64,000 bases of DNA, from the NCBI GenBank assembly GCA_900472785.1, contig UCJH01000053.1:1-64000 (forward strand). The letters are read 5' to 3'. Origin of the DNA: Hyphomicrobiales bacterium (GTDB lineage Bacteria > Pseudomonadota > Alphaproteobacteria > Rhizobiales > Rhizobiaceae). A program made the position numbers and the translations under genes. Under the pieces are notes generated by a model. It searched no databases. It was not told the DNA's origin and saw nothing but the letters and a program-made list of their open reading frames with translations. This document shows positions 1 to 64,000 of this stretch, in pieces. The first letter of the stretch is position 1, and every line of letters starts with the position of its first letter.

Positions 1-489
1 TCGGCCGGCGGTGGCGCGGTCGGAATCGACCTGATCAGGGCGTCCCTTGAAGCGGCAATTGCGATCGGCAGCGGACGCTGGTGCCTGATCACCGGCCCGA
101 ACCTTCGCCAAGCGGATTTCGACGCCATTTCGGCCGAGGCACCGGATCATGTCAGCGTCTTCCGCTTCCGCCGCGATTTTGCGAGCCTTTTGTCCGGAGC
201 CAGGCTTTCGGTTTCGCAGGCCGGCTACAACACCGTCTGCGACGTTCTGCGCGCCGGTTGCCAGTCGCTGCTCATTCCGTTCACCGCCGGCGGCGAGACG
301 GAACAGACGACGCGCGCCATCCGGCTGGAAAAACTCGGTCTCGCGCAGGTTCTCACCGAGGATCTCCTGTCGGCCGAAACCATGCGGCTTGCCATAGAGC
401 GGGCGCTTTCCAACAGTGCGTCAAGAACGCATGCGCTGGATCTGGACGGCGCCCATCGTACGGCAAAAATCCTGCGCGAACTGCTCTGA
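1..489 (+). CDS. Glycosyltransferase, GT28/MurG-like C-terminal domain (5' end outside window)
   Basis: Frame 1 is open from the first base to the stop at 489, so the gene enters from outside the window and only its last 162 residues are visible. The segment SQAGYNTVCDVL followed by LIPFTAGGETEQ matches the nucleotide-sugar-binding half of MurG-like family 28 glycosyltransferases, where a G/N-rich turn and a TxxxEQ segment hold the donor. It probably transfers a sugar in cell-envelope or polysaccharide synthesis. The acceptor cannot be deduced. A second glycosyltransferase and a polysaccharide deacetylase lie 8 kb away in the same block. Confidence 0.75.
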   Translation, partial: SAGGGAVGIDLIRASLEAAIAIGSGRWCLITGPNLRQADFDAISAEAPDHVSVFRFRRDFASLLSGARLSVSQAGYNTVCDVLRAGCQSLLIPFTAGGETEQTTRAIRLEKLGLAQVLTEDLLSAETMRLAIERALSNSASRTHALDLDGAHRTAKILRELL

Positions 490-521
490 TCAGGGCTCAA
501 AGCGTTTCCTGGTCAAGCGCT

Positions 522-1199
522 CTAAACAGTGCCGATCAGCATGAAACGCGTATATTTCTTCATCGGAAGCGCACCTGCATAGTCCAGATGGCTCAATCCT
601 GCCTGCGTGACAAAAGCCTCCAGCGAGGGCACGCAGTTGATATGTGTCGCCTCGCTGAAATAATCGTTGGACTGTAACAGGACACGGGTACCGACGGGCA
701 AAAGCGAAAGCCAGGCGCGCAGGTTGGCAATATGCTCGCAGCTGGTATTGACGACGAGATCCGCCTCGAGAGCGGCATAGTCCAGCGCATACATATCCCA
801 TGTCAGGGCCTGAAAGCGATCGCCGGCGCCGGCGTTCAGCGTTTTGGCCACCCCGGCGACGCTGTCGTCGATGTCGACGCTGTCGATCCGGTCAATCGAA
901 AAACGATCGTCGTCAAACAGCATGCCGGCCAGAACGCCATACCAGCCGCCCAGAATGACGATGCGCCCGAAGGCGCCGCCCAGGCTATCGAACAGCCTGT
1001 CGCGAGCCCAGACCTTGCAACCGACCTGCTTGTGATTGAAGGCATTGCCGACATCCGCCTCGGGATGCCGGGCAACCACCTCTGCCAATCCTGCGATCAG
1101 CGAACTGCCCGTATAGGCGGATAAGCCGCGGATGACATCAAATGCGCTATCGCGCCAATCTGTTGTGTTTGCTTCGTTTACGCGGGTGGTTTTCATCAT
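522..1199 (-). CDS. Rossmann-fold, SAM-methyltransferase-like protein
   Basis: This 225-residue protein looks like a class I SAM-dependent methyltransferase. A hydrophobic strand and loop (IVILGGWYGVLAGML) stand where motif I is expected, followed by DSVDIDD as the acidic end of the second strand. NTSCEHI and RVLLQSNDYF fit later strands of the fold. The glycine loop is unusual (GGWYG rather than GxGxG), so catalysis is not certain. I chose the methionine at 1199 (another at 1196) because the longer reading runs into the divergent gene. It faces another Rossmann-type gene with only 38 bp between starts, so the two probably share a promoter region. Confidence 0.6.
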   Translation of the reverse strand: MMKTTRVNEANTTDWRDSAFDVIRGLSAYTGSSLIAGLAEVVARHPEADVGNAFNHKQVGCKVWARDRLFDSLGGAFGRIVILGGWYGVLAGMLFDDDRFSIDRIDSVDIDDSVAGVAKTLNAGAGDRFQALTWDMYALDYAALEADLVVNTSCEHIANLRAWLSLLPVGTRVLLQSNDYFSEATHINCVPSLEAFVTQAGLSHLDYAGALPMKKYTRFMLIGTV

Positions 1200-1237
1200 G
1201 GCCGTGTTGTAGTCTGCCGTTTTCGGGAGCGCAAGGA

Positions 1238-1834
1238 ATGCAGGTGAAACCGACGGAAAGCTCCGCTTCAACGCAGGGCGGGACGGCAGGAAACCTGCCG
1301 CATCTGGCGGGCGTCGGCTCAGCCATACGCCAGGTCGTGGCGGCGCATTTTTTGCGGGATTGCCCGCATGTTCTGGAAATCGGCGGGCACGCGCAGCCGA
1401 TCACCAGCTATCTGACGCACAACCCGATCTCGGTTCTAACCGTCGATCCGAAAACCGATGCCTACGAAGCCGACATGTTGAACGGGCACCCCTGCTCCGT
1501 GCGTCACATGCCCCGGAAATTTCAGGAAATCGAGTTTAACTACACGCCCGGAAGCTATGGCCTCGTGCTGCTTGGCTATTCGCTGAAGCCGTTCGGGAAT
1601 CGCGACCCGCTCGGAAAGCTCTTGTTCTCGCTCATCGACAATGCCAAAACGGTGATCATAGACTATGCGCCTGAGTTGGAGCGGGCAGCGTCTCAGGTTC
1701 CTCATATCGTCAACCGCCCGACGCTTTCGCTGCGCTGCATGTTCGACCTGCGTCTGCATGACGAAGAGATTGCCGGGACACCCTATGCGGACCGGCGTTT
1801 CTACGTTCTGGACCCACACCCTACGGTACTTTGA
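1238..1834 (+). CDS. Rossmann-fold protein of unknown function
   Basis: This 198-residue protein has VLEIGGHAQPITSYL followed by SVLTVDPKTDAYEADML, a degenerate nucleotide/SAM-binding beta-alpha-beta unit, but no recognisable catalytic motif for a particular substrate. The ATG at 1238 is chosen because the preceding AAGGA and the start of similarity to a Rossmann strand fit better than the longer reading from 1142. Its stop codon overlaps the TTG start of the ABC protein, suggesting translational coupling, so it may serve the same process. It is divergent from the other methyltransferase-like gene at 522-1199. Confidence 0.55.
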   Translation: MQVKPTESSASTQGGTAGNLPHLAGVGSAIRQVVAAHFLRDCPHVLEIGGHAQPITSYLTHNPISVLTVDPKTDAYEADMLNGHPCSVRHMPRKFQEIEFNYTPGSYGLVLLGYSLKPFGNRDPLGKLLFSLIDNAKTVIIDYAPELERAASQVPHIVNRPTLSLRCMFDLRLHDEEIAGTPYADRRFYVLDPHPTVL

Positions 1835-4560
1835 ATTCATCCATGGAAAAACGCCTCGCCCGCTACATCTGGACCCACACCCGCACGCAGCAGCTCTGGA
1901 TTTTGCTGGTCGTCGCCGTCTCGATGATTCCCTACTTCCTGTCGTTCGACCTGCCCAAGCAGATCGTCAACGGCCCCATTCAGGGCGCCGGCTTCGATAC
2001 GCCCGGGGCTACACAGCTGTTTATGGATATCAATTTCGATCTGCCCTGGATCGGAAACGTCGTCCTGTTCCCGGGTTTGGAACTGACGCGCATGCAGACG
2101 CTGTTTGCGCTCAGCTTGGTCTTCCTGCTGCTCGTCGTCGTCAACGGCCTCTTCAAATTCTATATCAACACCTACAAGGGCCGGCTGGGTGAGCGGCTGC
2201 TGCGCCGCATCCGCTTCGAGCTGGTCGATCGCATCCTCCGGTTTCCACCAAACCAGTTCAAGCGGGTCAAGGGCGCCGAAATCTCCAGCATGGTCAAGGA
2301 CGAGGTCGAGCCGCTCGGCGGCTTTACCGGCGATGCCTTCGTTCAGCCGGCCTTGCTTGGGGGCCAGGCACTGACGGCCCTGTTCTTCATCTTCATGCAG
2401 AATTTCTGGCTGGGCATGATTGCCGCCGCCATGGTCGGCGTCCAGGGGCTGATCATACCGCGCATGCGCCGCCGCCTGCTGGTGCTGGGACGCGAGCGCC
2501 AGATCACCGCGCGCGAGCTTGCCGGCCGCGTCAGCGAGATCGTCGAAGGCATCGGCACCATCCACGCCTATGACACCTCCAACTACGAGCGTGCCGATAT
2601 TGCCCATCGGCTCGGCCGCATCTTCAAGATCCGCTACGACCTCTATCAATGGAAATTCCTGGTCAAGTTCATCAACAATTTCCTCGCCCAGGTCACACCG
2701 TTCCTGTTCTACTGCGTCGGCGGCTATCTGGCGCTGCAGGGGCGACTGGATATCGGCCAGCTCGTCGCCGTCATCAGCGCCTACAAGGATCTGCCCGGCC
2801 CGTTGAAGGATCTGATCGACTGGGACCAGACCCGCCAGGACGTGCAGGTAAAATATGTGCAGGTCGTCGAGCAGTTCACCGTCGACCGGATCATGGAGCC
2901 CTCCGTCCAGGTGATGGCGGCCGCGACGCCGGCAGCCCTGAAGACGCCACTGGCCGCGGTCAACCTGTCGCTTGCCGACGACAGCGGCGCAAGGCTGCTG
3001 GAACGCGTGTCGCTACAGATCAATCCCGGGGAAACCGTCGCCATCGTCGGCGGCGCGGCCGGCGGCGGCGATGCGCTTGCGGAAGCCTTTGCCAGATTGA
3101 TCTGGCCCGAAAGCGGCAAGATCGTCGCGGGTGGCGACGATCTTCTGGAACTGCCGGAATCGATTACCGGACGCAGCATCTCCTATGCCTCGTCGGACAG
3201 CTACTTCTTCTACGGCACGTTGCGCGACAACCTGCTCTACGGACTGAAACACGCGCCATTCAAGGCGGCGGTCTACGAGGGCACCGGTGCCACCCAGCGC
3301 AAGTGGGAGGTCTCCGAAGCCAAGATGGCCGGCAATCCGGATTTCGACACCCAAAGCGACTGGATCGACTACGAAGCCGCCAGCGCCACGCATTCCGACG
3401 ACCTGTTTGCCGCTATTCTTCCGGTCCTCGATACCGTGCAGCTATCGACGGATATCCTCGATCTTGCTCTGCGCACCACGGTCGATCCTGCCGAACATCC
3501 GGAGCTTGCGGCTCGTATCGTCGATATGCGCCATGCGTTGCGCAAGGAATTGGAGGACGAGGACCTGTCGAGCCTCGTCGTCTCCTTCGAGCCGGGAGCC
3601 TACAACACCGAGGCGACGGTCGGCGAGAATCTTCTGTTCGGCACGGCAACCGGGCCGGCGCTGCGCGGCAGGGCAATCTCGAAGAATGCCTATTTCCGTT
3701 CGGTCGTCGGCCGCACGGAACTGGACCGCGCGCTCTTCGACATGGGCTACAGCATCGCGGAAAACGCCGTGGAACTGTTCTCCGACCTGCCGCCGGACCA
3801 CCCCTTCTTCCAGCAGCTGACCTTCATGACCGCGGACGATATCCCGATCTACCAGCAGCTGGTGCAGAAGCTGAAAGGCAAGAGTCTGGCTCAGGCGTCG
3901 GAAGAGGAGCGGTCACGCATTATCCGGCTGAGTTTCCTCTATATCGAACCCCGCCACCGTTTCGGTCTGCTGACCGAAGAGCTGATGGCGAAGATCGTCG
4001 ATGTGCGCCGCGAATTCCACGACGGCCTGCCCGAGGATCTGCAGGGCGAGATCGAGCGCTACGATCCCGATCACTACACCGCCTCCGCCAGCCTGATGGA
4101 CAACGTCCTCTTCGGACGCATCAGCCACAAGCATGCGGATGGCTCCAAGCGTATCCGCACGATCGTCAGCGACCTTCTGAACACGCTCGGCCTGCATGAA
4201 CAGGTGCTGGCAATCGGCCTCGACTACAATGTCGGCGCCGGTGGCAAGCGGCTCACCTCTTTCCAGCGCCAGAAGCTCAATCTTGCCCGTGCTCTGGTCC
4301 GCCGCTCCGACTACTACATCCTGAACCGGCCGCTGCCGGGCCTCGATCATCGTTTGCAGGATGAAATCGCGCGTGATGTCCTGAAGCTGGTGAAACGCGA
4401 TGGCAGAAATCCGGCAGTCGTCTGGGTTCTGTCCAATGCCGGCCTATCGCATTTGTTCGATCGCATCATGGTGTTCGACCGGGGAATGCTGGTCGAGGAT
4501 GGAACGCACGCGACTCTTGTCGAGAATAACGGTATATTTAAGGAACTGGTGTCATCATAA
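1831..4560 (+). CDS. ABC exporter-type protein with degenerate ATPase domain and a large insertion
   Basis: 909 residues. Residues about 20-330 form a type IV exporter membrane domain with several hydrophobic spans. From about 365 an ABC ATPase fold begins (VSLQINPGETVAIVG), but the Walker A site reads GGAAGGGD (407-414), lacking the Lys and Ser/Thr. The signature is LTSFQ (808-812) instead of LSGGQ, Walker B is YYILNRPLPGLD (828-839) without Asp-Glu, and the Q-loop Gln and H-loop His are also gone. Some 330 extra residues sit between the Q-loop region and the signature. The segment after the Q-loop occurs three times (NLLYG 467, NLLFG 600, NVLFG 758). The reading frame is intact, so it is a maintained pseudo-ATPase rather than a pseudogene. 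It may begin at TTG 1831 (overlapping the upstream stop) or ATG 1843. Confidence 0.85.
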   Translation: MNSSMEKRLARYIWTHTRTQQLWILLVVAVSMIPYFLSFDLPKQIVNGPIQGAGFDTPGATQLFMDINFDLPWIGNVVLFPGLELTRMQTLFALSLVFLLLVVVNGLFKFYINTYKGRLGERLLRRIRFELVDRILRFPPNQFKRVKGAEISSMVKDEVEPLGGFTGDAFVQPALLGGQALTALFFIFMQNFWLGMIAAAMVGVQGLIIPRMRRRLLVLGRERQITARELAGRVSEIVEGIGTIHAYDTSNYERADIAHRLGRIFKIRYDLYQWKFLVKFINNFLAQVTPFLFYCVGGYLALQGRLDIGQLVAVISAYKDLPGPLKDLIDWDQTRQDVQVKYVQVVEQFTVDRIMEPSVQVMAAATPAALKTPLAAVNLSLADDSGARLLERVSLQINPGETVAIVGGAAGGGDALAEAFARLIWPESGKIVAGGDDLLELPESITGRSISYASSDSYFFYGTLRDNLLYGLKHAPFKAAVYEGTGATQRKWEVSEAKMAGNPDFDTQSDWIDYEAASATHSDDLFAAILPVLDTVQLSTDILDLALRTTVDPAEHPELAARIVDMRHALRKELEDEDLSSLVVSFEPGAYNTEATVGENLLFGTATGPALRGRAISKNAYFRSVVGRTELDRALFDMGYSIAENAVELFSDLPPDHPFFQQLTFMTADDIPIYQQLVQKLKGKSLAQASEEERSRIIRLSFLYIEPRHRFGLLTEELMAKIVDVRREFHDGLPEDLQGEIERYDPDHYTASASLMDNVLFGRISHKHADGSKRIRTIVSDLLNTLGLHEQVLAIGLDYNVGAGGKRLTSFQRQKLNLARALVRRSDYYILNRPLPGLDHRLQDEIARDVLKLVKRDGRNPAVVWVLSNAGLSHLFDRIMVFDRGMLVEDGTHATLVENNGIFKELVSS

Positions 4561-4665
4561 TCTGCGAATGTCCGTGCCGAGCCTGCCGCCAAAACAAGAA
4601 GCAAGCCGATACGGATATCTGACCTGCGCATAGGCGCCGATGGGGAATTAGGGGTATAGGCAGTC

Positions 4666-5127
4666 ATGCTTCTCAAGGATGAAGTTCAAATGTTGCGGCG
4701 GGTTCCGCTGTTTTCCGGGGTTGAGCCGGCAAAACTGAAACTGCTCGCCTTTACCTCCGACCGCGTCGGATATCGCGCCGGCGAAATCCTTTTCCGTCAA
4801 GGCGATTCCGGCGATGCCGCCTATGTCGTCCTCACCGGCCGGGCCGAAATCCTGGTCGATTCGCCGAGCGGCCAGATCAAGGTCGCGGAAGTCGAGAACA
4901 ACGCCATCGTCGGTGAAATCGCCATTCTCTGCGATGTCTCGCGAACGGCAACGGTCCGGGCGGTCACATCCATCGAGGCGCTGCGTATCCGCAAGGAACA
5001 TTTCATCAAGCTTCTGACGGACTTTCCCGAAATCACCATCGAGGTCATGCGCGTGCTTGCCGACCGCCTCAGCCATACGACAAGCGAGTTGACGGCGGCC
5101 CGCAGCCGGGCGCGTCAGGCCGAATAG
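4666..5127 (+). CDS. Stand-alone cyclic-nucleotide-binding domain protein
   Basis: 153 residues, essentially one CAP_ED domain. The phosphate-binding cassette is present as GEIAILCDVSRTATV (83-97), with Glu84 and Arg93 in the positions that hold the ribose and cyclic phosphate in CRP/PKA-type domains. There is no DNA-binding helix-turn-helix after the domain; the last 20 residues are charged and helical. It is therefore a sensor or regulatory subunit rather than a transcription factor of the CRP type. It lies 105 bp after the pseudo-ATPase ABC gene on the same strand, and the two are probably co-transcribed. The obvious inference is that cyclic nucleotide binding regulates the ABC protein or a neighbour. 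Confidence 0.88.
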   Translation: MLLKDEVQMLRRVPLFSGVEPAKLKLLAFTSDRVGYRAGEILFRQGDSGDAAYVVLTGRAEILVDSPSGQIKVAEVENNAIVGEIAILCDVSRTATVRAVTSIEALRIRKEHFIKLLTDFPEITIEVMRVLADRLSHTTSELTAARSRARQAE

Positions 5128-5151
5128 TCGATCCGGAAACGTCAGATCCGC

Positions 5152-6912
5152 CTATACGATTTCGCCGGTTGAAAGATCGACGCTGAAATTGCGTGACGGC
5201 AGGCCGGACAGGAATTTGCCGTATATGCGAAACAGCAGGGCAAATTGCGCCTGCGCGGCGCCCTCCTCTTCCCATGTGCCGTCCCGATAGAGCGCCGCGA
5301 CGACCGCGTAGAGAGCCAGGCTGTCGGCATCGATCCAGTCAAGAGCGAGTTCGCTCGCCATGCGCAGACGATACCAGTCCGCGAGGAACGTAATCATCGG
5401 CACCGCCATCATGGCTTCCAGGGTCGCACCATCGCGCCCGGTTTGTTCCAGCAAATGCTGACGCGTTTGCGATGCCGCCTGGAGTCTCTCGACGGTCGAA
5501 ATGACCTCCCGCACCGGAACGGATTGGCGTTCAAGTGCAAGAAGAGCAACGTCCCCCAGGCTCAACTTTTGAAAGAGAGAGGCGAGATCTCTCGGCCATT
5601 CCCGCTTCAGGAAGCGTCGGCCAACCAGATGGCCGAGATGCGCGTAGAGGAATGTCCCATAATCCTCTGCCTCCAGCATGCCACCCGTCTTGAGGCCGGA
5701 TCTCGACACTTCGGCCCGGTAGAGCGTCAGCAGTGTGGGATCAAGCGCCATCTCTTCAATCCCGACGGTCTCGATATGCAAACGTCCCGCCTCAGGCGTG
5801 ATAATCTTGTAGGCGCAGGGAAAGGCGACAAGCGACGGAACGCCGATATTGACCAGATAGCCGCCGTCCCGCCGCTCGCGCGCGGTATCGTTGACATGCA
5901 GGTGACCGCTGAAATGAATATTGATGCCAGCGCTCATCAGCGCGGTTGCCACATCCGACACGGGGATACGGTCCGAAAAACTGGTTCGGCCCATCAGAGC
6001 AAGCTCGTCGGCAAACGTGCCATCAAGCGGATCGATGGCGGGATAATGTGAAAAGGCCAGCAGGCATTTGCCCAGACGCTTCGCCCGGTCAGCAACGTCG
6101 CGCATCCAGTCGAACAGGAACTGCTTGTGATGCAGCATGGCGTTCCAGCCGGCCCCGGTGCTGTCGGCCAAATCTCCGCTTGCGCCGACCGCCACGCCTG
6201 AGACCGGCTCGAAAACATTGGCGTCGATCATCAACAGCCAGATGCCCGGAAACGGTTCCGTCAGGTAGGAAGCGTCCACGAGGTGACGGATCGTCGTCCC
6301 GTCGGCGGAGCGGACCTCGTAGCGTCGCGCCTCGATATCATCGTCTTCGCCGAAAGGCGTTTCCCAATGCAGATCATCGGTCCTGCGGAAAAAGCCGATA
6401 TCGGGCAGCGCCCGCAGTCCCTCGGGGTATCCTTCGCAATACATTCGCGGCGTGACCGTGGTGGTGTGCGCATGGGCATCGCTTGCCTCGGCGTCGCTGG
6501 TCACCAGTCTATAGCCGCCACTTTCTGTCAGGAACCGTTTCGACCGGTGGCGGCCATGCTCACCGAAGATGTCGTGGTTCCCGACGGTCGCGTAAAAACG
6601 CATGCCGACACGGGCGGAATAATCATCGAGAACACGCTTCACACCCATTATGGTCGCGACTTGCCCATCGTCGGAATAGTCGCCCAGCAGAACGACGTGA
6701 CGGATGCCGCGAGCGGCAATATCATCGAGTGTGAATCGGAGCGCACGGTCGCTTTCGTTGAAAACCCGCGTCGAACGCGCCGTATCGGCAAGCATGCGTA
6801 CAGCCAGGCGGTTGTTGCCGTCCGCAATTCCCTCGAAGTCGTAGTCTCCATGGAGATCATGGAAATGGGCATCCGCAACGACGGCGATCCGGGGGCTTTT
6901 CGAGGGCGGCAT
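5152..6912 (-). CDS. Calcineurin-like metallophosphoesterase
   Basis: This 586-residue protein carries the full metallophosphoesterase set: DAH (14-16), GDYSDDG (77-83), GNHD (111-114), a later FSHYP and SGHLH near the middle. These residues coordinate two metal ions in calcineurin-type phosphatases and class III cyclic-nucleotide phosphodiesterases. The family hydrolyses phosphomonoesters or diesters, and the exact substrate is not readable. The C-terminal 200 residues form an additional helical region not typical of the minimal enzyme. There is no signal peptide, so it is probably cytoplasmic. I chose Met at 6912 because it directly precedes the first beta strand (RIAVVADAH). It converges with the cNMP-sensor gene 24 bp away. 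Confidence 0.85.
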   Translation of the reverse strand: MPPSKSPRIAVVADAHFHDLHGDYDFEGIADGNNRLAVRMLADTARSTRVFNESDRALRFTLDDIAARGIRHVVLLGDYSDDGQVATIMGVKRVLDDYSARVGMRFYATVGNHDIFGEHGRHRSKRFLTESGGYRLVTSDAEASDAHAHTTTVTPRMYCEGYPEGLRALPDIGFFRRTDDLHWETPFGEDDDIEARRYEVRSADGTTIRHLVDASYLTEPFPGIWLLMIDANVFEPVSGVAVGASGDLADSTGAGWNAMLHHKQFLFDWMRDVADRAKRLGKCLLAFSHYPAIDPLDGTFADELALMGRTSFSDRIPVSDVATALMSAGINIHFSGHLHVNDTARERRDGGYLVNIGVPSLVAFPCAYKIITPEAGRLHIETVGIEEMALDPTLLTLYRAEVSRSGLKTGGMLEAEDYGTFLYAHLGHLVGRRFLKREWPRDLASLFQKLSLGDVALLALERQSVPVREVISTVERLQAASQTRQHLLEQTGRDGATLEAMMAVPMITFLADWYRLRMASELALDWIDADSLALYAVVAALYRDGTWEEEGAAQAQFALLFRIYGKFLSGLPSRNFSVDLSTGEIV

Positions 6913-7171
6913 TCTTTTTGCGTTTCCGTAAGCGAATTGACAACGGGTTTCGGTGCTGTGCCCTTCTGAACCACAGATCGAAAGAAAAAGCGAATTCGAC
7001 ACTCGCCTAACCTTGGCAGTTTGGCTAACATGGCAAAAATGAGGCGGCACCCGTGCCGGAACGATGCGCAAGAAACAAGTTAAAGCCCTGAAAGAAAAGG
7101 GATAATTTTGACCACCCGATAGATTGCAGAAAAGACGCCTGGAGCGGACTGGTCAGAGGCAAAGTGAGAGA

Positions 7172-8002
7172 GTGAACAGAAACGTGTTTCGGGTGCGGTT
7201 TTGGGGAGTGCGCGGCAGCCTGCCGGTGTCGGGCGCCGCATTCCAGCAGTATGGGGGCAATACGATCTGTATCGAGATGCGCTGTGGCGATCACCGGCTG
7301 CTTTTCGATGCGGGATCCGGCCTCATGCCGGCCGGGCAGGTTTTGAAGGCCGAAGGTGTTTCCGACTTCAACCTGTTCTTCACGCACTGTCATTACGACC
7401 ATATCATCGGCCTTCCCTATTTTCCGGCGCTTTTCGATCCGCATGCTTCGGTGGCATTGTGGTCCGGCCATATGGCGGGCCGGATGAGCACGCGCCAGAT
7501 GATCGGCGAGTTCATGCGCCCTCCGTGGTTTCCGGTGGAACCGGATATCTGCCGCGCGAGTATCGGCTGCATCGACTTCCGCTCCGGGGAGACCCTCTCC
7601 CCCTATCCGGATGTCGTGGTCCGCACCGGCAGCCTCAATCATCCGGGCGGCGCAATCGGGTACAGAGTGGAGTGGAACGGCCAGGCGGCGGCCGTGATCA
7701 CCGATACGGAACATACGCCGGGCATCCTCGACCCCGCCGTGCTCAACCTGATCCAGGATGCCGACCTCTTCATCTACGACTGCACCTACACCGATGAAGA
7801 AATGCCCCGTCATGTCGGCTACGGACACTCTTCCTGGCAGCATGCGATCCGGCTTGCCAAGGCAGCAGGCGTCAAGCGCGTTGCCTTCATCCACCACTCG
7901 CCATTGCGCACCGATGCGGAACTCGATGCGATCGGCAAGAGTGCAGGCCAGGAGTTTCCGGGCGCCTTTGCCGCGCGCGACGGACAGGTCATCGATCTCT
8001 AA
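7172..8002 (+). CDS. MBL-fold metallo-hydrolase, phosphodiesterase-like
   Basis: 276 residues starting at a GTG that immediately precedes the conserved first strand (FRVRFWGVRGSLP). The zinc signature THCHYDHI (71-78) gives His72, His74, Asp76 and His77; DTEHT and HHSP supply later metal ligands. The WGVRGS N-terminus is typical of the lactamase_B_2 group that includes cyclic-nucleotide phosphodiesterases and PhnP-like enzymes. Hydrolysis of a cyclic or diester phosphate is therefore the likely reaction; the substrate is unknown. It is divergent from the metallophosphoesterase with about 260 bp between starts and convergent with the polysaccharide deacetylase. Confidence 0.82.
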   Translation: MNRNVFRVRFWGVRGSLPVSGAAFQQYGGNTICIEMRCGDHRLLFDAGSGLMPAGQVLKAEGVSDFNLFFTHCHYDHIIGLPYFPALFDPHASVALWSGHMAGRMSTRQMIGEFMRPPWFPVEPDICRASIGCIDFRSGETLSPYPDVVVRTGSLNHPGGAIGYRVEWNGQAAAVITDTEHTPGILDPAVLNLIQDADLFIYDCTYTDEEMPRHVGYGHSSWQHAIRLAKAAGVKRVAFIHHSPLRTDAELDAIGKSAGQEFPGAFAARDGQVIDL

Positions 8003-8008
8003 GCGGCA

Positions 8009-8761
8009 TCAGCCTTCCGCAAGAATGTCGGTGACGGACGCCCAGCGGCAGGCCGGATGATGCGCCGTAACAGCAAAAAGCGTTTCCAGGAAATCCCAGA
8101 CCGTTTGATCGTGGACAAGGTGATGCGTCAGTATTCCGACAGTTCCGCCATGGGCAAAGACATGTTTCAACCGTGCGACGGTCTCGCCGACAAGAGCGCC
8201 GTGATCGCGGCCGCCGCGCGTTCCGTGCCAGTCCATGACGTCGACATGGGTGTTCACCATTCTGATCGGCGCCGGCTTTTCCGCACCATAGACGGACAGC
8301 GCGGCAAAGCCGATCTCTCCCAGTGAGGACAGCAAGCCGGCATCGATGCGGTTCCACGGCGGCACGAGAAGCGGTGTAAAGCGATTGCCGAAGAGATCGG
8401 CGAGCAGCGCATAACCATCGGCCAATTCGGCCAGAACAGTCTCCGGTTGCCGCGCCGGACCGCCAAGCTCCTGCTTTTTCCGGCCTTCGGCTGCGTGATT
8501 GATGTGCGCCCAGCCATGGACGGCCACCGCCGCATGGGAAACCTCCTTCAGACGATCCGCAAGCGCCGCGCCCGTTCCGGCCGGGATGACGGCAAGGGTT
8601 ACCGGAATTCGATATCTTCCTGTCACATCCAGCAACTGGTCAAGGGCTGCCGTCGGTACAATCGCATCGTCGTCCCGCAGCCAGAAGGTCACGGTTTTTC
8701 CCGCATCCCGCCAGCGGTTGAGTTCTGTGAGGAGCGGCGTCCAGAGAACATCACCCTTCAT
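8009..8761 (-). CDS. Polysaccharide deacetylase-family protein
   Basis: This 250-residue protein has the NodB-homology layout: VTFWLRDDDAI (the Asp-Asp metal/catalytic motif), VAVHGWAHINH (His pair), a PPWNRID segment matching the R/P-x-P-W motif, and GILTHHLVHD near the end. It would remove N-acetyl groups from an envelope or secreted polysaccharide. No signal peptide is evident, so it may act on a cytoplasmic intermediate. Its start overlaps the end of the upstream glycosyltransferase gene by 11 bp, which indicates co-translation and a shared pathway. Confidence 0.83.
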   Translation of the reverse strand: MKGDVLWTPLLTELNRWRDAGKTVTFWLRDDDAIVPTAALDQLLDVTGRYRIPVTLAVIPAGTGAALADRLKEVSHAAVAVHGWAHINHAAEGRKKQELGGPARQPETVLAELADGYALLADLFGNRFTPLLVPPWNRIDAGLLSSLGEIGFAALSVYGAEKPAPIRMVNTHVDVMDWHGTRGGRDHGALVGETVARLKHVFAHGGTVGILTHHLVHDQTVWDFLETLFAVTAHHPACRWASVTDILAEG

Positions 8762-9851
8762 GAACGATCTCCACATGCGTGCGCAGAATCAGGTCCAGCC
8801 GGGCTGCAGCCGTCGCCAGATCCCGCTCCTCGGCGACGAACCGTCGTGCTTCCCGCGCCATCCGTTGCCGCTCGGGCTCGTTCAGCAGCAAGCGGCGGAT
8901 CGCGTTGGCATAGGCACCGATATCCCCCGCGGGCGTCAAAAGCCCCGTCCCGTCGTGCACAACGACTTCCGGCACGCCGGCGGTCTGCTGGGCGATCACC
9001 GGAAGACCTGCCGCCTGCGCTTCGAGATAGGCAAGCCCATAGGCCTCGCCGCATCCGGGCCAGACATAGACTGCGCCGCGCGACAGAACTTGACCGATAT
9101 CGGCCGCCCCTTGTTCGCCATGCCATTCGATTCGATCCCGCGGAAAATCGGAGAACAGGGCCTCCACCTCCGCACGGCACGGTCCATCGCCAATCACCGA
9201 AAGCCGCCAAAAAATGTCCGGCAGCAGCCGAAGGGCGCTTGCGAGCATGCGATAGCTGTCCATCTTGTCGCCGGGGCGCATCATGGCGATCGCGATGAGA
9301 TGTCCAGGCTCGGCTTTCGGCTCTCTTTCAAGGAGTTCGGTCGCGTCGATGAAGGGAGGCAATATTGCCGTACGGGCGGCAGGCAGCGCTTCCAGGAGCC
9401 CTGCCTGATCGCGCCGGGTGAAGCAGATGTTGACGGCGGCCTTGTGGATCCCGCCCAGAACCGTTTGCTGGGCCGTTTTCCACGGCCCGATGTTGCGCCG
9501 GGGGGAATACGAGGCCTCCGCAGTCACATAGGCCACATCGAAACTGCGGGCGAGTGCCGGCCCGAGCAGGTCCGGAGCCTTGTAGTAGGGATGGTAGCAG
9601 AACCAGGCATCCGGCTTGCCCTCTTCCTGCCAGCGCTGCGCGATGCGCATCCGCTCCGCCTCAGCGGCCTTTTCCATTTCCAAAGCGTGCTCGGGGGACG
9701 GCACCTTGGAGAAGGTCCGCAGTTCGGAGATGACCTCGACCTCGTGGCCCGACCGGCGAAGAGCTGCAATGACAAGACGCGCCATCAGCCTGTCGCCGGA
9801 AGGAACAGGATGATGCGGAGACTTCAGCGGCGAATGGAACGCGATCTTCAT
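8751..9851 (-). CDS. Glycosyltransferase family 4
   Basis: This 366-residue GT-B glycosyltransferase has an N-terminal acceptor domain beginning MKIAFHSPLKSP. Its C-terminal donor domain shows IAIAMMRPGDKMDSYRML, VIGDGP and EAYGLAYLE, the EX7E motif of GT4 enzymes that binds the nucleotide sugar. The following GLPVIAQQTAGVPEVV is also typical. It is the first gene of a two-gene unit with the polysaccharide deacetylase. The pair suggests synthesis and deacetylation of an amino-sugar-containing glycan, though no substrate can be read. Confidence 0.88.
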   Translation of the reverse strand: MKIAFHSPLKSPHHPVPSGDRLMARLVIAALRRSGHEVEVISELRTFSKVPSPEHALEMEKAAEAERMRIAQRWQEEGKPDAWFCYHPYYKAPDLLGPALARSFDVAYVTAEASYSPRRNIGPWKTAQQTVLGGIHKAAVNICFTRRDQAGLLEALPAARTAILPPFIDATELLEREPKAEPGHLIAIAMMRPGDKMDSYRMLASALRLLPDIFWRLSVIGDGPCRAEVEALFSDFPRDRIEWHGEQGAADIGQVLSRGAVYVWPGCGEAYGLAYLEAQAAGLPVIAQQTAGVPEVVVHDGTGLLTPAGDIGAYANAIRRLLLNEPERQRMAREARRFVAEERDLATAAARLDLILRTHVEIVHEG

Positions 9852-9902
9852 GGAAGCGCAGTCTTAGGAGCCGTCGCCGGGCCGTGTCAATCGAGCGATC
9901 CT

Positions 9903-11228
9903 CTACAGATAGAAATCATATTCGACGGTGCTCGGGGCATGAAACAGCGCCTCGAATTCCCCCATGCGGTTGTCGCGGTAGAGTTCGAGGAAACGTTGCG
10001 GGATGTAGTCCTTCAGCACCGCTCCGCCGGTCATGCGATCCAGCGCCGAAATCAGGTTGCGCGGCAGGTCGCTGCCGTCACCCTCGGAGATACCCTCCGT
10101 CGGCGGCGTCGGCTGCCACTTTCCTTTGATGCCGGCGTGCATGCCGGCGAGGATGGCCGCGACGACAAGATGCGGACTGGCATCGGCTCCCGCGACACGA
10201 TGCTCGATGCGGCGCGACTTGTCGGACCCGGTCGGCACGCGGAAGGCCACCGAGCGGTTGTTGTAGCCCCAGCTCGTATCCATCGGCACGAACATTTTCG
10301 GCTTCAACCGCCGGAAGCTCGAGAAATTCGGTGCATAGAAGGCCATGGTCTCGGCCAGCGTCCGCTGCAGCCCGGCGACCGCCGGCTCCAGAAGCCCGTC
10401 TTCGCCCGACATGCGGTTCCGGCCGTCCTTGTCGACAAGGCTGACATGGACGTGCATGCCGCTGCCGGGCTGCTCGACGAACGGCTTTGCCATGAACGTC
10501 GCGTCATCGCCCCGCGCACGCGCCACGCCGCGCACAATGCGTCGCAACAGCACCGCCTGATCGGCAGCCAGAACTGGATCGGGACCATGCTCGAGATTGA
10601 TCTCGAACTGGGCGATGCCATATTCGGAAATCGCCGTGCCGACCGGAACGCCCTGCGCCTCGGATGCTGCTGCAATGTCGGCGATGAATTCGGCATAGTC
10701 CTCGACAAGCGAAAGACTGAAGTTTTCCTCCGTGCGCGGCGGCGCGCCGGTGCGCGCCAGATTGGCCGGCGCCACTCCGCCATCGGCCGTTCGCCGCGCA
10801 GCCGTCAGGTAGAATTCGAGCTCGCAGGCAACGACCGGAAAAAGTCCGTCGGCATTCAGCCGATCGACCACATCCTGCAGGATCTTGCGCGGATCGTACC
10901 AGAAGCGCTCGCCGGTCACGGCATGCCGCAGGTCGAGCAGGCATTGCTGCGTCGGCACCTTGGCCCACGGCACCGGAACAAGATCGCCGATCACCCGTGC
11001 GTTTGCGTCCGGATCGCCATCATAGCCGCCAATGCCTTCCGGCGTCGGGTTGACGCCACGCGCATCGAACAGAAGCGCGCAGGCCGACATGTTGAGGCCG
11101 TCGCGCAGCAGTCGCGCGCTGTCGCGGGCGGGCTCGCGCTTGCCGTAGAGCTGGCCGGAAATGCCGATGGCGAAGGCATCGATATATCCCTGTCCTGTCG
11201 CCTTGCCGCCCGAACCGTTCATCGTCAT
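9903..11228 (-). CDS. Glutamine synthetase-family ligase, gamma-glutamylputrescine synthetase-like
   Basis: 441 residues with the glutamine-synthetase catalytic domain: ELEFY for metal binding, GSGMHVHVSL for the His-containing ATP/glutamate site, and RRIEHRVAGADASPH with the conserved arginines. The N-terminal third is short, as in PuuA/GlnA-like enzymes that glutamylate amines rather than ammonia. Gamma-glutamylation of putrescine or another amine is the likely role. Its ATG overlaps the stop of the upstream aminotransferase (ATGA), giving a two-gene operon. Start 11228 is used; an in-frame ATG lies at 11222. Confidence 0.82.
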   Translation of the reverse strand: MTMNGSGGKATGQGYIDAFAIGISGQLYGKREPARDSARLLRDGLNMSACALLFDARGVNPTPEGIGGYDGDPDANARVIGDLVPVPWAKVPTQQCLLDLRHAVTGERFWYDPRKILQDVVDRLNADGLFPVVACELEFYLTAARRTADGGVAPANLARTGAPPRTEENFSLSLVEDYAEFIADIAAASEAQGVPVGTAISEYGIAQFEINLEHGPDPVLAADQAVLLRRIVRGVARARGDDATFMAKPFVEQPGSGMHVHVSLVDKDGRNRMSGEDGLLEPAVAGLQRTLAETMAFYAPNFSSFRRLKPKMFVPMDTSWGYNNRSVAFRVPTGSDKSRRIEHRVAGADASPHLVVAAILAGMHAGIKGKWQPTPPTEGISEGDGSDLPRNLISALDRMTGGAVLKDYIPQRFLELYRDNRMGEFEALFHAPSTVEYDFYL

Positions 11229-12622
11229 GCAAGACCCCGTTCTTTCAGTTCCACCGCGGTACGATCGAGCACGTCACGGGCTGTCTTGATGATGAAATCC
11301 ACCTCGTCATGGCTGACGATGAACGGCGGTGCAAGCAGCATCGTGTCGCGGGTCGCCCGCATGATCAGGCCGCTTGCGAAGGAAATGTCGCGGCAGACGG
11401 TTCCCGCAGCACCGACCTTTGCAAAGGGTGCGCGGCTGGCCTTGTCGGGAGAAAGCTCCAGCGCGCCGATCAGCCCGACCATGCGCGCCTCGCCGACCAG
11501 CGGATGATCGCCAAGTTCGGCCCAACGTTTCTGCAGATAGGGGCCGACATCATCGCGGATACGCTCGATCAGCTTTTCGTTCTGGATGATGCGGATATTG
11601 GCGATGGCCGCCGCACAGCCGGCGGGATGGGCCGAGTTCGTATAGCCGTGGTTGAAATCGTCGCCGATGCTGTCGAGCACATCGGCCACCTTGTCGGAGA
11701 CTAGAACGCCGCCGATGGGCTGGTAGCCGGAGGAAACGGCCTTGGCAAATGCGATCAGGTCGGGCTCGAAACCGAAGGTCTGGCAGCCAAACCAGTTTCC
11801 CGTCCGGCCGAAGCCGCAGATGACCTCGTCGGAGATCAGAAGCATGCCGTACTGGTTGCAGATCCTCTGGATTTCCGGCCAATAGCTCTTCGGCGGGATG
11901 ATGACCCCGCCTGCCCCCTGCACCGGTTCCCCGATGAAGGCGGCAACCTTGCTGGCGCCGATCTCCAGGATTGCCGTTTCCAGCTGGCGGGCAACGCGAA
12001 GACCGAAGGCCTCCGGGTCCTCGTCGCCGCCTTCGCCGTACCAGTAGGGCTGGGCGATGTGATGGACGCCGGCGATTGGCAGGCCGCCCTGCGCATGCAT
12101 GTATTTCATGCCGCCAAGGCTGGCGCCGCCGATTGTCGAGCCGTGATAGCCGTTCCAGCGGCCGATGATGACCTGCCGCTCCGGCTCGCCCTTCGTCGCC
12201 CAATAGGTGCGGACCATACGGATGATCGTGTCGTTCGCCTCGGAGCCGGAGCTTGTGTAGAAGACGCGGTTGAACTGCGGCGGCGAAATCTCGGCCAGCA
12301 GTTCCGACAGCTCGATCGCCGGCATGTGCGAGGTCTTGAAGAAGGTATTGTAGTACGGCAGCTGGTGCAGCTGCCGGGTGATCGCCTTGATGATTTCCTT
12401 GCGATCATAACCGACGGCGACGTTCCACAGGCCCGACATACCATCGAGAATCCTGTTGCCATCAACGTCGTAGATATAGACGCCCTCGGCCCGGTCGATG
12501 ATGCGCGTGCCGATCTGGGCAAGCTCGTGATTGTCGGAAAAGGGATGAAAGTGATGCCGGGCATCGGTCTGCTGCAAAAGGCTGAGGGCCGGGGCTTGAG
12601 ACATTTTCGCGTTCTGGGCCAT
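11225..12622 (-). CDS. Class III aminotransferase, putrescine/diamine-pyruvate type
   Basis: A 465-residue PLP enzyme of fold type I. FYTSSGSEANDTI holds the cofactor phosphate, GYHGSTIGGASLGG is the substrate-side loop, LISDEVICGFGRTG carries the PLP-ring Asp, and LIAFAKAVSSGYQP holds the Schiff-base lysine. The overall pattern matches SpuC/putrescine-pyruvate aminotransferases. ATG 12622 has a good AAAGG ribosome site; an earlier ATG at 12652 is possible. It is co-transcribed with the glutamine-synthetase-like gene, so the pair probably degrades putrescine or a related amine. Confidence 0.85.
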   Translation of the reverse strand: MAQNAKMSQAPALSLLQQTDARHHFHPFSDNHELAQIGTRIIDRAEGVYIYDVDGNRILDGMSGLWNVAVGYDRKEIIKAITRQLHQLPYYNTFFKTSHMPAIELSELLAEISPPQFNRVFYTSSGSEANDTIIRMVRTYWATKGEPERQVIIGRWNGYHGSTIGGASLGGMKYMHAQGGLPIAGVHHIAQPYWYGEGGDEDPEAFGLRVARQLETAILEIGASKVAAFIGEPVQGAGGVIIPPKSYWPEIQRICNQYGMLLISDEVICGFGRTGNWFGCQTFGFEPDLIAFAKAVSSGYQPIGGVLVSDKVADVLDSIGDDFNHGYTNSAHPAGCAAAIANIRIIQNEKLIERIRDDVGPYLQKRWAELGDHPLVGEARMVGLIGALELSPDKASRAPFAKVGAAGTVCRDISFASGLIMRATRDTMLLAPPFIVSHDEVDFIIKTARDVLDRTAVELKERGLA

Positions 12623-12785
12623 GCATGCGCCTTTGCCGTTGGGATTGGTCATCGCTGCGGCGAACCGGACAGCGCGGGCGCACCCAGCCCACCCCGTCGA
12701 ATCCCCTGGCAAGCACACTATCCCCAGCGGGATATTTTACGCCAGCGCTGTTGGACACAAAGTTGCGCGATCAATGGGGTCGGCG

Positions 12786-13364
12786 TTAGAAAACGCTCCC
12801 GGACAGGAGAATCTCTTCGGCCTCCTCCCTGTCCATATTGAAAATCCTGTTGCCGATCTCGAAGGCGAAGCCATTGCGGGCAAAGGCCGACAGTTCCCTG
12901 ATTTTTCGCTTTTCATCGAGTTCCACGCGACGGAAAGGGCCGAAGCCCCGCTTGCGGGCAAAAACGACTGCGGCGACGAAATCGTTGCTTTCCTCCAGCG
13001 CCGCCTGCGCCGTCTCCCGCGCGATGCCTTTGACAGACAGCTTCTGTGCGATCGCCTTTTTCGACTTGCCGCTGCGCACGCCGGACCGCGTACGGACCTC
13101 CGCATAAGTCACGTCGTTCAATCCGCCGATCTCATAGGCAAAGGCGACGGCAGACTCAGCGACAGCCTTCAGCTGCTCGCCGCTGATATCCTCGAACTTC
13201 GTGCGCGCCTTTCGGGTGATGGCATCGAAAAGCTCACGCTCCGTCATCATACGTCGGCCGAGACGGTAGATCGTCGAATTTTTCGCCCAGGACAGCATGC
13301 GCTTTGTCGGAATGTCGGTCGAAGCGACATCGGCGGCGATATTCTGATCGTCATCCGGAAACAT
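12786..13364 (-). CDS. recX: RecX family regulatory protein
   Basis: A 192-residue helical protein with the three-repeat layout of RecX: a first repeat around MMTERELFDAITRKA, then LNDVTYAEVRTRSG, KSKKAIAQKL, and a last repeat with DFVAAVVFARKRGFGPF. RecX binds RecA filaments and limits recombinase activity. recA is not in this window, so recX is unlinked here, as is common in Alphaproteobacteria. The alphaproteobacterial version is longer than the E. coli protein (166 residues) and has a diverged N-terminus. Confidence 0.82.
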   Translation of the reverse strand: MFPDDDQNIAADVASTDIPTKRMLSWAKNSTIYRLGRRMMTERELFDAITRKARTKFEDISGEQLKAVAESAVAFAYEIGGLNDVTYAEVRTRSGVRSGKSKKAIAQKLSVKGIARETAQAALEESNDFVAAVVFARKRGFGPFRRVELDEKRKIRELSAFARNGFAFEIGNRIFNMDREEAEEILLSGSVF

Positions 13365-13540
13365 CAGCGCTGGGGGTCGAATCGGCTGGTATCTGGTCGC
13401 GAAACAAGTGGCCTATTCAAATTTTCATCCTCCATCCAATCTGCCGATAGGCGTTCATGGCATTCCAAGCAATCTATTTCATGGCGGAATTGCCCTGCAA
13501 CTGCCATTACGGCGGGAAATTTTGCTGGACGCCAGAAACG

Positions 13541-13700
13541 AAAAAAGCCTGCCGCGGGAGGAGGTGCGGCAGGCTTTCAATATCGAAGCAGCGACTGGGA
13601 GGAGGAGTGCCGCTGCTTATGCAAGCAGCCCTGGGAGGAGGAGTGGGCTGCAAGCGGTATCGAAGTTCAGCGGGAGGAGGTGCATCCCTTCGATAAGTAT
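13541..13700 (-). ncRNA. Four-hairpin anti-Shine-Dalgarno sRNA (alpha-r14/cuckoo-like)
   Basis: Read on the minus strand, four consecutive hairpins each present CCTCCTCCC (or ACTCCTCCTCCC) in the loop. Stem pairs are 13688-13695 with 13658-13665 (8 bp), 13645-13651 with 13625-13631 (7 bp), 13611-13618 with 13586-13593 (8 bp), and 13566-13575 with 13546-13555 (10 bp). The last is followed by six T (13541-13546) and acts as the terminator. The loops are complementary to GGAGG ribosome-binding sites. This is the signature of the rhizobial alpha-r14 (NfeR1-type) and related CUYCC-loop sRNAs, which repress translation of many transport mRNAs. The 5' end is estimated from the outermost stem; I found no convincing promoter match. 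Confidence 0.85.
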
Positions 13701-13814
13701 GACTATATATGATTCTTGCTTATTTCATAGGCATCCCTTTGCAGGGCAGGTATGCATGAAATGCAAAGCTAAATCGAGCTTTCCATCGACGCGAAAACAG
13801 CATCCGAAAAGCAA

Positions 13815-13840
13815 AACGCCCGCGGCAAGAGGCGGGCGTT
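13815..13840 (-). terminator. Rho-independent terminator of the DUF1127 gene
   Basis: A perfect 9-bp stem AACGCCCGC/GCGGGCGTT with an 8-nt loop lies 37 bp after the stop of the DUF1127 gene. On the minus strand it is followed by TTTTGCTTTT. Confidence 0.85.
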
Positions 13841-13876
13841 CCAGACTATTTTCACCGTTGGCCTTGCGGCCCGGAA

Positions 13877-14023
13877 TTAGCGGGCGATGGATGCGCGTGC
13901 TACCGAGCGGATGTCGGCGCGGTCGATGCCGAGGTCGCGCAGTTCGCGGGTCGACATGCGGTCGAGTTCGTTGACGGTCTGACGGAACTTGCGCCAGTTA
14001 TTGAAAGAGCGTGCTACGTTCAT
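13877..14023 (-). CDS. DUF1127 small protein
   Basis: 48 residues, mostly one DUF1127 domain: FNNWRKFRQTVNELDRMS followed by TRELRDLGIDRADI, the conserved family ending. The protein is basic, and short DUF1127 proteins of this type have been linked to RNA metabolism and stress in Alphaproteobacteria (for example CcaF1 of Rhodobacter). The start at 14023 has GAAAGGGG upstream. The gene ends in a strong terminator, and about 180 bp downstream on the same strand lies an sRNA with four anti-Shine-Dalgarno loops, an arrangement reported for related sRNA families. Confidence 0.85.
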   Translation of the reverse strand: MNVARSFNNWRKFRQTVNELDRMSTRELRDLGIDRADIRSVARASIAR

Positions 14024-14281
14024 GATGATCCCCTTTCGTGAGGTCTGTTGACGCCAGCAACCGCACTTGGCTCTGTCGTCGTTCGATGATGTGAATATAG
14101 CCGCCGACCCCACTCGCGAACAGCGCCAAGACCTCAGGGCACCTATGCATCAGGCGCAAGGGTTCATAGAATTTTACCACGATGCCCGGGGTGGAGCGCA
14201 TAGGTCTCGGCCATGCATGGCGCTTTGCGGCGCAGCAAAACCGCGTATAAGGCGTTGAAGGCAACAGGCAGGAGAGTGAAG

Positions 14282-14488
14282 ATGGAAACCGTCGAAATCG
14301 GAAGCCGCGGCGATTTCGCGCTCTGGACGATCCAGCGCGCCCAGGAAATTGTGACGTCCGAAGGTGCCGCCTTTGCCATGGCGGCGCGCGATATGAACGA
14401 GGAAGAATTGGCACAGACTGCGGCGGCGCTTGGCAAGGCGATCAGCGAGGCCATGATGGAAGTGTTCGACGGACTGATGTCTGATTAA
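14282..14488 (+). CDS. Small hypothetical protein
   Basis: 68 residues (METVEIGSRGDFALW...), acidic and largely helical with many Ala/Glu/Met. An AGGAGAG ribosome site precedes the ATG at a good distance, supporting this start over the longer reading from 14213. There is no recognisable domain and no membrane span. It is followed on the same strand by another small gene. Confidence 0.55.
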   Translation: METVEIGSRGDFALWTIQRAQEIVTSEGAAFAMAARDMNEEELAQTAAALGKAISEAMMEVFDGLMSD

Positions 14489-14634
14489 CAATCCCGGTCC
14501 CTTTATACACAGGCTATCCAGTGAAATGTCATCTATCCTTGATATCAGCGAGCTAAAAGCGACACATGCTTGAATAGAAAAGCGTGAACCCCATATGGAG
14601 ATCATGCTTTTGCTTTCTGTAAGGAAGGTTCGAC

Positions 14635-14901
14635 ATGGGATCGCTTAGCGACAATGCAATCGTCCAGGATCCGCGCAAGACCCTGACGCGCGGGCAGCAG
14701 GACGCCCTCAAGGCCATCGCTTTCTTTCGCAGCCAGAGAAAAACCGGCAGCCGCTGGCTGGTGGGCGACAAGAGGATTTCGCTGAAAATCGTCTCCGACC
14801 TGGAAAAGCTCGATCTCGTCGACGAAGCCACCATCCGCAGTCAGAGCGTGCTGACGCTGACGACAGCCGGAAATCTGGCAGCCGAACGGCTCAGCCAGTA
14901 G
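14635..14901 (+). CDS. Small hypothetical protein, possibly winged-helix-like
   Basis: 88 residues. The order LTRGQQDALKAIAFF, LVGDKRISLKIVSDLEKLDLV and a beta-like SVLTLTTAGNLAAERL resembles small winged-helix proteins with a C-terminal strand, but no family motif is certain. AAGGAAGG precedes the ATG at good spacing. It could be a DNA-binding protein; this is a fold impression only. Confidence 0.55.
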   Translation: MGSLSDNAIVQDPRKTLTRGQQDALKAIAFFRSQRKTGSRWLVGDKRISLKIVSDLEKLDLVDEATIRSQSVLTLTTAGNLAAERLSQ

Positions 14902-14923
14902 TCATATCAATCCCGCCCAGCAT

Positions 14924-14951
14924 AAAAACGGCCGCAGAAATTTGCGGCCGT
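14924..14951 (-). terminator. Terminator of the omega-aminotransferase gene
   Basis: A 9-bp stem ACGGCCGCA/TGCGGCCGT; read on the minus strand it is followed by five T. It lies 25 bp beyond the stop of the minus-strand aminotransferase. Confidence 0.75.
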
Positions 14952-14975
14952 CCTCTGTCATATCTTTCGCATCGC

Positions 14976-16310
14976 TCAGGCCGCGCGCTTCAGCGCGTCA
15001 CCGAGCATCGAGACAATCTCGCCGATCTGGCTCTTTTCGATGGTCAGCGGCGGCGAGAAGGCGATGATGTCGCCGGTGACGCGGATCAGAAGACCTTTTT
15101 CAAAGCAATCGACGAAAACATCATAGGCCCGCGCACCGATCGCACTGTCACGCGACGAAAGCTCGATGCCGGCGATCAGCCCGATCGTGCGGATATCAAT
15201 GACATGCGGCAGGCCCTTCAGCGAATGCATGGCGTCCGCCCATTCGTCCTGCAATTCGGCGGCGCGCGTCAGCAGCCCCTCGTCACGATAGATGTCCAGT
15301 GTCGCAATACCGGCGGCGCAGGCGGCCGGGTGGCCGGAATAGGTGTAGCCGTGGAAAAGCTCGATCTGCCCCTCCGGCCCATGCATCAGCGCATCGTGGA
15401 CCGCACGGCTGGCGAAGACCGCGCCCATCGGGATGACGCCATTGGTCAGCCCCTTGGCGGTCGTCACGATATCCGGGATCACGCCGAAATGATCGGTGGC
15501 GAAGGGTGATCCGAGGCGACCGAAGCCGGTGATGACTTCGTCGAAGATCAACAGGATGCCATGCTTGCTGCAGATCGCCCGCAGCCGCTCGAGATAGCCT
15601 TTCGGCGGAACGAGCACGCCTGTGGAACCGGCGACCGGCTCGACGATACAGGCGGCAATGGTTTCGGCGCCATGCAGCGCCACCATGCGCTCAAGATCAT
15701 CAGCCAACTCCGCACCATGCTCCGGCTGGCCTTTGACATAGGCATTGCGTGCGAGATCATGGGTGTGGCGCAGGTGATCGGCGGGAATCTGCGGGAAAAC
15801 GCGACGGTTGTTGACCAGACCGCCAACCGAAATGCCGCCGAAGCCGACACCGTGATAGCCGCGTTCGCGGCCGATCAGGCGCGTGCGGGTGCCCTGCCCG
15901 ATGGAACGCTGATAGGCAATGGCGATCTTCAAGGCTGTATCGACCGATTCGGAGCCGGAACCGGTGAAGAAGATGCGGTCCAGTTTTGCATCCGGTCCGC
16001 CGGGTGCGATCGCCGCCAGGCGCTCGGCAAAATCGAAGGCGACCGGATGCCCCATCTGGAAAGAGGGTGCATAATCCAGCTCCATGAGCTGACGCTCGAC
16101 GGCGGAGGCGATGCTGCGGCGTCCATGGCCGGCATTGACGCACCAGAGGCCGGCGGTGCCGTCCAGCACCTTGCGGCCATCCGTGGTGGTGTAATGCATG
16201 CCGTCGGCACTGGCCATCATGCGCGGCGCCGCCTTGAACTGGCGATTGGCGGTAAAGGGCATCCAGTAGCTGTCAAGGCTCGGTGCGTTCGGTTTTGAAT
16301 GGGCGTTCAT
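14976..16310 (-). CDS. Omega-amino acid (beta-alanine) pyruvate transaminase-like
   Basis: A 444-residue class III aminotransferase. Visible are YWMPFTANRQFKAAPRM, GTAGLWCVNAGHGR, FFTGSGSESVDTALK (PLP phosphate), ERGYHGVGFGGISVGG, LLIFDEVITGFGR (PLP-ring Asp) and IVTTAKGLTNGVIPMG (Schiff-base lysine). This combination is typical of beta-alanine:pyruvate transaminases. ATG 16310 is preceded by AAGGAG. The XRE-cupin regulator starts divergently 141 bp away and probably controls it. It may act after the polyamine enzymes at 9.9-12.6 kb, since beta-alanine is a product of spermidine and propanediamine breakdown. Confidence 0.86.
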   Translation of the reverse strand: MNAHSKPNAPSLDSYWMPFTANRQFKAAPRMMASADGMHYTTTDGRKVLDGTAGLWCVNAGHGRRSIASAVERQLMELDYAPSFQMGHPVAFDFAERLAAIAPGGPDAKLDRIFFTGSGSESVDTALKIAIAYQRSIGQGTRTRLIGRERGYHGVGFGGISVGGLVNNRRVFPQIPADHLRHTHDLARNAYVKGQPEHGAELADDLERMVALHGAETIAACIVEPVAGSTGVLVPPKGYLERLRAICSKHGILLIFDEVITGFGRLGSPFATDHFGVIPDIVTTAKGLTNGVIPMGAVFASRAVHDALMHGPEGQIELFHGYTYSGHPAACAAGIATLDIYRDEGLLTRAAELQDEWADAMHSLKGLPHVIDIRTIGLIAGIELSSRDSAIGARAYDVFVDCFEKGLLIRVTGDIIAFSPPLTIEKSQIGEIVSMLGDALKRAA

Positions 16311-16451
16311 CGGCGTCTCCTTCTGATAGCCTATAGCCGCCATGATTTGATGGAGCGAACAAGTCCTTTTCTGTTTCTCGCCAAGCAATTGAATTTACAG
16401 GTATGGTATGCATATGTTTGCGATATTTCGAACAACGGAAACGGATCGGGC

Positions 16452-17000
16452 ATGTCGGTCGACATCGGAAATCGTCTGCGCCATCTGCGCATGCTGCACA
16501 ACCTGTCCCAGCGCCAGCTCGCCAAGCGCACCGGCGTCACAAATTCGACGATCTCGCTGATCGAATCGAATGCCTCGAACCCATCCGTCGGCGCGCTGAA
16601 ACGCATTCTCGACGGCATCCCGATCGGCCTTGCGGAATTCTTCGCTTTCGAACCGGAAAAACCGCGCAAGGCATTCTATGCATCGGAGGAACTGACCGAA
16701 ATCGGCAAGGGCGCGATTTCCTATCGGCAGATCGGCGACAATCTCTTCGGTCGCAGCCTGCAGATCCTCAAGGAATGCTACCAGCCCGGCGCCGATACCG
16801 GCAAGGTTCCGCTGGTGCATGAAGGCGAAGAAGGCGGCATCGTGCTGTCCGGGCGGCTGGAGGTAACGGTGGACGACGAGCGCCGCATCCTCGGCCCGGG
16901 CGACGCCTACTATTTCGAGAGCCGCCGGCCGCACCGGTTCCGCTGCATCGGGCCGGTGCCCTGCGACGTCATCAGCGCCTGTACGCCGCCGACCTTCTAG
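16452..17000 (+). CDS. XRE-cupin transcriptional regulator, PuuR-like
   Basis: 182 residues: an XRE helix-turn-helix at about 8-62 (LRMLHNLSQRQLAKRTGVTNSTISLIE) followed by a cupin_2 sensor (VHEGEEGGIVLSGRLEVTVDDE, GDAYYFESRRPHRFR). This is the layout of PuuR and related regulators of putrescine and amine use. It is divergent from the omega-transaminase; the 141-bp gap contains a TATGCATA palindrome (16407-16414) that could be part of an operator, though I cannot confirm this. ATG 16452 starts just before the HTH, and longer readings add unrelated sequence. Confidence 0.85.
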   Translation: MSVDIGNRLRHLRMLHNLSQRQLAKRTGVTNSTISLIESNASNPSVGALKRILDGIPIGLAEFFAFEPEKPRKAFYASEELTEIGKGAISYRQIGDNLFGRSLQILKECYQPGADTGKVPLVHEGEEGGIVLSGRLEVTVDDERRILGPGDAYYFESRRPHRFRCIGPVPCDVISACTPPTF

Positions 17001-17087
17001 AGCATCGTTCCCGCAAAACGACACGATCTGTTTCATCCTCCGCGAAGGTATGGTTTGATGCCGCATCGAACACCAAGGAGATGCGCC

Positions 17088-17957
17088 ATGCCAACGTCGG
17101 TCCGGATCGAGAACCTGCACCTTGCCGTCGATGTCTCGTCCCTCGGCGCGGAAATGCAGACGCTGAGCGGCAAGGATGGCCGTTCGTGGCTGTGGAATGG
17201 CGACGCCAGCTATTGGGGCGGCCGTTCGCCCGTTCTTTTCCCGATCGTCGGCAAGGCGCCGGGTGACGTACTCTCCATCGCCGGCCACGATTATCCGATT
17301 GCCCAGCACGGCTTTGCGCGGCGGAACGAATTCACCCTGGCCCATTCGACGGCTACATCCTGCCGTCATGAACTTGCGGCCACAGAAGCAACGAAAGCAG
17401 TCTATCCCTTTGATTTCCGGTTGGCCGTGGAGCACAGCCTCAACGGCAACACCTTGACCGTGTCGGCCGAGGTGATCAACGAGGATGCGCGAGGGCTGCC
17501 GTTCGGGATCGGCTTCCACCCGGCTTTTCTCTGGCCGCTGCCCGGTGCCGAGGGCAAGGAGCATGGGGTGGCGCTCGACAACGGCGGCGAGCCTCCGCTG
17601 GCGCAATTGCAGGGCGGATTGATCAAGCCGGACCGCCTGCCCTCCCCGTTCAAGGCCGGGCGCCTGGTTCTGAAGCCCGAAATGTTCGAAAACGACGCCC
17701 TCGTCTTCCCGAAAGAAGCCGGTTCCAGCCTTCGCTATGGTGTCGAAGGCGGACCGGCCCTGCGGTTTACCTTCGAGAACCTGCCCAATCTGGCGCTATG
17801 GACCAAACCCGGCGCACCCTTCCTTTGCGTCGAACCCTGGCATGGGACTGCTGCCGAAATCGGCCGCTCCGGGGATATCATGGAGCGCCCCTTCAGCCAG
17901 ATGCTTGCACCGGGCGGCACAGCGCGTTTTGCATTCACGGTCGAAATTCCGGATTGA
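17088..17957 (+). CDS. Aldose 1-epimerase family protein
   Basis: A 289-residue galactose-mutarotase-like protein of the YeaD/YphB type. The DYPIAQHGFARRNEF segment supplies one conserved His and the Arg pair; GIGFHPAFLWP holds the second His, and CVEPWHGT the acidic/His end. It would interconvert the anomers of an aldose or sugar phosphate. AAGGAG precedes ATG 17088 at 8 bp, supporting it over 17055. It follows the regulator by about 90 bp, but no functional link is evident. Confidence 0.85.
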   Translation: MPTSVRIENLHLAVDVSSLGAEMQTLSGKDGRSWLWNGDASYWGGRSPVLFPIVGKAPGDVLSIAGHDYPIAQHGFARRNEFTLAHSTATSCRHELAATEATKAVYPFDFRLAVEHSLNGNTLTVSAEVINEDARGLPFGIGFHPAFLWPLPGAEGKEHGVALDNGGEPPLAQLQGGLIKPDRLPSPFKAGRLVLKPEMFENDALVFPKEAGSSLRYGVEGGPALRFTFENLPNLALWTKPGAPFLCVEPWHGTAAEIGRSGDIMERPFSQMLAPGGTARFAFTVEIPD

Positions 17958-18072
17958 TCCATCAGCGCCAGCGCCGCAACAGGCCAGCGACGTCATCCGT
18001 GCGTTTAGGCGCAACAGCACCCTTCCATCGAACGCCCATTTTGATATGACGGCTTCTTTCGAAGGAGAGACA

Positions 18073-18327
18073 ATGGCTGCGCGGGACCGATATTCGAGAA
18101 AACTGGAATGTGCCCAATGCGGGCATGCGGGGTTTGCGGATGTGTCGGAGGATGACGATCCTCGCCGCAAGACGCGCGGATTTGAGATCGACGCCCTGCC
18201 GCGCGGCTTCGAAACGGAATTCGCCTCGAACAATCCGCGCAAACACGTCATTCGCTGCCAGTGTGGCCACAAATTCAAATTCGAGCAGACGACAACCTAC
18301 GCGCCATCTGGAGAACCAAGGCGCTGA
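18073..18327 (+). CDS. Small zinc-ribbon-like protein
   Basis: 84 residues with two cysteine pairs, CAQCG near the start and CQCG near the end, separated by a charged segment (SEDDDPRRKTRGFEIDALP). The CxxC...CxC pattern suggests a single zinc site holding a ribbon. GAAGGAG precedes the ATG at good spacing. No function can be assigned; similar small proteins are common in rhizobia. Confidence 0.6.
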   Translation: MAARDRYSRKLECAQCGHAGFADVSEDDDPRRKTRGFEIDALPRGFETEFASNNPRKHVIRCQCGHKFKFEQTTTYAPSGEPRR

Positions 18328-18410
18328 AAAAAGCAGGCGGGGCGACCGCCGGACGGTCGCACCGCTCTTATTCTTATCGATCCATCATGAGCGGACCAGG
18401 CGAGCGGCCA

Positions 18411-18704
18411 TTATTTATTGGCCATCAGCCACATCTTGCCGGCCATGGTAATGCCACGGGGATCATTGGCGACATCGTCTTCGAGATGGCTGCGTTCCAG
18501 CAGGCCGTATTCTTCCAACTCATTCAGGGTGCTGTTCGTCAGGAACCTGACTTTCTGCGGACGCTCCTGAAAACGGTCGGTCTTCGCGTAGGTGACCGTC
18601 GCGTTCAGGTGGGTCCACTTCTTCGCCGGCTGCGGGAAAAGATTACCTTCCTTGGCGAGCTTCAGCCCCCTGATCTGGACCGGCGTGAGTTCGAGCTTAA
18701 TCAT
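18411..18704 (-). CDS. Hypothetical protein
   Basis: 97 residues beginning MIKLELTPVQIRGLKLAKEGNLF and containing KKWTHLNATVTYAKTD and LNELEEYGLLERSHL. The final part resembles the recognition end of a small winged-helix domain, but no family motif is clear. It converges with the zinc-ribbon gene. There is no membrane segment. Confidence 0.5.
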   Translation of the reverse strand: MIKLELTPVQIRGLKLAKEGNLFPQPAKKWTHLNATVTYAKTDRFQERPQKVRFLTNSTLNELEEYGLLERSHLEDDVANDPRGITMAGKMWLMANK

Positions 18705-18771
18705 ATTCTGTCCTTGGATAGGCTATCGATCTGAAATGGAAAAGGCCGCTTCAAGCGGCCGTAGATCTGAG

Positions 18772-18796
18772 AAAAAAATCTTGCGGCTTGCGCAAG
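18772..18796 (-). terminator. Orphan Rho-independent terminator, minus strand
   Basis: A 6-bp stem CTTGCG/CGCAAG with loop CAAGC, followed on the minus strand by seven T (18772-18778). A second hairpin, GGCCGCTT/AAGCGGCC at 18744-18760, follows. No convincing minus-strand gene lies upstream (18797-19158), so the terminator may end an untranslated RNA. No promoter was recognised. Confidence 0.5.
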
Positions 18797-19158
18797 GGCG
18801 TCAAAAAGAGGCCCCGATCGGCTGGAGCATTCCTTAGTATGAGCAGTCTAGCATACTTCCAGGACGAATTGGCAGAATACATTGGGACCCTGTGACGCAT
18901 CGGCGAAATGGGGGTATCGAAGAAAAACACCCCTCGGCATGCATTCGGAACGCCGATTCGACATGTCGCCTCGAACAGGCTAGGAACCTCCCGTTGCCCG
19001 TTCTCTTGAATGTGGTGAAGACCGTTCCCAAATAAAGGTTACCGCCGAAGCGCGCCGCCACGAAATTGTGCGGCATGTCCTTCCGCTTCGCGCTCACCTC
19101 CATCAACCGAACCGAACCGGACGGAAACGTCCCGATCGTCGTCATTCCGGAGAATCAA

Positions 19159-19323
19159 ATGTCTGCCACCAAACAAAACACGGCATCCGCCGATCAGCCC
19201 TATCAACCGATTCCCTTTGCAAAGAAGCACCGCATTTCCCTTGAGGACGCCAAGGCGATCCTTGAAAAGCACGGCGCTGATCGCAAATCGGCTGACAAGG
19301 AAGCCCGCCGCGTCGCCGTCTGA
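19159..19323 (+). CDS. Small hypothetical protein
   Basis: 54 residues, with a flexible N-terminus and a basic helix pair (KKHRISLEDAKAILEKHGADRKSADKEARR). CCGGAGAA lies before ATG 19159. The residue pattern suggests one helical hairpin; no known function. Confidence 0.5.
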   Translation: MSATKQNTASADQPYQPIPFAKKHRISLEDAKAILEKHGADRKSADKEARRVAV

Positions 19324-19383
19324 GCGGGTTCTTATTTTGCCACCGGAATGAGCGCGTGAGATTTCAGGCGCCTGTTTCCGAGA

Positions 19384-20829
19384 CTAAGCAAAAACTTCCG
19401 GGAAAGCACCGGCGGTATCTGCAAGGCGCCTTCCCGTCGGTGACGGTCTGTTGCCGAGCCCCGATGTCGCGACAAGGGCCGCCGCCGTATAGGCCTGGGT
19501 GACGATTTCCGGAACGAGGTCGATATCGGGCAGCGACCCGAGGCCAAGCGGACCGATCGCAAACAAGCCGCCCGGTCCACCTTTCGGTGTCAGCACTTCG
19601 CCCGAGCCCTTGACTGCGAGACCGAGCTCAAGCTCATCCTTGATGGCAAGTCCCGCCTCCAGCATCCCGGCAATCAGCGGGTCCGCAAGATCAGGCGAAA
19701 GGCACCGGCAATCGATCACTTCGTCTGCCAGAAGCAGACCATCCACGTCCTGGCCGCGCCAGCGGACGAGGACGCCGTCCTGCGTGCGTTTCATGGCACG
19801 GCCGCGCTTCATCTGCGTCATTCCGCCAGCCAGCTCGCGCTCAAGCCGTGCATGCATATCCGCCGGCAACCGGTTGCGATGACTGTCGTAGATGGCGCGC
19901 AGATGGCGGTTGAACTGGCGCTTCTCCTTTTGCGGAAGAGCGGACCAAAGCGATCGCGCGCGCTTGCGCAACCCATTCATCGCAGCCTGCCAACCCTTGC
20001 CGTCAGCCTCGGCCTGCGCACAGACCTGACGGACAAATCGCATGATAGCCGGCAGATGTTTCGGCATGGCCTGCGCCGGAAACACAGGATCGGCCGAGAG
20101 GCGGGTATGCGCCTGCGGCAGGAAACCACGCCGCGACAAAATGGTGATCTCGCCGGTGAAGCCGCTGTCGCGCAATTGCAGGACGCGATCCACGGCGCGC
20201 AGTCCATTGCCGAGAACGACCACATGACGCGAGCCGCCCAACCGGTGGCCTGCGGCAATCGGGCTCCGATCCCGCACGATATCAGGCAGAGGCTCCTTGG
20301 CCCCGTAGCCCGTTGCCAGGAAAACGACGTCGCAGCGCAATTCGCTTCCGTCCCCGATACCGACGAGAAAGCGGTGATCGGCAGTTCGCCGAACGCCGAC
20401 GATTATCTCGTTCAACATCTGGACGGTCACATCCCGCCGCTCGGCCAGCGCTTCGGAAAACCGCTGATAAACATAGTCGCTGAAAATCGCCTTCTGTACG
20501 AAGATCTGGCCGAATCCGGGGATAGCAGCCGGGACAGCCTGACGGAACGCCAGATTCTCAGTCAGCCAATCGGTAAAATCGGCCGGTTCGCCTGAAACCG
20601 ACAAATCGCGAACACGGCTGTTAAGGATTTCCGAGGAATGGGTGGAGGCCAGAGCCTGGCCGCCGCTGACCGTTGGATGCGGATCGAACAGCCGGAGCTG
20701 AAACGGTCGCGTCACGGTCTTCAGAAGGGCGATCGCCATCATCATCCCGGAAAAGCCACGCCCGACGATGGCGATCTGCAGCATGTCCCTTTGCGCGGAA
20801 ACGGGGATCGAATGGCTGTGAACCGTCAT
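19384..20829 (-). CDS. FAD/NAD(P)-binding oxidoreductase (COG4529-like)
   Basis: 481 residues. An N-terminal FAD-binding Rossmann unit (IAIVGRGFSGMMMAIALL) is followed by HSSEILNSRV. A second nucleotide fold (HVVVLGNGLRAVDRVLQL) sits after VVFLATGYG, the loop typical of flavin monooxygenase-like proteins. The C-terminus has FAIGPLGLGSLPDIDLVPE, where the flavin ring is expected. These proteins belong to the HI0933/COG4529 FAD-NAD(P) group whose substrates are unknown. ATG 20829 is preceded by GGAGAG. No neighbouring pathway genes help. Confidence 0.8.
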   Translation of the reverse strand: MTVHSHSIPVSAQRDMLQIAIVGRGFSGMMMAIALLKTVTRPFQLRLFDPHPTVSGGQALASTHSSEILNSRVRDLSVSGEPADFTDWLTENLAFRQAVPAAIPGFGQIFVQKAIFSDYVYQRFSEALAERRDVTVQMLNEIIVGVRRTADHRFLVGIGDGSELRCDVVFLATGYGAKEPLPDIVRDRSPIAAGHRLGGSRHVVVLGNGLRAVDRVLQLRDSGFTGEITILSRRGFLPQAHTRLSADPVFPAQAMPKHLPAIMRFVRQVCAQAEADGKGWQAAMNGLRKRARSLWSALPQKEKRQFNRHLRAIYDSHRNRLPADMHARLERELAGGMTQMKRGRAMKRTQDGVLVRWRGQDVDGLLLADEVIDCRCLSPDLADPLIAGMLEAGLAIKDELELGLAVKGSGEVLTPKGGPGGLFAIGPLGLGSLPDIDLVPEIVTQAYTAAALVATSGLGNRPSPTGRRLADTAGAFPEVFA

Positions 20830-21021
20830 ATCACTCTCCGCCGGCTGTGGCGAGATGGTTGAACCCTGGCACCCAGCCTCCCGAAGGGCGGGCAGTTCAC
20901 GAATACGCGGCATACTCTATAAAATTGATGGCATTAATGCCGAAAACGCATGCATGTTCAAGCGGTTTTTGGCCGATCGAAATTCCGACAATTTTCCAGC
21001 AACTTATTCATTCCTGCAGTG

Positions 21022-21411
21022 TCAGGACACCGAACTGTGGCTGCGCTTGCGATCCATTCTGCGCAAGAATGCCGCAAGATCTCCGCCGCCGTGCCGCAAC
21101 TGACGCTTGCGGGACAGGACAGACATGATGCGGGCCGCCGTCGATACCGTCATTTCGTCCAGCGGGCTGTCGCCACTCCATGGCCGCGTGAGACGCTCCT
21201 TGATCGCGCCCAGGAGATTGTTCGGCAGAATATCGGTGCAATCGCGCATGTGATCGAAGACAACACTGATCGGCACGACATTGCCGGTAAACATGACGAC
21301 AGGTTCGGCAGAGCCATCGTCCCAATCGTCATAGGCGTCGACGGCATCCCGGAAGAGTTCATGCAGCGTGATAGGGGCATGACCTTCATGAAGCTGAGGC
21401 AAGTGCGGCAT
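21022..21411 (-). CDS. Hypothetical protein
   Basis: 129 residues with an acidic first half (DAVDAYDDWDDGSAEPVVMF) and a basic C-terminus rich in Arg. There is no signal peptide, membrane span or recognisable motif. Codon use resembles the neighbours, and no competing gene overlaps it on the opposite strand. Confidence 0.45.
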   Translation of the reverse strand: MPHLPQLHEGHAPITLHELFRDAVDAYDDWDDGSAEPVVMFTGNVVPISVVFDHMRDCTDILPNNLLGAIKERLTRPWSGDSPLDEMTVSTAARIMSVLSRKRQLRHGGGDLAAFLRRMDRKRSHSSVS

Positions 21412-21712
21412 CTAAAATTCTCCCACCTTGTGTTTCAGTTTCCGCGCTTTGGTCGGCAAGACCGGCAACGTGGGAAACGCGAGCACCGGCGTCTGGTTCC
21501 GGTAACCCGCAATAAATCTTCCAAGTCTATGGAACTACTTATGTTTATCTTCGTCTCGACCCGGAATCGACGCGTATAGCGACATTACCAACAAACATAG
21601 CCCTGTCGGCGAGCACGCTCGACCGGCGATTGCGCTTGAAGGACGTAGCCGCTAGCATAAGCCCGGGAAGCGGGCGAAGACCCGTGCGGATGCGGATGAG
21701 AAGGGTGGTTGC

Positions 21713-22603
21713 ATGGACACGGATACGGGTGCGGATTTTCGCACCAACCCCAACCGCAACGTCATCGAAGTCATCCGCACCATGCGCGCCGACCTGCGCA
21801 AATCCGATCGCAAGGTCGCCGACGTCGTGCTGCAGGATCCACGCCGGATCATTACCGCAACCGTCGGCGAGACGGCGGCGCTCGCCGACGTCAGCCAGCC
21901 GACGGTCGTGCGTTTTGCAACCGCCATCGGCTGCAGCGGCTTCCAGGATTTCAAGATTCGCCTCGCCCAGAGCCTCGCGCTCGGCACGCCCGCGACCCAC
22001 TCGGTATTGCTCGGCACCGACGAGCCGGAAATCATCGCCGAGAAGATTTTCGACTACACGATGACCAGCCTCGATTGGGCCCGCAACCATCTCGACAAGG
22101 CGGCTGTCCAGCGCGCTATCGACCTGCTCTGCGAAGCGAAATATATCGAATTCTTCGGCTTTGGCGCGTCGGGCGTCGTCGCCCGCGATGCGCAGCAGAA
22201 GTTCCCGCTGTTCGGCGTTCCCTGTGGTGCGCAGCTTGATTCGCATCAGCAACTAATGGTCGCTTCGATGATGAAGCCGGGCGATATCGCCTTCGTCATC
22301 TCCAACACCGGTACGACGCGGTCGATCATCGAGATCGCCCGCATCGCCCGCGAAAACGGCGCCAAGGTCATCAGCCTGACCGGCTCCGATTCGCTGCTGA
22401 CCACCTATTGCGACGTGTCGATCATCGTCGAAACGCTGGAGAACACCAACACCTACACGCCGACGATTTCCCGCATCGCCGCCCTCGTCGTCATCGACAT
22501 TCTCTCCACCGCCGTCGGCATGCGCCGGCCGCAGGAAGAACAGAACCGCGTCAGCCGCATGAAGCGGCAGCTGAGCGAGATGCGCAAAATGCAGCCGCTC
22601 TGA
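21713..22603 (+). CDS. hexR: RpiR-family transcriptional regulator, HexR-like
   Basis: 296 residues: an N-terminal HTH_6 DNA-binding domain (about 15-90; VGETAALADVSQPTVVRFATAIGC) and a C-terminal SIS sugar-phosphate-binding domain (about 130-270; FFGFGASGVVARDAQQKF, VISNTGTTRSIIEIA). The combination and sequence are those of HexR, which represses central carbon genes such as zwf and edd and is relieved by KDPG. No zwf/edd genes are in the window. The roughly 300 bp upstream hold no evident gene. Confidence 0.85.
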   Translation: MDTDTGADFRTNPNRNVIEVIRTMRADLRKSDRKVADVVLQDPRRIITATVGETAALADVSQPTVVRFATAIGCSGFQDFKIRLAQSLALGTPATHSVLLGTDEPEIIAEKIFDYTMTSLDWARNHLDKAAVQRAIDLLCEAKYIEFFGFGASGVVARDAQQKFPLFGVPCGAQLDSHQQLMVASMMKPGDIAFVISNTGTTRSIIEIARIARENGAKVISLTGSDSLLTTYCDVSIIVETLENTNTYTPTISRIAALVVIDILSTAVGMRRPQEEQNRVSRMKRQLSEMRKMQPL

Positions 22604-22647
22604 AGCCGGACGGCAGGCTTGGATGAAACCAGCCCACCCCCAGTAAA

Positions 22648-23418
22648 TCAAAACTTCTCGTGCGCGTCCGCCTTGCCGATGACCCAATAGCCGGCCGCCT
22701 TGGTCCAGCTCAAGGGATGGCCGCGCTCATCGACCAGATGCGCGCGCAACGCCCGCGTCACGGAAGCCTCAGCGGCGATCCAGAGGAAAGTCTCGGGCTG
22801 CAACTCGATATCCTTCACCAGCGCAAGAAGAGCGGAAGGATCGGCAGCCTGGTCCAGCGGACGGCATGCCCAGAGCGTCTTGACGTCGGCTGCCGTCTCG
22901 AAGACCTGCCGATCATCCATATCCGATATGGCGACGATGCTGGTGATCCGCTGATCGGGACCGGCCTCCTCGATGCGCCGGCCGATGGCCGGCAGCGCCG
23001 TCTCGTCGCCGATCAGCAGCCAATGTTTCACATCTGCCGAAATGATCGCCGAACCGCGCGGTCCGCCGATTTCCAGCGTATCGCCGAGCCGGGCCTCAAG
23101 CGCCCACTGCGTCGCCGGTCCAGCCTCGTGCACGGCAAAATCGATCACCAGACTGCGCGACGCGTTGTCGTATCGCCGCGGTGTGTAATCCCGGCGCTCC
23201 GGTTCGCCGGCTTCAGTCGGGATAAAGATCTTCACGTGATCGTCGGCCCCGAGACTGACGAAATCGGACAGGTCCTCGCCGCCGAAGCTGATCCGCAGCA
23301 TGCCGGGCGTCAGCCGCTCGATGGCCGCAACCGTCAGAACGCGGCGCTTCAGTTCATGGCGAACACGCTCGATGCGCGGCGCGGCGCTGGAAGAATTGGG
23401 AAAATCAACAAGTGTCAT
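22648..23418 (-). CDS. Siderophore-interacting protein (flavin-dependent ferric reductase)
   Basis: 256 residues with the SIP/ViuB layout: an N-terminal FAD-binding beta barrel containing RRDYTPRRYD (the RxYT flavin motif), then WLLIGDETALPAIGRRIE and the C-terminal SIP domain with LWIAAEASVTRALRAHL. Such enzymes reduce Fe(III)-siderophores in the cytoplasm to release iron. ATG 23418 precedes MTLVDFPN with an AAAGGG ribosome site. No siderophore transporter lies adjacent, so it probably serves uptake systems elsewhere. I saw no clear Fur, RirA or Irr site upstream. Confidence 0.86.
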   Translation of the reverse strand: MTLVDFPNSSSAAPRIERVRHELKRRVLTVAAIERLTPGMLRISFGGEDLSDFVSLGADDHVKIFIPTEAGEPERRDYTPRRYDNASRSLVIDFAVHEAGPATQWALEARLGDTLEIGGPRGSAIISADVKHWLLIGDETALPAIGRRIEEAGPDQRITSIVAISDMDDRQVFETAADVKTLWACRPLDQAADPSALLALVKDIELQPETFLWIAAEASVTRALRAHLVDERGHPLSWTKAAGYWVIGKADAHEKF

Positions 23419-23771
23419 AAGTGCCCTTTGGAGGTTTTGGCCTCGGCTCTGCAGGACACAGTCGCGCAGACCGAAGCCGCAAAGCCGTTCGATCATACGC
23501 GTTGAGTGACGTTAACGCTTACGTGCACAGACACCAATCCATGCAGATGACGCATCTTTAAAACTGCGCCCCGACAACGGCAAGACGGATTTCCCAAGCG
23601 TCGATCACGATTTGTTGACCGAATAACTCATGTTTTAGCATCCCACGCTGCCATCGGGCATAGCTGTCGAACGAGAAACCCTGCAGTGGAAAGACCATTA
23701 TTTCAAGAGAGATAGCCGAAGCGGCGTTGAACTCGCGCAATCGGTTAAGGGCGGCATCTCGCAAATGGATG

Positions 23772-23856
23772 TGGTGCCCCATGCCGGAATCGAACCAGCA
23801 CTCCTTTCGGAACTCGATTTTGAGTCGAGCGCGTCTACCAGTTCCGCCAATGGGGC
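23772..23856 (-). tRNA. tRNA-Leu(CAA)
   Basis: Read on the minus strand, the gene runs from GCCCCATTGGCGG to GGGGCACCA with the acceptor stem GCCCCAT/ATGGGGC, anticodon stem CTCGA/TCGAG and loop CTCAAAA, giving anticodon CAA (reads UUG). A variable arm as expected for leucine tRNAs is present, and CCA is encoded. Confidence 0.96.
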
Positions 23857-23883
23857 ACGGGATCGTTGCGGTAGCAAATTGCG

Positions 23884-23912
23884 TTTACACGAAGGCTTTC
23901 GGGCGGGTCAAC
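23884..23912 (-). promoter_or_regulatory. Probable sigma-70 promoter of tRNA-Leu
   Basis: On the minus strand GTTGAC (23912-23907) and TGTAAA (23889-23884) are separated by 17 bp. The predicted start lies about 20 bp before the tRNA. Confidence 0.5.
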
Positions 23913-24033
23913 CGGCATTTTGTCGGGAAGCGCAACGGAATCACAAAAGCGTGCGCTTCGCACCTGCAGCAAAGACATTTACAGTGCCTTCAATCCTGCC
24001 TACAAGGCTCAGACTTCAAATCGGGACCTGTTC

Positions 24034-24621
24034 ATGCTTCGACGCCTTTATGACTGGACCATGTCGCTCGCCGCCCGCAAATCCGCGGAAGTCTGGCTGG
24101 CGGTGATCGCCTTCATCGAAAGTTCCGTCTTTCTCGTCCCGGCCGATGTCCTGTTCCTGCCGATGGCGCTTGCAAGGCCGGAACGCGCCTGGCGCTATGC
24201 CTTCGTCGCGACCGTCGCTTCGGTGCTCGGTGGCATCGCCGGCTGGTATCTCGGCCACTATGCCTATGAAGCGATCGCCAAGCCGGTCCTCGAATTCTAC
24301 GGCAAGCTCGAAGCCTTCGAAACGATGAAGGCGACGGTCGGCTACGAGATGCTCGTGCTGCTGCTGATCACTTCGGGTCTTGCCCATCTGCCGCCGATCA
24401 AGGTGGTGACCATCCTTGCCGGCGCGATCAACATCAATCTGGGGCTTTTCATCGTCACGGCGATCGTCGCCCGCGGCGCGCGTTTCTTCCTGCTTGCCTG
24501 GCTGCTGCGCCGTTATGGCGAAGAAATCCGCGATTTCATCGAGAAGCGCCTCGGCATGATCGCCGGGGTCGGCGCCGGCGTGCTGATCCTGCTGTTCATC
24601 GCCTATCGCCTGTTCATGTAA
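24034..24621 (+). CDS. YqaA/DedA-like membrane protein
   Basis: 195 residues with four to five membrane spans (for example AEVWLAVIAFIESSVFLVPADVLFLPMAL, FVATVASVLGGIAGWYLGHYAYE, MLVLLLITSGLAHLPPIKVVTILAGAININ). The E-S-S-x-F-x-V-P-x-D segment and the re-entrant GxLAHLPP region are the SNARE-associated/DedA signature, and the size matches the small YqaA subgroup. It may take part in membrane lipid translocation, as DedA proteins do. It precedes dsbB by 22 bp and is probably co-transcribed with it. Confidence 0.82.
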   Translation: MLRRLYDWTMSLAARKSAEVWLAVIAFIESSVFLVPADVLFLPMALARPERAWRYAFVATVASVLGGIAGWYLGHYAYEAIAKPVLEFYGKLEAFETMKATVGYEMLVLLLITSGLAHLPPIKVVTILAGAININLGLFIVTAIVARGARFFLLAWLLRRYGEEIRDFIEKRLGMIAGVGAGVLILLFIAYRLFM

Positions 24622-24643
24622 AACAAATTTCGGAGTTCCCCTC

Positions 24644-25162
24644 GTGAGCAACACCGGCAGCAGCCAGACCTCCAGCGGCCTTTTTCCGGCCCTGGCCGCC
24701 ACGTTCGGCATGGCCGCCACGGTTGGCGGCGCCCTCGCCTTCGAGCATATCGGTGGCTACATTCCCTGCGCGCTCTGCCTGTTGCAGCGCGAGCCCTATT
24801 ATTACAGCCTGCCCCTCGGCATCCTGGCAATCCTGAGCGTTGTTCTGAAGCTGCCCGCCTGGACGACGCGCGTCCTTCTTCTCCTGATCGGCATCGCCAT
24901 GCTGATCGGAGCGGGTATCGGCGTCTATCATGCCGGGGTCGAATGGCATTTCTGGGAGGGGCCGGCGACCTGCGCCACCACCGCCCAGGGCGTTTCCTCG
25001 AATGTCGGCGATCTTCTGGGTGATCTCGACAGCAAACACGGCCCGTCCTGCACGGAGGCTGCCCTTCGCGTGCTCGGCCTGTCCTTTGCCGGATGGAATG
25101 TCATCGCCAGCCTTGTTCTGGCGGCCATTGCGCTTCGCGGAGCGGCCAAGATCCGGCGCTAA
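24644..25162 (+). CDS. dsbB: Disulfide bond formation protein B
   Basis: A 172-residue membrane protein with four spans. The periplasmic cysteine pairs expected of DsbB are Cys42-Cys45 (PCALC) and Cys110/Cys136 (GPATC, GPSC). It re-oxidises DsbA and passes electrons to quinone. Translation starts at a GTG (24644) with CGGAG upstream. It ends before a strong bidirectional terminator. Confidence 0.9.
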   Translation: MSNTGSSQTSSGLFPALAATFGMAATVGGALAFEHIGGYIPCALCLLQREPYYYSLPLGILAILSVVLKLPAWTTRVLLLLIGIAMLIGAGIGVYHAGVEWHFWEGPATCATTAQGVSSNVGDLLGDLDSKHGPSCTEAALRVLGLSFAGWNVIASLVLAAIALRGAAKIRR

Positions 25163-25183
25163 AAGCAAGCCGGCCCTGATGAG

Positions 25184-25209
25184 AAAAGGCGCCGCACGGG
25201 CGCCTTTTT
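25184..25209. terminator. Bidirectional terminator between dsbB and the HNH gene
   Basis: A perfect 10-bp stem AAAAGGCGCC/GGCGCCTTTT. The T-run is present on both strands, ending dsbB and the convergent HNH gene. Confidence 0.9.
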
Positions 25210-25212
25210 CTT

Positions 25213-25770
25213 TTACGGCTGCAGTTCGACATCCCAGTAGAGATAGTCCATCCAGCTTTCATGCAGGTAGTTCGGCGGGAACAGCCGGCCGTTGTTGTGG
25301 AGGTCCTGCACCGTCGGGTGATAGGGCTTCTGATGCGGGAACATGCCGGCCAGCCGCGGCAGCTTGCCACCCTTGCGCAGATTGCACGGCGAGCAGGCGG
25401 CGACGACATTTTCCCATGTCGTCTGGCCGCCGCAGCAGCGCGGAATGACATGATCGAAGGTCAGATCGTCGGGCGAGCCGCAATACTGGCATTTGAACTG
25501 GTCGCGCAGGAAGACGTTGAACCGTGTGAACGCCGGGTGGCGGGACGGCTGGACGTAGCTCTTGAGACAGACGACGCTCGGCAGGCGCATGGAAAAGCTG
25601 GGCGAGGAAACCTGATGGTCGTATTCGGCCAGGATATGCACGCGGTCAAGGAAGACGGCCTTGATCGCGTCCTGCCAGGACCACAGCGACAAGGGGTAAT
25701 AGCTCAGGGGCCGATAGTCAGCGTTCAACACGAGCGCTGGAAGGGCCTGCGGTGAGACTGCAATCGTCAA
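25213..25770 (-). CDS. HNH endonuclease family protein
   Basis: 185 residues. The HNH domain covers about 85-135: CQYCG zinc pair, LTFDHVIPRCCGG (His of the beta-beta-alpha-metal motif), WENVVAACSPCNLRKG (Asn and second zinc pair). The N-terminal LVLNADYRPLSYYPLSLWSW is the standard lead of the widespread bacterial HNH proteins. No partner restriction or phage genes surround it, so it may act in DNA repair or be a housekeeping nuclease. Confidence 0.86.
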   Translation of the reverse strand: MTIAVSPQALPALVLNADYRPLSYYPLSLWSWQDAIKAVFLDRVHILAEYDHQVSSPSFSMRLPSVVCLKSYVQPSRHPAFTRFNVFLRDQFKCQYCGSPDDLTFDHVIPRCCGGQTTWENVVAACSPCNLRKGGKLPRLAGMFPHQKPYHPTVQDLHNNGRLFPPNYLHESWMDYLYWDVELQP

Positions 25771-25878
25771 GCCAGTAAACTCCTGCTCGATTCGGCATCT
25801 GCTCCTTCTATATTAGGCGCGTTGCGTCAGGATTGTGAAGCCAAAAGGAAAAAGGAAACAAAAGATTCGCTTTTTTCT

Positions 25879-26526
25879 TCAAGGTGTCACCGGCTGTCCG
25901 TCGCGGCGCATTTCACGGGAATAATAGGCCCAGAAAAGCCGCGCCGCGATGCTGCGCCATGGCGCCCAGACCCCCGTCAACGAATCAAGTTCGCGCGCCG
26001 ACGGCTTCGCCTCGAGCGCCAGCGCATGACCCACCGCATTCTGCAGCGCGACATCGCCGACCGGGAAGACATCCGGATGACCGGCGCAGAACAGCAGGTA
26101 GACTTCCGCCGTCCAGCGGCCGACGCCCTTGATCATGGTCAGTTCGCGGATTGCGACGGCTCCCTCCACCAAGCAGATCGCATCCAGATCCAGCTCGCCC
26201 GCGACCACCGCCCCCGCCACCCGCTTGAGCGTCTCGGCCTTGGCGCGCGACAGGCCGGAGAGACGGCAATCCTCGTCCGTCATGGCAATCACCGCCGGCG
26301 CCGTAATGGCCCCCAGCATGCCCTCCAGCCGTCGCCAGATCGCGTCGGCGCTGGCCTTCGAGACCATTTGCGAGACGATGATATTGGCGATGCCGCGATA
26401 GCCGGGATCGGCGCGCCTGAGCGGCACCGGGCCGGCCTTGGCGACGACATGTTCGAGACGGGCGTCGAGCATGACGAGACCTTCAAGCCCCGAGGCGATA
26501 TCTTCGTGGGTACGGATGATCCGCAT
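25879..26526 (-). CDS. DNA-3-methyladenine glycosylase II (AlkA-type)
   Basis: 215 residues of the HhH-GPD superfamily. The helix-hairpin-helix is visible as MIKGVGRWTAEVYLLF, followed by GHPDVFPVGDVALQN containing the catalytic Asp. It excises alkylated bases such as 3-methyladenine, starting base-excision repair. ATG 26526 is preceded by GGAGG. It is shorter than E. coli AlkA (282), lacking the N-terminal extension, as in many rhizobial versions. Confidence 0.86.
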   Translation of the reverse strand: MRIIRTHEDIASGLEGLVMLDARLEHVVAKAGPVPLRRADPGYRGIANIIVSQMVSKASADAIWRRLEGMLGAITAPAVIAMTDEDCRLSGLSRAKAETLKRVAGAVVAGELDLDAICLVEGAVAIRELTMIKGVGRWTAEVYLLFCAGHPDVFPVGDVALQNAVGHALALEAKPSARELDSLTGVWAPWRSIAARLFWAYYSREMRRDGQPVTP

Positions 26527-26641
26527 GGCTGAAACCTCCAGCGAAACCGGCAGCTTATACAAAGGCCCGGACGAACCGCTCGGGCATGGCTCGTTGACAA
26601 AACAAGTGACCGGCAGACCGCTTCCATGCCAAGAAGAGACC

Positions 26642-27529
26642 ATGAACGCAACTTTGTCAAAACCGCCGGTCTTCCGTTTCGCGCCGAGCCCGAACGGGTT
26701 GCTGCACCTGGGGCACGCGCTGTCCGCTATCCTCAATCATGACATGGCCAAAGCGCAAAACGGCCGGTTCCTGCTGCGAATCGAGGATATAGACCCGACG
26801 CGCAGCACGCCGGAATTCGAGGCCGCCATTCTCGAAGACCTGTCATGGCTCGGTCTCGACTGGGAAAAGCCGGTGCGCCGTCAATCCGATCATCTCGACC
26901 TTTACCGGGAAGCGCTCGGCAAATTGATCAAGATGGGTGTCGTCTACCCGGCCTTCCTCACGCGCGGCGCGATCAAGACGATGGTCGAAACCTTCGAGCA
27001 ACGGGGCAAGGCCTGGCCGCGCGACCCGGACGGCGCGCCGCTCTATCCGCCGGAGGAACGCGGCCTGAGCGCGGACCAGCAACAGCGCATGCTGGCCTCC
27101 GGCAAACAGCATGCCTGGCGGCTGGACGTGGCCAAGGCGATGGCGGTTAGGGGCGAGCCCCTTACCTGGCAGGAAGCCGGAAGCGGGCCAAAGGGCGAAA
27201 CCGGCATCATCACAGCCGACCCGGCGGCATGGGGCGACGTCATCCTGTCCCGGGCGGATGCACCTTCAAGCTATCACCTGTCCGTGACGCTGGACGACGC
27301 TCTGCAGGGTGTTACCCATGTCGTTCGGGGCCAGGACCTGTTTCATTCGACGTCTGTCCACCGGCTGCTGCAGCGCCTGCTGGGCCTGCCCGAACCCTTG
27401 TACCATCATCACCGGCTGATCCTTGGGCCGGATGGCCGCAAGCTGTCGAAGAGCAATCGGGACACGGGGATTGCGGCATTTCGTGCAGCCGGCAGAACGC
27501 CGCAGGATGTTCGCGCGATTGTCCTATAG
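26642..27529 (+). CDS. gluQ: Glutamyl-Q tRNA(Asp) synthetase
   Basis: 295 residues of a class I glutamyl-tRNA synthetase catalytic core without the anticodon domain. FAPSPNGLLHLGHAL contains the HIGH motif, and GRKLSKSN is KMSKS. The size and lack of a C-terminal domain identify the paralogue that attaches glutamate to queuosine in tRNA(Asp). ATG 26642 follows GAAGAGACC. It overlaps the convergent BrkB gene by 6 bp. A queuosine-precursor transporter gene lies 29 kb away. Confidence 0.9.
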   Translation: MNATLSKPPVFRFAPSPNGLLHLGHALSAILNHDMAKAQNGRFLLRIEDIDPTRSTPEFEAAILEDLSWLGLDWEKPVRRQSDHLDLYREALGKLIKMGVVYPAFLTRGAIKTMVETFEQRGKAWPRDPDGAPLYPPEERGLSADQQQRMLASGKQHAWRLDVAKAMAVRGEPLTWQEAGSGPKGETGIITADPAAWGDVILSRADAPSSYHLSVTLDDALQGVTHVVRGQDLFHSTSVHRLLQRLLGLPEPLYHHHRLILGPDGRKLSKSNRDTGIAAFRAAGRTPQDVRAIVL

Positions 27530-28438
27530 GACGGTTTCGGCCGGCCGTTCGGGCTGAGAATCTGTCGTTTCCTTCACACCCCGGAAACTCTGGATCACCA
27601 TGCGCTTGACCTTGTACTTCATGATCGCCGCATTGATTTCGGCGCCGATGATGAAGATGGCCCCGACGATATAGAGGAATACCAGGGCGATCATGATCGA
27701 GGCGAGACCGGCATAGGTCGAGACGTAATTGGCGAAGGACGCGAGGTAGGATGCGAAGACGTAGGCGCCCACCGACCAGGCGATCAATGTCAGGATGATG
27801 CCGGGCAGCACGTCCATGATCTTGCGCCGCCCGTCCGGCAGCCAGAGATGGCTGACGATAAGCCCCGTCGTCAGCATGACGAAAACGCCGGCGAGGCTCC
27901 AGCTGTCCAGCATGCTCAAGAGATTGTTGAACAGCGGCAGATACGTCCCCGCATAGCGCAGGGCAAGCGGAACGGCGACGAGCAGGATACTGACGATCGC
28001 CAGAACCAGAACGCCAGCCAGCACGAACGCGAGGCTCGCCATGCGCGTCTTGTACCAGGCGCGGCTTTCCGACACCCGGTAGGCGCGGTTGAGCGAAACG
28101 CGCAAGGCTTCGACACCGTTCGAGGCGAAGTAGGCTGCAGCCAGCACCGAGATCGTCAGCAATCCGCCGCGCGGGATGGTCAGCACCTGAACGACCTCGT
28201 CGGAAATCGGCTTGGCGATCGATTCCGGCCAGGTATCGAAGATGAAGTGCACCGCCGTCACCGCGAACTGGTCGGCGCCGAGAAAGCTGCCGAGCGCCGT
28301 TCCGAAGATCAGGAAGGGAAAGATCGCCAGCAGCGTCGACAAGGCGACATGGCTTGCCATCGCCCAGCCGTCATCCTCGCTGAAATGCCACAGCGCGTCG
28401 AAGATGACCTTCCAGGCGATACGAATGAAGGCCGGCAT
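27524..28438 (-). CDS. YihY/BrkB family membrane protein
   Basis: 304 residues with about six membrane spans and the family's features: DDGWAMASHVALSTLLAIFPFLIF near the N-terminus, ASNGVEALRVSLNRAYRV, and the last spans ending in INAAIMKYK. Proteins of this family were once called ribonuclease BN and are now treated as membrane proteins of unclear role. It converges with gluQ, overlapping its last 6 bp. Confidence 0.86.
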   Translation of the reverse strand: MPAFIRIAWKVIFDALWHFSEDDGWAMASHVALSTLLAIFPFLIFGTALGSFLGADQFAVTAVHFIFDTWPESIAKPISDEVVQVLTIPRGGLLTISVLAAAYFASNGVEALRVSLNRAYRVSESRAWYKTRMASLAFVLAGVLVLAIVSILLVAVPLALRYAGTYLPLFNNLLSMLDSWSLAGVFVMLTTGLIVSHLWLPDGRRKIMDVLPGIILTLIAWSVGAYVFASYLASFANYVSTYAGLASIMIALVFLYIVGAIFIIGAEINAAIMKYKVKRMVIQSFRGVKETTDSQPERPAETVL

Positions 28439-28528
28439 CCTGTCTCCAATGGTGTCTTGACGCTATTCAATTGTAACCCATTCCCGAATATGGGAAACCG
28501 GGCGGAAATGTCCACGGGAACAGGCCGA

Positions 28529-29362
28529 ATGAACGACAGACCCAGCATAATCGTCACCGGCTGCTCTTCCGGCATCGGCGCCTATTGCGCCCGTGCGCTG
28601 AAGGCCGACGGATGGCGGGTCTTTGCGACGGTCCGCCGCACGGAGGACCTGCAACCGCTGGAAGCCGACGGCATCGAAGCCTTCCTCATGGATTATACGA
28701 AAACAGACACCATATCAGATCTCGTCGAAGAGGTTTTTTCGCGCACCGGCGGACGGCTCGACGCGCTGTTCAACAACGGCGCCTACGGCCAGGCGGGTGC
28801 CGTCGAAGATTTGCCGACCGAGGCGCTGCGGGTCCAGATGGAAACCAATGTCATCGGCTGGCACGACCTGACGCGGCGTGTCATTCCGGCGATGCGGGCA
28901 CAGGGCCATGGGCGGATCGTCCAGTGTTCATCCATTCTCGGCATCGTGCCGTATAGATGGCGGGGCGCCTACAACGCCTCGAAGTTTGCGCTGGAAGGCC
29001 TGTCGCTGACGATGCGGATGGAGCTGGATGGCAGCGGCGTCGAGGTCAGCCTCATCGAGCCGGGACCGATCGCCTCGCGCTTCACAGCCAATGCGATCGC
29101 CCATATCGAGCGGCATATCGACCTGAAGGGCTCCGTCCATGCGGCCGATTATGAAAAGCAGATGCGCCGTCTGCGTGGGGAAGGCAAACCCGCCAGCGGC
29201 AAACTCAACCCCGATGCGGTTTATGACGTGCTGAAACACGCCTTGACGGCAAAAAGGCCAAAACCGCATTACATCGTGACCCGGCCCGCCCGGCAAGGCG
29301 CCCTTTTGAAGAAGCTTCTGCCCGCCGGCCTGTTTTATCGCATCATCGGCCGTCTCGGCTGA
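28529..29362 (+). CDS. Short-chain dehydrogenase/reductase
   Basis: 277 residues. The cofactor motif TGCSSGIGAYCA, NNGAYGQAG (NNAG region), the active-site serine of QCSSILG and YNASK (catalytic Tyr and Lys) are present, giving a classical SDR. The substrate is unknown. The ATG at 28529 leads directly into the first strand; an upstream ATG at 28508 is possible. It is divergent from the BrkB gene and leads a run of same-strand genes (HIG1, adenosyltransferase, rhomboid). Confidence 0.87.
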   Translation: MNDRPSIIVTGCSSGIGAYCARALKADGWRVFATVRRTEDLQPLEADGIEAFLMDYTKTDTISDLVEEVFSRTGGRLDALFNNGAYGQAGAVEDLPTEALRVQMETNVIGWHDLTRRVIPAMRAQGHGRIVQCSSILGIVPYRWRGAYNASKFALEGLSLTMRMELDGSGVEVSLIEPGPIASRFTANAIAHIERHIDLKGSVHAADYEKQMRRLRGEGKPASGKLNPDAVYDVLKHALTAKRPKPHYIVTRPARQGALLKKLLPAGLFYRIIGRLG

Positions 29363-29386
29363 TCGCAAAGGCAAAGGTACGTTCGC

Positions 29387-29584
29387 ATGTCCAGTTTTCT
29401 CACCGGTCTGACGCTGCTCGTCATGGGCCTCGTCGTTATCGTCCTGATCCGTGGCCTCGTCCATATGGCAAAGGGCGGCAGCGGCAACACCTCGAACAAG
29501 CTGATGCAGGCCCGCGTCCTGCTGCAGGCCGTTGCCATCGTCCTGATCATGCTGACATTGTGGATCACCGGCGGCGGTCGCTGA
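29387..29584 (+). CDS. Twin-transmembrane HIG1-domain protein
   Basis: 65 residues with two membrane spans (LTLLVMGLVVIVLIRGLV and LLQAVAIVLIMLTLWI) joined by a basic, glycine-rich loop and the segment SNKLMQARVLLQ, the HIG_1_N pattern. Bacterial members are linked to cytochrome oxidase assembly by homology. It lies 24 bp after the SDR. Confidence 0.82.
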   Translation: MSSFLTGLTLLVMGLVVIVLIRGLVHMAKGGSGNTSNKLMQARVLLQAVAIVLIMLTLWITGGGR

Positions 29585-29603
29585 CGGCGAAGAGAACAGC
29601 ATC

Positions 29604-30182
29604 ATGGTCAAGCTCAACAAGATCTACACCAAGACCGGCGACGACGGCACGACGGGGCTTGCCACGGGCCCGCGCCGCCTGAAATCGGACCTGCGCGTCG
29701 AAGCCTACGGCACCATAGACGAGGCCAATTCCGTCATCGGACTTGCCCGGCAATATACCGGAGATATGGCCGATCTCGACGCCATGCTGATGCGCATCCA
29801 GAACGACCTCTTCGACCTTGGCGCCGATCTCGCGACGCCGGACACGGGCGAAGCAATGGAATACGAGCCTTTGCGCATCGTGTCCTCGCAAGTCGCCCGC
29901 ATCGAATCGGATATCGACCTTTTGAACGCTGACCTCGAGCCCCTTCGCTCTTTCGTATTGCCCGGCGGCGGCAAGGCGTCCGCGACGCTGCACGTCGCCC
30001 GCACTGTTGCCCGTCGTGCAGAACGGCAGATGGTCGAACTGGCACGTCTTCCCGGCGAAATCGTCAGCGCGGACGCGCTCGAATACATCAACCGCCTCTC
30101 CGATTTCCTGTTCGTGGCTGCACGCTGGACGAATGACAGGGGCCGCGCGGATGTTCTTTGGGTTCCCGGAAAAAACAGGTAA
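29604..30182 (+). CDS. Cob(I)alamin adenosyltransferase, PduO type
   Basis: 192 residues beginning MVKLNKIYTKTGDDGTTGL, the PduO-type ATP-binding segment, and containing RVEAYGTIDEANSVIGLA, PGGGKASATLHVARTVARRAERQ and EYINRLSDFLFVAARW. It transfers the adenosyl group from ATP to cob(I)alamin. It follows the HIG1 gene by 19 bp. Cobaltochelatase genes lie at the far end of the window. The usual nickname cobO refers to a different family, so I give no symbol. Confidence 0.9.
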   Translation: MVKLNKIYTKTGDDGTTGLATGPRRLKSDLRVEAYGTIDEANSVIGLARQYTGDMADLDAMLMRIQNDLFDLGADLATPDTGEAMEYEPLRIVSSQVARIESDIDLLNADLEPLRSFVLPGGGKASATLHVARTVARRAERQMVELARLPGEIVSADALEYINRLSDFLFVAARWTNDRGRADVLWVPGKNR

Positions 30183-30216
30183 TGTTGATCAGGATTGATC
30201 GCCTCCAGGGGACCGC

Positions 30217-31011
30217 ATGTTCATACCGCTGCACGACGCGAATTCCCTGAAGCACATCAAGCTACAATATGTGACGATCGGCCTGATCGTCATCAACACG
30301 CTGATCTGGCTGGTCACCGGCCCCCTTTTGGCGCCGGAAGCTTTTTCCAACGCCGCCGTGGTCGGTCTCGGCTATATCCCGGCCGTGGTCTTCGAATATG
30401 CGACGCTTGAGCCCGGCCTGGTGCTGGTGCCCGATCAGGCAACCTATGTCACCTATGCTTTCCTGCATGGCGACTTCTGGCATCTGGCCGGCAACATGCT
30501 GTTTCTCTGGGTCTTCGGCGACAATGTCGAGGATGCGCTGGGGCATGTGCGCTTTCTGATCTTCTATCTTCTATGTGCCGCCGCCGGCGCCTTCACGCAC
30601 GGATTGATCGACGTCGAATCGCAGGCGCCGCTGATCGGCGCTTCGGGCGCGATCTCGGGCGTCGTCGCCGCCTATTTCCTGCTGCACCCCAAGGTACGTG
30701 TCTGGGTGCTGGTGCTGTTTCGCATTCCGCTGCCTTTGCCGGCCGTCATTCCCCTCGCCTTCTGGATCGGCCAGCAGTTCTTCATGCTGGTGGTTGATCC
30801 GAACAGCGGCGTCTCCTGGGGCGCCCATGTCGGCGGGATCATTGCCGGTGCCGTTCTGGTGGTCATTTTGCGACGCCGCGGCGTATCCCTTTTCGACCGG
30901 ACAATCATCAGTCCGCGCGCCGTACAGCATGTTCAGGCGACGCCGGCGGATGCCGCTGGCTCTGTTGAGACTAGCCAGGATCGTCCTAGCCCGTGGGGAC
31001 GGCCGACTTGA
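30217..31011 (+). CDS. Rhomboid-family intramembrane serine protease
   Basis: 264 residues with about six membrane spans. The rhomboid motifs are present: HLAGN (His89-Asn93), catalytic GASG (Ser143) and GAHVGG (His204), forming the Ser-His dyad inside the membrane. It cleaves membrane-spanning substrates; none is evident here. It starts 34 bp after the adenosyltransferase on the same strand. Confidence 0.9.
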   Translation: MFIPLHDANSLKHIKLQYVTIGLIVINTLIWLVTGPLLAPEAFSNAAVVGLGYIPAVVFEYATLEPGLVLVPDQATYVTYAFLHGDFWHLAGNMLFLWVFGDNVEDALGHVRFLIFYLLCAAAGAFTHGLIDVESQAPLIGASGAISGVVAAYFLLHPKVRVWVLVLFRIPLPLPAVIPLAFWIGQQFFMLVVDPNSGVSWGAHVGGIIAGAVLVVILRRRGVSLFDRTIISPRAVQHVQATPADAAGSVETSQDRPSPWGRPT

Positions 31012-31135
31012 TCAACGCCTGCGGCAGGGCTGGAAAACCACGCGTACATCCGCAAAATCAGGCGTTTCGCCACCAAACGCCCCGTCATTTCTTTCCCGGT
31101 TTTCATCAATCACATTGCTCTTGCACTGGATTTTA

Positions 31136-31151
31136 TTGACGTGTACGTAAA
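31136..31151. promoter_or_regulatory. LiuR/MerR-type inverted repeat upstream of etfBA (candidate)
   Basis: TTGACGTGTACGTAAA is an imperfect 16-bp palindrome (12 of 16 positions match its reverse complement) 150 bp upstream of etfB. ACGT-centred sites of this kind are bound by MerR-type LiuR and related acyl-CoA pathway regulators. The assignment is by pattern only. Confidence 0.3.
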
Positions 31152-31300
31152 AGTAACTCATTTTCCCGGTGCGCATCTACATGCCGCATTAGGGCAAAGA
31201 TTGTAATTGGAGAAAAAACGCGTATCGATGTCGCCCACCGACAATCAGGTCGCTTCGTTAAAGCGCATTTTCCTGCAAACGTTTCGTAAGGAAGGATTCC

Positions 31301-32050
31301 ATGAAAGTTCTGGTCACCGTGAAGCGGGTTGTTGACTACAACGTCAAGATCCGCGTGAAGCCGGATGGTTCCGGCGTCGAGCTCGCCAATGTGAAGATGT
31401 CGATGAATCCGTTCGACGAGATTTCGGTCGAGGAGGCTTTGCGTCTGAGGGAAGCCGGCAAGGCTTCGGAAGTGGTTGTGGTTTCGGTGGGGCCGGCCAA
31501 GGCCGAGGAAACCTTGCGCACGGCGCTCGCCATGGGGGCCGACCGGGCAATCCTGGTCGAGACTGACGATGCGGTCGAGCCGCTCGCCGTCGCCAAGATC
31601 ATCAAGGGTGTGGCGGAAGCCGAACAGCCCGGCCTGATCATCGTCGGCAAGCAGGCGATCGACGACGATTCCAACCAGACCGGCCAGATGCTGTCAGCCC
31701 TTTTGGGCTGGGCACAGGGCACCTTCGCCTCCAAGGTCGAGATCGGCGACGGCAAGGCGCAAGTGACGCGCGAAGTCGACGGCGGCCTGCAGACCATCGA
31801 GATCAAGCTGCCGGCCGTGGTCACCACCGACCTGCGCCTGAACGAGCCGCGCTACGCCTCGCTTCCCAACATCATGAAGGCCAAGAAGAAGCCGCTCGAC
31901 AAGAAGTCGCCGGCCGATTTCGGCGTCGATACGGCAGCCCGCCTGAAGGTTCTGAAGACCGAGGAGCCGGGTGGCCGCAAGGCCGGCATCAAGGTCAAGA
32001 CCGTCGCCGAGCTTGTCGACAAGCTGAAAAACGAAGCCGGCGTCCTCTAA
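31301..32050 (+). CDS. etfB: Electron transfer flavoprotein beta subunit
   Basis: 249 residues: [20 protein letters not shown] at the start, [32 protein letters not shown], and the family's late segment [26 protein letters not shown], which is trimethylated in ETFB. With the alpha subunit it takes electrons from acyl-CoA dehydrogenases and passes them to ETF-quinone oxidoreductase. GTAAGGA precedes the ATG. etfA follows by 23 bp. Confidence 0.95.
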
Positions 32051-32073
32051 GGTCCAGAAAAGGAGATTTCATC

Positions 32074-33003
32074 ATGGCCATTCTTCTTCTGGCTGATCAC
32101 GACAATGCAACCCTGTCCGACCAGACCGCCAAGGCGCTGACGGCTGCCTCCAAGATCGGCGGCGACGTTCATGTGCTGGTCGCCGGCAAGGGCGCGCAGG
32201 CTGCTGCCGATGCCGCCGCAAAACTCACCGGCGTCTCCAAGGTGCTGCTCGCCGAAAGCGACGACCTTGCCAACAATCTCGCCGAGCCGCTCGCGGCCCT
32301 GATCGTCTCGCTGGCCGGCTCCTACGATACGATCCTTTCGGCCGCCACTTCCGTCGGCAAGAACGTCCTGCCGCGCGTTGCGGCCCTGCTCGACATCGCC
32401 CAGATCTCGGAAATCACCGAAGTCGTCTCTTCCGACACGTTCAAGCGGCCGATCTATGCCGGCAACGCCATCCAGACGGTACAGTCGGGCGAAGCCAAGA
32501 AGGTCATCACCGTACGCACCGCCTCCTTCGCCTCTGCCGGCGAAGGCGGCTCAGCCGCGGTCGAAACCGTCTCGGCGGCTGCCAATCCGGGTCTCTCGAC
32601 CTTCGTCAAGGACGCGCTGTCCTCCTCGGATCGTCCGGAACTGACCTCGGCCAAGATCATCATTTCCGGTGGTCGGGCGCTGGGTTCGTCGGAAAAGTTC
32701 CAGGAGGTCATCCTGCCGGTGGCCGACAAGCTCGGTGCGGCCGTCGGCGCATCGCGCGCCGCCGTCGATGCAGGCTATGCACCGAACGACTGGCAGGTCG
32801 GTCAGACCGGCAAGGTCGTCGCTCCGCAGCTCTACATCGCCGTCGGCATTTCCGGCGCCATCCAGCACCTCGCCGGCATGAAGGATTCGAAGGTCATCGT
32901 CGCCATTAACAAGGACGAGGAAGCCCCGATCTTTCAGGTCGCCGATTACGGCCTCGTCGGTGACCTCTTCACAATCTTGCCCGAACTCGAAAAGGCGCTC
33001 TGA
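32074..33003 (+). CDS. etfA: Electron transfer flavoprotein alpha subunit
   Basis: 309 residues with the N-terminal alpha/beta domain and the C-terminal FAD domain: [37 protein letters not shown] and [17 protein letters not shown], which bind FAD. Partner of EtfB; electrons flow from fatty-acid and amino-acid acyl-CoA dehydrogenases. AAAGGAG lies before the start. A strong terminator follows. Confidence 0.95.
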
Positions 33004-33026
33004 GCCTTAAAAGCTCCCTGAAATCG

Positions 33027-33058
33027 GGCGGCCGCGTCGACAGCGCGGTCGCCTTTTT
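33027..33058 (+). terminator. Rho-independent terminator after etfA
   Basis: A 10-bp stem GGCGGCCGCG/CGCGGTCGCC with one G-T pair, followed by five T. It ends the etfBA transcript 24 bp after etfA. Confidence 0.85.
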
Positions 33059-33250
33059 GTTGTCCGGCACGCCACTGGAAGCCGCTCTCCTGGAACATGG
33101 CAGAGTTGCGGCGAAACCATCAATAAAGGCTGGAAAATTAGGACATATGGCTTTATCACTGGCTCCGGACCGGCTTGGCCGGGCTCCCAAGTCTTTGCCT
33201 GAACGGAAGCCGCATTCGCCCTTCCGCCCTGATGATGGAAAATCGGCTCG

Positions 33251-34123
33251 ATGATCAAGAATGTCGGAATTGTTGGCGCTGGACAGATGGGCTGCGGAAT
33301 AGCCCAGGTATCGGCCATGGCCGGCTATAAGGTCCACATCTACGATATTTCCGCCGACCGCATCGAAGCAGGCCTTGCCACGATCAACGGCAACCTTGCC
33401 CGCCACGTTTCGTCCGGAAAGATGACGGACGAAGAGCGGAAGAAGGCGCTGTTGCTGATCAAGGGATCGGCAGATCTCAACGACCTCTCTCCGATGGATC
33501 TGGTGATCGAGGCCGCGACCGAAGACGAAACCGTCAAACGCAAGATCTACGGGCAGGTCTGTCCCGTTCTCAAGGCCGACGCCATTCTCGCGACCAACAC
33601 CTCATCGCTGTCGATCACCCGCCTTGCCTCGGCCACCGACCGGCCGGAACGGTTCATGGGCATCCACTTCATGAACCCCGTGCCGGTGATGAAGCTGGTG
33701 GAACTGGTGCGCGGCATCGCGACGGAGGAAGAAACCTTTTCGTCCGCCAAGCAGTTCGTCACGGCTCTCGACAAGACGATCACCGTCGCCGAGGATTTCC
33801 CGGCCTTCATCGTCAACCGCATTCTCCTGCCGATGATCAACGAGGCGATCTACACGCTTTATGAAGGGGTCGGTTCGGTCGAGGCGATCGACACGGCGAT
33901 GAAGCTCGGCGCCAACCATCCGATGGGACCGCTGCAACTCGCCGATTTCATCGGGCTTGATACCTGCCTTTCGATCATGCAGGTCCTGCATGACGGGTTG
34001 GCCGACTCGAAATATCGGCCCTGCCCGCTGCTCGTCAAATATGTCGAAGCCGGCTGGCTCGGCCGCAAATCCGGCCGCGGTTTCTACGACTACCGCGGCG
34101 AAGTGCCGGTTCCGACGCGGTAA
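33251..34123 (+). CDS. 3-hydroxybutyryl-CoA dehydrogenase
   Basis: 290 residues. The NAD-binding GAGQMGCGIAQ, ATNTSSLSIT, HFMNPVPVMKLVEL (catalytic His region), and NRILLPMINEA are the motifs of short 3-hydroxyacyl-CoA dehydrogenases (Hbd/PaaH). It oxidises 3-hydroxybutyryl-CoA to acetoacetyl-CoA in PHB or fatty-acid turnover. The FADH2-electron carrier genes etfBA precede it but are separated by a terminator, so it has its own promoter. Confidence 0.92.
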   Translation: MIKNVGIVGAGQMGCGIAQVSAMAGYKVHIYDISADRIEAGLATINGNLARHVSSGKMTDEERKKALLLIKGSADLNDLSPMDLVIEAATEDETVKRKIYGQVCPVLKADAILATNTSSLSITRLASATDRPERFMGIHFMNPVPVMKLVELVRGIATEEETFSSAKQFVTALDKTITVAEDFPAFIVNRILLPMINEAIYTLYEGVGSVEAIDTAMKLGANHPMGPLQLADFIGLDTCLSIMQVLHDGLADSKYRPCPLLVKYVEAGWLGRKSGRGFYDYRGEVPVPTR

Positions 34124-34193
34124 ATGTCACGTAGCCGGCGATATCTGATACGGTTGCCGGTTGATGAGTTCCGGTAAGTCCGAAATCGCGGCG

Positions 34194-34330
34194 GCTCACC
34201 CCCCTCTGTCGGCGACGCCGACATCTCCCCCTCAAGGGGGGAGATCACCATCAGCCCCGAAATTCGCCAGGGAAAAGAATATCTCCCCCCTTGAGGGGGA
34301 GATGTCACGAAGTGACAGAGGGGGGTGAGC
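34194..34330. repeat. Palindromic intergenic repeat (RIME-like), copy 1
   Basis: Two arms of about 50 bp (34194-34245 and 34281-34330) are inverted copies of each other, beginning GCTCACCCCCCTCTGTC and carrying a CTCCCCCTCAAGGGG core. They enclose 35 bp. Palindromic intergenic mosaic elements of this kind (RIME) are described in rhizobia. A diverged second copy is at 41146-41274. It could form a long hairpin in RNA on either strand. Confidence 0.75.
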
Positions 34331-34350
34331 TTCCTCAATCTCCGAGCCGA

Positions 34351-34518
34351 TCAACCGGAAACCGTATGACCCCACAGGGCGTCGATTTCTTCCTTGCTCA
34401 GTAGTTTTCCGTTAGGCCCGGCCTGCCGCGCCAGATCGGCGGCAATGCGTGCTATGCGATATGACAAGCTTTGCTTCTCGCCTTCCAAGGACTCCTCGAT
34501 ATTCGTCTGCAAGGTCAT
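34351..34518 (-). CDS. Small hypothetical protein
   Basis: 55 residues (MTLQTNIEESLEGEKQ...), hydrophilic, with a helical core SLSYRIARIAADLARQAG and a short end KEEIDALWGH. GGAG precedes the ATG 8-10 bp upstream. No known domain. Confidence 0.4.
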   Translation of the reverse strand: MTLQTNIEESLEGEKQSLSYRIARIAADLARQAGPNGKLLSKEEIDALWGHTVSG

Positions 34519-34595
34519 TTCGTAAGCTCCAATGACCCAAGAGAAATCATTGCACTTGGTGAATGTCATTCACACTGTGAAGACAGGCGTCGAAA

Positions 34596-35282
34596 TCAGC
34601 CACCCATCGCCGCCTTCACCAAGGCCTTCGCATCATCGCTGTCCCAGACAGCCGGACCGTTCATGGATGATATCAGGCAGCCCTTATCGTCCATCAACAG
34701 GGTGACAGGCAGGCCAAAGGCAAGGCCCTCCTTCTTCAGTGCATTGAAGACGCCCATCGATGAATCCCGGTAGAAGCCGAGATCGTGGACGTTGGTCTCG
34801 TCGAGAAATGCCTTTGGCTTCGCATCGTCGCCAATGTCTATATTGACGGCGACGACCTCGAATTTGTCGCTGCCTGCAGACTGCTGCAGCCCGTTCAGCG
34901 CCGGCATCTCTTCCCGGCAGGGCACGCACCATGTCGCCCAGAGGTTGAGCAGGATCGTCTTGCCGCCGAAATCGACCAGCGTCAAGTCTTTGCCGTCTTT
35001 GCCCTTGAAGCTCAATCCGGCAAGCGGACGCGGCTCGCTGACCGGTGCCATCGCGGCAACCTGCCCTTTCAGGAACGGTGCGACGGCGGCAACCTTGCCT
35101 TTTGCCGCCTCGCAGGTCTTTGCGCCCGCGGTTTCGACGGCGGCACCATTGCCAGACCCGCTTTCCCTGACGTATACGACTGCCGCACCGGCTATCAGCC
35201 CTCCAAGGGCAGCGATCGCCACAAGTCCGGCAGCAGGAAGGCGTTTCTTCTGGTCTGTCACTTCATTTTCCAAACGGGTCAT
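34596..35282 (-). CDS. TlpA-family thiol:disulfide oxidoreductase
   Basis: 228 residues. An N-terminal membrane anchor ([22 protein letters not shown]) is followed by a periplasmic thioredoxin-like domain with the redox pair [15 protein letters not shown]. An extra cysteine occurs at KTCEAAKG. The layout matches membrane-anchored TlpA, which reduces apo-cytochrome or copper-chaperone cysteines for oxidase assembly. It is divergent from argH, with only 21 bp between starts. Confidence 0.88.
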
Positions 35283-35303
35283 TTTCCAGGGCGGGCATTC
35301 TTC

Positions 35304-36707
35304 ATGGCTGACGGCACTTCCGAAACCAAAAGCTCCAACCAGATGTGGGGCGGGCGCTTCGCTCAGGGACCGGCGGCGATCATGGAGGAGATAAATGCCT
35401 CGATCGGCTTCGACAAGAAGCTTTTTGCCCAGGACATCCGCGGCTCAATAGCGCATGCGACCATGCTGGCGCATCAAGGCATCATTTCGGCCGAGGATAA
35501 AGACAAGATCGTTCACGGCCTCGACACGATCCTGTCAGAGATCGAAAGCGGACAGTTCGAATTTTCCCGCCGCCTCGAAGACATCCACATGAATGTCGAG
35601 GCGCGCCTTGCCGTCCTGATCGGCCCGGCCGCCGGACGTCTGCACACGGCCCGTTCGCGCAACGACCAGGTGGCGCTCGACTTTCGCCTCTGGGTGAAGG
35701 AAGAGCTGCAGAAGTGCGAGCGGATGCTGACCGATCTGATCGCCGCCTTCCTCGATCGTGCCGAAGAGCATGCCGAAACCGTCATGCCCGGCTTCACCCA
35801 TCTGCAGACGGCCCAGCCGGTGACCTTCGGCCATCATTGCATGGCCTATGTCGAGATGTTCGGCCGCGATCGTTCGCGCGTGCGCCACGCCATCGAGCAC
35901 ATGGACGAAAGCCCGATCGGCGCCGCGGCCCTTGCCGGCACCGGCTTCCCGATCGACCGTCACATGACGGCGAAGGCGCTCGGCTTCGCCGGTCCGACGC
36001 GCAACTCCATCGACACCGTCTCCGACCGCGATTTCGCGCTGGAATTCCTGGCGCTCGCCTCGATCTGCGCGGTGCATCTTTCACGGCTCGCCGAGGAGAT
36101 CGTCATCTGGTCGACGCCGCAGTTCGGTTTCGTGCGCCTGTCGGATGCGTTTTCCACCGGCTCCTCGATCATGCCGCAGAAGAAGAACCCCGATGCCGCA
36201 GAACTGGTGCGCGCCAAGACCGGCCGCATCAACGGCTCGCTGATCGCGCTTTTGACCGTCATGAAGGGCCTGCCGCTCGCCTATTCCAAGGACATGCAGG
36301 AAGACAAGGAACAGGTCTTCGATTCGGCCGAAAGCCTGGAGCTGGCGATCGCCGCCATGACCGGCATGGTCCGTGACATGACCATCCGCGCAGACCGCAT
36401 GAAGGCTGCCGCCGGCTCAGGCTATTCCACCGCGACCGATCTTGCCGACTGGCTGGTGCGGGAAGCCGGCCTGCCCTTCCGCGACGCCCATCACGTCACC
36501 GGCCATGCGGTGGCGCTCGCCGAGAAGAAGGCCTGCGAACTGGCGGAGCTATCGCTTGAAGACCTGCAGGCGCTCAATCCGGCGATCACCGACAAGGTTT
36601 TCGACGTTCTGACCGTCGAGGCGTCGGTCGCCAGTCGCACTTCCTTCGGTGGCACCGCGCCGAGCGAAGTGAGGAAGCAGATCGCCTGGTGGCGCGCCCG
36701 CAACTGA
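35304..36707 (+). CDS. argH: Argininosuccinate lyase
   Basis: 467 residues of the fumarase/aspartase superfamily. The signature [15 protein letters not shown], the N-terminal [10 protein letters not shown] and [17 protein letters not shown] are those of ArgH, which splits argininosuccinate into arginine and fumarate. An lptM-like gene and lysA follow on the same strand. Start 35304 leads straight into the conserved N-terminus. Confidence 0.96.
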
Positions 36708-36802
36708 TACGGAAGATTCAGGGTGCACAACATCCGGAAAACTCGTTATGAGTTCTGACGAATTGTAGGAATGGCCGATATGCCGGGCCGGGAAAGAGTT
36801 CC

Positions 36803-36997
36803 ATGCTTCTGCGAAATACAGTCTATCTCCTCGCTGCCCTGGCCGTCGCCGGCGTCGCGCTTTCCAGCTGCGGCCGCAAGGGCGAACTCGACCGGCCCGG
36901 CATGAGCACGCCGCTCAACACCAAGACGCCGGCCGGCACGGCCGAGAAGAAACCGGACGCCGAAGACAGGCCGTTCCTTCTCGATCCCCTCCTCTAG
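36803..36997 (+). CDS. lptM: LptM-like small lipoprotein
   Basis: 64 residues with a lipoprotein signal ending in LSSC (Cys23) and then GRKGELDRP, the LPAM_2 pattern of LptM (formerly YifL). Such proteins help LptD form its native disulfides in the outer-membrane LPS translocon. It sits between argH and lysA, a common position in Alphaproteobacteria. Confidence 0.85.
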   Translation: MLLRNTVYLLAALAVAGVALSSCGRKGELDRPGMSTPLNTKTPAGTAEKKPDAEDRPFLLDPLL

Positions 36998-37010
36998 TCA
37001 GAGCACTCCC

Positions 37011-38279
37011 TTGAACCATTTCCAACATCGCGACGGCGTTCTCCATGCGGAAGACGTGCCCGTCACCGACATCGCCAAGGCCGTCGGCACACCGTTCTAC
37101 TGCTATTCGACAGCGACGCTGGAGCGCCACTATTCCGTCTTCTCCAAGGCCTTCGCCGATGTCGATGCCATGGTCTGCTATGCCATGAAGGCCAATTCCA
37201 ACCAGGCCGTCCTCAAGACGCTCGGGCGCCTCGGCGCCGGCGTCGATGTCGTCTCGGGCGGTGAACTGCGCCGGGCGATTGCCGCCGGCATTCCCGCTTC
37301 GCGCATCATGTTCTCCGGTGTGGGCAAGACCGTCGCCGAAATGGATCTGGCGCTGGACGCGGGCATCTATTGCTTCAATGTCGAATCCGAGCCGGAACTG
37401 GAAGTGCTGAACACCCGCGCCGTGCGTGAGGGCAAGAAGGCGCATGTTTCCTTCCGCATCAATCCCGACGTCGATGCCAAAACCCATGCCAAGATTTCGA
37501 CCGGCAAGAAGGAAAACAAGTTCGGCATTTCCTACGAGCGCGCGCGGGCGGTCTATGCCCATGCGGCGACCCTGCCGGGCATCAAGGTCACCGGCATCGA
37601 CATGCATATCGGCAGCCAGATCACCGACCTGCAGCCCTTTGACGAAGCCTTCAAGCTGTTGCGCGAACTGGTCGACACGCTGCGTTCGGATGGGCACGCG
37701 ATCGATCACGTCGATGTCGGCGGCGGTCTCGGCATTCCATACAAGGAAGACAACAATCCGCCGCCGCTGCCCGACGCCTATGCCGAAATCGTCAAGAACC
37801 AGCTGCGCACGCTCGATTGCAAGATCGTCATGGAGCCCGGCCGGCTGATCGTCGGCAATGCCGGCATCCTGGTGACCGAGGTCATCTATGTGAAGGACGG
37901 CGGCTCGAAAACCTTCGTCATCGTCGATGGCGCGATGAACGACCTGATCCGCCCGACACTCTACGAAGCCTATCACGAGATCCGGCCGGTGCGGATTTCC
38001 GCCGCCAACGCGCCGCGCATCAAGGCCGACATCGTCGGCCCTGTGTGCGAGACCGGCGACTATCTCGCGCTCGACCGGGAAATGGCGATCCCCAAGCCCG
38101 GCGACCTGATTGCCGTCGGTTCGGCGGGCGCCTATGGCGCGGTACAAGCGGGAACCTACAATACGCGGCTTCTGGTGCCGGAGGTTCTGGTCAGCGGCGA
38201 TCGCTTCCATGTGATTCGTCCGCGCACCAGCTATGAGGACCTGATCGGCCTCGATTCCGTGCCGGACTGGCTCGCCTAG
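37011..38279 (+). CDS. lysA: Diaminopimelate decarboxylase
   Basis: 422 residues. A PLP enzyme of fold type III: the cofactor lysine is in CYAMKANSNQAVLKTL, HIGSQI, VDVGGGLGIPY and EPGRLIVGNAGILV bind PLP phosphate and substrate, and CETGDYLA is the other active-site strand. It decarboxylates meso-diaminopimelate to lysine. The start is a TTG (37011) 13 bp after lptM; the resulting N-terminus NHFQHRDGVLHAED matches the family. Confidence 0.95.
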   Translation: MNHFQHRDGVLHAEDVPVTDIAKAVGTPFYCYSTATLERHYSVFSKAFADVDAMVCYAMKANSNQAVLKTLGRLGAGVDVVSGGELRRAIAAGIPASRIMFSGVGKTVAEMDLALDAGIYCFNVESEPELEVLNTRAVREGKKAHVSFRINPDVDAKTHAKISTGKKENKFGISYERARAVYAHAATLPGIKVTGIDMHIGSQITDLQPFDEAFKLLRELVDTLRSDGHAIDHVDVGGGLGIPYKEDNNPPPLPDAYAEIVKNQLRTLDCKIVMEPGRLIVGNAGILVTEVIYVKDGGSKTFVIVDGAMNDLIRPTLYEAYHEIRPVRISAANAPRIKADIVGPVCETGDYLALDREMAIPKPGDLIAVGSAGAYGAVQAGTYNTRLLVPEVLVSGDRFHVIRPRTSYEDLIGLDSVPDWLA

Positions 38280-38453
38280 CCGCACGCCTGAGAAAATTCG
38301 CAGCGCGTCCTTGATGATGCTGCGAAATCGGGATCGCTTTTCGATCACGATTGCGTTGTCACCCTCGTCTTCGCCACAAAGAGTGTTATCCTCTTACCGG
38401 TAATCGGCAGGGATGGCGCTGCCACGCGCGGGCGCGAAAGGAAACAGAGACGG

Positions 38454-41105
38454 ATGACGGAAATCCGGCGGGATGCACCAGGGATAACGATGCGGCTCGC
38501 CAGACTGCTGGGCGTGAAACGGCTCCTTGCCAGTCTTGTTCTCGTTGCAGAGCAGATTGTGCCGCGGGTCGTTCCGCCGGCAATCGTCGCGCTGCTTTTC
38601 CTGTCTGCGGCGTGGTTCGGCTTTTTCCGCAGCGTTCCGGCCTGGCTGCATGGCCTGTCGCTGTTTGGTTTCGCCGCTGCGTTTCTCTTCCTTTTGATCC
38701 CGCTTGCCCGTGTCCGCTGGCCGCATGTTTCCGAAGCGGACCGCATGCTGGAGGCGCGCAATGCGCTGCCGCATCAGGCGATCCGCGTGCAGGAAGACCA
38801 GCCGACGACCGAAGGCGCTTTCGGCCTTGCCCTCTGGCAGGAGCACCAGAAGCGCATGGCACGGATGATCGGCGCGCTGGACGCCGGTTCGCCGCAGCCC
38901 GATATCGCCCGACACGACCCGTTTGCGCTGCGGGCCATTCCCGTGCTTCTGGTCTGCGTCGCTTTTGTCTATTCCTATTCGAACCGGGCCGGACTGCTGT
39001 CCGACATCTTCCATCTGCCGAAGCCCGCGATATCCACGCCTGACGTGCGCATCGACGCCTGGGTGACGCCACCGGCCTATACCGGACGGGCGCCGCTTTT
39101 CCTGACCGGCAGCCAGGCCGGCGAACAGGCAAATACCGAAGCGCTGCGCATTCCGCAATTCAGCGAGTTGACCGTGCGCATCACCAGCGCTACGGGCTCG
39201 ACGCCGGTCACCTACCTGGAAAAAGACGGCGCATCGCCCATCGTCATTTCCGCCGAAAAGGCGAAGGCGCCGGCCGGGGCCGCGGAAAAGCCGGTCGATA
39301 CCGCGGAAAAAGTGCCGGCGTCAGCACAAGCCGAAACGGCACAAGCTGAAACCCGCCTCTACAAGATCACCCGCGACGGCGCGCTCGATGTCGGCAGCCG
39401 GCAGTGGACCTTCACGATCATTCCCGACAGCGTGCCCGAAATCGCCTTTGACGGACTGCCGCGCGGCACGGTGAACGCGGCACTGGAGATCGGCTTCCTT
39501 GCCAAGGACGATTATGGACTGCAGCAGGCCTGGGCGGAGATCAAGCCGCTCGAGACGCCCGCGGCGGACGCCCGTCCGCTCTATCCGCTTCCGGAATACC
39601 GCCTCGATCTGCCGCGCCGCAATGCCCGTGACGCAAAGGGGCTGACGAGCCGCAATCTCAGCGAACATCCGCTGTCCGGCAAGCGCGTGCGCATCACGCT
39701 GGTCGCCCGCGATGCCGCCGGACAGGAGGGCCGCAGCGTTCCTCAGGACATGGTGCTGCCGGGACGCAATTTCTTCGAGCCCCTCGCCGGCGCTGTTGCC
39801 GAACAGCGGCAGGTGTTTGCCCTGAATGCCAACGAGCTTCCCCGGGCGCTCGACCTCAACGACGCCGTGATGATCCGCCCGGACGAGAACATTCCGAACC
39901 TCACGCACTATCTGCTGCTGCAATCGGCCCGCAGCCGGATGGAACTGGCGCGCAACGACGACATGCTGCGCGGCGCGGCAGACCATCTCTGGGAAATCGC
40001 GCTGGGGATCGAGGACGGCGACCTCTCGCTTGCCGACCGCCGCCTGCGCGATGCGCAGCAGGCGCTGTCCGATGCGCTGGAAAAGGGCGCTTCCGACGAA
40101 GAAATCGCCAAGCTGATGCAGGAACTGCGCGATGCGATGCAGGAATACATGAAGGCGCTGGCACAGCAGGCGATGAAGAACCCGCAAATGGCGGCGCGGC
40201 CGGAGCAGAACAATTCGCTGCGCCAGCAGGATCTGGAAAAGATGATGGACCAGATCGAGAACCTGGCGAAGTCCGGCGCCAAGGATCAGGCCCGGCAGAT
40301 GCTGTCCGAGATGCAGCGGATGATGAACAACCTGCAGGCTGGCCGCCCGCAACAGCAGCAGGGCCAGGAAAACAGCGAAATGCGCAAGCAGATGGACAAG
40401 CTTGGCGAGCTGATGCAACAGCAGCAGCAATTGATGGACGAGACCTTCAAGTTCGACCAGGCGTTGCGCGATCGCATGCAGCGCGGCGACCCGCTGCAGG
40501 GTGAGGACGACGAACTGTTCGGTCAGGAAATGCCGCAGGACCCCGGCCAGAATCCGCAGGGCGACCAGCAACAGGGCGGCGAGCAAAACCCGACCGACAA
40601 GATGACGGCCGAGCAGTTGAAGGAAGCCTTGAAACAGCTTCGCGCCCAGCAGGAAGGGCTCGGCAAGCAGCTTGGTGAATTGCAGAAGGGCCTCGAAGGC
40701 ATGGGCATCAAGCCCGGCAAGGGTTTTGGCGAGGCCGGCCGTGAAATGAAGGGCGCCGCCGGTGCGCTCGGCAAGGGACAGGGCGAACAGGCCGTCGGCA
40801 GCCAGGGACGCGCATTGCAGGCGCTGCGCGACGGCGCGCAGGACATGATGCAGCAGATGCAAAGCCAGGGGCAAGGCCCCGGCCAGGGACAGGGCGTTCC
40901 GCAATACGGTCAGAACGGCCGCGATCCGCTTGGTCGGCGCCAGCAGAACGCCGGCCCGGACTTCGGCGATCAGGTGAAGGTGCCGGACGAGATCGACACG
41001 CAGCGGGCACGCGAGATTTTGGAAGAGATCCGCCGGAGACTAGGCACGAACTCATCGCCGGAGACGGAGCGGCAGTATCTGGAACGGTTGCTGGATATTC
41101 GGTGA
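38454..41105 (+). CDS. TIGR02302-family protein (large membrane-anchored, Q/M-rich)
   Basis: 883 residues. Two or three N-terminal membrane spans (PAIVALLFLSAAWFGFFRSV, SLFGFAAAFLFLLIPLA, VLLVCVAFVYSYSN) are followed by a beta-rich periplasmic part. A C-terminal half of about 300 residues is unusually rich in Gln, Met and Gly with coiled-coil stretches. This is the alphaproteobacterial TIGR02302/DUF4175 family, found in rhizobial and Caulobacter-type genomes, whose function is unknown. AAAGGAA lies before ATG 38454. Confidence 0.88.
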   Translation: MTEIRRDAPGITMRLARLLGVKRLLASLVLVAEQIVPRVVPPAIVALLFLSAAWFGFFRSVPAWLHGLSLFGFAAAFLFLLIPLARVRWPHVSEADRMLEARNALPHQAIRVQEDQPTTEGAFGLALWQEHQKRMARMIGALDAGSPQPDIARHDPFALRAIPVLLVCVAFVYSYSNRAGLLSDIFHLPKPAISTPDVRIDAWVTPPAYTGRAPLFLTGSQAGEQANTEALRIPQFSELTVRITSATGSTPVTYLEKDGASPIVISAEKAKAPAGAAEKPVDTAEKVPASAQAETAQAETRLYKITRDGALDVGSRQWTFTIIPDSVPEIAFDGLPRGTVNAALEIGFLAKDDYGLQQAWAEIKPLETPAADARPLYPLPEYRLDLPRRNARDAKGLTSRNLSEHPLSGKRVRITLVARDAAGQEGRSVPQDMVLPGRNFFEPLAGAVAEQRQVFALNANELPRALDLNDAVMIRPDENIPNLTHYLLLQSARSRMELARNDDMLRGAADHLWEIALGIEDGDLSLADRRLRDAQQALSDALEKGASDEEIAKLMQELRDAMQEYMKALAQQAMKNPQMAARPEQNNSLRQQDLEKMMDQIENLAKSGAKDQARQMLSEMQRMMNNLQAGRPQQQQGQENSEMRKQMDKLGELMQQQQQLMDETFKFDQALRDRMQRGDPLQGEDDELFGQEMPQDPGQNPQGDQQQGGEQNPTDKMTAEQLKEALKQLRAQQEGLGKQLGELQKGLEGMGIKPGKGFGEAGREMKGAAGALGKGQGEQAVGSQGRALQALRDGAQDMMQQMQSQGQGPGQGQGVPQYGQNGRDPLGRRQQNAGPDFGDQVKVPDEIDTQRAREILEEIRRRLGTNSSPETERQYLERLLDIR

Positions 41106-41145
41106 AATGAACGAGCAAACGCCTTTAGGCGTTGATCGAACCCTT

Positions 41146-41274
41146 TGTCAGCTACGCTGACAGCCCACCGGTAGGTGGGGAGATAGACCGCAGGCTCCTG
41201 CGTCCCTGACCTCGGGATCAAGAGGGGAAAGAACGATCTCGCCACCTGTGGGGGAGATGTCAGCGCAGCTGACA
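41146..41274. repeat. Palindromic intergenic repeat (RIME-like), copy 2
   Basis: Arms of about 39 bp (41146-41184 and 41236-41274) are near-perfect inverted copies: TGTCAGCTACGCTGACA against TGTCAGCGCAGCTGACA, plus a CCACC/GGTGG core. The ends resemble copy 1 at 34194-34330 (GACAGAGGGGG after the second arm). Confidence 0.7.
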
Positions 41275-41284
41275 GAGGGGGCTA

Positions 41285-41760
41285 CAACGGGGACAGTCCG
41301 CGGCCTTATCCTCGGCAAACCGTCCCCCAAACAAAAAAACTTCATCCCCGTCCGTCCCCGCTCAGCAAACCCGTGTGATGATCATCGCGTCCTGTCACGG
41401 ATACACCGCAAGACGTTTGCGGCGAGGCAGGGCTGGCGCTCCACGCAAAGCCTCGTGGTCTTCGTTCCGAAGATCGCGAACGTCAGGCGGACCGGAAGGA
41501 GAGCCCCCGGAAAATGGACCCCCTCCGTCCTTATGGGGTGGGCGTGCCTGTGCGGCACACAGGCCGGGATGAAAAGCGTGACGTACCGGGCTCGTGATGC
41601 TCAATGCCGGACCGGAAACCTATGTCGCGCCGATCGTCCCGGATCAGAGGGTCCGGAGTCGGGGTCTGTAGGGAGGAAAGCTCCCGAGAGAACGCTAAAC
41701 GGGGCGCTGGAAAGCGTCACATAAAACTTACTCATTAGAGACGGTTTCCAGTGCCCCGTC
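41285..41760. other. Unassigned GC-rich noncoding stretch with strong inverted repeats
   Basis: No open frame here looks like a gene: frames on both strands are short, overlapping and of odd composition (Pro, Arg, Ser, Gly). The stretch has a hairpin GCCTGTG/CACAGGC (about 41546-41564) and a 20-bp inverted repeat (41699-41718 with 41740-41759, 18 of 20 matching). Similar translations seem familiar to me from other Rhizobiales annotations, so this may be a conserved RNA or repeat rather than a gene. That recollection is unverified. Confidence 0.4.
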
Positions 41761-41940
41761 CGAATGAACCCGATTTTTGAAAACCACGGCGAACATCGCG
41801 CGGGGATGTTTCCTGCTGGGTGCTTTCGAATATGATTCCGCCCGCACGCTTTCACAGGATGCATCGTGGCGTCTTGCACAATGGACCGGTTTGAACAGGC
41901 AAAGCGGCAACCGTTCCTCAACAGTGCATAGAGGCAGACT

Positions 41941-42300
41941 TCAAGCCGCCAGCGCCACCGCAACGGCCTTGCGGATATCCGGCAGCGTAAACGGTTTCGA
42001 GACGACGTCGATCACCTTGCCGGAAAGATTGTCGGCGCGTTCGCGTTGTTCGGCGTAACCGGTCATCAGCAGGATTTTTAGCGCCGGAAAGGCGGCGGAG
42101 GCCTTGAGGGCGAGCTCGATGCCGTCCATGACGGGCATGCGGATATCGGAAAGAAGCAGGTCGAAGCTCTGGTCGTGGAGCTGTGCCAGGCCGTCGGCGC
42201 CATCGGCGGCCTCGACCGTTTCGTGACCGTCCAGTTGCAGCGCACGGGCAACGAAACGGCGCAGGCTGTCCTCATCTTCGGTAATCAGGATCTTCGCCAT
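41941..42300 (-). CDS. cpdR: Response regulator CpdR
   Basis: 119 residues, a single receiver domain: TEDED (acidic pocket), LLLSDIRMPVMDG with phospho-acceptor Asp52, LLMTGYAE and VSKPF (conserved Lys). A lone receiver of this sequence type is CpdR, which when unphosphorylated directs ClpXP to the cell pole to degrade CtrA-pathway proteins. It is under the CckA-ChpT phosphorelay in the family. The start at 42300 gives MAKILITEDED; another ATG lies at 42303. Confidence 0.85.
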   Translation of the reverse strand: MAKILITEDEDSLRRFVARALQLDGHETVEAADGADGLAQLHDQSFDLLLSDIRMPVMDGIELALKASAAFPALKILLMTGYAEQRERADNLSGKVIDVVSKPFTLPDIRKAVAVALAA

Positions 42301-42432
42301 CATGGCTCCCGTCAAAAATGTGCGCCCCGATAGCGTCACCTCATGAGGGCCAAGAAACCAGTTCTTCGTTTGCTTTTCGTAAACGGTGGGCGACTTGATC
42401 TTGCGGCCCGCCCGACTTCACCAATGCCTGAA

Positions 42433-42978
42433 TCAGGCGGCGTCGCCGGTGACGATGCCGACGAATGGCAGTTCGCGGAAGGCATAGGCCACGTCCATGC
42501 CATAACCGACGACGAAATAATCCGGGCATTCGAAGCCGACATAATCTGCCTCGAGCTCTGTCTGGCGCTTGACCTTTTTGTCGAGCAGGACGGCGATGGT
42601 GACGGTGCGGGCGCCGCGCTCGTACATCAGTTCCTTGGCAAAACGCAGCGTGCGGCCGGATTCGAGAATGTCGTCGATCAGGAGCACGTCGCGGTCGTGC
42701 ACATCGCTGTCGATGTCCTTGATGATCTTCACGCCCTGCGAGACGGTTCCGGTGCCATAGCTCGACAGGGTGATGAACTCGACCTCGGGCGCAAGCCCGG
42801 TTGTGTGCATGGCGCGGATAAGGTCTGCGGCGAAAATGAAGGAGCCTTTCAGCACCGCGATCACCAGAAGATCGTGGTCCGGCCCGCTGGCGATCTGCTG
42901 CGCCATTTCGATGTTGCGGGCCGCGATCGTCTCGGCGGTGTAGAGCGGATCGATGTTTTTTCCACGGACGACGGGCAT
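42433..42978 (-). CDS. hpt: Hypoxanthine phosphoribosyltransferase
   Basis: 181 residues with the PRPP loop VLLIDDILESGRTL, LLVIAVLKGSFIFAADL and PDYFVVGYGMD (base-binding), as in HPRT enzymes of purine salvage. It converts hypoxanthine or guanine with PRPP to IMP/GMP. About 130 bp separate it from the downstream cpdR gene. Confidence 0.93.
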   Translation of the reverse strand: MPVVRGKNIDPLYTAETIAARNIEMAQQIASGPDHDLLVIAVLKGSFIFAADLIRAMHTTGLAPEVEFITLSSYGTGTVSQGVKIIKDIDSDVHDRDVLLIDDILESGRTLRFAKELMYERGARTVTIAVLLDKKVKRQTELEADYVGFECPDYFVVGYGMDVAYAFRELPFVGIVTGDAA

Positions 42979-43023
42979 CAGGACTTCTCCGGTATTTTCA
43001 CTGTGGAGAGGCGCTTAGCACAG

Positions 43024-43704
43024 TCAGGGCGACGACGCACCCGGCTTGCCGAAGTAAACGGTCACATCGGGCAGTTTTCCACCCGTGTGCAGGAGGCGCG
43101 TGGAAAACGGACGGCTTTCGCCTGCGCCCAGCGTATTGGAGGCCGGCATCACGCGGCTCGCCGTCACCCTTTTCCCATTGGCGATGACATCGACCAGAAT
43201 GGTCGGCACGGCCTTGGGGGCATTCGAGCTGTTCCTGACGGTGCCATGGACGGACAGTACCTTCATGCCGTTCGCCTCGTTGACGGATGTCTTGACGTCC
43301 GCCAGCACCAGCGGCGGCGATGGAACGGCAGCGGCACCGCCCGGCAGGCCGACCAGAAAGACGAAGGTGGATGCGCAGACGCCGGCAACCAGCGCCGCGA
43401 AGGTTTTCGGAGAGGCCATCTGCAGCATGGTTTCCAGGCGCAGAAGCATCCGCATCGGCAAGGACGGCGCATTCACTGTTTCAGCAAGGCGTCCGGATGC
43501 AGCACGCCCCTGCGTCCGGCTGTTGTCGTTGAACACCGGATAGGGGCCACGCCGGGCGACACTCGGCACGATCTCGAACTCGGCATCGATAACCTCGATC
43601 GAGCGGGAAAGCCCGGGTTTGGCTGCAGGGCGCGGTGCGCGCTCGGGCGGCAGGAGATCGACGGAGGCTGCCGCATCCTTGCTGTTAAACCGGAAAGCGT
43701 GCAT
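43024..43704 (-). CDS. Single-span membrane protein of DUF3426-like type
   Basis: 226 residues: a polar N-terminal half, one membrane span (TFAALVAGVCASTFVFLVGL, about residue 118-138) and a periplasmic beta domain with VHGTVRNSSNAPKAVPTILVDV and PFSTRLLHTGGKLPDVTVYF, the DUF3426/FxLYD-like pattern. AAGGAG precedes ATG 43704. The gene is divergent from ftsE in an arrangement common in rhizobia; the shared upstream region contains a CtrA box. The usual MJ0042 zinc ribbon of longer relatives is not visible. Confidence 0.65.
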   Translation of the reverse strand: MHAFRFNSKDAAASVDLLPPERAPRPAAKPGLSRSIEVIDAEFEIVPSVARRGPYPVFNDNSRTQGRAASGRLAETVNAPSLPMRMLLRLETMLQMASPKTFAALVAGVCASTFVFLVGLPGGAAAVPSPPLVLADVKTSVNEANGMKVLSVHGTVRNSSNAPKAVPTILVDVIANGKRVTASRVMPASNTLGAGESRPFSTRLLHTGGKLPDVTVYFGKPGASSP

Positions 43705-43858
43705 CGCCTCTCCTTCCGCAGACGGGTCGAGCCCGCGCGATGCCTCGCATTCCGGATAGTGAGAATCGAGGCATTGAAACAAATCTTTCGCAGACGTAAA
43801 CCTAAATGGTTAATGCTTCGGAAAGAGCGCCCTCAAAGCGGCGTGTTTTCATGGAAAA

Positions 43859-43874
43859 TTAACCCCTGTTTAAC
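43859..43874. promoter_or_regulatory. CtrA binding site upstream of ftsE
   Basis: TTAACCCCTGTTTAAC is an exact match to the CtrA full site TTAA-N7-TTAAC. It lies 89 bp before the ftsE start and 155 bp before the divergent gene. CtrA control would tie ftsEX to the cell cycle; cpdR, 1.6 kb away, acts on CtrA stability. Confidence 0.75.
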
Positions 43875-43962
43875 CATGTTGGAACGGCATACGCGCTTGC
43901 GCGATGAGCCGGCCGGAATGGCCGTATAAGAAAAAGCGAAGAAGAGAAGCTGGGCTGGCCCG

Positions 43963-44622
43963 TTGATTCATTTTGAAAATGTCGGATTGCGTTATGGAAT
44001 GGGGCCGGAAATTCTCCGCGACCTGACGTTCGACATCCCGCGCAAGTCGTTCCAGTTCCTGACCGGCCCTTCCGGCGCCGGCAAGACCACGCTGCTGAAG
44101 CTGCTCTTCCTGTCGCTGCAGCCGACCCGTGGCCTGATCCGCATGTTCGACCGCAATATATCGGTCATTCCGCGCGAGGAGTTTCCGATGCTGCGCCGCC
44201 GCGTCGGCATCGTCTTTCAGGATTTCCGCCTGCTCGATCACCTGACGACCTATGAGAACGTCGCCCTGCCGCTGCGTGTGCGCGGCAAGGACGAATCGAC
44301 CTATCGCTCGGACGTTCTGGAGCTGCTCGGCTGGGTGGGGCTGGGCGAGCGCATCAATGTGTTGCCGCCGGTTCTGTCCGGCGGGGAAAAGCAGCGCGCC
44401 GCCATTGCCCGCGCGCTCATCGACCGTCCGGAAATCCTGCTCGCCGACGAGCCGACCGGCAATGTCGATCCGCCGATGGCCCGCCGCCTGCTCAATCTGT
44501 TCATGGAATTGAACCGGCTCGGGACCGCCGTGGTCATCGCCACGCACGATCTTTCGCTGATGGATCAGGTCGAGGCCCGCCGCATGATCCTGTCGCAGGG
44601 ACGGCTCGACATCTATGAGTGA
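43963..44622 (+). CDS. ftsE: Cell division ATP-binding protein FtsE
   Basis: A 219-residue ABC ATPase with intact motifs: Walker A GPSGAGKTTLLKLL, signature LSGGEKQRAAIARAL and Walker B LLADEPTGNVD. The sequence identifies FtsE, which drives FtsX to activate septal peptidoglycan hydrolases. Translation starts at TTG 43963 (IHFENVGLRYG). It overlaps ftsX by 8 bp. A CtrA box sits upstream. Its motifs contrast with the degenerate ones of the ABC protein at 1831-4560. Confidence 0.95.
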   Translation: MIHFENVGLRYGMGPEILRDLTFDIPRKSFQFLTGPSGAGKTTLLKLLFLSLQPTRGLIRMFDRNISVIPREEFPMLRRRVGIVFQDFRLLDHLTTYENVALPLRVRGKDESTYRSDVLELLGWVGLGERINVLPPVLSGGEKQRAAIARALIDRPEILLADEPTGNVDPPMARRLLNLFMELNRLGTAVVIATHDLSLMDQVEARRMILSQGRLDIYE

Positions 44623-45628
44623 GGCTCCCTCCAACAAACGCCCGGCGCCCGCGCCGCCGGATCAGGCCCGCAAGGCAGCGATGCGGGTGCGCCCCACTGC
44701 CCCGATCGTCCCCTCCACCAATGTCTCCGGCAATGCGCTGATGCTGGTGATCGCCATCATGTCGTTCCTCGCCTGCCTGACGCTCGGCGCGGTCAGCATG
44801 GTCCGGGCGACGGCCGAAAGCTGGCAGAGCCAGATTTCGCGCGAAATCACCGTGCAGATCAAGCCTGACGACAAGCTGGACATGGACAAGGCGCTGGCCG
44901 ACGCGCGCGATCTTGCGCTGACGTTCGATGGGACCACGGCGGGCAATATCGTCGACAAGGAAGCGACCGCGCGCCTGCTCGAGCCCTGGCTCGGCGAAGG
45001 CCTCGACCTCGACGAACTGCCCGTGCCGCGCCTCGTCATCATCACCATCGACGAGCAGAACCCGCCGGATTTCGCCGCCATGCGCAAGGCGCTGACCGAA
45101 GCGATCCCGCAGGCCTATCTCGACGACCACCGAACCTGGGTCGACCGGCTGGTGGCCATGGCCCATACGACGGCGCTGATCGGTACCGGCGTCCTGGTCC
45201 TGGTGTTCTCGGCGATGGTTCTCACCGTAATCTTCGCAACGCGCGGCACGCTGTCGGGCAACCGTCATATCGTCGAGGTGCTGCATTTCGTCGGCGCGGA
45301 AGCGAGCTTCGTCGCGTCCGAATTCCAGAAGCATTTCCTGAAAATCAGTCTGAAAGGCGCCGGTGCCGGCGGGCTGCTGGCCGCCACCTGCTTCGCGGCT
45401 GCGAGCTTCTGGCAGAGCCGGGCTCTGGCCACGCCGCAAAGCGACCAGGCGACGGCCCTGTTCGGCACATTCGCGATCGGCTGGATGGGCTATCTCGGGA
45501 TAGCGGCAATCATGATCGTCATCGCCCTCCTCACGACGCTGACGGCACGCTATACGGTGATGCGGACCATCTATGAAATCGACCTGATTCGATCCGATCC
45601 GGCGCGAACAGACACACACCAGAATTAA
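44615..45628 (+). CDS. ftsX: Cell division protein FtsX
   Basis: 337 residues with four membrane spans and the FtsX layout: a cytoplasmic N-terminus with TNVSGNALMLVIAIMSFLACL, a periplasmic domain after span 1 (residues about 70-180) and the C-terminal spans ending in VMRTIYEIDLIRSDPA. The FtsE-FtsX complex links ATP hydrolysis to cell-wall cleavage at the septum. The start overlaps ftsE, so they are translated together. Confidence 0.93.
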   Translation: MSEAPSNKRPAPAPPDQARKAAMRVRPTAPIVPSTNVSGNALMLVIAIMSFLACLTLGAVSMVRATAESWQSQISREITVQIKPDDKLDMDKALADARDLALTFDGTTAGNIVDKEATARLLEPWLGEGLDLDELPVPRLVIITIDEQNPPDFAAMRKALTEAIPQAYLDDHRTWVDRLVAMAHTTALIGTGVLVLVFSAMVLTVIFATRGTLSGNRHIVEVLHFVGAEASFVASEFQKHFLKISLKGAGAGGLLAATCFAAASFWQSRALATPQSDQATALFGTFAIGWMGYLGIAAIMIVIALLTTLTARYTVMRTIYEIDLIRSDPARTDTHQN

Positions 45629-45737
45629 CCGCCATGGTCGAATTCGACACGATGATTGTGCAGACCGAAATCAAGCCCTCGCCGCAATTCCTCCGTAAGA
45701 CTGAATCGCCACGGCTGGCTGAGCGCACGGAAACGGC

Positions 45738-46427
45738 ATGACGGAAGAACGGCAGAACATCGGTCTTGTCCGCAGGCGCAGAGGCCCTGTGCGCCGGCTT
45801 GTGCGGCTGACCTTCTATGTGCTGCTCGTCTGCATGGGAATTACGGCTGCCGGTTTTCTCTATTTCGCCGATCAGGTCGCCTCCATGCAACCCCCGGCGG
45901 CCCCTTCCGCCGACGCGATCGTCGTCCTGACCGGCGGTTTCCAGCGCATCGACCAAGCCGTCGAGCTGCTCAAATCAGGAGCCGGCAAGCGCCTGCTGAT
46001 CTCCGGCGTCCACCCGTCGACGACAGGAACGCAAATCCGCCGGAACACCCAGAGCTCGGCCGACCTGTTCAAGTGCTGCGTCGATATCGGTTATGACGCC
46101 ATGGACACGATCGGCAATGCCAACGAGACCGCGAACTGGATAAGGGACAACGGCTATCAGAGCATTCTCGTTGTCACCAACAACTATCACATGCCGCGCA
46201 GTCTGCTCGAATTGCGCCGCGCCAACCCGCATATCAGCTTCATCGCCTATCCGGTCGTCAACTCCGACCTGAAGAGCCGCAATTGGCTGCGCAATCCGAT
46301 GACGTTGCGCACCATTCTGTCGGAATATGCGAAATATTCGGTCGCCTATCTCCGCGACTGGCTTGGTGCCAGGCCGCAAAGCGGTCTGCGGACCGAGCAG
46401 GACAACACCACGCCGGCCGATCGGTAA
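45738..46427 (+). CDS. YdcF/ElyC family (DUF218) protein
   Basis: 229 residues. One N-terminal membrane span (LTFYVLLVCMGITAAGFLYF) is followed by a Rossmann-like DUF218 domain: AIVVLTGGFQRIDQAVELL, RLLISGVHP, GNANETANWIRDNG and SILVVTNNYHMPRSLLEL. Such proteins (SanA, ElyC, YdcF) act in envelope integrity, probably on a lipid-linked sugar. It begins about 110 bp after ftsX and may belong to the same unit. Confidence 0.87.
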   Translation: MTEERQNIGLVRRRRGPVRRLVRLTFYVLLVCMGITAAGFLYFADQVASMQPPAAPSADAIVVLTGGFQRIDQAVELLKSGAGKRLLISGVHPSTTGTQIRRNTQSSADLFKCCVDIGYDAMDTIGNANETANWIRDNGYQSILVVTNNYHMPRSLLELRRANPHISFIAYPVVNSDLKSRNWLRNPMTLRTILSEYAKYSVAYLRDWLGARPQSGLRTEQDNTTPADR

Positions 46428-46523
46428 CGCCAACAATCGCAAGATCCATCGGGACGGCCTGTTTTCCTTGCCGGCATATTCGTGTAGGCAGCGCTGGTCC
46501 CTGTTTTGCGAAAGCCATCGCTC

Positions 46524-47309
46524 ATGATCATCCTGCGTTCCGTGCTGTTCAACCTCGTCTTCTACGCCAATCTGATCCTGCAGATGATCGTCATGACGCC
46601 CTTCTATTTCCTGGTGCCGCGAAAGACCGCCTTGATCGTGCCGAAGAACTGGGCGCGCAGCAATCACTGGCTGCTTGAAAAAATGGTCGGCACCACCTTT
46701 GAGATCGAAGGCCTCGAAAACATCCCGCAGGGGGGCTACATCTTCGCGCCGAAGCACCAGTCGTTCTGGGATGTCTATGCACTCCTGCCTTGGCTGAGCG
46801 ACTTCTTTTTCATCCTCAAGCGGGAACTCATGTGGATACCCCTGTTTGGTTGGTATGTGCAGAAGCAGCGCATGGTACCCGTCGATCGCGGCGCCCGCGG
46901 CAGGGTCATGACGGCAGTGATGAACCGCGCCAAGGAAGAGATGGCGGCAGGCCGGCAATTGATCATCTATCCGGAAGGCACCCGCCGCCCGCCGGGCGCG
47001 CCGCCCGAGTACAAATACGGTATTGCCCGCCTCTACCGAGACCTGAACGTGCCTGTCGTGCCGGTCGCCATGCATCCCGGCCTGTTCTGGCCGCGCCGCA
47101 AGTTCCTGCGTTATCCCGGTCATTTCCGCGTGCGTATCCTGCCGGCCATCCCTGCAGGTCTCGATCCGGATGTGTTCTTGAAGACGCTTGTCGATGTGAC
47201 GGAAGCGGCGAGCGATGCTCTGCTGATCGAAACGGCCCGGAACAACCCGCACCTGCCCCTGCCGCCGACAGCGGTGCAGCGGCTGAAGGAGCTCGGCTTT
47301 CAGCGCTGA
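46524..47309 (+). CDS. plsC: 1-acyl-sn-glycerol-3-phosphate acyltransferase
   Basis: 261 residues. KHQSFWD (HX4D catalytic motif), FILKRELMWIPLFGWY and YPEGTRRPPG (glycerol-phosphate binding) are the PlsC signatures. It adds the second acyl chain in phosphatidic acid synthesis. The N-terminal span anchors it to the inner membrane. ATG 46524 is used; the longer frame has a TTG start. It overlaps the convergent ChaC-type gene by 10 bp. Confidence 0.9.
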   Translation: MIILRSVLFNLVFYANLILQMIVMTPFYFLVPRKTALIVPKNWARSNHWLLEKMVGTTFEIEGLENIPQGGYIFAPKHQSFWDVYALLPWLSDFFFILKRELMWIPLFGWYVQKQRMVPVDRGARGRVMTAVMNRAKEEMAAGRQLIIYPEGTRRPPGAPPEYKYGIARLYRDLNVPVVPVAMHPGLFWPRRKFLRYPGHFRVRILPAIPAGLDPDVFLKTLVDVTEAASDALLIETARNNPHLPLPPTAVQRLKELGFQR

Positions 47310-47845
47310 ACGGCAGCCTGCGGAAGCAGGCTTGCAACCTCTTCCAGCCAATGATCGCGAATCCCCATACCCTTGAGATGCGAGAGCGTGTTGAGAACAT
47401 AATCGGGATTCGCCCCGGATTTCCCCACGGCATCTGCCACGATGGCCGCCGCCGTCTCGGCAGACAGCGCACCTGCATACTGCACATGCGCGCGGTCGAT
47501 GACATAGGTGAGCGCCAATGCCCGGCGACCGTCGCCCAGCAACACCGGCATGGTGCGCTCCTTGTAGACATGGGTTACCAGCTCGCGCTCGCGCAGATAG
47601 GCCACGACCTCATCCTTGAGGGACCGATCGACGCGAAACGCCATGCCGCGGCAGGAACCGCCGTGGTCGAGGCCCAGCACCAGACCCGGCTTTTCCTGGG
47701 TTCCCCGGTGCACCCAGGAATGTACACAAAGGGAGCGCCGGTAGCCGAACGCCCGCGCCGGGATTTTTTCCTGAAATTCAAAGCCGGGATTCCACATCAG
47801 GGAACCGTAGCCAAAGACCCAAAAATCGTCCATATCCACTGCCAT
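47300..47845 (-). CDS. Gamma-glutamylcyclotransferase (ChaC-type)
   Basis: 181 residues. The fold motif FWVFGYGSLMWNPGFEF and VHSWVHRGTQEKPGLVLGLD, with GSCRGMAFRV, are those of ChaC-type enzymes that cleave glutathione to 5-oxoproline and Cys-Gly. The conserved catalytic Glu would fall in the later ELVTHVYKERT segment. The gene converges with plsC with a 10-bp overlap. Confidence 0.85.
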   Translation of the reverse strand: MAVDMDDFWVFGYGSLMWNPGFEFQEKIPARAFGYRRSLCVHSWVHRGTQEKPGLVLGLDHGGSCRGMAFRVDRSLKDEVVAYLRERELVTHVYKERTMPVLLGDGRRALALTYVIDRAHVQYAGALSAETAAAIVADAVGKSGANPDYVLNTLSHLKGMGIRDHWLEEVASLLPQAAVQR

Positions 47846-48017
47846 TCACATAAAGGCCAAGCGCATCCGCAATTTGCTGCGGTTTCGCCAGCCGCCTGCC
47901 AAAGCTTGCCGACGTGGCGGAAGCGCCCTTTGCGGCGAGTATGCGCAAAAACAGACCTTATGCCACGTGTCCGCAGGCGTGAAAGCGTCCCGACAGGTGA
48001 AACCCTTGGAGAACTGC

Positions 48018-49031
48018 ATGACAGCCACTGATATCGCCGCCTCGCCGGCAAGCCGGAAAATCTGGCGGCTGGCCATCGGCATCGTGGTCTTCATCCTGCT
48101 CTACACCGGCGCCTGGTACTTTGCGGCGCATCAGATCAAAACCCGGTTGGCGACAATGCTTGCAAACGGGGCGAACGGTCTCTCCGGCGAATGCGACAGC
48201 ATGGACGTGCGCGGCTTCCCTTTCCGTATCGGTCTCTTCTGCGACACGGTCAGGATCGACGACACGCGGCTCGCCGCCTCGGGCTCTTTCGGAGCCTTAC
48301 GTTCTGCGGCGCAGGTCTACCAGCCGGGCCACGCCGTCATCGAACTGGATGGACCGGCCGAAATCCGGGTTTCGCCTGGACTTTCGATGTCCGCCGACTG
48401 GGCGCTGATGCATGGAAGCCTGCAGGCCAATCTGGACGGCCTCGATCATACCTCGATTGCATCAGACAAGCTCGCGGGCACACTGCTGATGACCGGAACC
48501 GGCGAAAGCCTCGGCTTTGCCACCAAGCACAGCGAAATCCACATGCGCCGCAACGGCCCTGATCTGGATGCCGCCTATTCGGTCGCCGGGCTCGACATCA
48601 AGCCCGGGACAGGCAAGAGCCTACTCCCCCTTATCGATGCCAGCCTCGACATGACCTTGGTCGATCGCGGCAGTCTCCTGGATGCGGGCGGTCCGCCGCC
48701 GAATGCGCTCTACAACAGCAAGGGCGAGATGCGGAACCTGACGCTCGATCTTGGAAACGGCATGGTCGGTACGGTGACCGGCCCGTTCAGCATTGACGGC
48801 GAGGGTTTCATTTCCGGCGAATTCAGCGTCACCCTGAAGAACATCGAAGGCTGGCGCCAGAACCTGACGAAAGCCTTCCCGGACGAGGAAGGAACCGTGC
48901 TGATCAACAACATCGCCAACATGCTGACGGCACTGGCCGACGGCAAGAACGAATCGACCGTCAAGCTCAACGTCCGCGACGGCACCGCGTTTCTGGCCTT
49001 CATCCCGATCGGCGTGCTACCGCAGTTGTGA
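48018..49031 (+). CDS. DUF2125 domain-containing protein
   Basis: 337 residues: one N-terminal membrane span (WRLAIGIVVFILLYTGAWYFAA) then a periplasmic beta-rich domain with repeated Gly/Asp turns (GECDSMDVRGFPFRIGLFCD, GNGMVGTVTGPFSID). This is DUF2125, an alphaproteobacterial family of unknown function, often near aromatic amino acid genes. GGAG precedes ATG 48018, which starts before the membrane span. Confidence 0.82.
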   Translation: MTATDIAASPASRKIWRLAIGIVVFILLYTGAWYFAAHQIKTRLATMLANGANGLSGECDSMDVRGFPFRIGLFCDTVRIDDTRLAASGSFGALRSAAQVYQPGHAVIELDGPAEIRVSPGLSMSADWALMHGSLQANLDGLDHTSIASDKLAGTLLMTGTGESLGFATKHSEIHMRRNGPDLDAAYSVAGLDIKPGTGKSLLPLIDASLDMTLVDRGSLLDAGGPPPNALYNSKGEMRNLTLDLGNGMVGTVTGPFSIDGEGFISGEFSVTLKNIEGWRQNLTKAFPDEEGTVLINNIANMLTALADGKNESTVKLNVRDGTAFLAFIPIGVLPQL

Positions 49032-49046
49032 GGCACGGATGACGGA

Positions 49047-49976
49047 TTATTTCTGCTGATCAATCGCGTGTCGCCCGAAGTCGGCCATGTCGGTATCCTG
49101 GCCGGCCTGGACGATGGAGCGGCGGATGGCCCGGGTGCGGGTGAACAGATCGAACAGCTTTTCGCCGTCGCCCCAGCGGATCGCCCGCTGCAGATATGCG
49201 AGGTCCTCGGAAAAACGGGCCAGCATTTCAAGGATCGCATCCTTGTTGTGCAGGCAGACGTCGCGCCACATGGTCGGGTCGGATGCCGCCAGACGCGTGA
49301 AGTCGCGGAAACCGGAGGCGGAATATTTGATCACTTCCGATTCCGTCACCGTTTCCAGATCGTCCGCCGTGCCGACGATGTTGTAGGCGATGATGTGCGG
49401 CAGATGCGAGACGATCGCCAGAACCTTGTCGTGATGCTCCGGATCCATCTCGTCAACCATAGAGCCGAGCGCTTCCCAGAAGACGCGCAGCCTGTCCTTG
49501 GCGGCATCGTCCGTGCCGGGCGGCGGCGTCAGGATGCACCAGCGCCCCTGGAACAGGCCGATGAAGCCGGCGTCCGGTCCGGAATATTCGGTGCCGGCGA
49601 TCGGATGGCCCGGGATGAAATGCACGGTTTCCGGCATATGCGGCTTCATCTGCGCGATGACCGAGGCCTTCGTCGAGCCGACATCGGTGACGATCGCACC
49701 CGGCTTCAGATGCGCGGCGATTTCCGAAGCGACGCTTCCCGACGCACCGACCGGCACGGAGACGATCACCAGATCGGCATTCTTCACTGCGTCGGCGCTC
49801 GATGTCGTGTAGCGATCGCCAAGCGCCAGTTCCTCGGCGCGCTTCAGCGTCGCTTCGCTGCGCGTCGAGACGACGATGGAGCCGGCAAGGCCCTTGTGCC
49901 GGATTTCGCGGGCGATCGAGGATCCGATCAGGCCGATGCCGATCAGGGCGATGGTGTCGAACTGCTTTGCCATCAC
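49047..49976 (-). CDS. tyrC: Prephenate/arogenate dehydrogenase
   Basis: 309 residues with the NAD-binding motif [10 protein letters not shown] and the TyrA segments [26 protein letters not shown] and LTPPPGTDD. It oxidises prephenate or arogenate in tyrosine synthesis. It lacks a chorismate mutase or ACT domain. The ATG overlaps the upstream hisC stop by 4 bp, so the two genes are co-translated. Confidence 0.9.
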
Positions 49977-51079
49977 GGACGTCCCATGAATTCGGTGAGC
50001 GCTGCGATCACGCCTTCATTCGCCTCGGCCGAGCCGATCGTCATGCGCAGGGCATTCGGGAAACCATAGCTGCGCACGGCGCGCAGGATATACCCTCGGC
50101 TCGTCAGGAAATCATCTGCGTCGGCGGCACCCTTGCCCTCCGTTTCGGGGAAATGGATGAGCACGAAGTTGGTGACCGACGGCGTCACCGTCAGCCCGAT
50201 GGAAGACAGCGCGCCGGTGACCTTGCCGAGCCAGAGCAGGTTGTGATCGACCGCCGTCGCGGCGAATGCCTGATCGCGGATGGCGGCCGCTCCGGCGGCG
50301 ATTGCCGGACCATTCATGTTGAAGGGTCCGCGAACACGGTTGAGCGCATCGATGATGGGCAGCGGGGCATACATCCAGCCGATGCGCAGCGATGCGAGAC
50401 CGTGGATTTTCGAGAAGGTCCGCGTCATCACAACGTTCTGGTTGGAGGACACCAGTTCGAGGCCGGCCTCGTAGTCGTTGCGCCGGACATATTCGGCATA
50501 GGCCGCGTCCAGGACGAGAATGACATTTTTCGGCAGCCCGGCTTGCAGCCGGCGGATTTCGCTGACCGGCACATAGGTGCCCGTCGGATTGGCGGGATTG
50601 GCAAGGAAGACGATCTTCGTGCGCGGCGTGACGGCGGCGAGGATCGCATCGACATCGACATGGCAATCCTTCTCCTTGACGACGACAGGCGTCGCGCCGG
50701 CCGCCTTGATCTGGATCTTGTAGACGAGGAAACCATGCTCGGTGATGATGCCTTCGTCGCCATCGCCCAGATAGACATGACAGAGCAAGCCCAGAAGCTC
50801 GTCCGAGCCGTTGCCGCAGATAAGATTGGCGGTGTTCAGCCCGAAGACGGAGCCGATCGCCTCGCGCAACTCCAGCGCCTGCCCGTCCGGATAGATTTCG
50901 AGCTTGCCCGCCGCCTTCTGAAACGCCTCGATCGCCTTGGGGCTGGGACCGAGCGGCGTTTCGTTGGAGGACAGCTTATAGACCCTGGCGACGCCCGGCG
51001 CATGCTCCTTGCCCGGCACGTAAGCGGCAATATCGAGAATACCGGGACGTGGAAGGGGCGTGAGATTTTCGGTGCTCAT
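49973..51079 (-). CDS. hisC: Histidinol-phosphate aminotransferase
   Basis: A 368-residue fold type I PLP enzyme. [11 protein letters not shown] binds the phosphate, [11 protein letters not shown] the ring, [11 protein letters not shown] follows, and [15 protein letters not shown] holds the Schiff-base lysine. HisC-type aminotransferases of this group can also use aromatic substrates, which would fit the operon with tyrC. ATG 51079 removes an unrelated N-terminal extension of the longer frame. Confidence 0.9.
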
Positions 51080-51214
51080 GGGCTCGGCTTTCGAAAGCTG
51101 GAAAATAAGATTCTGCAAATAACGACGATGTTGGTTGTTGTCGAGCATTCTGCCATTTGCGTCGCGGAATTCCCGCAATCAAACGAACGCACGTCTCCTT
51201 TCAATAGCATTTCA

Positions 51215-51243
51215 CTTGACGGCAGTAAGCAAATTGCTTACAT
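51215..51243 (+). promoter_or_regulatory. higBA promoter with embedded operator
   Basis: CTTGAC (51215-51220) and TTACAT (51238-51243) are 17 bp apart. Between them and touching the -10 lies the palindrome GTAAGCAAATTGCTTAC (51225-51241), a perfect 8-bp inverted repeat around one base. The predicted start is about 51250, next to the higB ATG at 51251. It is the expected place for HigA autorepression. Confidence 0.7.
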
Positions 51244-51250
51244 TTCAGTG

Positions 51251-51529
51251 ATGATCAAGTCGTTCAAAAACAAGGACCTTGAACAGCTCTTCAAAACCGG
51301 AACGGCCAAGAAGATCGACGCGCGCATGCAAAAGCGCATTTGTATTCGTCTTGATCGGCTGGATGTCGCCGAAAAGCCGGACGAGATGAATCTGCCGGGT
51401 TTCAATTTCCACTCGCTGAAGGGTTTTGATCCAACGCGCTACACCGTTCATGTCAATGGACCATGGTGTATCACATTCGAATTTGAAATTAAGGACGCCG
51501 TGAAGGTCGATTTCGAGCAGTATCATTGA
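51251..51529 (+). CDS. higB: HigB-type toxin (RelE superfamily)
   Basis: 92 residues: MIKSFKNKDLEQLFKTG, RLDRLDVAEKPDEMNLPGFNFHSLKG and PWCITFEFE are typical of HigB/RelE mRNA interferases that cut mRNA on the ribosome. The antitoxin gene follows 4 bp later, in the toxin-first order usual for higBA. The ATG lies almost at the predicted transcription start and has no ribosome site, so it may be read from a leaderless mRNA. Base composition is more AT-rich than the neighbours. Confidence 0.87.
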   Translation: MIKSFKNKDLEQLFKTGTAKKIDARMQKRICIRLDRLDVAEKPDEMNLPGFNFHSLKGFDPTRYTVHVNGPWCITFEFEIKDAVKVDFEQYH

Positions 51530-51533
51530 GGAT

Positions 51534-51842
51534 ATGGATATGACTGATTTCCCAGCCGTTCGCGAACGCTGCCCATCTCATCCCGGCGCCCTGCTGAACG
51601 ATATTATTCCGGCAACGGGGAAAACCAAAACCGAGATTGCGGGATTGCTCGGCATTTCCCGCCAACAACTTTACGACATTTTGCGGGAAAAAAAGCCTGT
51701 TTCGCCGTCTGTCGCCGTGCGTCTCGGAAAGATGTTCGGCGATGGCGCTGCGATCTGGCTGCGCACGCAGGCTGCCTATGATGCATGGCATGCGGAGCGC
51801 GAGGTGGATACATCGCAAATTCCGACTCTGACTGCAGCCTGA
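51534..51842 (+). CDS. higA: HigA-type antitoxin (XRE family)
   Basis: 102 residues with an XRE helix-turn-helix (KTEIAGLLGISRQQLYDIL, about 30-55) and the HigA lead CPSHPGALLNDIIPA. It neutralises HigB and probably represses its own promoter through the palindrome at 51225-51241. ATG 51534 is used; 51540 is possible. Confidence 0.88.
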   Translation: MDMTDFPAVRERCPSHPGALLNDIIPATGKTKTEIAGLLGISRQQLYDILREKKPVSPSVAVRLGKMFGDGAAIWLRTQAAYDAWHAEREVDTSQIPTLTAA

Positions 51843-51843
51843 G

Positions 51844-52587
51844 TCAAAGGCCATCCCGCGTCGTCGGCACGCCCTGCGGCGCAAGCACCGGCACGAAGAC
51901 GCGGCGCGAGGCCCGCGCAGCCACGGGCAAGCCCTGATAGAGCCGCTTCTGCGCCTCGACGATGATCACGCCGGAAAACATCGGCCAGAGTGCGCGACCG
52001 ATCCGCTCGAATCCACGCCGGAGCTTCAGCACCGTCTTCAACTTCGATGGCGGAAAGAACAGCGCGTCGGCGGAAGCGCCGGGCGTGAAATTGGTTTCGC
52101 GCAACAGCGCCGTCAGCTGCCCGCGCGAATAGGGCCGGCCTGAACCAAACGGCGTGTGCTCCATGCGCGCCCAGACGCCGCGCCGGTTGGGCACGACGAT
52201 CACCAGTCTGCCGCCGGGGGCCAGCACCCGCCAAAGTTCTTTCATGGTCTCGCGCGGATTTTCGGCAAATTCCAGCGCATGCACCATCAGCACCCGGTCG
52301 ATCGAGGAATCCGGCAGGGGAAGCTCCTCGTCGAAAATCAGCGCCGTCGAGGACAGTTCGGCCACCGGCCAGTTCACCGCGCCCTGCCCCGCCGGCATGA
52401 AGGCGAAGGTGCGTTCGGTATCGGCACGGAAGCGTTCGAGGTAGGGAACGGCATAACCAAGGCCCACCAGCCGCTCCTCCGGCAGCTTCGCCCAGAGCGA
52501 CGACAGCGCCATGGTGATCGAATGCTCGGCAAAGCGTCCGAGGCGCGAATGATAGAACTGGCGGAGATCGACGATATCGGCGTGCAT
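51844..52587 (-). CDS. SAM-dependent methyltransferase
   Basis: 247 residues. The Methyltransf_11 pattern is visible: a first strand around LVGLGYAVPYLERF, LPLPDSSIDRVLMVHALEF (acidic middle strand) and LWRVLAPGGRLVIVVPN (motif III/IV). The glycine loop of motif I (GLGYAVPYL) fits SAM binding. The substrate is unknown. The gene begins divergently from gloB, and its 3' end converges 1 bp from higA. Confidence 0.85.
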   Translation of the reverse strand: MHADIVDLRQFYHSRLGRFAEHSITMALSSLWAKLPEERLVGLGYAVPYLERFRADTERTFAFMPAGQGAVNWPVAELSSTALIFDEELPLPDSSIDRVLMVHALEFAENPRETMKELWRVLAPGGRLVIVVPNRRGVWARMEHTPFGSGRPYSRGQLTALLRETNFTPGASADALFFPPSKLKTVLKLRRGFERIGRALWPMFSGVIIVEAQKRLYQGLPVAARASRRVFVPVLAPQGVPTTRDGL

Positions 52588-52678
52588 GGTCCCAATGTTA
52601 GACCGGAATGGCTAGACTTCAAGGCGCACCTGGCTACATTCACCGCCACGAACCGTATTCCCCGGACGCTTCACAGGA

Positions 52679-53455
52679 ATGACCATGGCCACGCTCGATC
52701 TCGACCTCTTCCAATGTCGCACCGACAATTTCGGGGTGCTGATCCACGATCCGGCAAGTGGCGCGACGGCATCGATCGATGCTCCTGAGGAAGCGCCGAT
52801 CCTCGACGCACTGGCGCGGCGCGGCTGGACGCTGACGCATATCTTCACCACACATCATCATCAGGATCATGTCGCCGCCAATCTGGCGCTCAAGGATAGA
52901 TTCGGCGCGACGATCATCGGCCCCGTTCACGAGGCCGACAAGATTCCCGGGTTGGACAGAAAAGTCGGCGACGGCGACCAGTTCGATTTCGCCGGCCATC
53001 CGGTCAACGTGTTCGAGACACCCGGACACACGGCCGGCCATATCTGCTTTTTCCTGCCGCAAGACAAGCTGCTGTTTGCCGCCGATACCCTGTTTGCGCT
53101 GGGATGCGGCCGTCTCTTCGAGGGTACGCCTGCCGACATGTGGGCATCGCTGCGCAAGCTGATGTCCCTTCCGGATGACACGGCAGTCTATTTCGGCCAC
53201 GAATATACGCTGACCAATGCCCGCTTTTCGCTGACCATCGATCCGGCCAATGCGGCCCTGGTACAACGCGTCGCCGACATCGAGGCACTGCGCGCTTCGG
53301 GGGGCTTCACCGCGCCGACGACGATCGGCGTCGAGAGGCAGACCAATCCTTTCCTGCGTCCGCATGACGCCGGCATCCGCGCGCATCTCGGAATGCAGGC
53401 CGCGACCGACGACGAGGTCTTTGCCGAAATCCGCAAACGCAAGGATCATTTCTGA
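52679..53455 (+). CDS. gloB: Hydroxyacylglutathione hydrolase (glyoxalase II)
   Basis: 258 residues of the MBL fold. [12 protein letters not shown] is the TxHxHxDH motif, with later metal ligands in [13 protein letters not shown] and [13 protein letters not shown], the glyoxalase II signatures. It hydrolyses S-lactoylglutathione to lactate and glutathione. It is followed by the cupin gene with a 1-bp overlap. ATG 52679 is chosen; MATLDLD at 52685 is also possible. Confidence 0.92.
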
Positions 53456-53898
53456 TGGACGTCCAATTACCGCTATCGGCACACGCAATCATCGACACGC
53501 TGAAGATGGAGCCGCACCCGGAGGGTGGATGGTACATCCAGTCCTTCAAGGACACGGCAGGCGGGCCCCGCGGCCATTCGACCGCCATCTACTATCTGCT
53601 GGAGCGCGGCGAGCACTCGCACTGGCATCGTGTGCGCGATGCCGCGGAAGTCTGGCACTTCTATGCCGGTTCACCGCTGCAGCTGAACATCGCCGAAGAG
53701 GGCAAGCCGGAGGAGGCTTTCAGGCTCGGCTCGAACATTCTGCTCGGGGAAAGGCCGCAGATCGTCGTGCCGGCGAACTGGTGGCAATCGGCAAGCTCGC
53801 TCGGAGCTTGGACACTGGTCGGCTGTACGGTCTCTCCAGGCTTTGATTTTTCTGCCTTCGAAATGGCCCCGCCGGATTGGCATCCCCCCAAGGGGTGA
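53455..53898 (+). CDS. DUF985 cupin-domain protein
   Basis: 147 residues of a cupin fold: MEPHPEGGWYIQSF, SHWHRVRDAAEVWHFYAGSPL (the two His), WWQSASSLGAWTLVGCTVSPGF. This is DUF985 (YML079-like), a small-molecule-binding cupin with no defined reaction. It is translationally coupled to gloB. Confidence 0.88.
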   Translation: MDVQLPLSAHAIIDTLKMEPHPEGGWYIQSFKDTAGGPRGHSTAIYYLLERGEHSHWHRVRDAAEVWHFYAGSPLQLNIAEEGKPEEAFRLGSNILLGERPQIVVPANWWQSASSLGAWTLVGCTVSPGFDFSAFEMAPPDWHPPKG

Positions 53899-53901
53899 CG
53901 C

Positions 53902-54804
53902 CTATTCGGCAGCCCCGGCTTCAGCATCAGCTTCCGGCCGGCGGCGGCCAAAGATCATGTCGCGCGCTGCGAGCACGGCACCGCCGGTAACGAACAGGCA
54001 GGCAAGCGCGATCCGGAAGGATGGCTCGGCGAAACCGAACAGGATCAGCACCAGCGTCGACAGGACGGGTGCGGCATAGCTGGCGACGCCGAGAATCTGG
54101 ATGTCGCCATTCTTGACCCCGTAATCCCAGGCGTAGAAGGCAGCCCCGACCGGCAGCAGGCCAAGGCCGGCAACGGCAATCCATTCGGTTGAGGATTGCG
54201 GCCAGACCGTCGTCTCAAGCCCGAGATGACACAGGAAGGACAGGGCTGCCGTCGCCATGCAGAAGCCGGTGACGACATCGGTCGAGACCGCCTCGAAGCG
54301 CCGCGTCAGGAGCGAATAGCCGGACCAGGTGAAGGCGCAGGCCAGTGCAGCGCCATAACCGAGCGCATAGGCATTGTCGAACGCGACACCGTTGCGCGCG
54401 ACGATCATCACCGTGCCAAGCAGGCCGCATATGGCGCCAGCCACATGATACCAGCGTAGCCTTTCGCCCGGCAGCAGCGCCGACCCGACGACGATCAACA
54501 GCGGCCAGAGATAGGCGATCAGCCCGGCCTCGACGGCAGGCGCGTTGCGCAGAGCCGTGAAATACAGGAAGTGGTAGCCGAACAGGCCGGCAATGCCGAC
54601 GATCCAGACCTTGGCCGGCTGCTTCAGGAGCGCCAGCCGCTGCGGCCGCAGGGCGAGAACGATCAATCCCGGCAGGCTGCCGATGGAAAAGCAGATGGCC
54701 GACAGCTGGAACGGCGGCATCTTGCCGGAGGCGGCCGTAAACAGTGCGAGCAGCGACCACATGAGAATCGCCGAAAAGCCGATCAGCGTTGCCTTAAGTT
54801 TCAT
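53902..54804 (-). CDS. EamA-family (DMT) transporter
   Basis: 300 residues with ten membrane spans in two EamA repeats (for example SAILMWSLLALFTAASG, AYLWPLLIVVGSALLPGERLRWYHVAGAICGLLGTVMIV; second repeat with FYAWDYGVKNGDIQILGVASYAAPVLSTL). It is of the YddG/RhaT-like drug/metabolite transporter group and probably exports amino acids or aromatic compounds. ATG 54804 removes a short extension. Confidence 0.87.
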   Translation of the reverse strand: MKLKATLIGFSAILMWSLLALFTAASGKMPPFQLSAICFSIGSLPGLIVLALRPQRLALLKQPAKVWIVGIAGLFGYHFLYFTALRNAPAVEAGLIAYLWPLLIVVGSALLPGERLRWYHVAGAICGLLGTVMIVARNGVAFDNAYALGYGAALACAFTWSGYSLLTRRFEAVSTDVVTGFCMATAALSFLCHLGLETTVWPQSSTEWIAVAGLGLLPVGAAFYAWDYGVKNGDIQILGVASYAAPVLSTLVLILFGFAEPSFRIALACLFVTGGAVLAARDMIFGRRRPEADAEAGAAE

Positions 54805-54846
54805 TGTGCCCCCGGTCACGCCGGATAGCGGCGTGGTTTCGACTGG

Positions 54847-55623
54847 TCAGCCGCCGAAACGGGTGGCTGAAACCGTGACCGGACCGAGCTTGGTCGGAAT
54901 CCGGACATAGACCGGAGCATATACATTCACGGCCTCCGCCTTGGCAAACCAGATTTCCATCGATTCGAGCCGGCGCAGATATTCGACATCGTCGCGTCCC
55001 TTGCGGAAGCCGGACTTCGGCTGGAAGCGCACGCCGCACACGATGACATCGCCGTCAAAGCCCTGCGTCTTGAAAGAGCGCGTGCCCTCTGCCGAGAGCT
55101 TGAGGTCGACGCGCGATTCGCCGTCGAAGATCGGCAGGGTCTTGGGGCAGACCTTTGCATCCGCCGGAAAGATCAGCCCGGACAACGGGTCTAGCACATT
55201 GCGCATGTCGCCCGGCTTAACCGGGACCCAGTTCTTCGGGATGAGCCGCTTCGGCGTCATCGTCGCCGACGTGACATTGCCGTTGCGGAACTGGACGTCG
55301 ATGGCCCTGCCCTTCTTGCCGGTCTTGTAGGATACGGAATATTCGGAAGCGCGCAGCTTATCGCGCTGGACGACGCCTGATACGCGGGTGCGGCCCGATG
55401 TGCTGCTGATGACATCGGCAAGCCCGGCCGAACTCAATGTGCCGGAGATCGTATAGCGATCATCCGTCAATTGCGTGTGGAAAGACGCGCGCGCGATCGG
55501 AAATCCGGAAAGGGAAATGCTGTAGTCGGTCTCGTGCTCGACATCGGCCGCCTGTGCCGTGCCTGTGGAAAAAAACCCGGCGGCCAGCAACATCAACGCA
55601 ACAGACCTGTTTCGCACGTTCAT
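54847..55623 (-). CDS. DUF3108-domain protein, exported
   Basis: 258 residues with a cleavable signal peptide (SVALMLLAAGFFSTGTAQA-A) and a periplasmic beta-rich DUF3108 domain (SISLSGFPIARASFHTQL, VSYKTGKKGRAIDVQF, RLESMEIWFAKAEAV). Function unknown; it is often next to rpmB in rhizobia, as here. Confidence 0.87.
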   Translation of the reverse strand: MNVRNRSVALMLLAAGFFSTGTAQAADVEHETDYSISLSGFPIARASFHTQLTDDRYTISGTLSSAGLADVISSTSGRTRVSGVVQRDKLRASEYSVSYKTGKKGRAIDVQFRNGNVTSATMTPKRLIPKNWVPVKPGDMRNVLDPLSGLIFPADAKVCPKTLPIFDGESRVDLKLSAEGTRSFKTQGFDGDVIVCGVRFQPKSGFRKGRDDVEYLRRLESMEIWFAKAEAVNVYAPVYVRIPTKLGPVTVSATRFGG

Positions 55624-55838
55624 TCCCGATTCCCATCGCGTTCAGCAGAAGCCGCCCTGAATAGAGCGGGTTTACGGCGATTCTGCGCCCGAAGCCCGTG
55701 GAAGGTTTACCCCATGGCATTCCAAAGTGGAATTGGATAGATCAAAACCACGTTCGGTAAAAAGTGCTGTTTTTACGCACTTATTCCGCCAGAAACCGGC
55801 ATTTTCGGCAAGAGTTTTCCGCCGCAGCGAAGGTTTGG

Positions 55839-55867
55839 CTTGACGCGCCGTCCGTCTCTGACTATAG
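55839..55867 (+). promoter_or_regulatory. Sigma-70 promoter of rpmB
   Basis: CTTGAC (55839-55844) and CTATAG (55862-55867) are 17 bp apart, the rhizobial RpoD consensus. The predicted start is near 55874, giving an 87-nt leader before rpmB. Confidence 0.8.
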
Positions 55868-55960
55868 AACCGCAACTTTCCAATCATGGCCAACGGAATG
55901 CGGCCTGGGCTCTCGGCCCGCCAACGCATTGACCGAAGGCGAAAAGAAAATAGGTGCATC

Positions 55961-56257
55961 ATGTCCCGTAGTTGCGAATTGACCGGCAAGGGCGTCCAGT
56001 CGGGCAACAATGTCAGCCACGCGAACAACAAGACCAAGCGCAAGTTCCTGCCGAACCTGTGCCAGGTCACGCTGATTTCCGACGCGCTCGGCCAGCGTTA
56101 CCGTCTGCGCGTTTCGGCTGCAGCCCTGCGCTCGGTCGAACATCGCGGCGGCCTCGACGCGTTTCTCGTCAAGGCTGACGAAGCCGAGCTTTCGCAGCGC
56201 GCACGCCTGCTGCGCCGCCAGATCGTCAAGAAGACGGCTGAAGCGGTCGCTGCCTGA
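55961..56257 (+). CDS. rpmB: Ribosomal protein bL28
   Basis: 98 residues: [33 protein letters not shown] is the N-terminal half of bL28 and [23 protein letters not shown] the alphaproteobacterial C-terminal extension. It is a large-subunit protein near the tRNA exit site. A consensus promoter precedes and a strong terminator follows. Confidence 0.97.
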
Positions 56258-56285
56258 TCAGCACGCTGCGGACAACGATTTGAAG

Positions 56286-56315
56286 GGCTCGCCTGGGCAA
56301 CCGGCGAGCCTTTTT
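56286..56315 (+). terminator. Rho-independent terminator after rpmB
   Basis: An 8-bp stem GGCTCGCC/GGCGAGCC with a 9-nt loop, followed by five T. Confidence 0.9.
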
Positions 56316-56382
56316 CTCGTATATTTTCGCTGAAAACCGTTCGCAGGATGGCAGGCATCTGCCTTGCGTGATCGCGGACAGA

Positions 56383-56414
56383 TATCCCTCCAACTGGTGG
56401 CATCACCCAGGATA
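56383..56414 (+). promoter_or_regulatory. SD-masking leader hairpin of the queuosine-precursor transporter gene
   Basis: TATCC (56383-56387) pairs with GGATA (56410-56414), and GGTG (56396-56399) with CACC (56404-56407) inside. The outer 3' strand contains the AGGA ribosome site; six A and the ATG follow at 56420. Queuosine transporters are often controlled by preQ1 riboswitches with an A-rich tail near the start codon, but I cannot match this hairpin to a known class. Confidence 0.35.
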
Positions 56415-56419
56415 AAAAA

Positions 56420-57058
56420 ATGCTGACGAACCGCACGTTCTTTCTCTATGTCGCGATGATGACCCTCGTGGTCGTCGCCTCCAATTTCCTCGTCCAGTAT
56501 CCCCTGCCCGGCAGCATTGCCGGCATGCAACTGGGCGACCTCCTGACCTGGGGTGCCTTCAGCTACCCGATCGCCTTTCTCGTCACTGATCTCACGAACC
56601 GCCAGTTCGGCCCGCAAATTGCCCGCAAGGTGGTGATCGTCGGCTTTGCGGTGGCGCTTGTCCTGTCGATCTACGTCGCCACGCCGCGCATCGCGATCGC
56701 ATCCGGCTCTGCCTTCCTGCTGGGCCAGCTCCTCGATATCTCGGTGTTCAACAAGCTGCGGACGCAGACATGGTGGCGCGCCCCGCTGGTCGGATCGCTG
56801 ATCGGATCGCTGCTCGACACAACGATCTTCTTCTCGTTTGCCTTCGCCGCCTTCTTCGTGTTCTTCGGACCGAATGACGGATTTGCTCTGGAGAACGCGC
56901 CCCTGCTCGGCCTCTTCAGCACCGAGGCCCCGCGTTGGATCTCCTGGGCGCTGGGCGACCTGATCGTCAAGATCACCGTCGGATTTGCGCTCCTGCTGCC
57001 CTACGGCGCGCTCATGAGCGTCGTCAAACCGATGCCCGGCGTCAAGGCGCCGGCTTGA
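56420..57058 (+). CDS. yhhQ: Queuosine precursor transporter (YhhQ family)
   Basis: 212 residues with six to seven membrane spans (for example FFLYVAMMTLVVVASNFLV, GSLIGSLLDTTIFFSFAFAAFFVFF). The family segment FLVTDLTNRQFGPQIAR and the DTTIFF span are YhhQ/VUT features. It imports preQ0/preQ1 for tRNA queuosine modification. A hairpin covering its ribosome site suggests leader control. Confidence 0.87.
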   Translation: MLTNRTFFLYVAMMTLVVVASNFLVQYPLPGSIAGMQLGDLLTWGAFSYPIAFLVTDLTNRQFGPQIARKVVIVGFAVALVLSIYVATPRIAIASGSAFLLGQLLDISVFNKLRTQTWWRAPLVGSLIGSLLDTTIFFSFAFAAFFVFFGPNDGFALENAPLLGLFSTEAPRWISWALGDLIVKITVGFALLLPYGALMSVVKPMPGVKAPA

Positions 57059-57147
57059 GGCCGGTTTTGCAGAAATGAAAGGGCGGCATTCCCGTACAGG
57101 GCATGCCGCCACTCAGATAAAAAATATGGTCTGTCGCAAATACCCGG

Positions 57148-58119
57148 TCACGATCCACCGACTTTTGCGGCAGATGGAAGCCATTCCTTGATCTGATTTT
57201 CAGTAAGGTTGGCACCACACAACATGGTCGCTACGCGGCGACCTTTCAGCGCGGAAGCCTGTGCGAGGATAGCCGCCAGCCCCGCAGCCCCGGCCGGCTC
57301 GACAAGGCGATTCCAGGTTTCATGGGCAAACCGCATCGCATCCAGAAGCTGGTCATCATCCACGAGAACGATATCATCGATCGTGTCTTGAAGCCATTCG
57401 ACGGCCGACGGGACAGGAATCCGCACGGCAATTCCATCGGCGATCGTGCGTGCCTCCGGGGTCGAGATCACCGCGCCCGCATTGTGGGACAGGGCCATGC
57501 AAGGCGCACCCTTCGCGGCGACAGCGACGACCCTGGTTCGCGGCGATTTCGATTTGAACCAGCATCCTATCCCGGCCGCCAGAGCACCATTGCCAAGTGG
57601 GACGAAAATGGCGTCGATATCTTCGACCTCTTCAGTGAGTTCAGCGGCAATCGTTCCCGCTCCTTCTGCAATGGCCGCGCTCGCACCGTCCTCGACAAAC
57701 TGTAAGTTCCGCTCGATGGCGTAAATTTTGGCCGCTTCCTTCGCAGCGTCAAAATCTTCCCCGGCGAGAAAAACCTCTGCCCCAAACCTGCGCATGGCTT
57801 CGATCTTAAGGGGATTGGCGTTCAAACTGGCAAAAACGATCAGGGATCGCCCCTGCCGAGCGCCGTAATAGGCAAGCCCCTGACCGAAGTTCCCCGCTGA
57901 TGCCGTGACCAGAGGTGTCGCGTCGCTGGCGAGGCGGGCTAGAAAATAGCCCGTGCCGCGCCCTTTGAAGCTACGGATCGGATTGTCCGTTTCGTCCTTG
58001 GCGACAAGCGACAGTGCCAGCCTTTCGGAACGCAGCAGGTTTGTGTTCAGAAAGATCGGATCGATGGTCTTGCGAGCGTCGTCGATCTTAACGGTTGAAA
58101 GAGGTGATTGTTTTGTCAT
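57148..58119 (-). CDS. Threonine/serine dehydratase-like PLP enzyme
   Basis: 323 residues of fold type II. The PLP lysine is in NPIRSFKGRGTG (Lys52), SAGNFGQGLAYYG is the phosphate loop, and FVPLGNGALAAGI the glycine-rich loop. It belongs to the threonine dehydratase/amino acid ammonia-lyase group; no ACT domain is present, so it would be a catabolic form. The Lrp-type regulator starts divergently 89 bp away. Confidence 0.85.
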   Translation of the reverse strand: MTKQSPLSTVKIDDARKTIDPIFLNTNLLRSERLALSLVAKDETDNPIRSFKGRGTGYFLARLASDATPLVTASAGNFGQGLAYYGARQGRSLIVFASLNANPLKIEAMRRFGAEVFLAGEDFDAAKEAAKIYAIERNLQFVEDGASAAIAEGAGTIAAELTEEVEDIDAIFVPLGNGALAAGIGCWFKSKSPRTRVVAVAAKGAPCMALSHNAGAVISTPEARTIADGIAVRIPVPSAVEWLQDTIDDIVLVDDDQLLDAMRFAHETWNRLVEPAGAAGLAAILAQASALKGRRVATMLCGANLTENQIKEWLPSAAKVGGS

Positions 58120-58208
58120 GGCGGAATGATATGAATTTTCAACGCGAAAAAACCGCGCCAATTAAAAATTTATAGCGGATTTTCCGCCAAAAATATTGGA
58201 TAATCGCG

Positions 58209-58670
58209 GTGGATGATATTGATCGAACCATTCTCTCGATGCTGCAGGAAAATGCCGACATTCCCGGCAAGGTGATTGCTGACGCCGTCGATCTCTCGAC
58301 CTCTGCCGTCGAGCGGCGGATCGGCAAACTTAAACAGGATGGGATCATCGAGAAGATCGTGGCGGTGGTCAGCCCTAAAGCTGTCGACCGCACCTTGTCG
58401 ATTCTGGTTGAGCTTGAAATCCAGAACGAACATCGACACACGCTGGAGCAATTTCAACGTTGGTTGGACCGTGCGCCTGAAGTCCAGTCATGCTGGTATG
58501 TCACCGGCGATATGGACTATGTTTTGCTCGTGGTGGTCCGCAACCTTGAAGAATACAATCTCTTCATTGAGCGGCTCATGACTGATCAACAGGCGCTTGT
58601 GCGGAAATACAAGAGCCTGATCGCGCTCAAAACGATTAAGCGCGGCCTGGGACTATCCGTCCATTCGTGA
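58209..58670 (+). CDS. Lrp/AsnC-family transcriptional regulator
   Basis: 153 residues: an AsnC-type HTH (VDDIDRTILSMLQENADIPGKVIADAVDLSTSAVERRI) and a C-terminal RAM domain (VQSCWYVTGDMDYVLLVVV). The GTG start is at 58209. It is divergent from the dehydratase gene and is the likely regulator of it, as usual for catabolic dehydratases with local Lrp regulators. Confidence 0.9.
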   Translation: MDDIDRTILSMLQENADIPGKVIADAVDLSTSAVERRIGKLKQDGIIEKIVAVVSPKAVDRTLSILVELEIQNEHRHTLEQFQRWLDRAPEVQSCWYVTGDMDYVLLVVVRNLEEYNLFIERLMTDQQALVRKYKSLIALKTIKRGLGLSVHS

Positions 58671-58799
58671 CGGATTTTACCGGCATCGCAGACGAAGCGC
58701 TCTTGTTTGGGCGCGATCCCCGCGTTCTGAAGAGCACCAACAGTCGCGGGCGACAACGAGCAGAAACTCGGACCTCAATCGTTTCCGATCCAGACAGGA

Positions 58800-60032
<1,233 letters not shown>

Positions 60033-60063
60033 TGCATTTCTCCTGGCTGCAAGCAGCGCCTCA

Positions 60064-61065
60064 TCACTGAACCAACCGGAACTCCAGCATCAGATTGCGC
60101 TCAAGAATCGAATGGTTGTCGTCCGAAACCACGATGATGCGGATATCGCCGCCTGGGAGCGCGACCACATCCATGCCTTCCATGTTGTCGATCTGGTAGC
60201 CCATGTCCGCCGACAGGAGCACCGGTCCATCGACGACGGCACCGGCCCTGATCGTATCGCCTGGAATACGCCTGATCTGCATGCCGATACCTTCGGCAAA
60301 GCTGAAGCGGCGTTCGAGCAGCAACAAATCGCCATTGGGCAGGAAGGCGCCGTCCGTAATCGCGAAGGGATCCTTTTGCACGACACTGAATATGCCCTTG
60401 CGGGGACCATCCAGCACGGCAGCATAAAGATGGTCGGCCTTGTCGAAACTGAGTTCGGAGACGACGACGGTGGCCCCGCCGAGCGGACTGCCGGCTGGCG
60501 AAATGGCAATCGTCTCCAGTCCCCGGTTGTCGCGCAGATCGTGCTGCTGAAGCAGGATAGGCAGGCTGGCGATCGGCGTGGATTGCGCAAAGCCCGGATC
60601 GGGATAGACATCGACGCGGTGGAATTGCTCGTAGCTTACCAGCGCCTGACCATCGCGAAGGGCAAGCCCCTCCGAATCCATATATTGCTTGTTGCGCTCC
60701 GAGCGCCCCTTGCTGTCCATCATCGACGTGACCATGACGTCAGCAACGCTGGACAGGCGCCCTTCGGCATCGCGCGTCACAGCCCCTTCCAGCCAATGTC
60801 CGGTATCAAGCACGGCGAGGAAGGATTTCGTATCCGCCCGGAAGCGGATCGATGAAATAGCGCCGAGCAGCGCATTGGAAGACGAGAATTCGATGCCGCC
60901 GATGAATTCCAGCGCGCCGAAGCGCTTCTGGTCGGAGCCGATCTTGAAGCTGCCGATCTGCCGGCTGCTGATCGGCACCGGCTCGCTCTCGGGCGGCGAA
61001 GCGGCGAGAGCCGGCATAGTCATCCACGCACAAAACGCAGCGGCAAGAACGGAATGGATTCTCAA
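60064..61065 (-). CDS. Esterase-like activity of phytase family protein, exported
   Basis: 333 residues. A signal peptide (SVLAAAFCAWMTMPALA) precedes a periplasmic beta-propeller domain of the phytase-like/esterase-like group, with MDSEGLALRDGQALVSYE, DNRGLETIAISP and YQIDNMEGMDVVALPGGDIRIIVVSDDN. The family is widespread in rhizobia; its natural substrate is unknown. It ends 32 bp from the start of pepT on the same strand. Confidence 0.85.
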   Translation of the reverse strand: MRIHSVLAAAFCAWMTMPALAASPPESEPVPISSRQIGSFKIGSDQKRFGALEFIGGIEFSSSNALLGAISSIRFRADTKSFLAVLDTGHWLEGAVTRDAEGRLSSVADVMVTSMMDSKGRSERNKQYMDSEGLALRDGQALVSYEQFHRVDVYPDPGFAQSTPIASLPILLQQHDLRDNRGLETIAISPAGSPLGGATVVVSELSFDKADHLYAAVLDGPRKGIFSVVQKDPFAITDGAFLPNGDLLLLERRFSFAEGIGMQIRRIPGDTIRAGAVVDGPVLLSADMGYQIDNMEGMDVVALPGGDIRIIVVSDDNHSILERNLMLEFRLVQ

Positions 61066-61186
61066 AATGGCGTCTTTCTATGACGTGGCCAAGGCCAGTA
61101 TCTTCGGTGCCCGGTCAGTCGACAAGGACGCACGGTCGCCGGTGAGGTAAGACGCTCCGTGACGCATCTCTTTCCGGCACCGTCGG

Positions 61187-63085
61187 TCAGGCGCGACGAC
61201 GCGCCTGCGGCTTGCGGCGGCGGCTTTCATCCTCGAAGAGCGAGGCCAGCTGTTCGGTCATTGCACCGGCCAGTTCGTCGGCATCGACGATCGTCACGGC
61301 CTTGCGATAGTAACGCGTGACGTCGTGGCCGATACCGATCGCCAGCAGTTCCACCGGCGAGCGTGTCTCGATTTGCTCGATAACCGCGCGCAGGTGCCGT
61401 TCCAGATAGTTGCCCGGATTGACCGACAGCGTCGAATCATCGACCGGCGCGCCATCCGAGATCATCATCAGGATGCGGCGTTGCTCGGGCCGCGCCAGAA
61501 GCCGGTTATGCGCCCAGATCAGCGCCTCGCCGTCGATGTTTTCCTTGAGCAGGCCCTCGCGCATCATAAGGCCGAGATTGCGCCGGGCGCGCCGCCAGGG
61601 CGCATCGGCCGACTTGTAGATGATGTGGCGCAGGTCGTTCAGCCGGCCCGGCGTCTGCGGTTTGCCACTGGCCAGCCATTGCTCGCGCGCCTGCCCGCCT
61701 TTCCAGGCCTTGGTGGTGAAGCCAAGGATCTCGACCTTGACGCCGCAACGCTCCAGCGTGCGTGCGAGGATATCGGCGCAGGTGGCGGCAACGGTGATCG
61801 GTCGGCCACGCATCGAGCCGGAATTGTCGATCAGCAGCGTCACCACCGTATCGCGGAAATTCGTGTCCTTCTCCCGCTTGAAGGAAAGCGGCTGCATGGG
61901 GTCGATGATCATGCGCGTCAGCCGCGCCGAATCGAGATACCCCTCTTCCAGATCGAATTCCCAGGAGCGGTTCTGCTGTGCCATCAGGCGGCGCTGCATC
62001 CGGTTGGCAAGCCGGCCGACTGCCCCTTGGAGATGCGCCAGCTGCTTGTCGAGGAAAGCACGCAGCCGGTCGAGTTCGGCCTCGTCGCAGAGTTCCTCCG
62101 AGGTGACGATCTCGTCGAAGGCTTCGGTGAAGACCGAATAATCGACCTTCTCGTTGAAATCGGAAAACGGGCTGGTCGGACGCTTGGCCTCGCCAGGCGT
62201 CTCGCTGTCGTCGTCGCCTTCGTCCTGCAGGTCGTCGTCGGAAATCTCCGCGCCGTCCATCTCGCCTTCGTCCATCTGTTCGTCGGCGGATTCATTTTCA
62301 TCGGCAGGGGCAGCATCGGAGCCCGCATCCTCGTCGGAGCTGTTTTCGTTCTCTTCCTGGCTGCGCGGTTGGTCTTCGTCGGTCTGCGTTTCCTGGTCGT
62401 CCGGCTCGACATCGTCGTCGCCATATTTCTCGGCCACATCCATGGACGAGAGCATGTTGCGCACGACCCTGGCGAAAGCCTGCTGGTCGTTGATCGTCGC
62501 CGACAGATTGCTCATGTCGCCGGCCGCCTTGTCTTCAATGAAGTCGCGCCAAAGATCCAGCACCCTGCCGGCAGACGCGGGTGGCTTCTGGCCCGTCAGC
62601 TTTTCCCGAACAATCAGCGCGACGGCTTCCTCAAGGGGCGCATCGGCCTGCCGGTCGATGGCACTGAAATTGGCGCGGGCATACTTGTCGTCAAGCATGG
62701 TCGTCAGGTTATCGGCGACACCGTTCATCCGGATCGAGCCGATCGCCTCGACACGCGCCTGCTCGACGGCGTCGAAGATGGCACGGGCATCGGCGCCCTG
62801 CGGCGACATGGTCGCGTGGACCCGCATGTCATGGCACGCCTTGCGCAAAGCCATGGAATCGCCAAGCCCGCGGGTGATCGAAAGCTCCTGCCGGGTCGGC
62901 CGCTTGGAGATTTCCGGCAACCGCACGCGTTCGCCGGCAAGGCCGGGCCGCTCGTTCGCGAAAACGACCTCGACCTCCGGATCGCCGGCGATCGAACGGA
63001 TGCAACCGGTCAGCGCGCGGCGGAACGGCTCCACGTCCACGGTCCCACCGGGTCTCGGTCTGGAATTGTCGCCGCGGCCAGCCAT
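61187..63085 (-). CDS. cobT: Cobaltochelatase subunit CobT
   Basis: 632 residues. The middle is very acidic (about 215-320, rich in Asp/Glu/Ser). The C-terminus is a von Willebrand A-like domain with the metal site [13 protein letters not shown] (MIDAS DxSxS). With CobN and CobS it inserts cobalt into hydrogenobyrinic acid a,c-diamide in aerobic cobalamin synthesis. It follows cobS by 3 bp. Confidence 0.95.
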
Positions 63086-63088
63086 GAC

Positions 63089-64000
63089 TTACGCCGTCGC
63101 CTCGAGCACGATGTTGGCCGCGCTTTCCTTGAGTTCGACGCCGAAGGCGCGCTGATAATGCTCGGCCACCAGCGTGCGCTCCAGTTCGTCGCACTTGTTG
63201 AGGAAGGTGACGCGGAAGGCGAAGGCGATATCGCCGAAGATATGCGCGTTTTCCGCCCAGGTGATAACCGTGCGCGGGCTCATGACGGTCGACAGATCGC
63301 CATTGATGAAGGCGGCACGGGTCAGATCCGCGACCCGCACCATCTTGGAAACGGTCTCGCGACCCTTGTCCTTGGTGAAGCCCTTGACCTTGGCGGCGAC
63401 GATATCGACCTCGTTGTCATGCGGCAGGTAGTTCAGCGTTGTCACGATCGACCAGCGGTCCATCTGCGCCTGGTTGATCTGCTGCGTGCCGTGATAGAGG
63501 CCGGTCGTATCGCCAAGACCGACCGTGTTGGCGGTCGCAAACAGACGGAAGGCCGGATGCGGACGGATGACGCGGCTCTGGTCGAGCAGCGTCAGGCGGC
63601 CGGAGGATTCCAGAACGCGCTGGATGACGAACATCACGTCCGGGCGGCCGGCGTCGTATTCGTCGAAGACGAGCGCGACGTTGTGCTGATAGGCCCAGGG
63701 CAGGATGCCGTCCTTGAATTCGGTGACCTGCATGCCGTCCTTGACGACGATCGCATCCTTGCCGACGAGATCGATACGGCTGACATGGCTATCGAGATTG
63801 ACGCGCACGCACGGCCAGTTCAGCCGGGCGGCAACCTGCTCGATATGGGTCGATTTGCCCGTGCCGTGATAACCGGAGACCATGACGCGGCGATTGTGGG
63901 CGAAGCCGGCGAGAATGGCGAGCGTGGTCTCGCGATCGAACAGGTAGTCCGGGTCGAAATCCGGAACATAGGCGTCCCCCTTGGAATAGGCGGGCACGCG
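63089..64000 (-). CDS. cobS: Cobaltochelatase subunit CobS (5' end outside window)
   Basis: At least 303 residues visible; the frame stays open to the window edge, so the first roughly 25 residues lie outside. It is an AAA+ ATPase with Walker [10 protein letters not shown], Walker [13 protein letters not shown], and sensor region [18 protein letters not shown]. It forms the ATPase ring with CobT that powers CobN. The GTG near 63997 is internal. Confidence 0.95.

Follow-up and report, generated by a model that had tools for sequence, protein, structure and literature searches.

A family of conserved pseudo-ATPase ABC exporters paired with cyclic-nucleotide-binding proteins in alphaproteobacteria

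Among the genes of a 64,000-nucleotide stretch of a Rhizobiaceae genome (contig UCJH01000053.1, here called the window), one encodes a protein with the build of a type I ABC exporter in which the motifs of the ATPase domain are broken. Such a gene raises the question of whether it is a decaying copy or a member of a maintained family and, in the latter case, what an exporter without its ATPase might do in the membrane.

The exporter gene and its catalytic motifs

The gene occupies an open frame of the forward strand starting at a TTG codon (1831–4560; ORF translation of the window); translation more probably begins at the ATG of residue 5 (1843), since Met5 is invariant across 46 aligned sequences. 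In the window protein, Pfam recognizes ABC_membrane (PF00664) at residues 91–316 (E 1.6e-21) and ABC_tran at residues 390–489 (E 3.7e-10), and the NBD fold is present, the predicted model superposing on the NBD of ComA (3vx4_D) with Z 25.8 and an rmsd of 2.2 over 239 aligned residues. Walker A reads GGAAGGGD (residues 407–414), without the lysine and the S/T; the signature reads LTSFQ (808–812), with LSGGQ absent; Walker B reads ILNRPLP (830–836), without the aspartate and the catalytic glutamate; and the H-loop reads VLSN (866–869), with Ser868 in place of the histidine. The first-pass annotation had described an intact 909-codon frame with an exporter membrane domain and degenerate Walker A, signature, and Walker B motifs, all of which we confirm; the H-loop was not on its list. 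Coordinates are collected in table 1.

Table 1. Features of the exporter gene and its surroundings (positions in the window).
Feature	Position	Strand	Description
Glycosyltransferase GTc, 3′ part	1..489	+	Truncated at the contig edge, with its 5′ part at the end of contig C97; R. leguminosarum relative of Glyco_tran_28_C type
Methyltransferase-like gene	522..1271	-	Weak Pfam match (E 0.18); relatives in the clusters of Mesorhizobium and S. meliloti
Degenerate type I ABC exporter	1831..4560	+	909 codons; 905 aa from the likely real start, ATG 1843
Membrane domain	1843..2880	+	Residues about 5–350; Pfam ABC_membrane, model helices, TMD tree
NBD, N-terminal part	2923..3255	+	Residues about 365–475; broken Walker A 407–414, first NLLYG 467–471
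Repeat unit U1, copy 1	3169..3570	+	Residues 447–580; Q-loop region plus helical module; hhalign
Repeat unit U2, copy 2	3568..4035	+	Residues 580–735; NLLFG 600–604; hhalign
Repeat unit U3, copy 3	4033..4320	+	Residues 735–830; NVLFG 758–762; reaches the signature region with LTSFQ 808–812
NBD, C-terminal part	4318..4557	+	Broken Walker B ILNRPLP 830–836, H-loop VLSN 866–869
Stand-alone cyclic-nucleotide-binding domain (cNBD) protein	4666..5127	+	153 aa; pocket GEIAILCDVSRTA; Pfam cNMP_binding E 4.2e-21
Metallophosphoesterase	5152..7071	-	Relative in 32/80 loci (flanks ≤6 kb)
MBL-fold hydrolase	7124..8002	+	Relative in 49/80 loci
Polysaccharide deacetylase-family gene	8009..8776	-	Public annotation of relatives; Mesorhizobium relative without Pfam match at E 0.01
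Glycosyltransferase GTd	8751..9851	-	Family 4 by the relative's annotation

Relatives were reduced from 211 rows to 173 distinct sequences, 171 of them with more than 780 aligned residues, the window protein included; this set leans to Rhizobiaceae, takes in variants with a diverged membrane half, and holds 49 members less than 45% identical to the window protein. None of the 171 distinct full-length sequences carries LSGGQ or ISGGQ, 122 retain none of the six catalytic features, and the best preserved (7/171) retain four. Taken singly, the Walker A lysine is intact in 35/171 and the S/T in 10/171, the Walker B aspartate in 16/171, the catalytic glutamate in 27/171, and the H-loop histidine in 18/171; in the first alignment set, E or D takes the place of the Walker A S/T in 132 of 138 rows. 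Because lysine and S/T occur together in five of the 171, among which L167–L169 also have the Walker B aspartate and glutamate, some members may bind ATP. The homolog profile that had been proposed as a check thus returns the motif losses, along with the repeats described below, as traits shared across the family, and no full-length relative has a full set of motifs against which the window protein would look like a decayed copy.

Like the type I ABC exporters MsbA, Sav1866, TmrAB, and PCAT1, the window protein joins a membrane domain of family PF00664 to the NBD fold; in contrast to them, its Walker A, Walker B, signature, and H-loop are all broken, it possesses two extra Q-loop/helical modules, and it is regularly accompanied by a cNBD. 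Catalytic residues off consensus in an otherwise intact fold are likewise seen in heterodimeric exporters that have a single degenerate site (TmrAB, TM287/288, BmrCD), and in SUR and CFTR among eukaryotic relatives. These proteins retain one consensus site per dimer, whereas the window chain alone loses both halves of every composite site. Since the Walker and signature halves are both lost in one chain, NBD architecture suggests that each composite site would be damaged, whether the chain pairs with itself or with a normal exporter. This damage speaks against the idea that the protein is the inactive half of a heterodimer to which a canonical exporter encoded elsewhere supplies ATPase activity, as does the scarcity of candidate partners nearby: an exporter frame occurs in the flanks of just 1 of 130 loci (BLAST with the exporters of the own genome, E 1e-20, frames of at least 450 aa, flanks alone covered). 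Such a pairing is very unlikely, even though other exporter-like frames exist in the own genome and heterodimeric exporters with a single degenerate site are an established type, treated in a review (PMC7756269).

The tripled module and the maintenance of the family

The segment following the Q-loop had been described as occurring three times, and about 330 residues as inserted. The motifs in question are NLLYG at 467, NLLFG at 600, and NVLFG at 758, and profile comparison by hhalign detects all three copies in one another (U1–U2, E 1.2e-6; U2–U3, E 4.6e-12; U1–U3, E 2.6e-7), the limits of the units being our choice and each E value that of a single comparison. For each pair, none of 100 column-shuffled controls matched the score, so that the repeat is more than chance; in a less diverse alignment of 46 rows, the first copy matches the others more weakly (16–22 columns, E about 6e-4 to 9e-4). 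The threefold occurrence therefore stands, as does the placing of an insertion within the NBD, but not its size: the ComA NBD (3vx4_D), aligned over 239 of its 240 residues, stretches across model residues 367–908, a span of 542, which brings the insertion nearer to 300. The stretch equal to residues 472–765 measures 294 codons in 43 of 46 sequences, and N600 and N758 are both invariant (171/171).

Sequence comparison (hhalign), rather than a solved fold, carries the conclusion that this insertion of roughly 300 residues consists of a further two copies of the NBD module that runs from the Q-loop region to the end of the helical subdomain. In exporters, this module faces the coupling helices of the membrane domain. 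Modeled alone, the insert reached a mean pLDDT of 81.4 and a pTM of 0.65, and a Foldseek search of the PDB gave no match at E 0.001 or better. Low-score fits were obtained to IrtAB 737–807 (Z 4.2, rmsd 2.5, 71 aligned) and YbtPQ 427–498 (Z 3.9, rmsd 2.8, 71 aligned), both of which we take to be NBD helical region, followed by mostly unrelated proteins from Z 3.2 down. The first-pass annotation had not identified the insertion as a duplicated NBD module.

Between the window gene and six relatives, dN/dS is 0.052–0.146 overall and at most 0.193 in any domain; the membrane domain (0.027–0.112) has the lowest value of the four domains in three of the six comparisons. Internal stops were found in G013 and G033 among 40 matching genomes, in G270 among 98, and in G629 among 31. 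These few stops are what a decaying pseudogene or a sequencing artifact would offer in its favor; set against the low dN/dS of all domains, the constant 294-codon stretch (43/46), and the two invariant asparagines (171/171), that explanation has next to no probability. Decay is rejected for the family on the low dN/dS, the few stops, and the conserved motif loss, in accordance with the initial proposal of a maintained, selected protein.

Of 289 sampled genomes of the class (alphaproteobacteria), 98 have a family match, as do 31 of 398 genomes of the phylum at E 1e-45, all 31 in the same class; both figures include the own genome and may be low because the searches score only few candidates per genome. 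Plasmid records number 262 at E 1e-60 and 338 at E 1e-25.

The cyclic-nucleotide-binding partner and the gene cluster

A gene for a cNBD protein, absent from the first-pass annotation, lies 3′ of the exporter gene in 80 of 80 loci (gap of 31–307 bases). In 42 further loci, the cNBD follows the exporter in 31 (gap of −10 to 625 bases) and is fused to it, at the C-terminus, in 11; loci L173–L222 (n = 50) were hand-picked from the hits and are not a random sample. Fused members (13 tree rows) form one clade with support 97/96; a fused form occurs, for instance, in Azospirillum lipoferum. In variants L194, L195, and L197, the NBD and the repeats are present and a cNBD was not found in 19 kb. The partner contains a GE...R motif, which we take to be the cyclic-nucleotide pocket. 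Among profile hits in the fetched loci (148 distinct rows after deduplication; 4 of 200 before it were gapped at the site), G is conserved in 148/148, E or D in 146/148, and R in 147/148; some fused members have altered pockets, with E changed to D and the TA after R lost. A pocket conserved in this way indicates no more than a capacity to bind.

HetC of Nostoc likewise has a cNBD attached to an ABC exporter, and its cNBD is reported as a ppGpp binder (PMC10986499). In HetC, the cNBD is N-terminal, a C39 peptidase is present, and one ATPase residue is essential. In the present family, by contrast, the cNBD sits at the C-terminus or is encoded separately, and the ATPase motifs have been lost; no C39 peptidase was found in the window protein, where Pfam at E up to 1 gives ABC_membrane and ABC_tran alone.

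The exporter gene shares its cluster with glycosyltransferases, an importer of the peptide type, and a nucleotide cyclase; in the own genome, this cluster runs on into contig C97. Across 50 loci, including five NBD-less and three variant loci, GTa and GTb each occur in 26 and the cyclase in nine (a raw count, chance co-occurrence included); the importer ATPase query matched in 25 loci, 20 of them at 45% identity or more, unrelated ABC ATPases also being matched. Some loci were represented by a neighboring importer frame, and family rows alone were used. Because GTa is absent from 24 of the 50 loci, a glycan substrate is not general. The first-pass annotation did not mention this cluster.

In Sinorhizobium meliloti 2011, a relative lies at 841.7–844.4 kb of pSymB, after an importer and three glycosyltransferases. 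MsbA2 (SMb21191) of S. meliloti is MsbA-like and adjoins glycosyltransferases on pSymB, as the relative does; its operon begins with SMb21188, an acyltransferase gene, and a ChvI-binding fragment lies near 938 kb (PMC3687685). We rejected identity of the two genes, as operon content and approximate position differ (different strain records). SMb20813, termed an msbA homolog in a further paper (PMC10945364), may be the relative.

What the membrane domain may do

The identity of the protein as a conserved pseudo-ATPase ABC exporter is well supported: judged by sequence, it has lost its catalytic motifs, carries the module in three copies, and has a cNBD, fused or next door, as its regular partner. 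Because the ATP-burning parts are lost while a cyclic-nucleotide sensor is regularly paired with the protein, it may work as a membrane gate that a signal molecule operates. Our preferred reading, to which we give a probability of about 40%, is that control of the membrane domain lies with a cyclic nucleotide in place of ATP and perhaps gates an ATP-independent movement of glycolipid or oligosaccharide. The exporter would dimerize through its membrane domains and split no ATP; binding of a cyclic nucleotide by the partner, with the signal presumably supplied by the cyclase beside the cluster, would move the enlarged NBD-like lever and so open or close the membrane domain. Less certainly, a glycolipid or oligosaccharide, possibly a product of the neighboring glycosyltransferases, might pass through this domain across the inner membrane, either downhill or coupled to an ion gradient. 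The selected, non-ATPase role initially proposed is retained as the best reading, and from its list of receptor, scaffold, or regulated channel, the cNBD partner points to a regulated gate or a signaling scaffold.

Five relatives, all near copper-resistance genes, consist of a membrane domain without NBD. In the TMD tree, where several canonical exporters sit on very long branches, they form one clade (support 100/100), which may either fall within the family or be sister to all other members; stops occur in three matches obtained with an NBD-less query (G208, G263, G347). The five relatives are absent from the first-pass annotation. The conservation of the membrane domain and its survival alone in the five relatives suggest that it has an activity of its own. 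Both facts speak against a signaling scaffold, that is, a membrane anchor without transport through which cyclic-nucleotide binding by the partner would bring in or control the glycosyltransferases or the importer. Selection on the NBD though catalysis is lost, the large cytoplasmic surface offered by the tripled module, and the glycosyltransferase neighbors would fit such a scaffold, which we nevertheless regard as unlikely.

An activity without ATP hydrolysis has been reported for MsbA deprived of its NBD (MsbA-MD), said to move ethidium and chloramphenicol by means of the proton gradient (PMC4979069). MsbA-MD is an engineered truncation, whereas the catalytic loss of the present family is natural, as are the NBD-less relatives. 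Both MsbA-MD and these relatives count in favor of the preferred reading and are compatible as well with a secondary-active exporter, its membrane domain driven by a proton or ion gradient and the dead NBD and cNBD serving as regulator only; no ion-binding residue was identified in this analysis and the MsbA support comes from that one paper, which leaves this mode of action distinctly doubtful. Returning to control by a cyclic nucleotide, a stronger version, tentative and somewhat unlikely, holds that the second messenger has replaced ATP: binding by the cNBD would drive the enlarged dead NBD to gate the exporter membrane domain. The family would then be a bacterial, ABC-built counterpart of a channel or flippase gated by cyclic nucleotides, one side branch having dispensed with the NBD.

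Among the matches listed from the open-access literature (subscription papers and preprints lying outside), we recognized no paper on this pseudo-ATPase exporter family. ABC exporters are textbook ATP engines, and here is a family, carried by about a third of the sampled genomes of its class (98/289), that lost the engine and kept and enlarged the transmission under purifying selection. It makes the ATP-free capability of the membrane domain directly testable, with the natural NBD-less relatives as a second, independent test. The regular cNBD partner hints at a way in which regulation might take the place of fuel, and the cluster may represent a non-transcriptional output for rhizobial nucleotide cyclases.

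A degenerate ATPase domain maintained across a family

The exporter gene has the intact frame of 909 codons described by the first-pass annotation, and the broken ABC motifs quoted there are all present in its product; the H-loop, which was not listed, is lost as well. Pfam assigns it an exporter-type ABC membrane domain plus an incomplete ABC domain. The true start is probably the ATG at 1843 (Met5), and Met5 is invariant in 46 aligned sequences. A 230-codon frame at 1142-1834 overlaps the exporter start and is partly antisense to 522-1271; it has no Pfam match above cut-off, and tblastn gives matches to it in 17/80 loci. The exporter is single-copy in its own genome, the 45 other matches there being ABC-type frames with 21-36% identity.

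With the window's own genome counted each time, 40 of 61 genomes gave a match at E 1e-60 or better. Among genomes of the class the count was 98 of 289 at 1e-50, and among those of the phylum it was 31 of 398 at 1e-45, these 31 all belonging to the same class. A GTDB genome scan confirmed 318 loci, the best 80 of which were kept (65-93% identical), with Rhizobium sp. 32-5/1 and Pararhizobium antarcticum as the nearest. The 211 rows collected gave 173 distinct sequences, 171 of them full-length. Among these 171, the Walker A lysine is kept in 35, the Walker A S/T in 10, the Walker B aspartate in 16, the catalytic glutamate in 27, and the H-loop histidine in 18; no member has LSGGQ. None of the six features is kept in 122 members, so that motif loss is a trait of the whole family, and the maximum is four (7 members). 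The Walker A S/T position is E or D in 132/138 rows of the first set, a charge that should repel phosphate.

The possibility raised earlier that this copy is simply decaying was not borne out: neither homologs with intact motifs nor frequent frameshifts turned up, and internal stops occur in few sampled genomes (G013 and G033 of the 40, G270 of the 98, G629 of the 31). The gene is under purifying selection, with dN/dS of 0.052-0.146 overall against six relatives and at most 0.193 in every domain. The degenerate exporter is thus a family and not a relic.

One lineage (relatives at loci L192 and L193, and L167-L169) keeps the Walker A K and S and the Walker B D and E, lacks LSGGQ and the H-loop histidine, and may bind ATP without hydrolyzing it. 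This combination occurs in three of the 171 members. With the lysine present in 35 members overall, some may still bind ATP, and the loss of motifs may therefore be stepwise.

Features of the exporter locus and of its relatives (U1-U3, repeat segments with limits chosen by us; GTc, a glycosyltransferase; L numbers, fetched loci; C97, another contig of the same genome)
Feature	Position	Strand	Remark
ABC exporter gene	1831-4560	+	intact frame, 909 codons
Stand-alone cyclic-nucleotide-binding domain gene	4666-5127		next after exporter
U1	residues 447-580		profile comparison
U2	residues 580-735		profile comparison
U3	residues 735-830		profile comparison
GTc, last part	window 1-489		contig edge cuts gene
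GTc, first part	L258:15580-16299		terminates contig C97
Contig C97			DUF3095, nucleotide-sugar dehydrogenase, cyclase, importer, GTa, GTb, first part of GTc
Relatives lacking the nucleotide-binding domain	L179:8773-10011, L180:8416-9909, L181:8797-9978, L198:8531-9730, L199:8540-9781

A tripled module and a membrane domain found alone in five relatives

The motif N-(L/V/I)-L-(Y/F)-G is conserved in a stretch common to all three segments, U1, U2, and U3, and helices come after it. Profile comparisons of 171 sequences, in which each E-value refers to a single comparison, gave 1.2e-6 (probability 82%) for U1-U2, 4.6e-12 (98%) for U2-U3, and 2.6e-7 (89%) for U1-U3; in 100 column-shuffled controls per pair, none scored as high as the real comparison. 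N600 and N758 are found in 171/171 members and N467 in 166/171. U3 extends into the signature region, so the native helical module of the nucleotide-binding domain (NBD) lies in it, and the insertion amounts to two extra copies of this module. The Q-loop region of exporters faces the membrane domain's coupling helices, so that the family has multiplied the movement-transmitting part and lost the ATP-burning one.

AlphaFold2 modeled the whole exporter with a mean pLDDT of 79.7 and a pTM of 0.74, and its NBD core aligns structurally with the NBD of ComA (Z 25.8, rmsd 2.2, 239 aligned). The insert modeled alone had no confident PDB match, its two best weak ones being segments of the ABC proteins IrtAB (Z 4.2) and YbtPQ (Z 3.9), values too low to carry weight by themselves. 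Two membrane-domain stretches, EVEPLGGFTGDAF and GPLKDLIDWDQ (window 2305-2385 and 2785-2826; residues 159-185 and 319-332), are conserved, are modeled with pLDDT <50, and have counterparts in relatives lacking the NBD.

Five such relatives (393-497 aa; 268-308 bits with the family profile) keep the membrane domain only, and Pfam finds ABC_membrane alone in the four scanned. They form one clade (100/100) in the branch uniting the family (100/99), the tree being compatible with a nested or a sister position. The neighboring stretches listed show no ABC ATPase gene. All five lie near copper-resistance genes: each has a multicopper or copper oxidase close by, together with copper-binding proteins or CopB (from annotation; Pfam for L198 and L199). 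Taken with the reported proton-coupled transport by NBD-less MsbA (PMC4979069), these relatives make it plausible that the membrane domain has an ATP-independent function.

A preserved cyclic-nucleotide site next to the exporter

All of the best 80 of 318 GTDB loci have a relative of the cyclic-nucleotide-binding domain (cNBD) gene 31-307 bases downstream of the exporter and in the same orientation. Another 42 loci with a full-length exporter, chosen by hand from the matches, split into 31 where the cNBD gene comes after the exporter (gap -10 to 625 bases) and 11 where the cNBD is a C-terminal fusion to the ABC protein. The 13 fused rows form one clade in the membrane-domain tree (97/96), with the cNBD inside the reading frame in 13/13; L167 and L168 are cut by the locus end. 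Conservation is almost complete at the pocket residues expected to contact the cyclic phosphate and ribose (G 148/148, E or D 146/148, R 147/148), although some fused members vary around them. At the sequence level, the central contrast is one between a dead ATP site and a preserved cyclic-nucleotide site beside it.

Three variants (L194:8434-11022, L195:8456-11302, and L197:6539-9586) have a recognizable NBD and repeats, but against the family profile their membrane half reaches only 2-7 bits. The 19 kb examined for them yielded no cNBD, which counts against generality.

No dedicated paper on the exporter family was recognized among the open-access literature matches listed. PMC10945364 describes SMb20813 as an msbA homolog of S. 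meliloti, which may be the same gene as the S. meliloti relative of the window exporter. MsbA2 (SMb21191) was rejected as that relative because it occupies another locus (PMC3687685). Dependence of an exporter on a cNBD has a precedent in HetC, whose reported ligand is ppGpp (PMC10986499); the ligand of the window partner should therefore not be presumed.

Gene neighborhood and proposed role

In roughly half of the examined loci, the exporter is part of a gene cluster. Glycosyltransferases GTa and GTb were each found in 26/50 loci, GTc in 23, and GTd in 20, along with an oligopeptide-type importer ATPase (25, 20 of them at ≥45% identity), a histidine phosphatase (17), a polysaccharide deacetylase-family gene (16), and a nucleotide cyclase (9). 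The annotated Rhizobium leguminosarum locus contains the cyclase, the importer, three glycosyltransferases, the ABC gene, and the cNBD gene; other annotated examples come from Mesorhizobium, Azospirillum, and Sulfitobacter. A contig edge interrupts this order in the genome from which the window comes.

Pairing of the window exporter with a normal exporter is disfavored because one lies nearby in only 1/130 loci, and both composite sites would be damaged by a chain that has neither its Walker nor its signature half. The role of a pure scaffold is a serious rival to the reading that we propose, in which the exporter dimer would run without ATP under the control of the cNBD. The membrane domain would then move or gate a substrate, the simplest candidate being a glycolipid or oligosaccharide produced by the neighboring glycosyltransferases.
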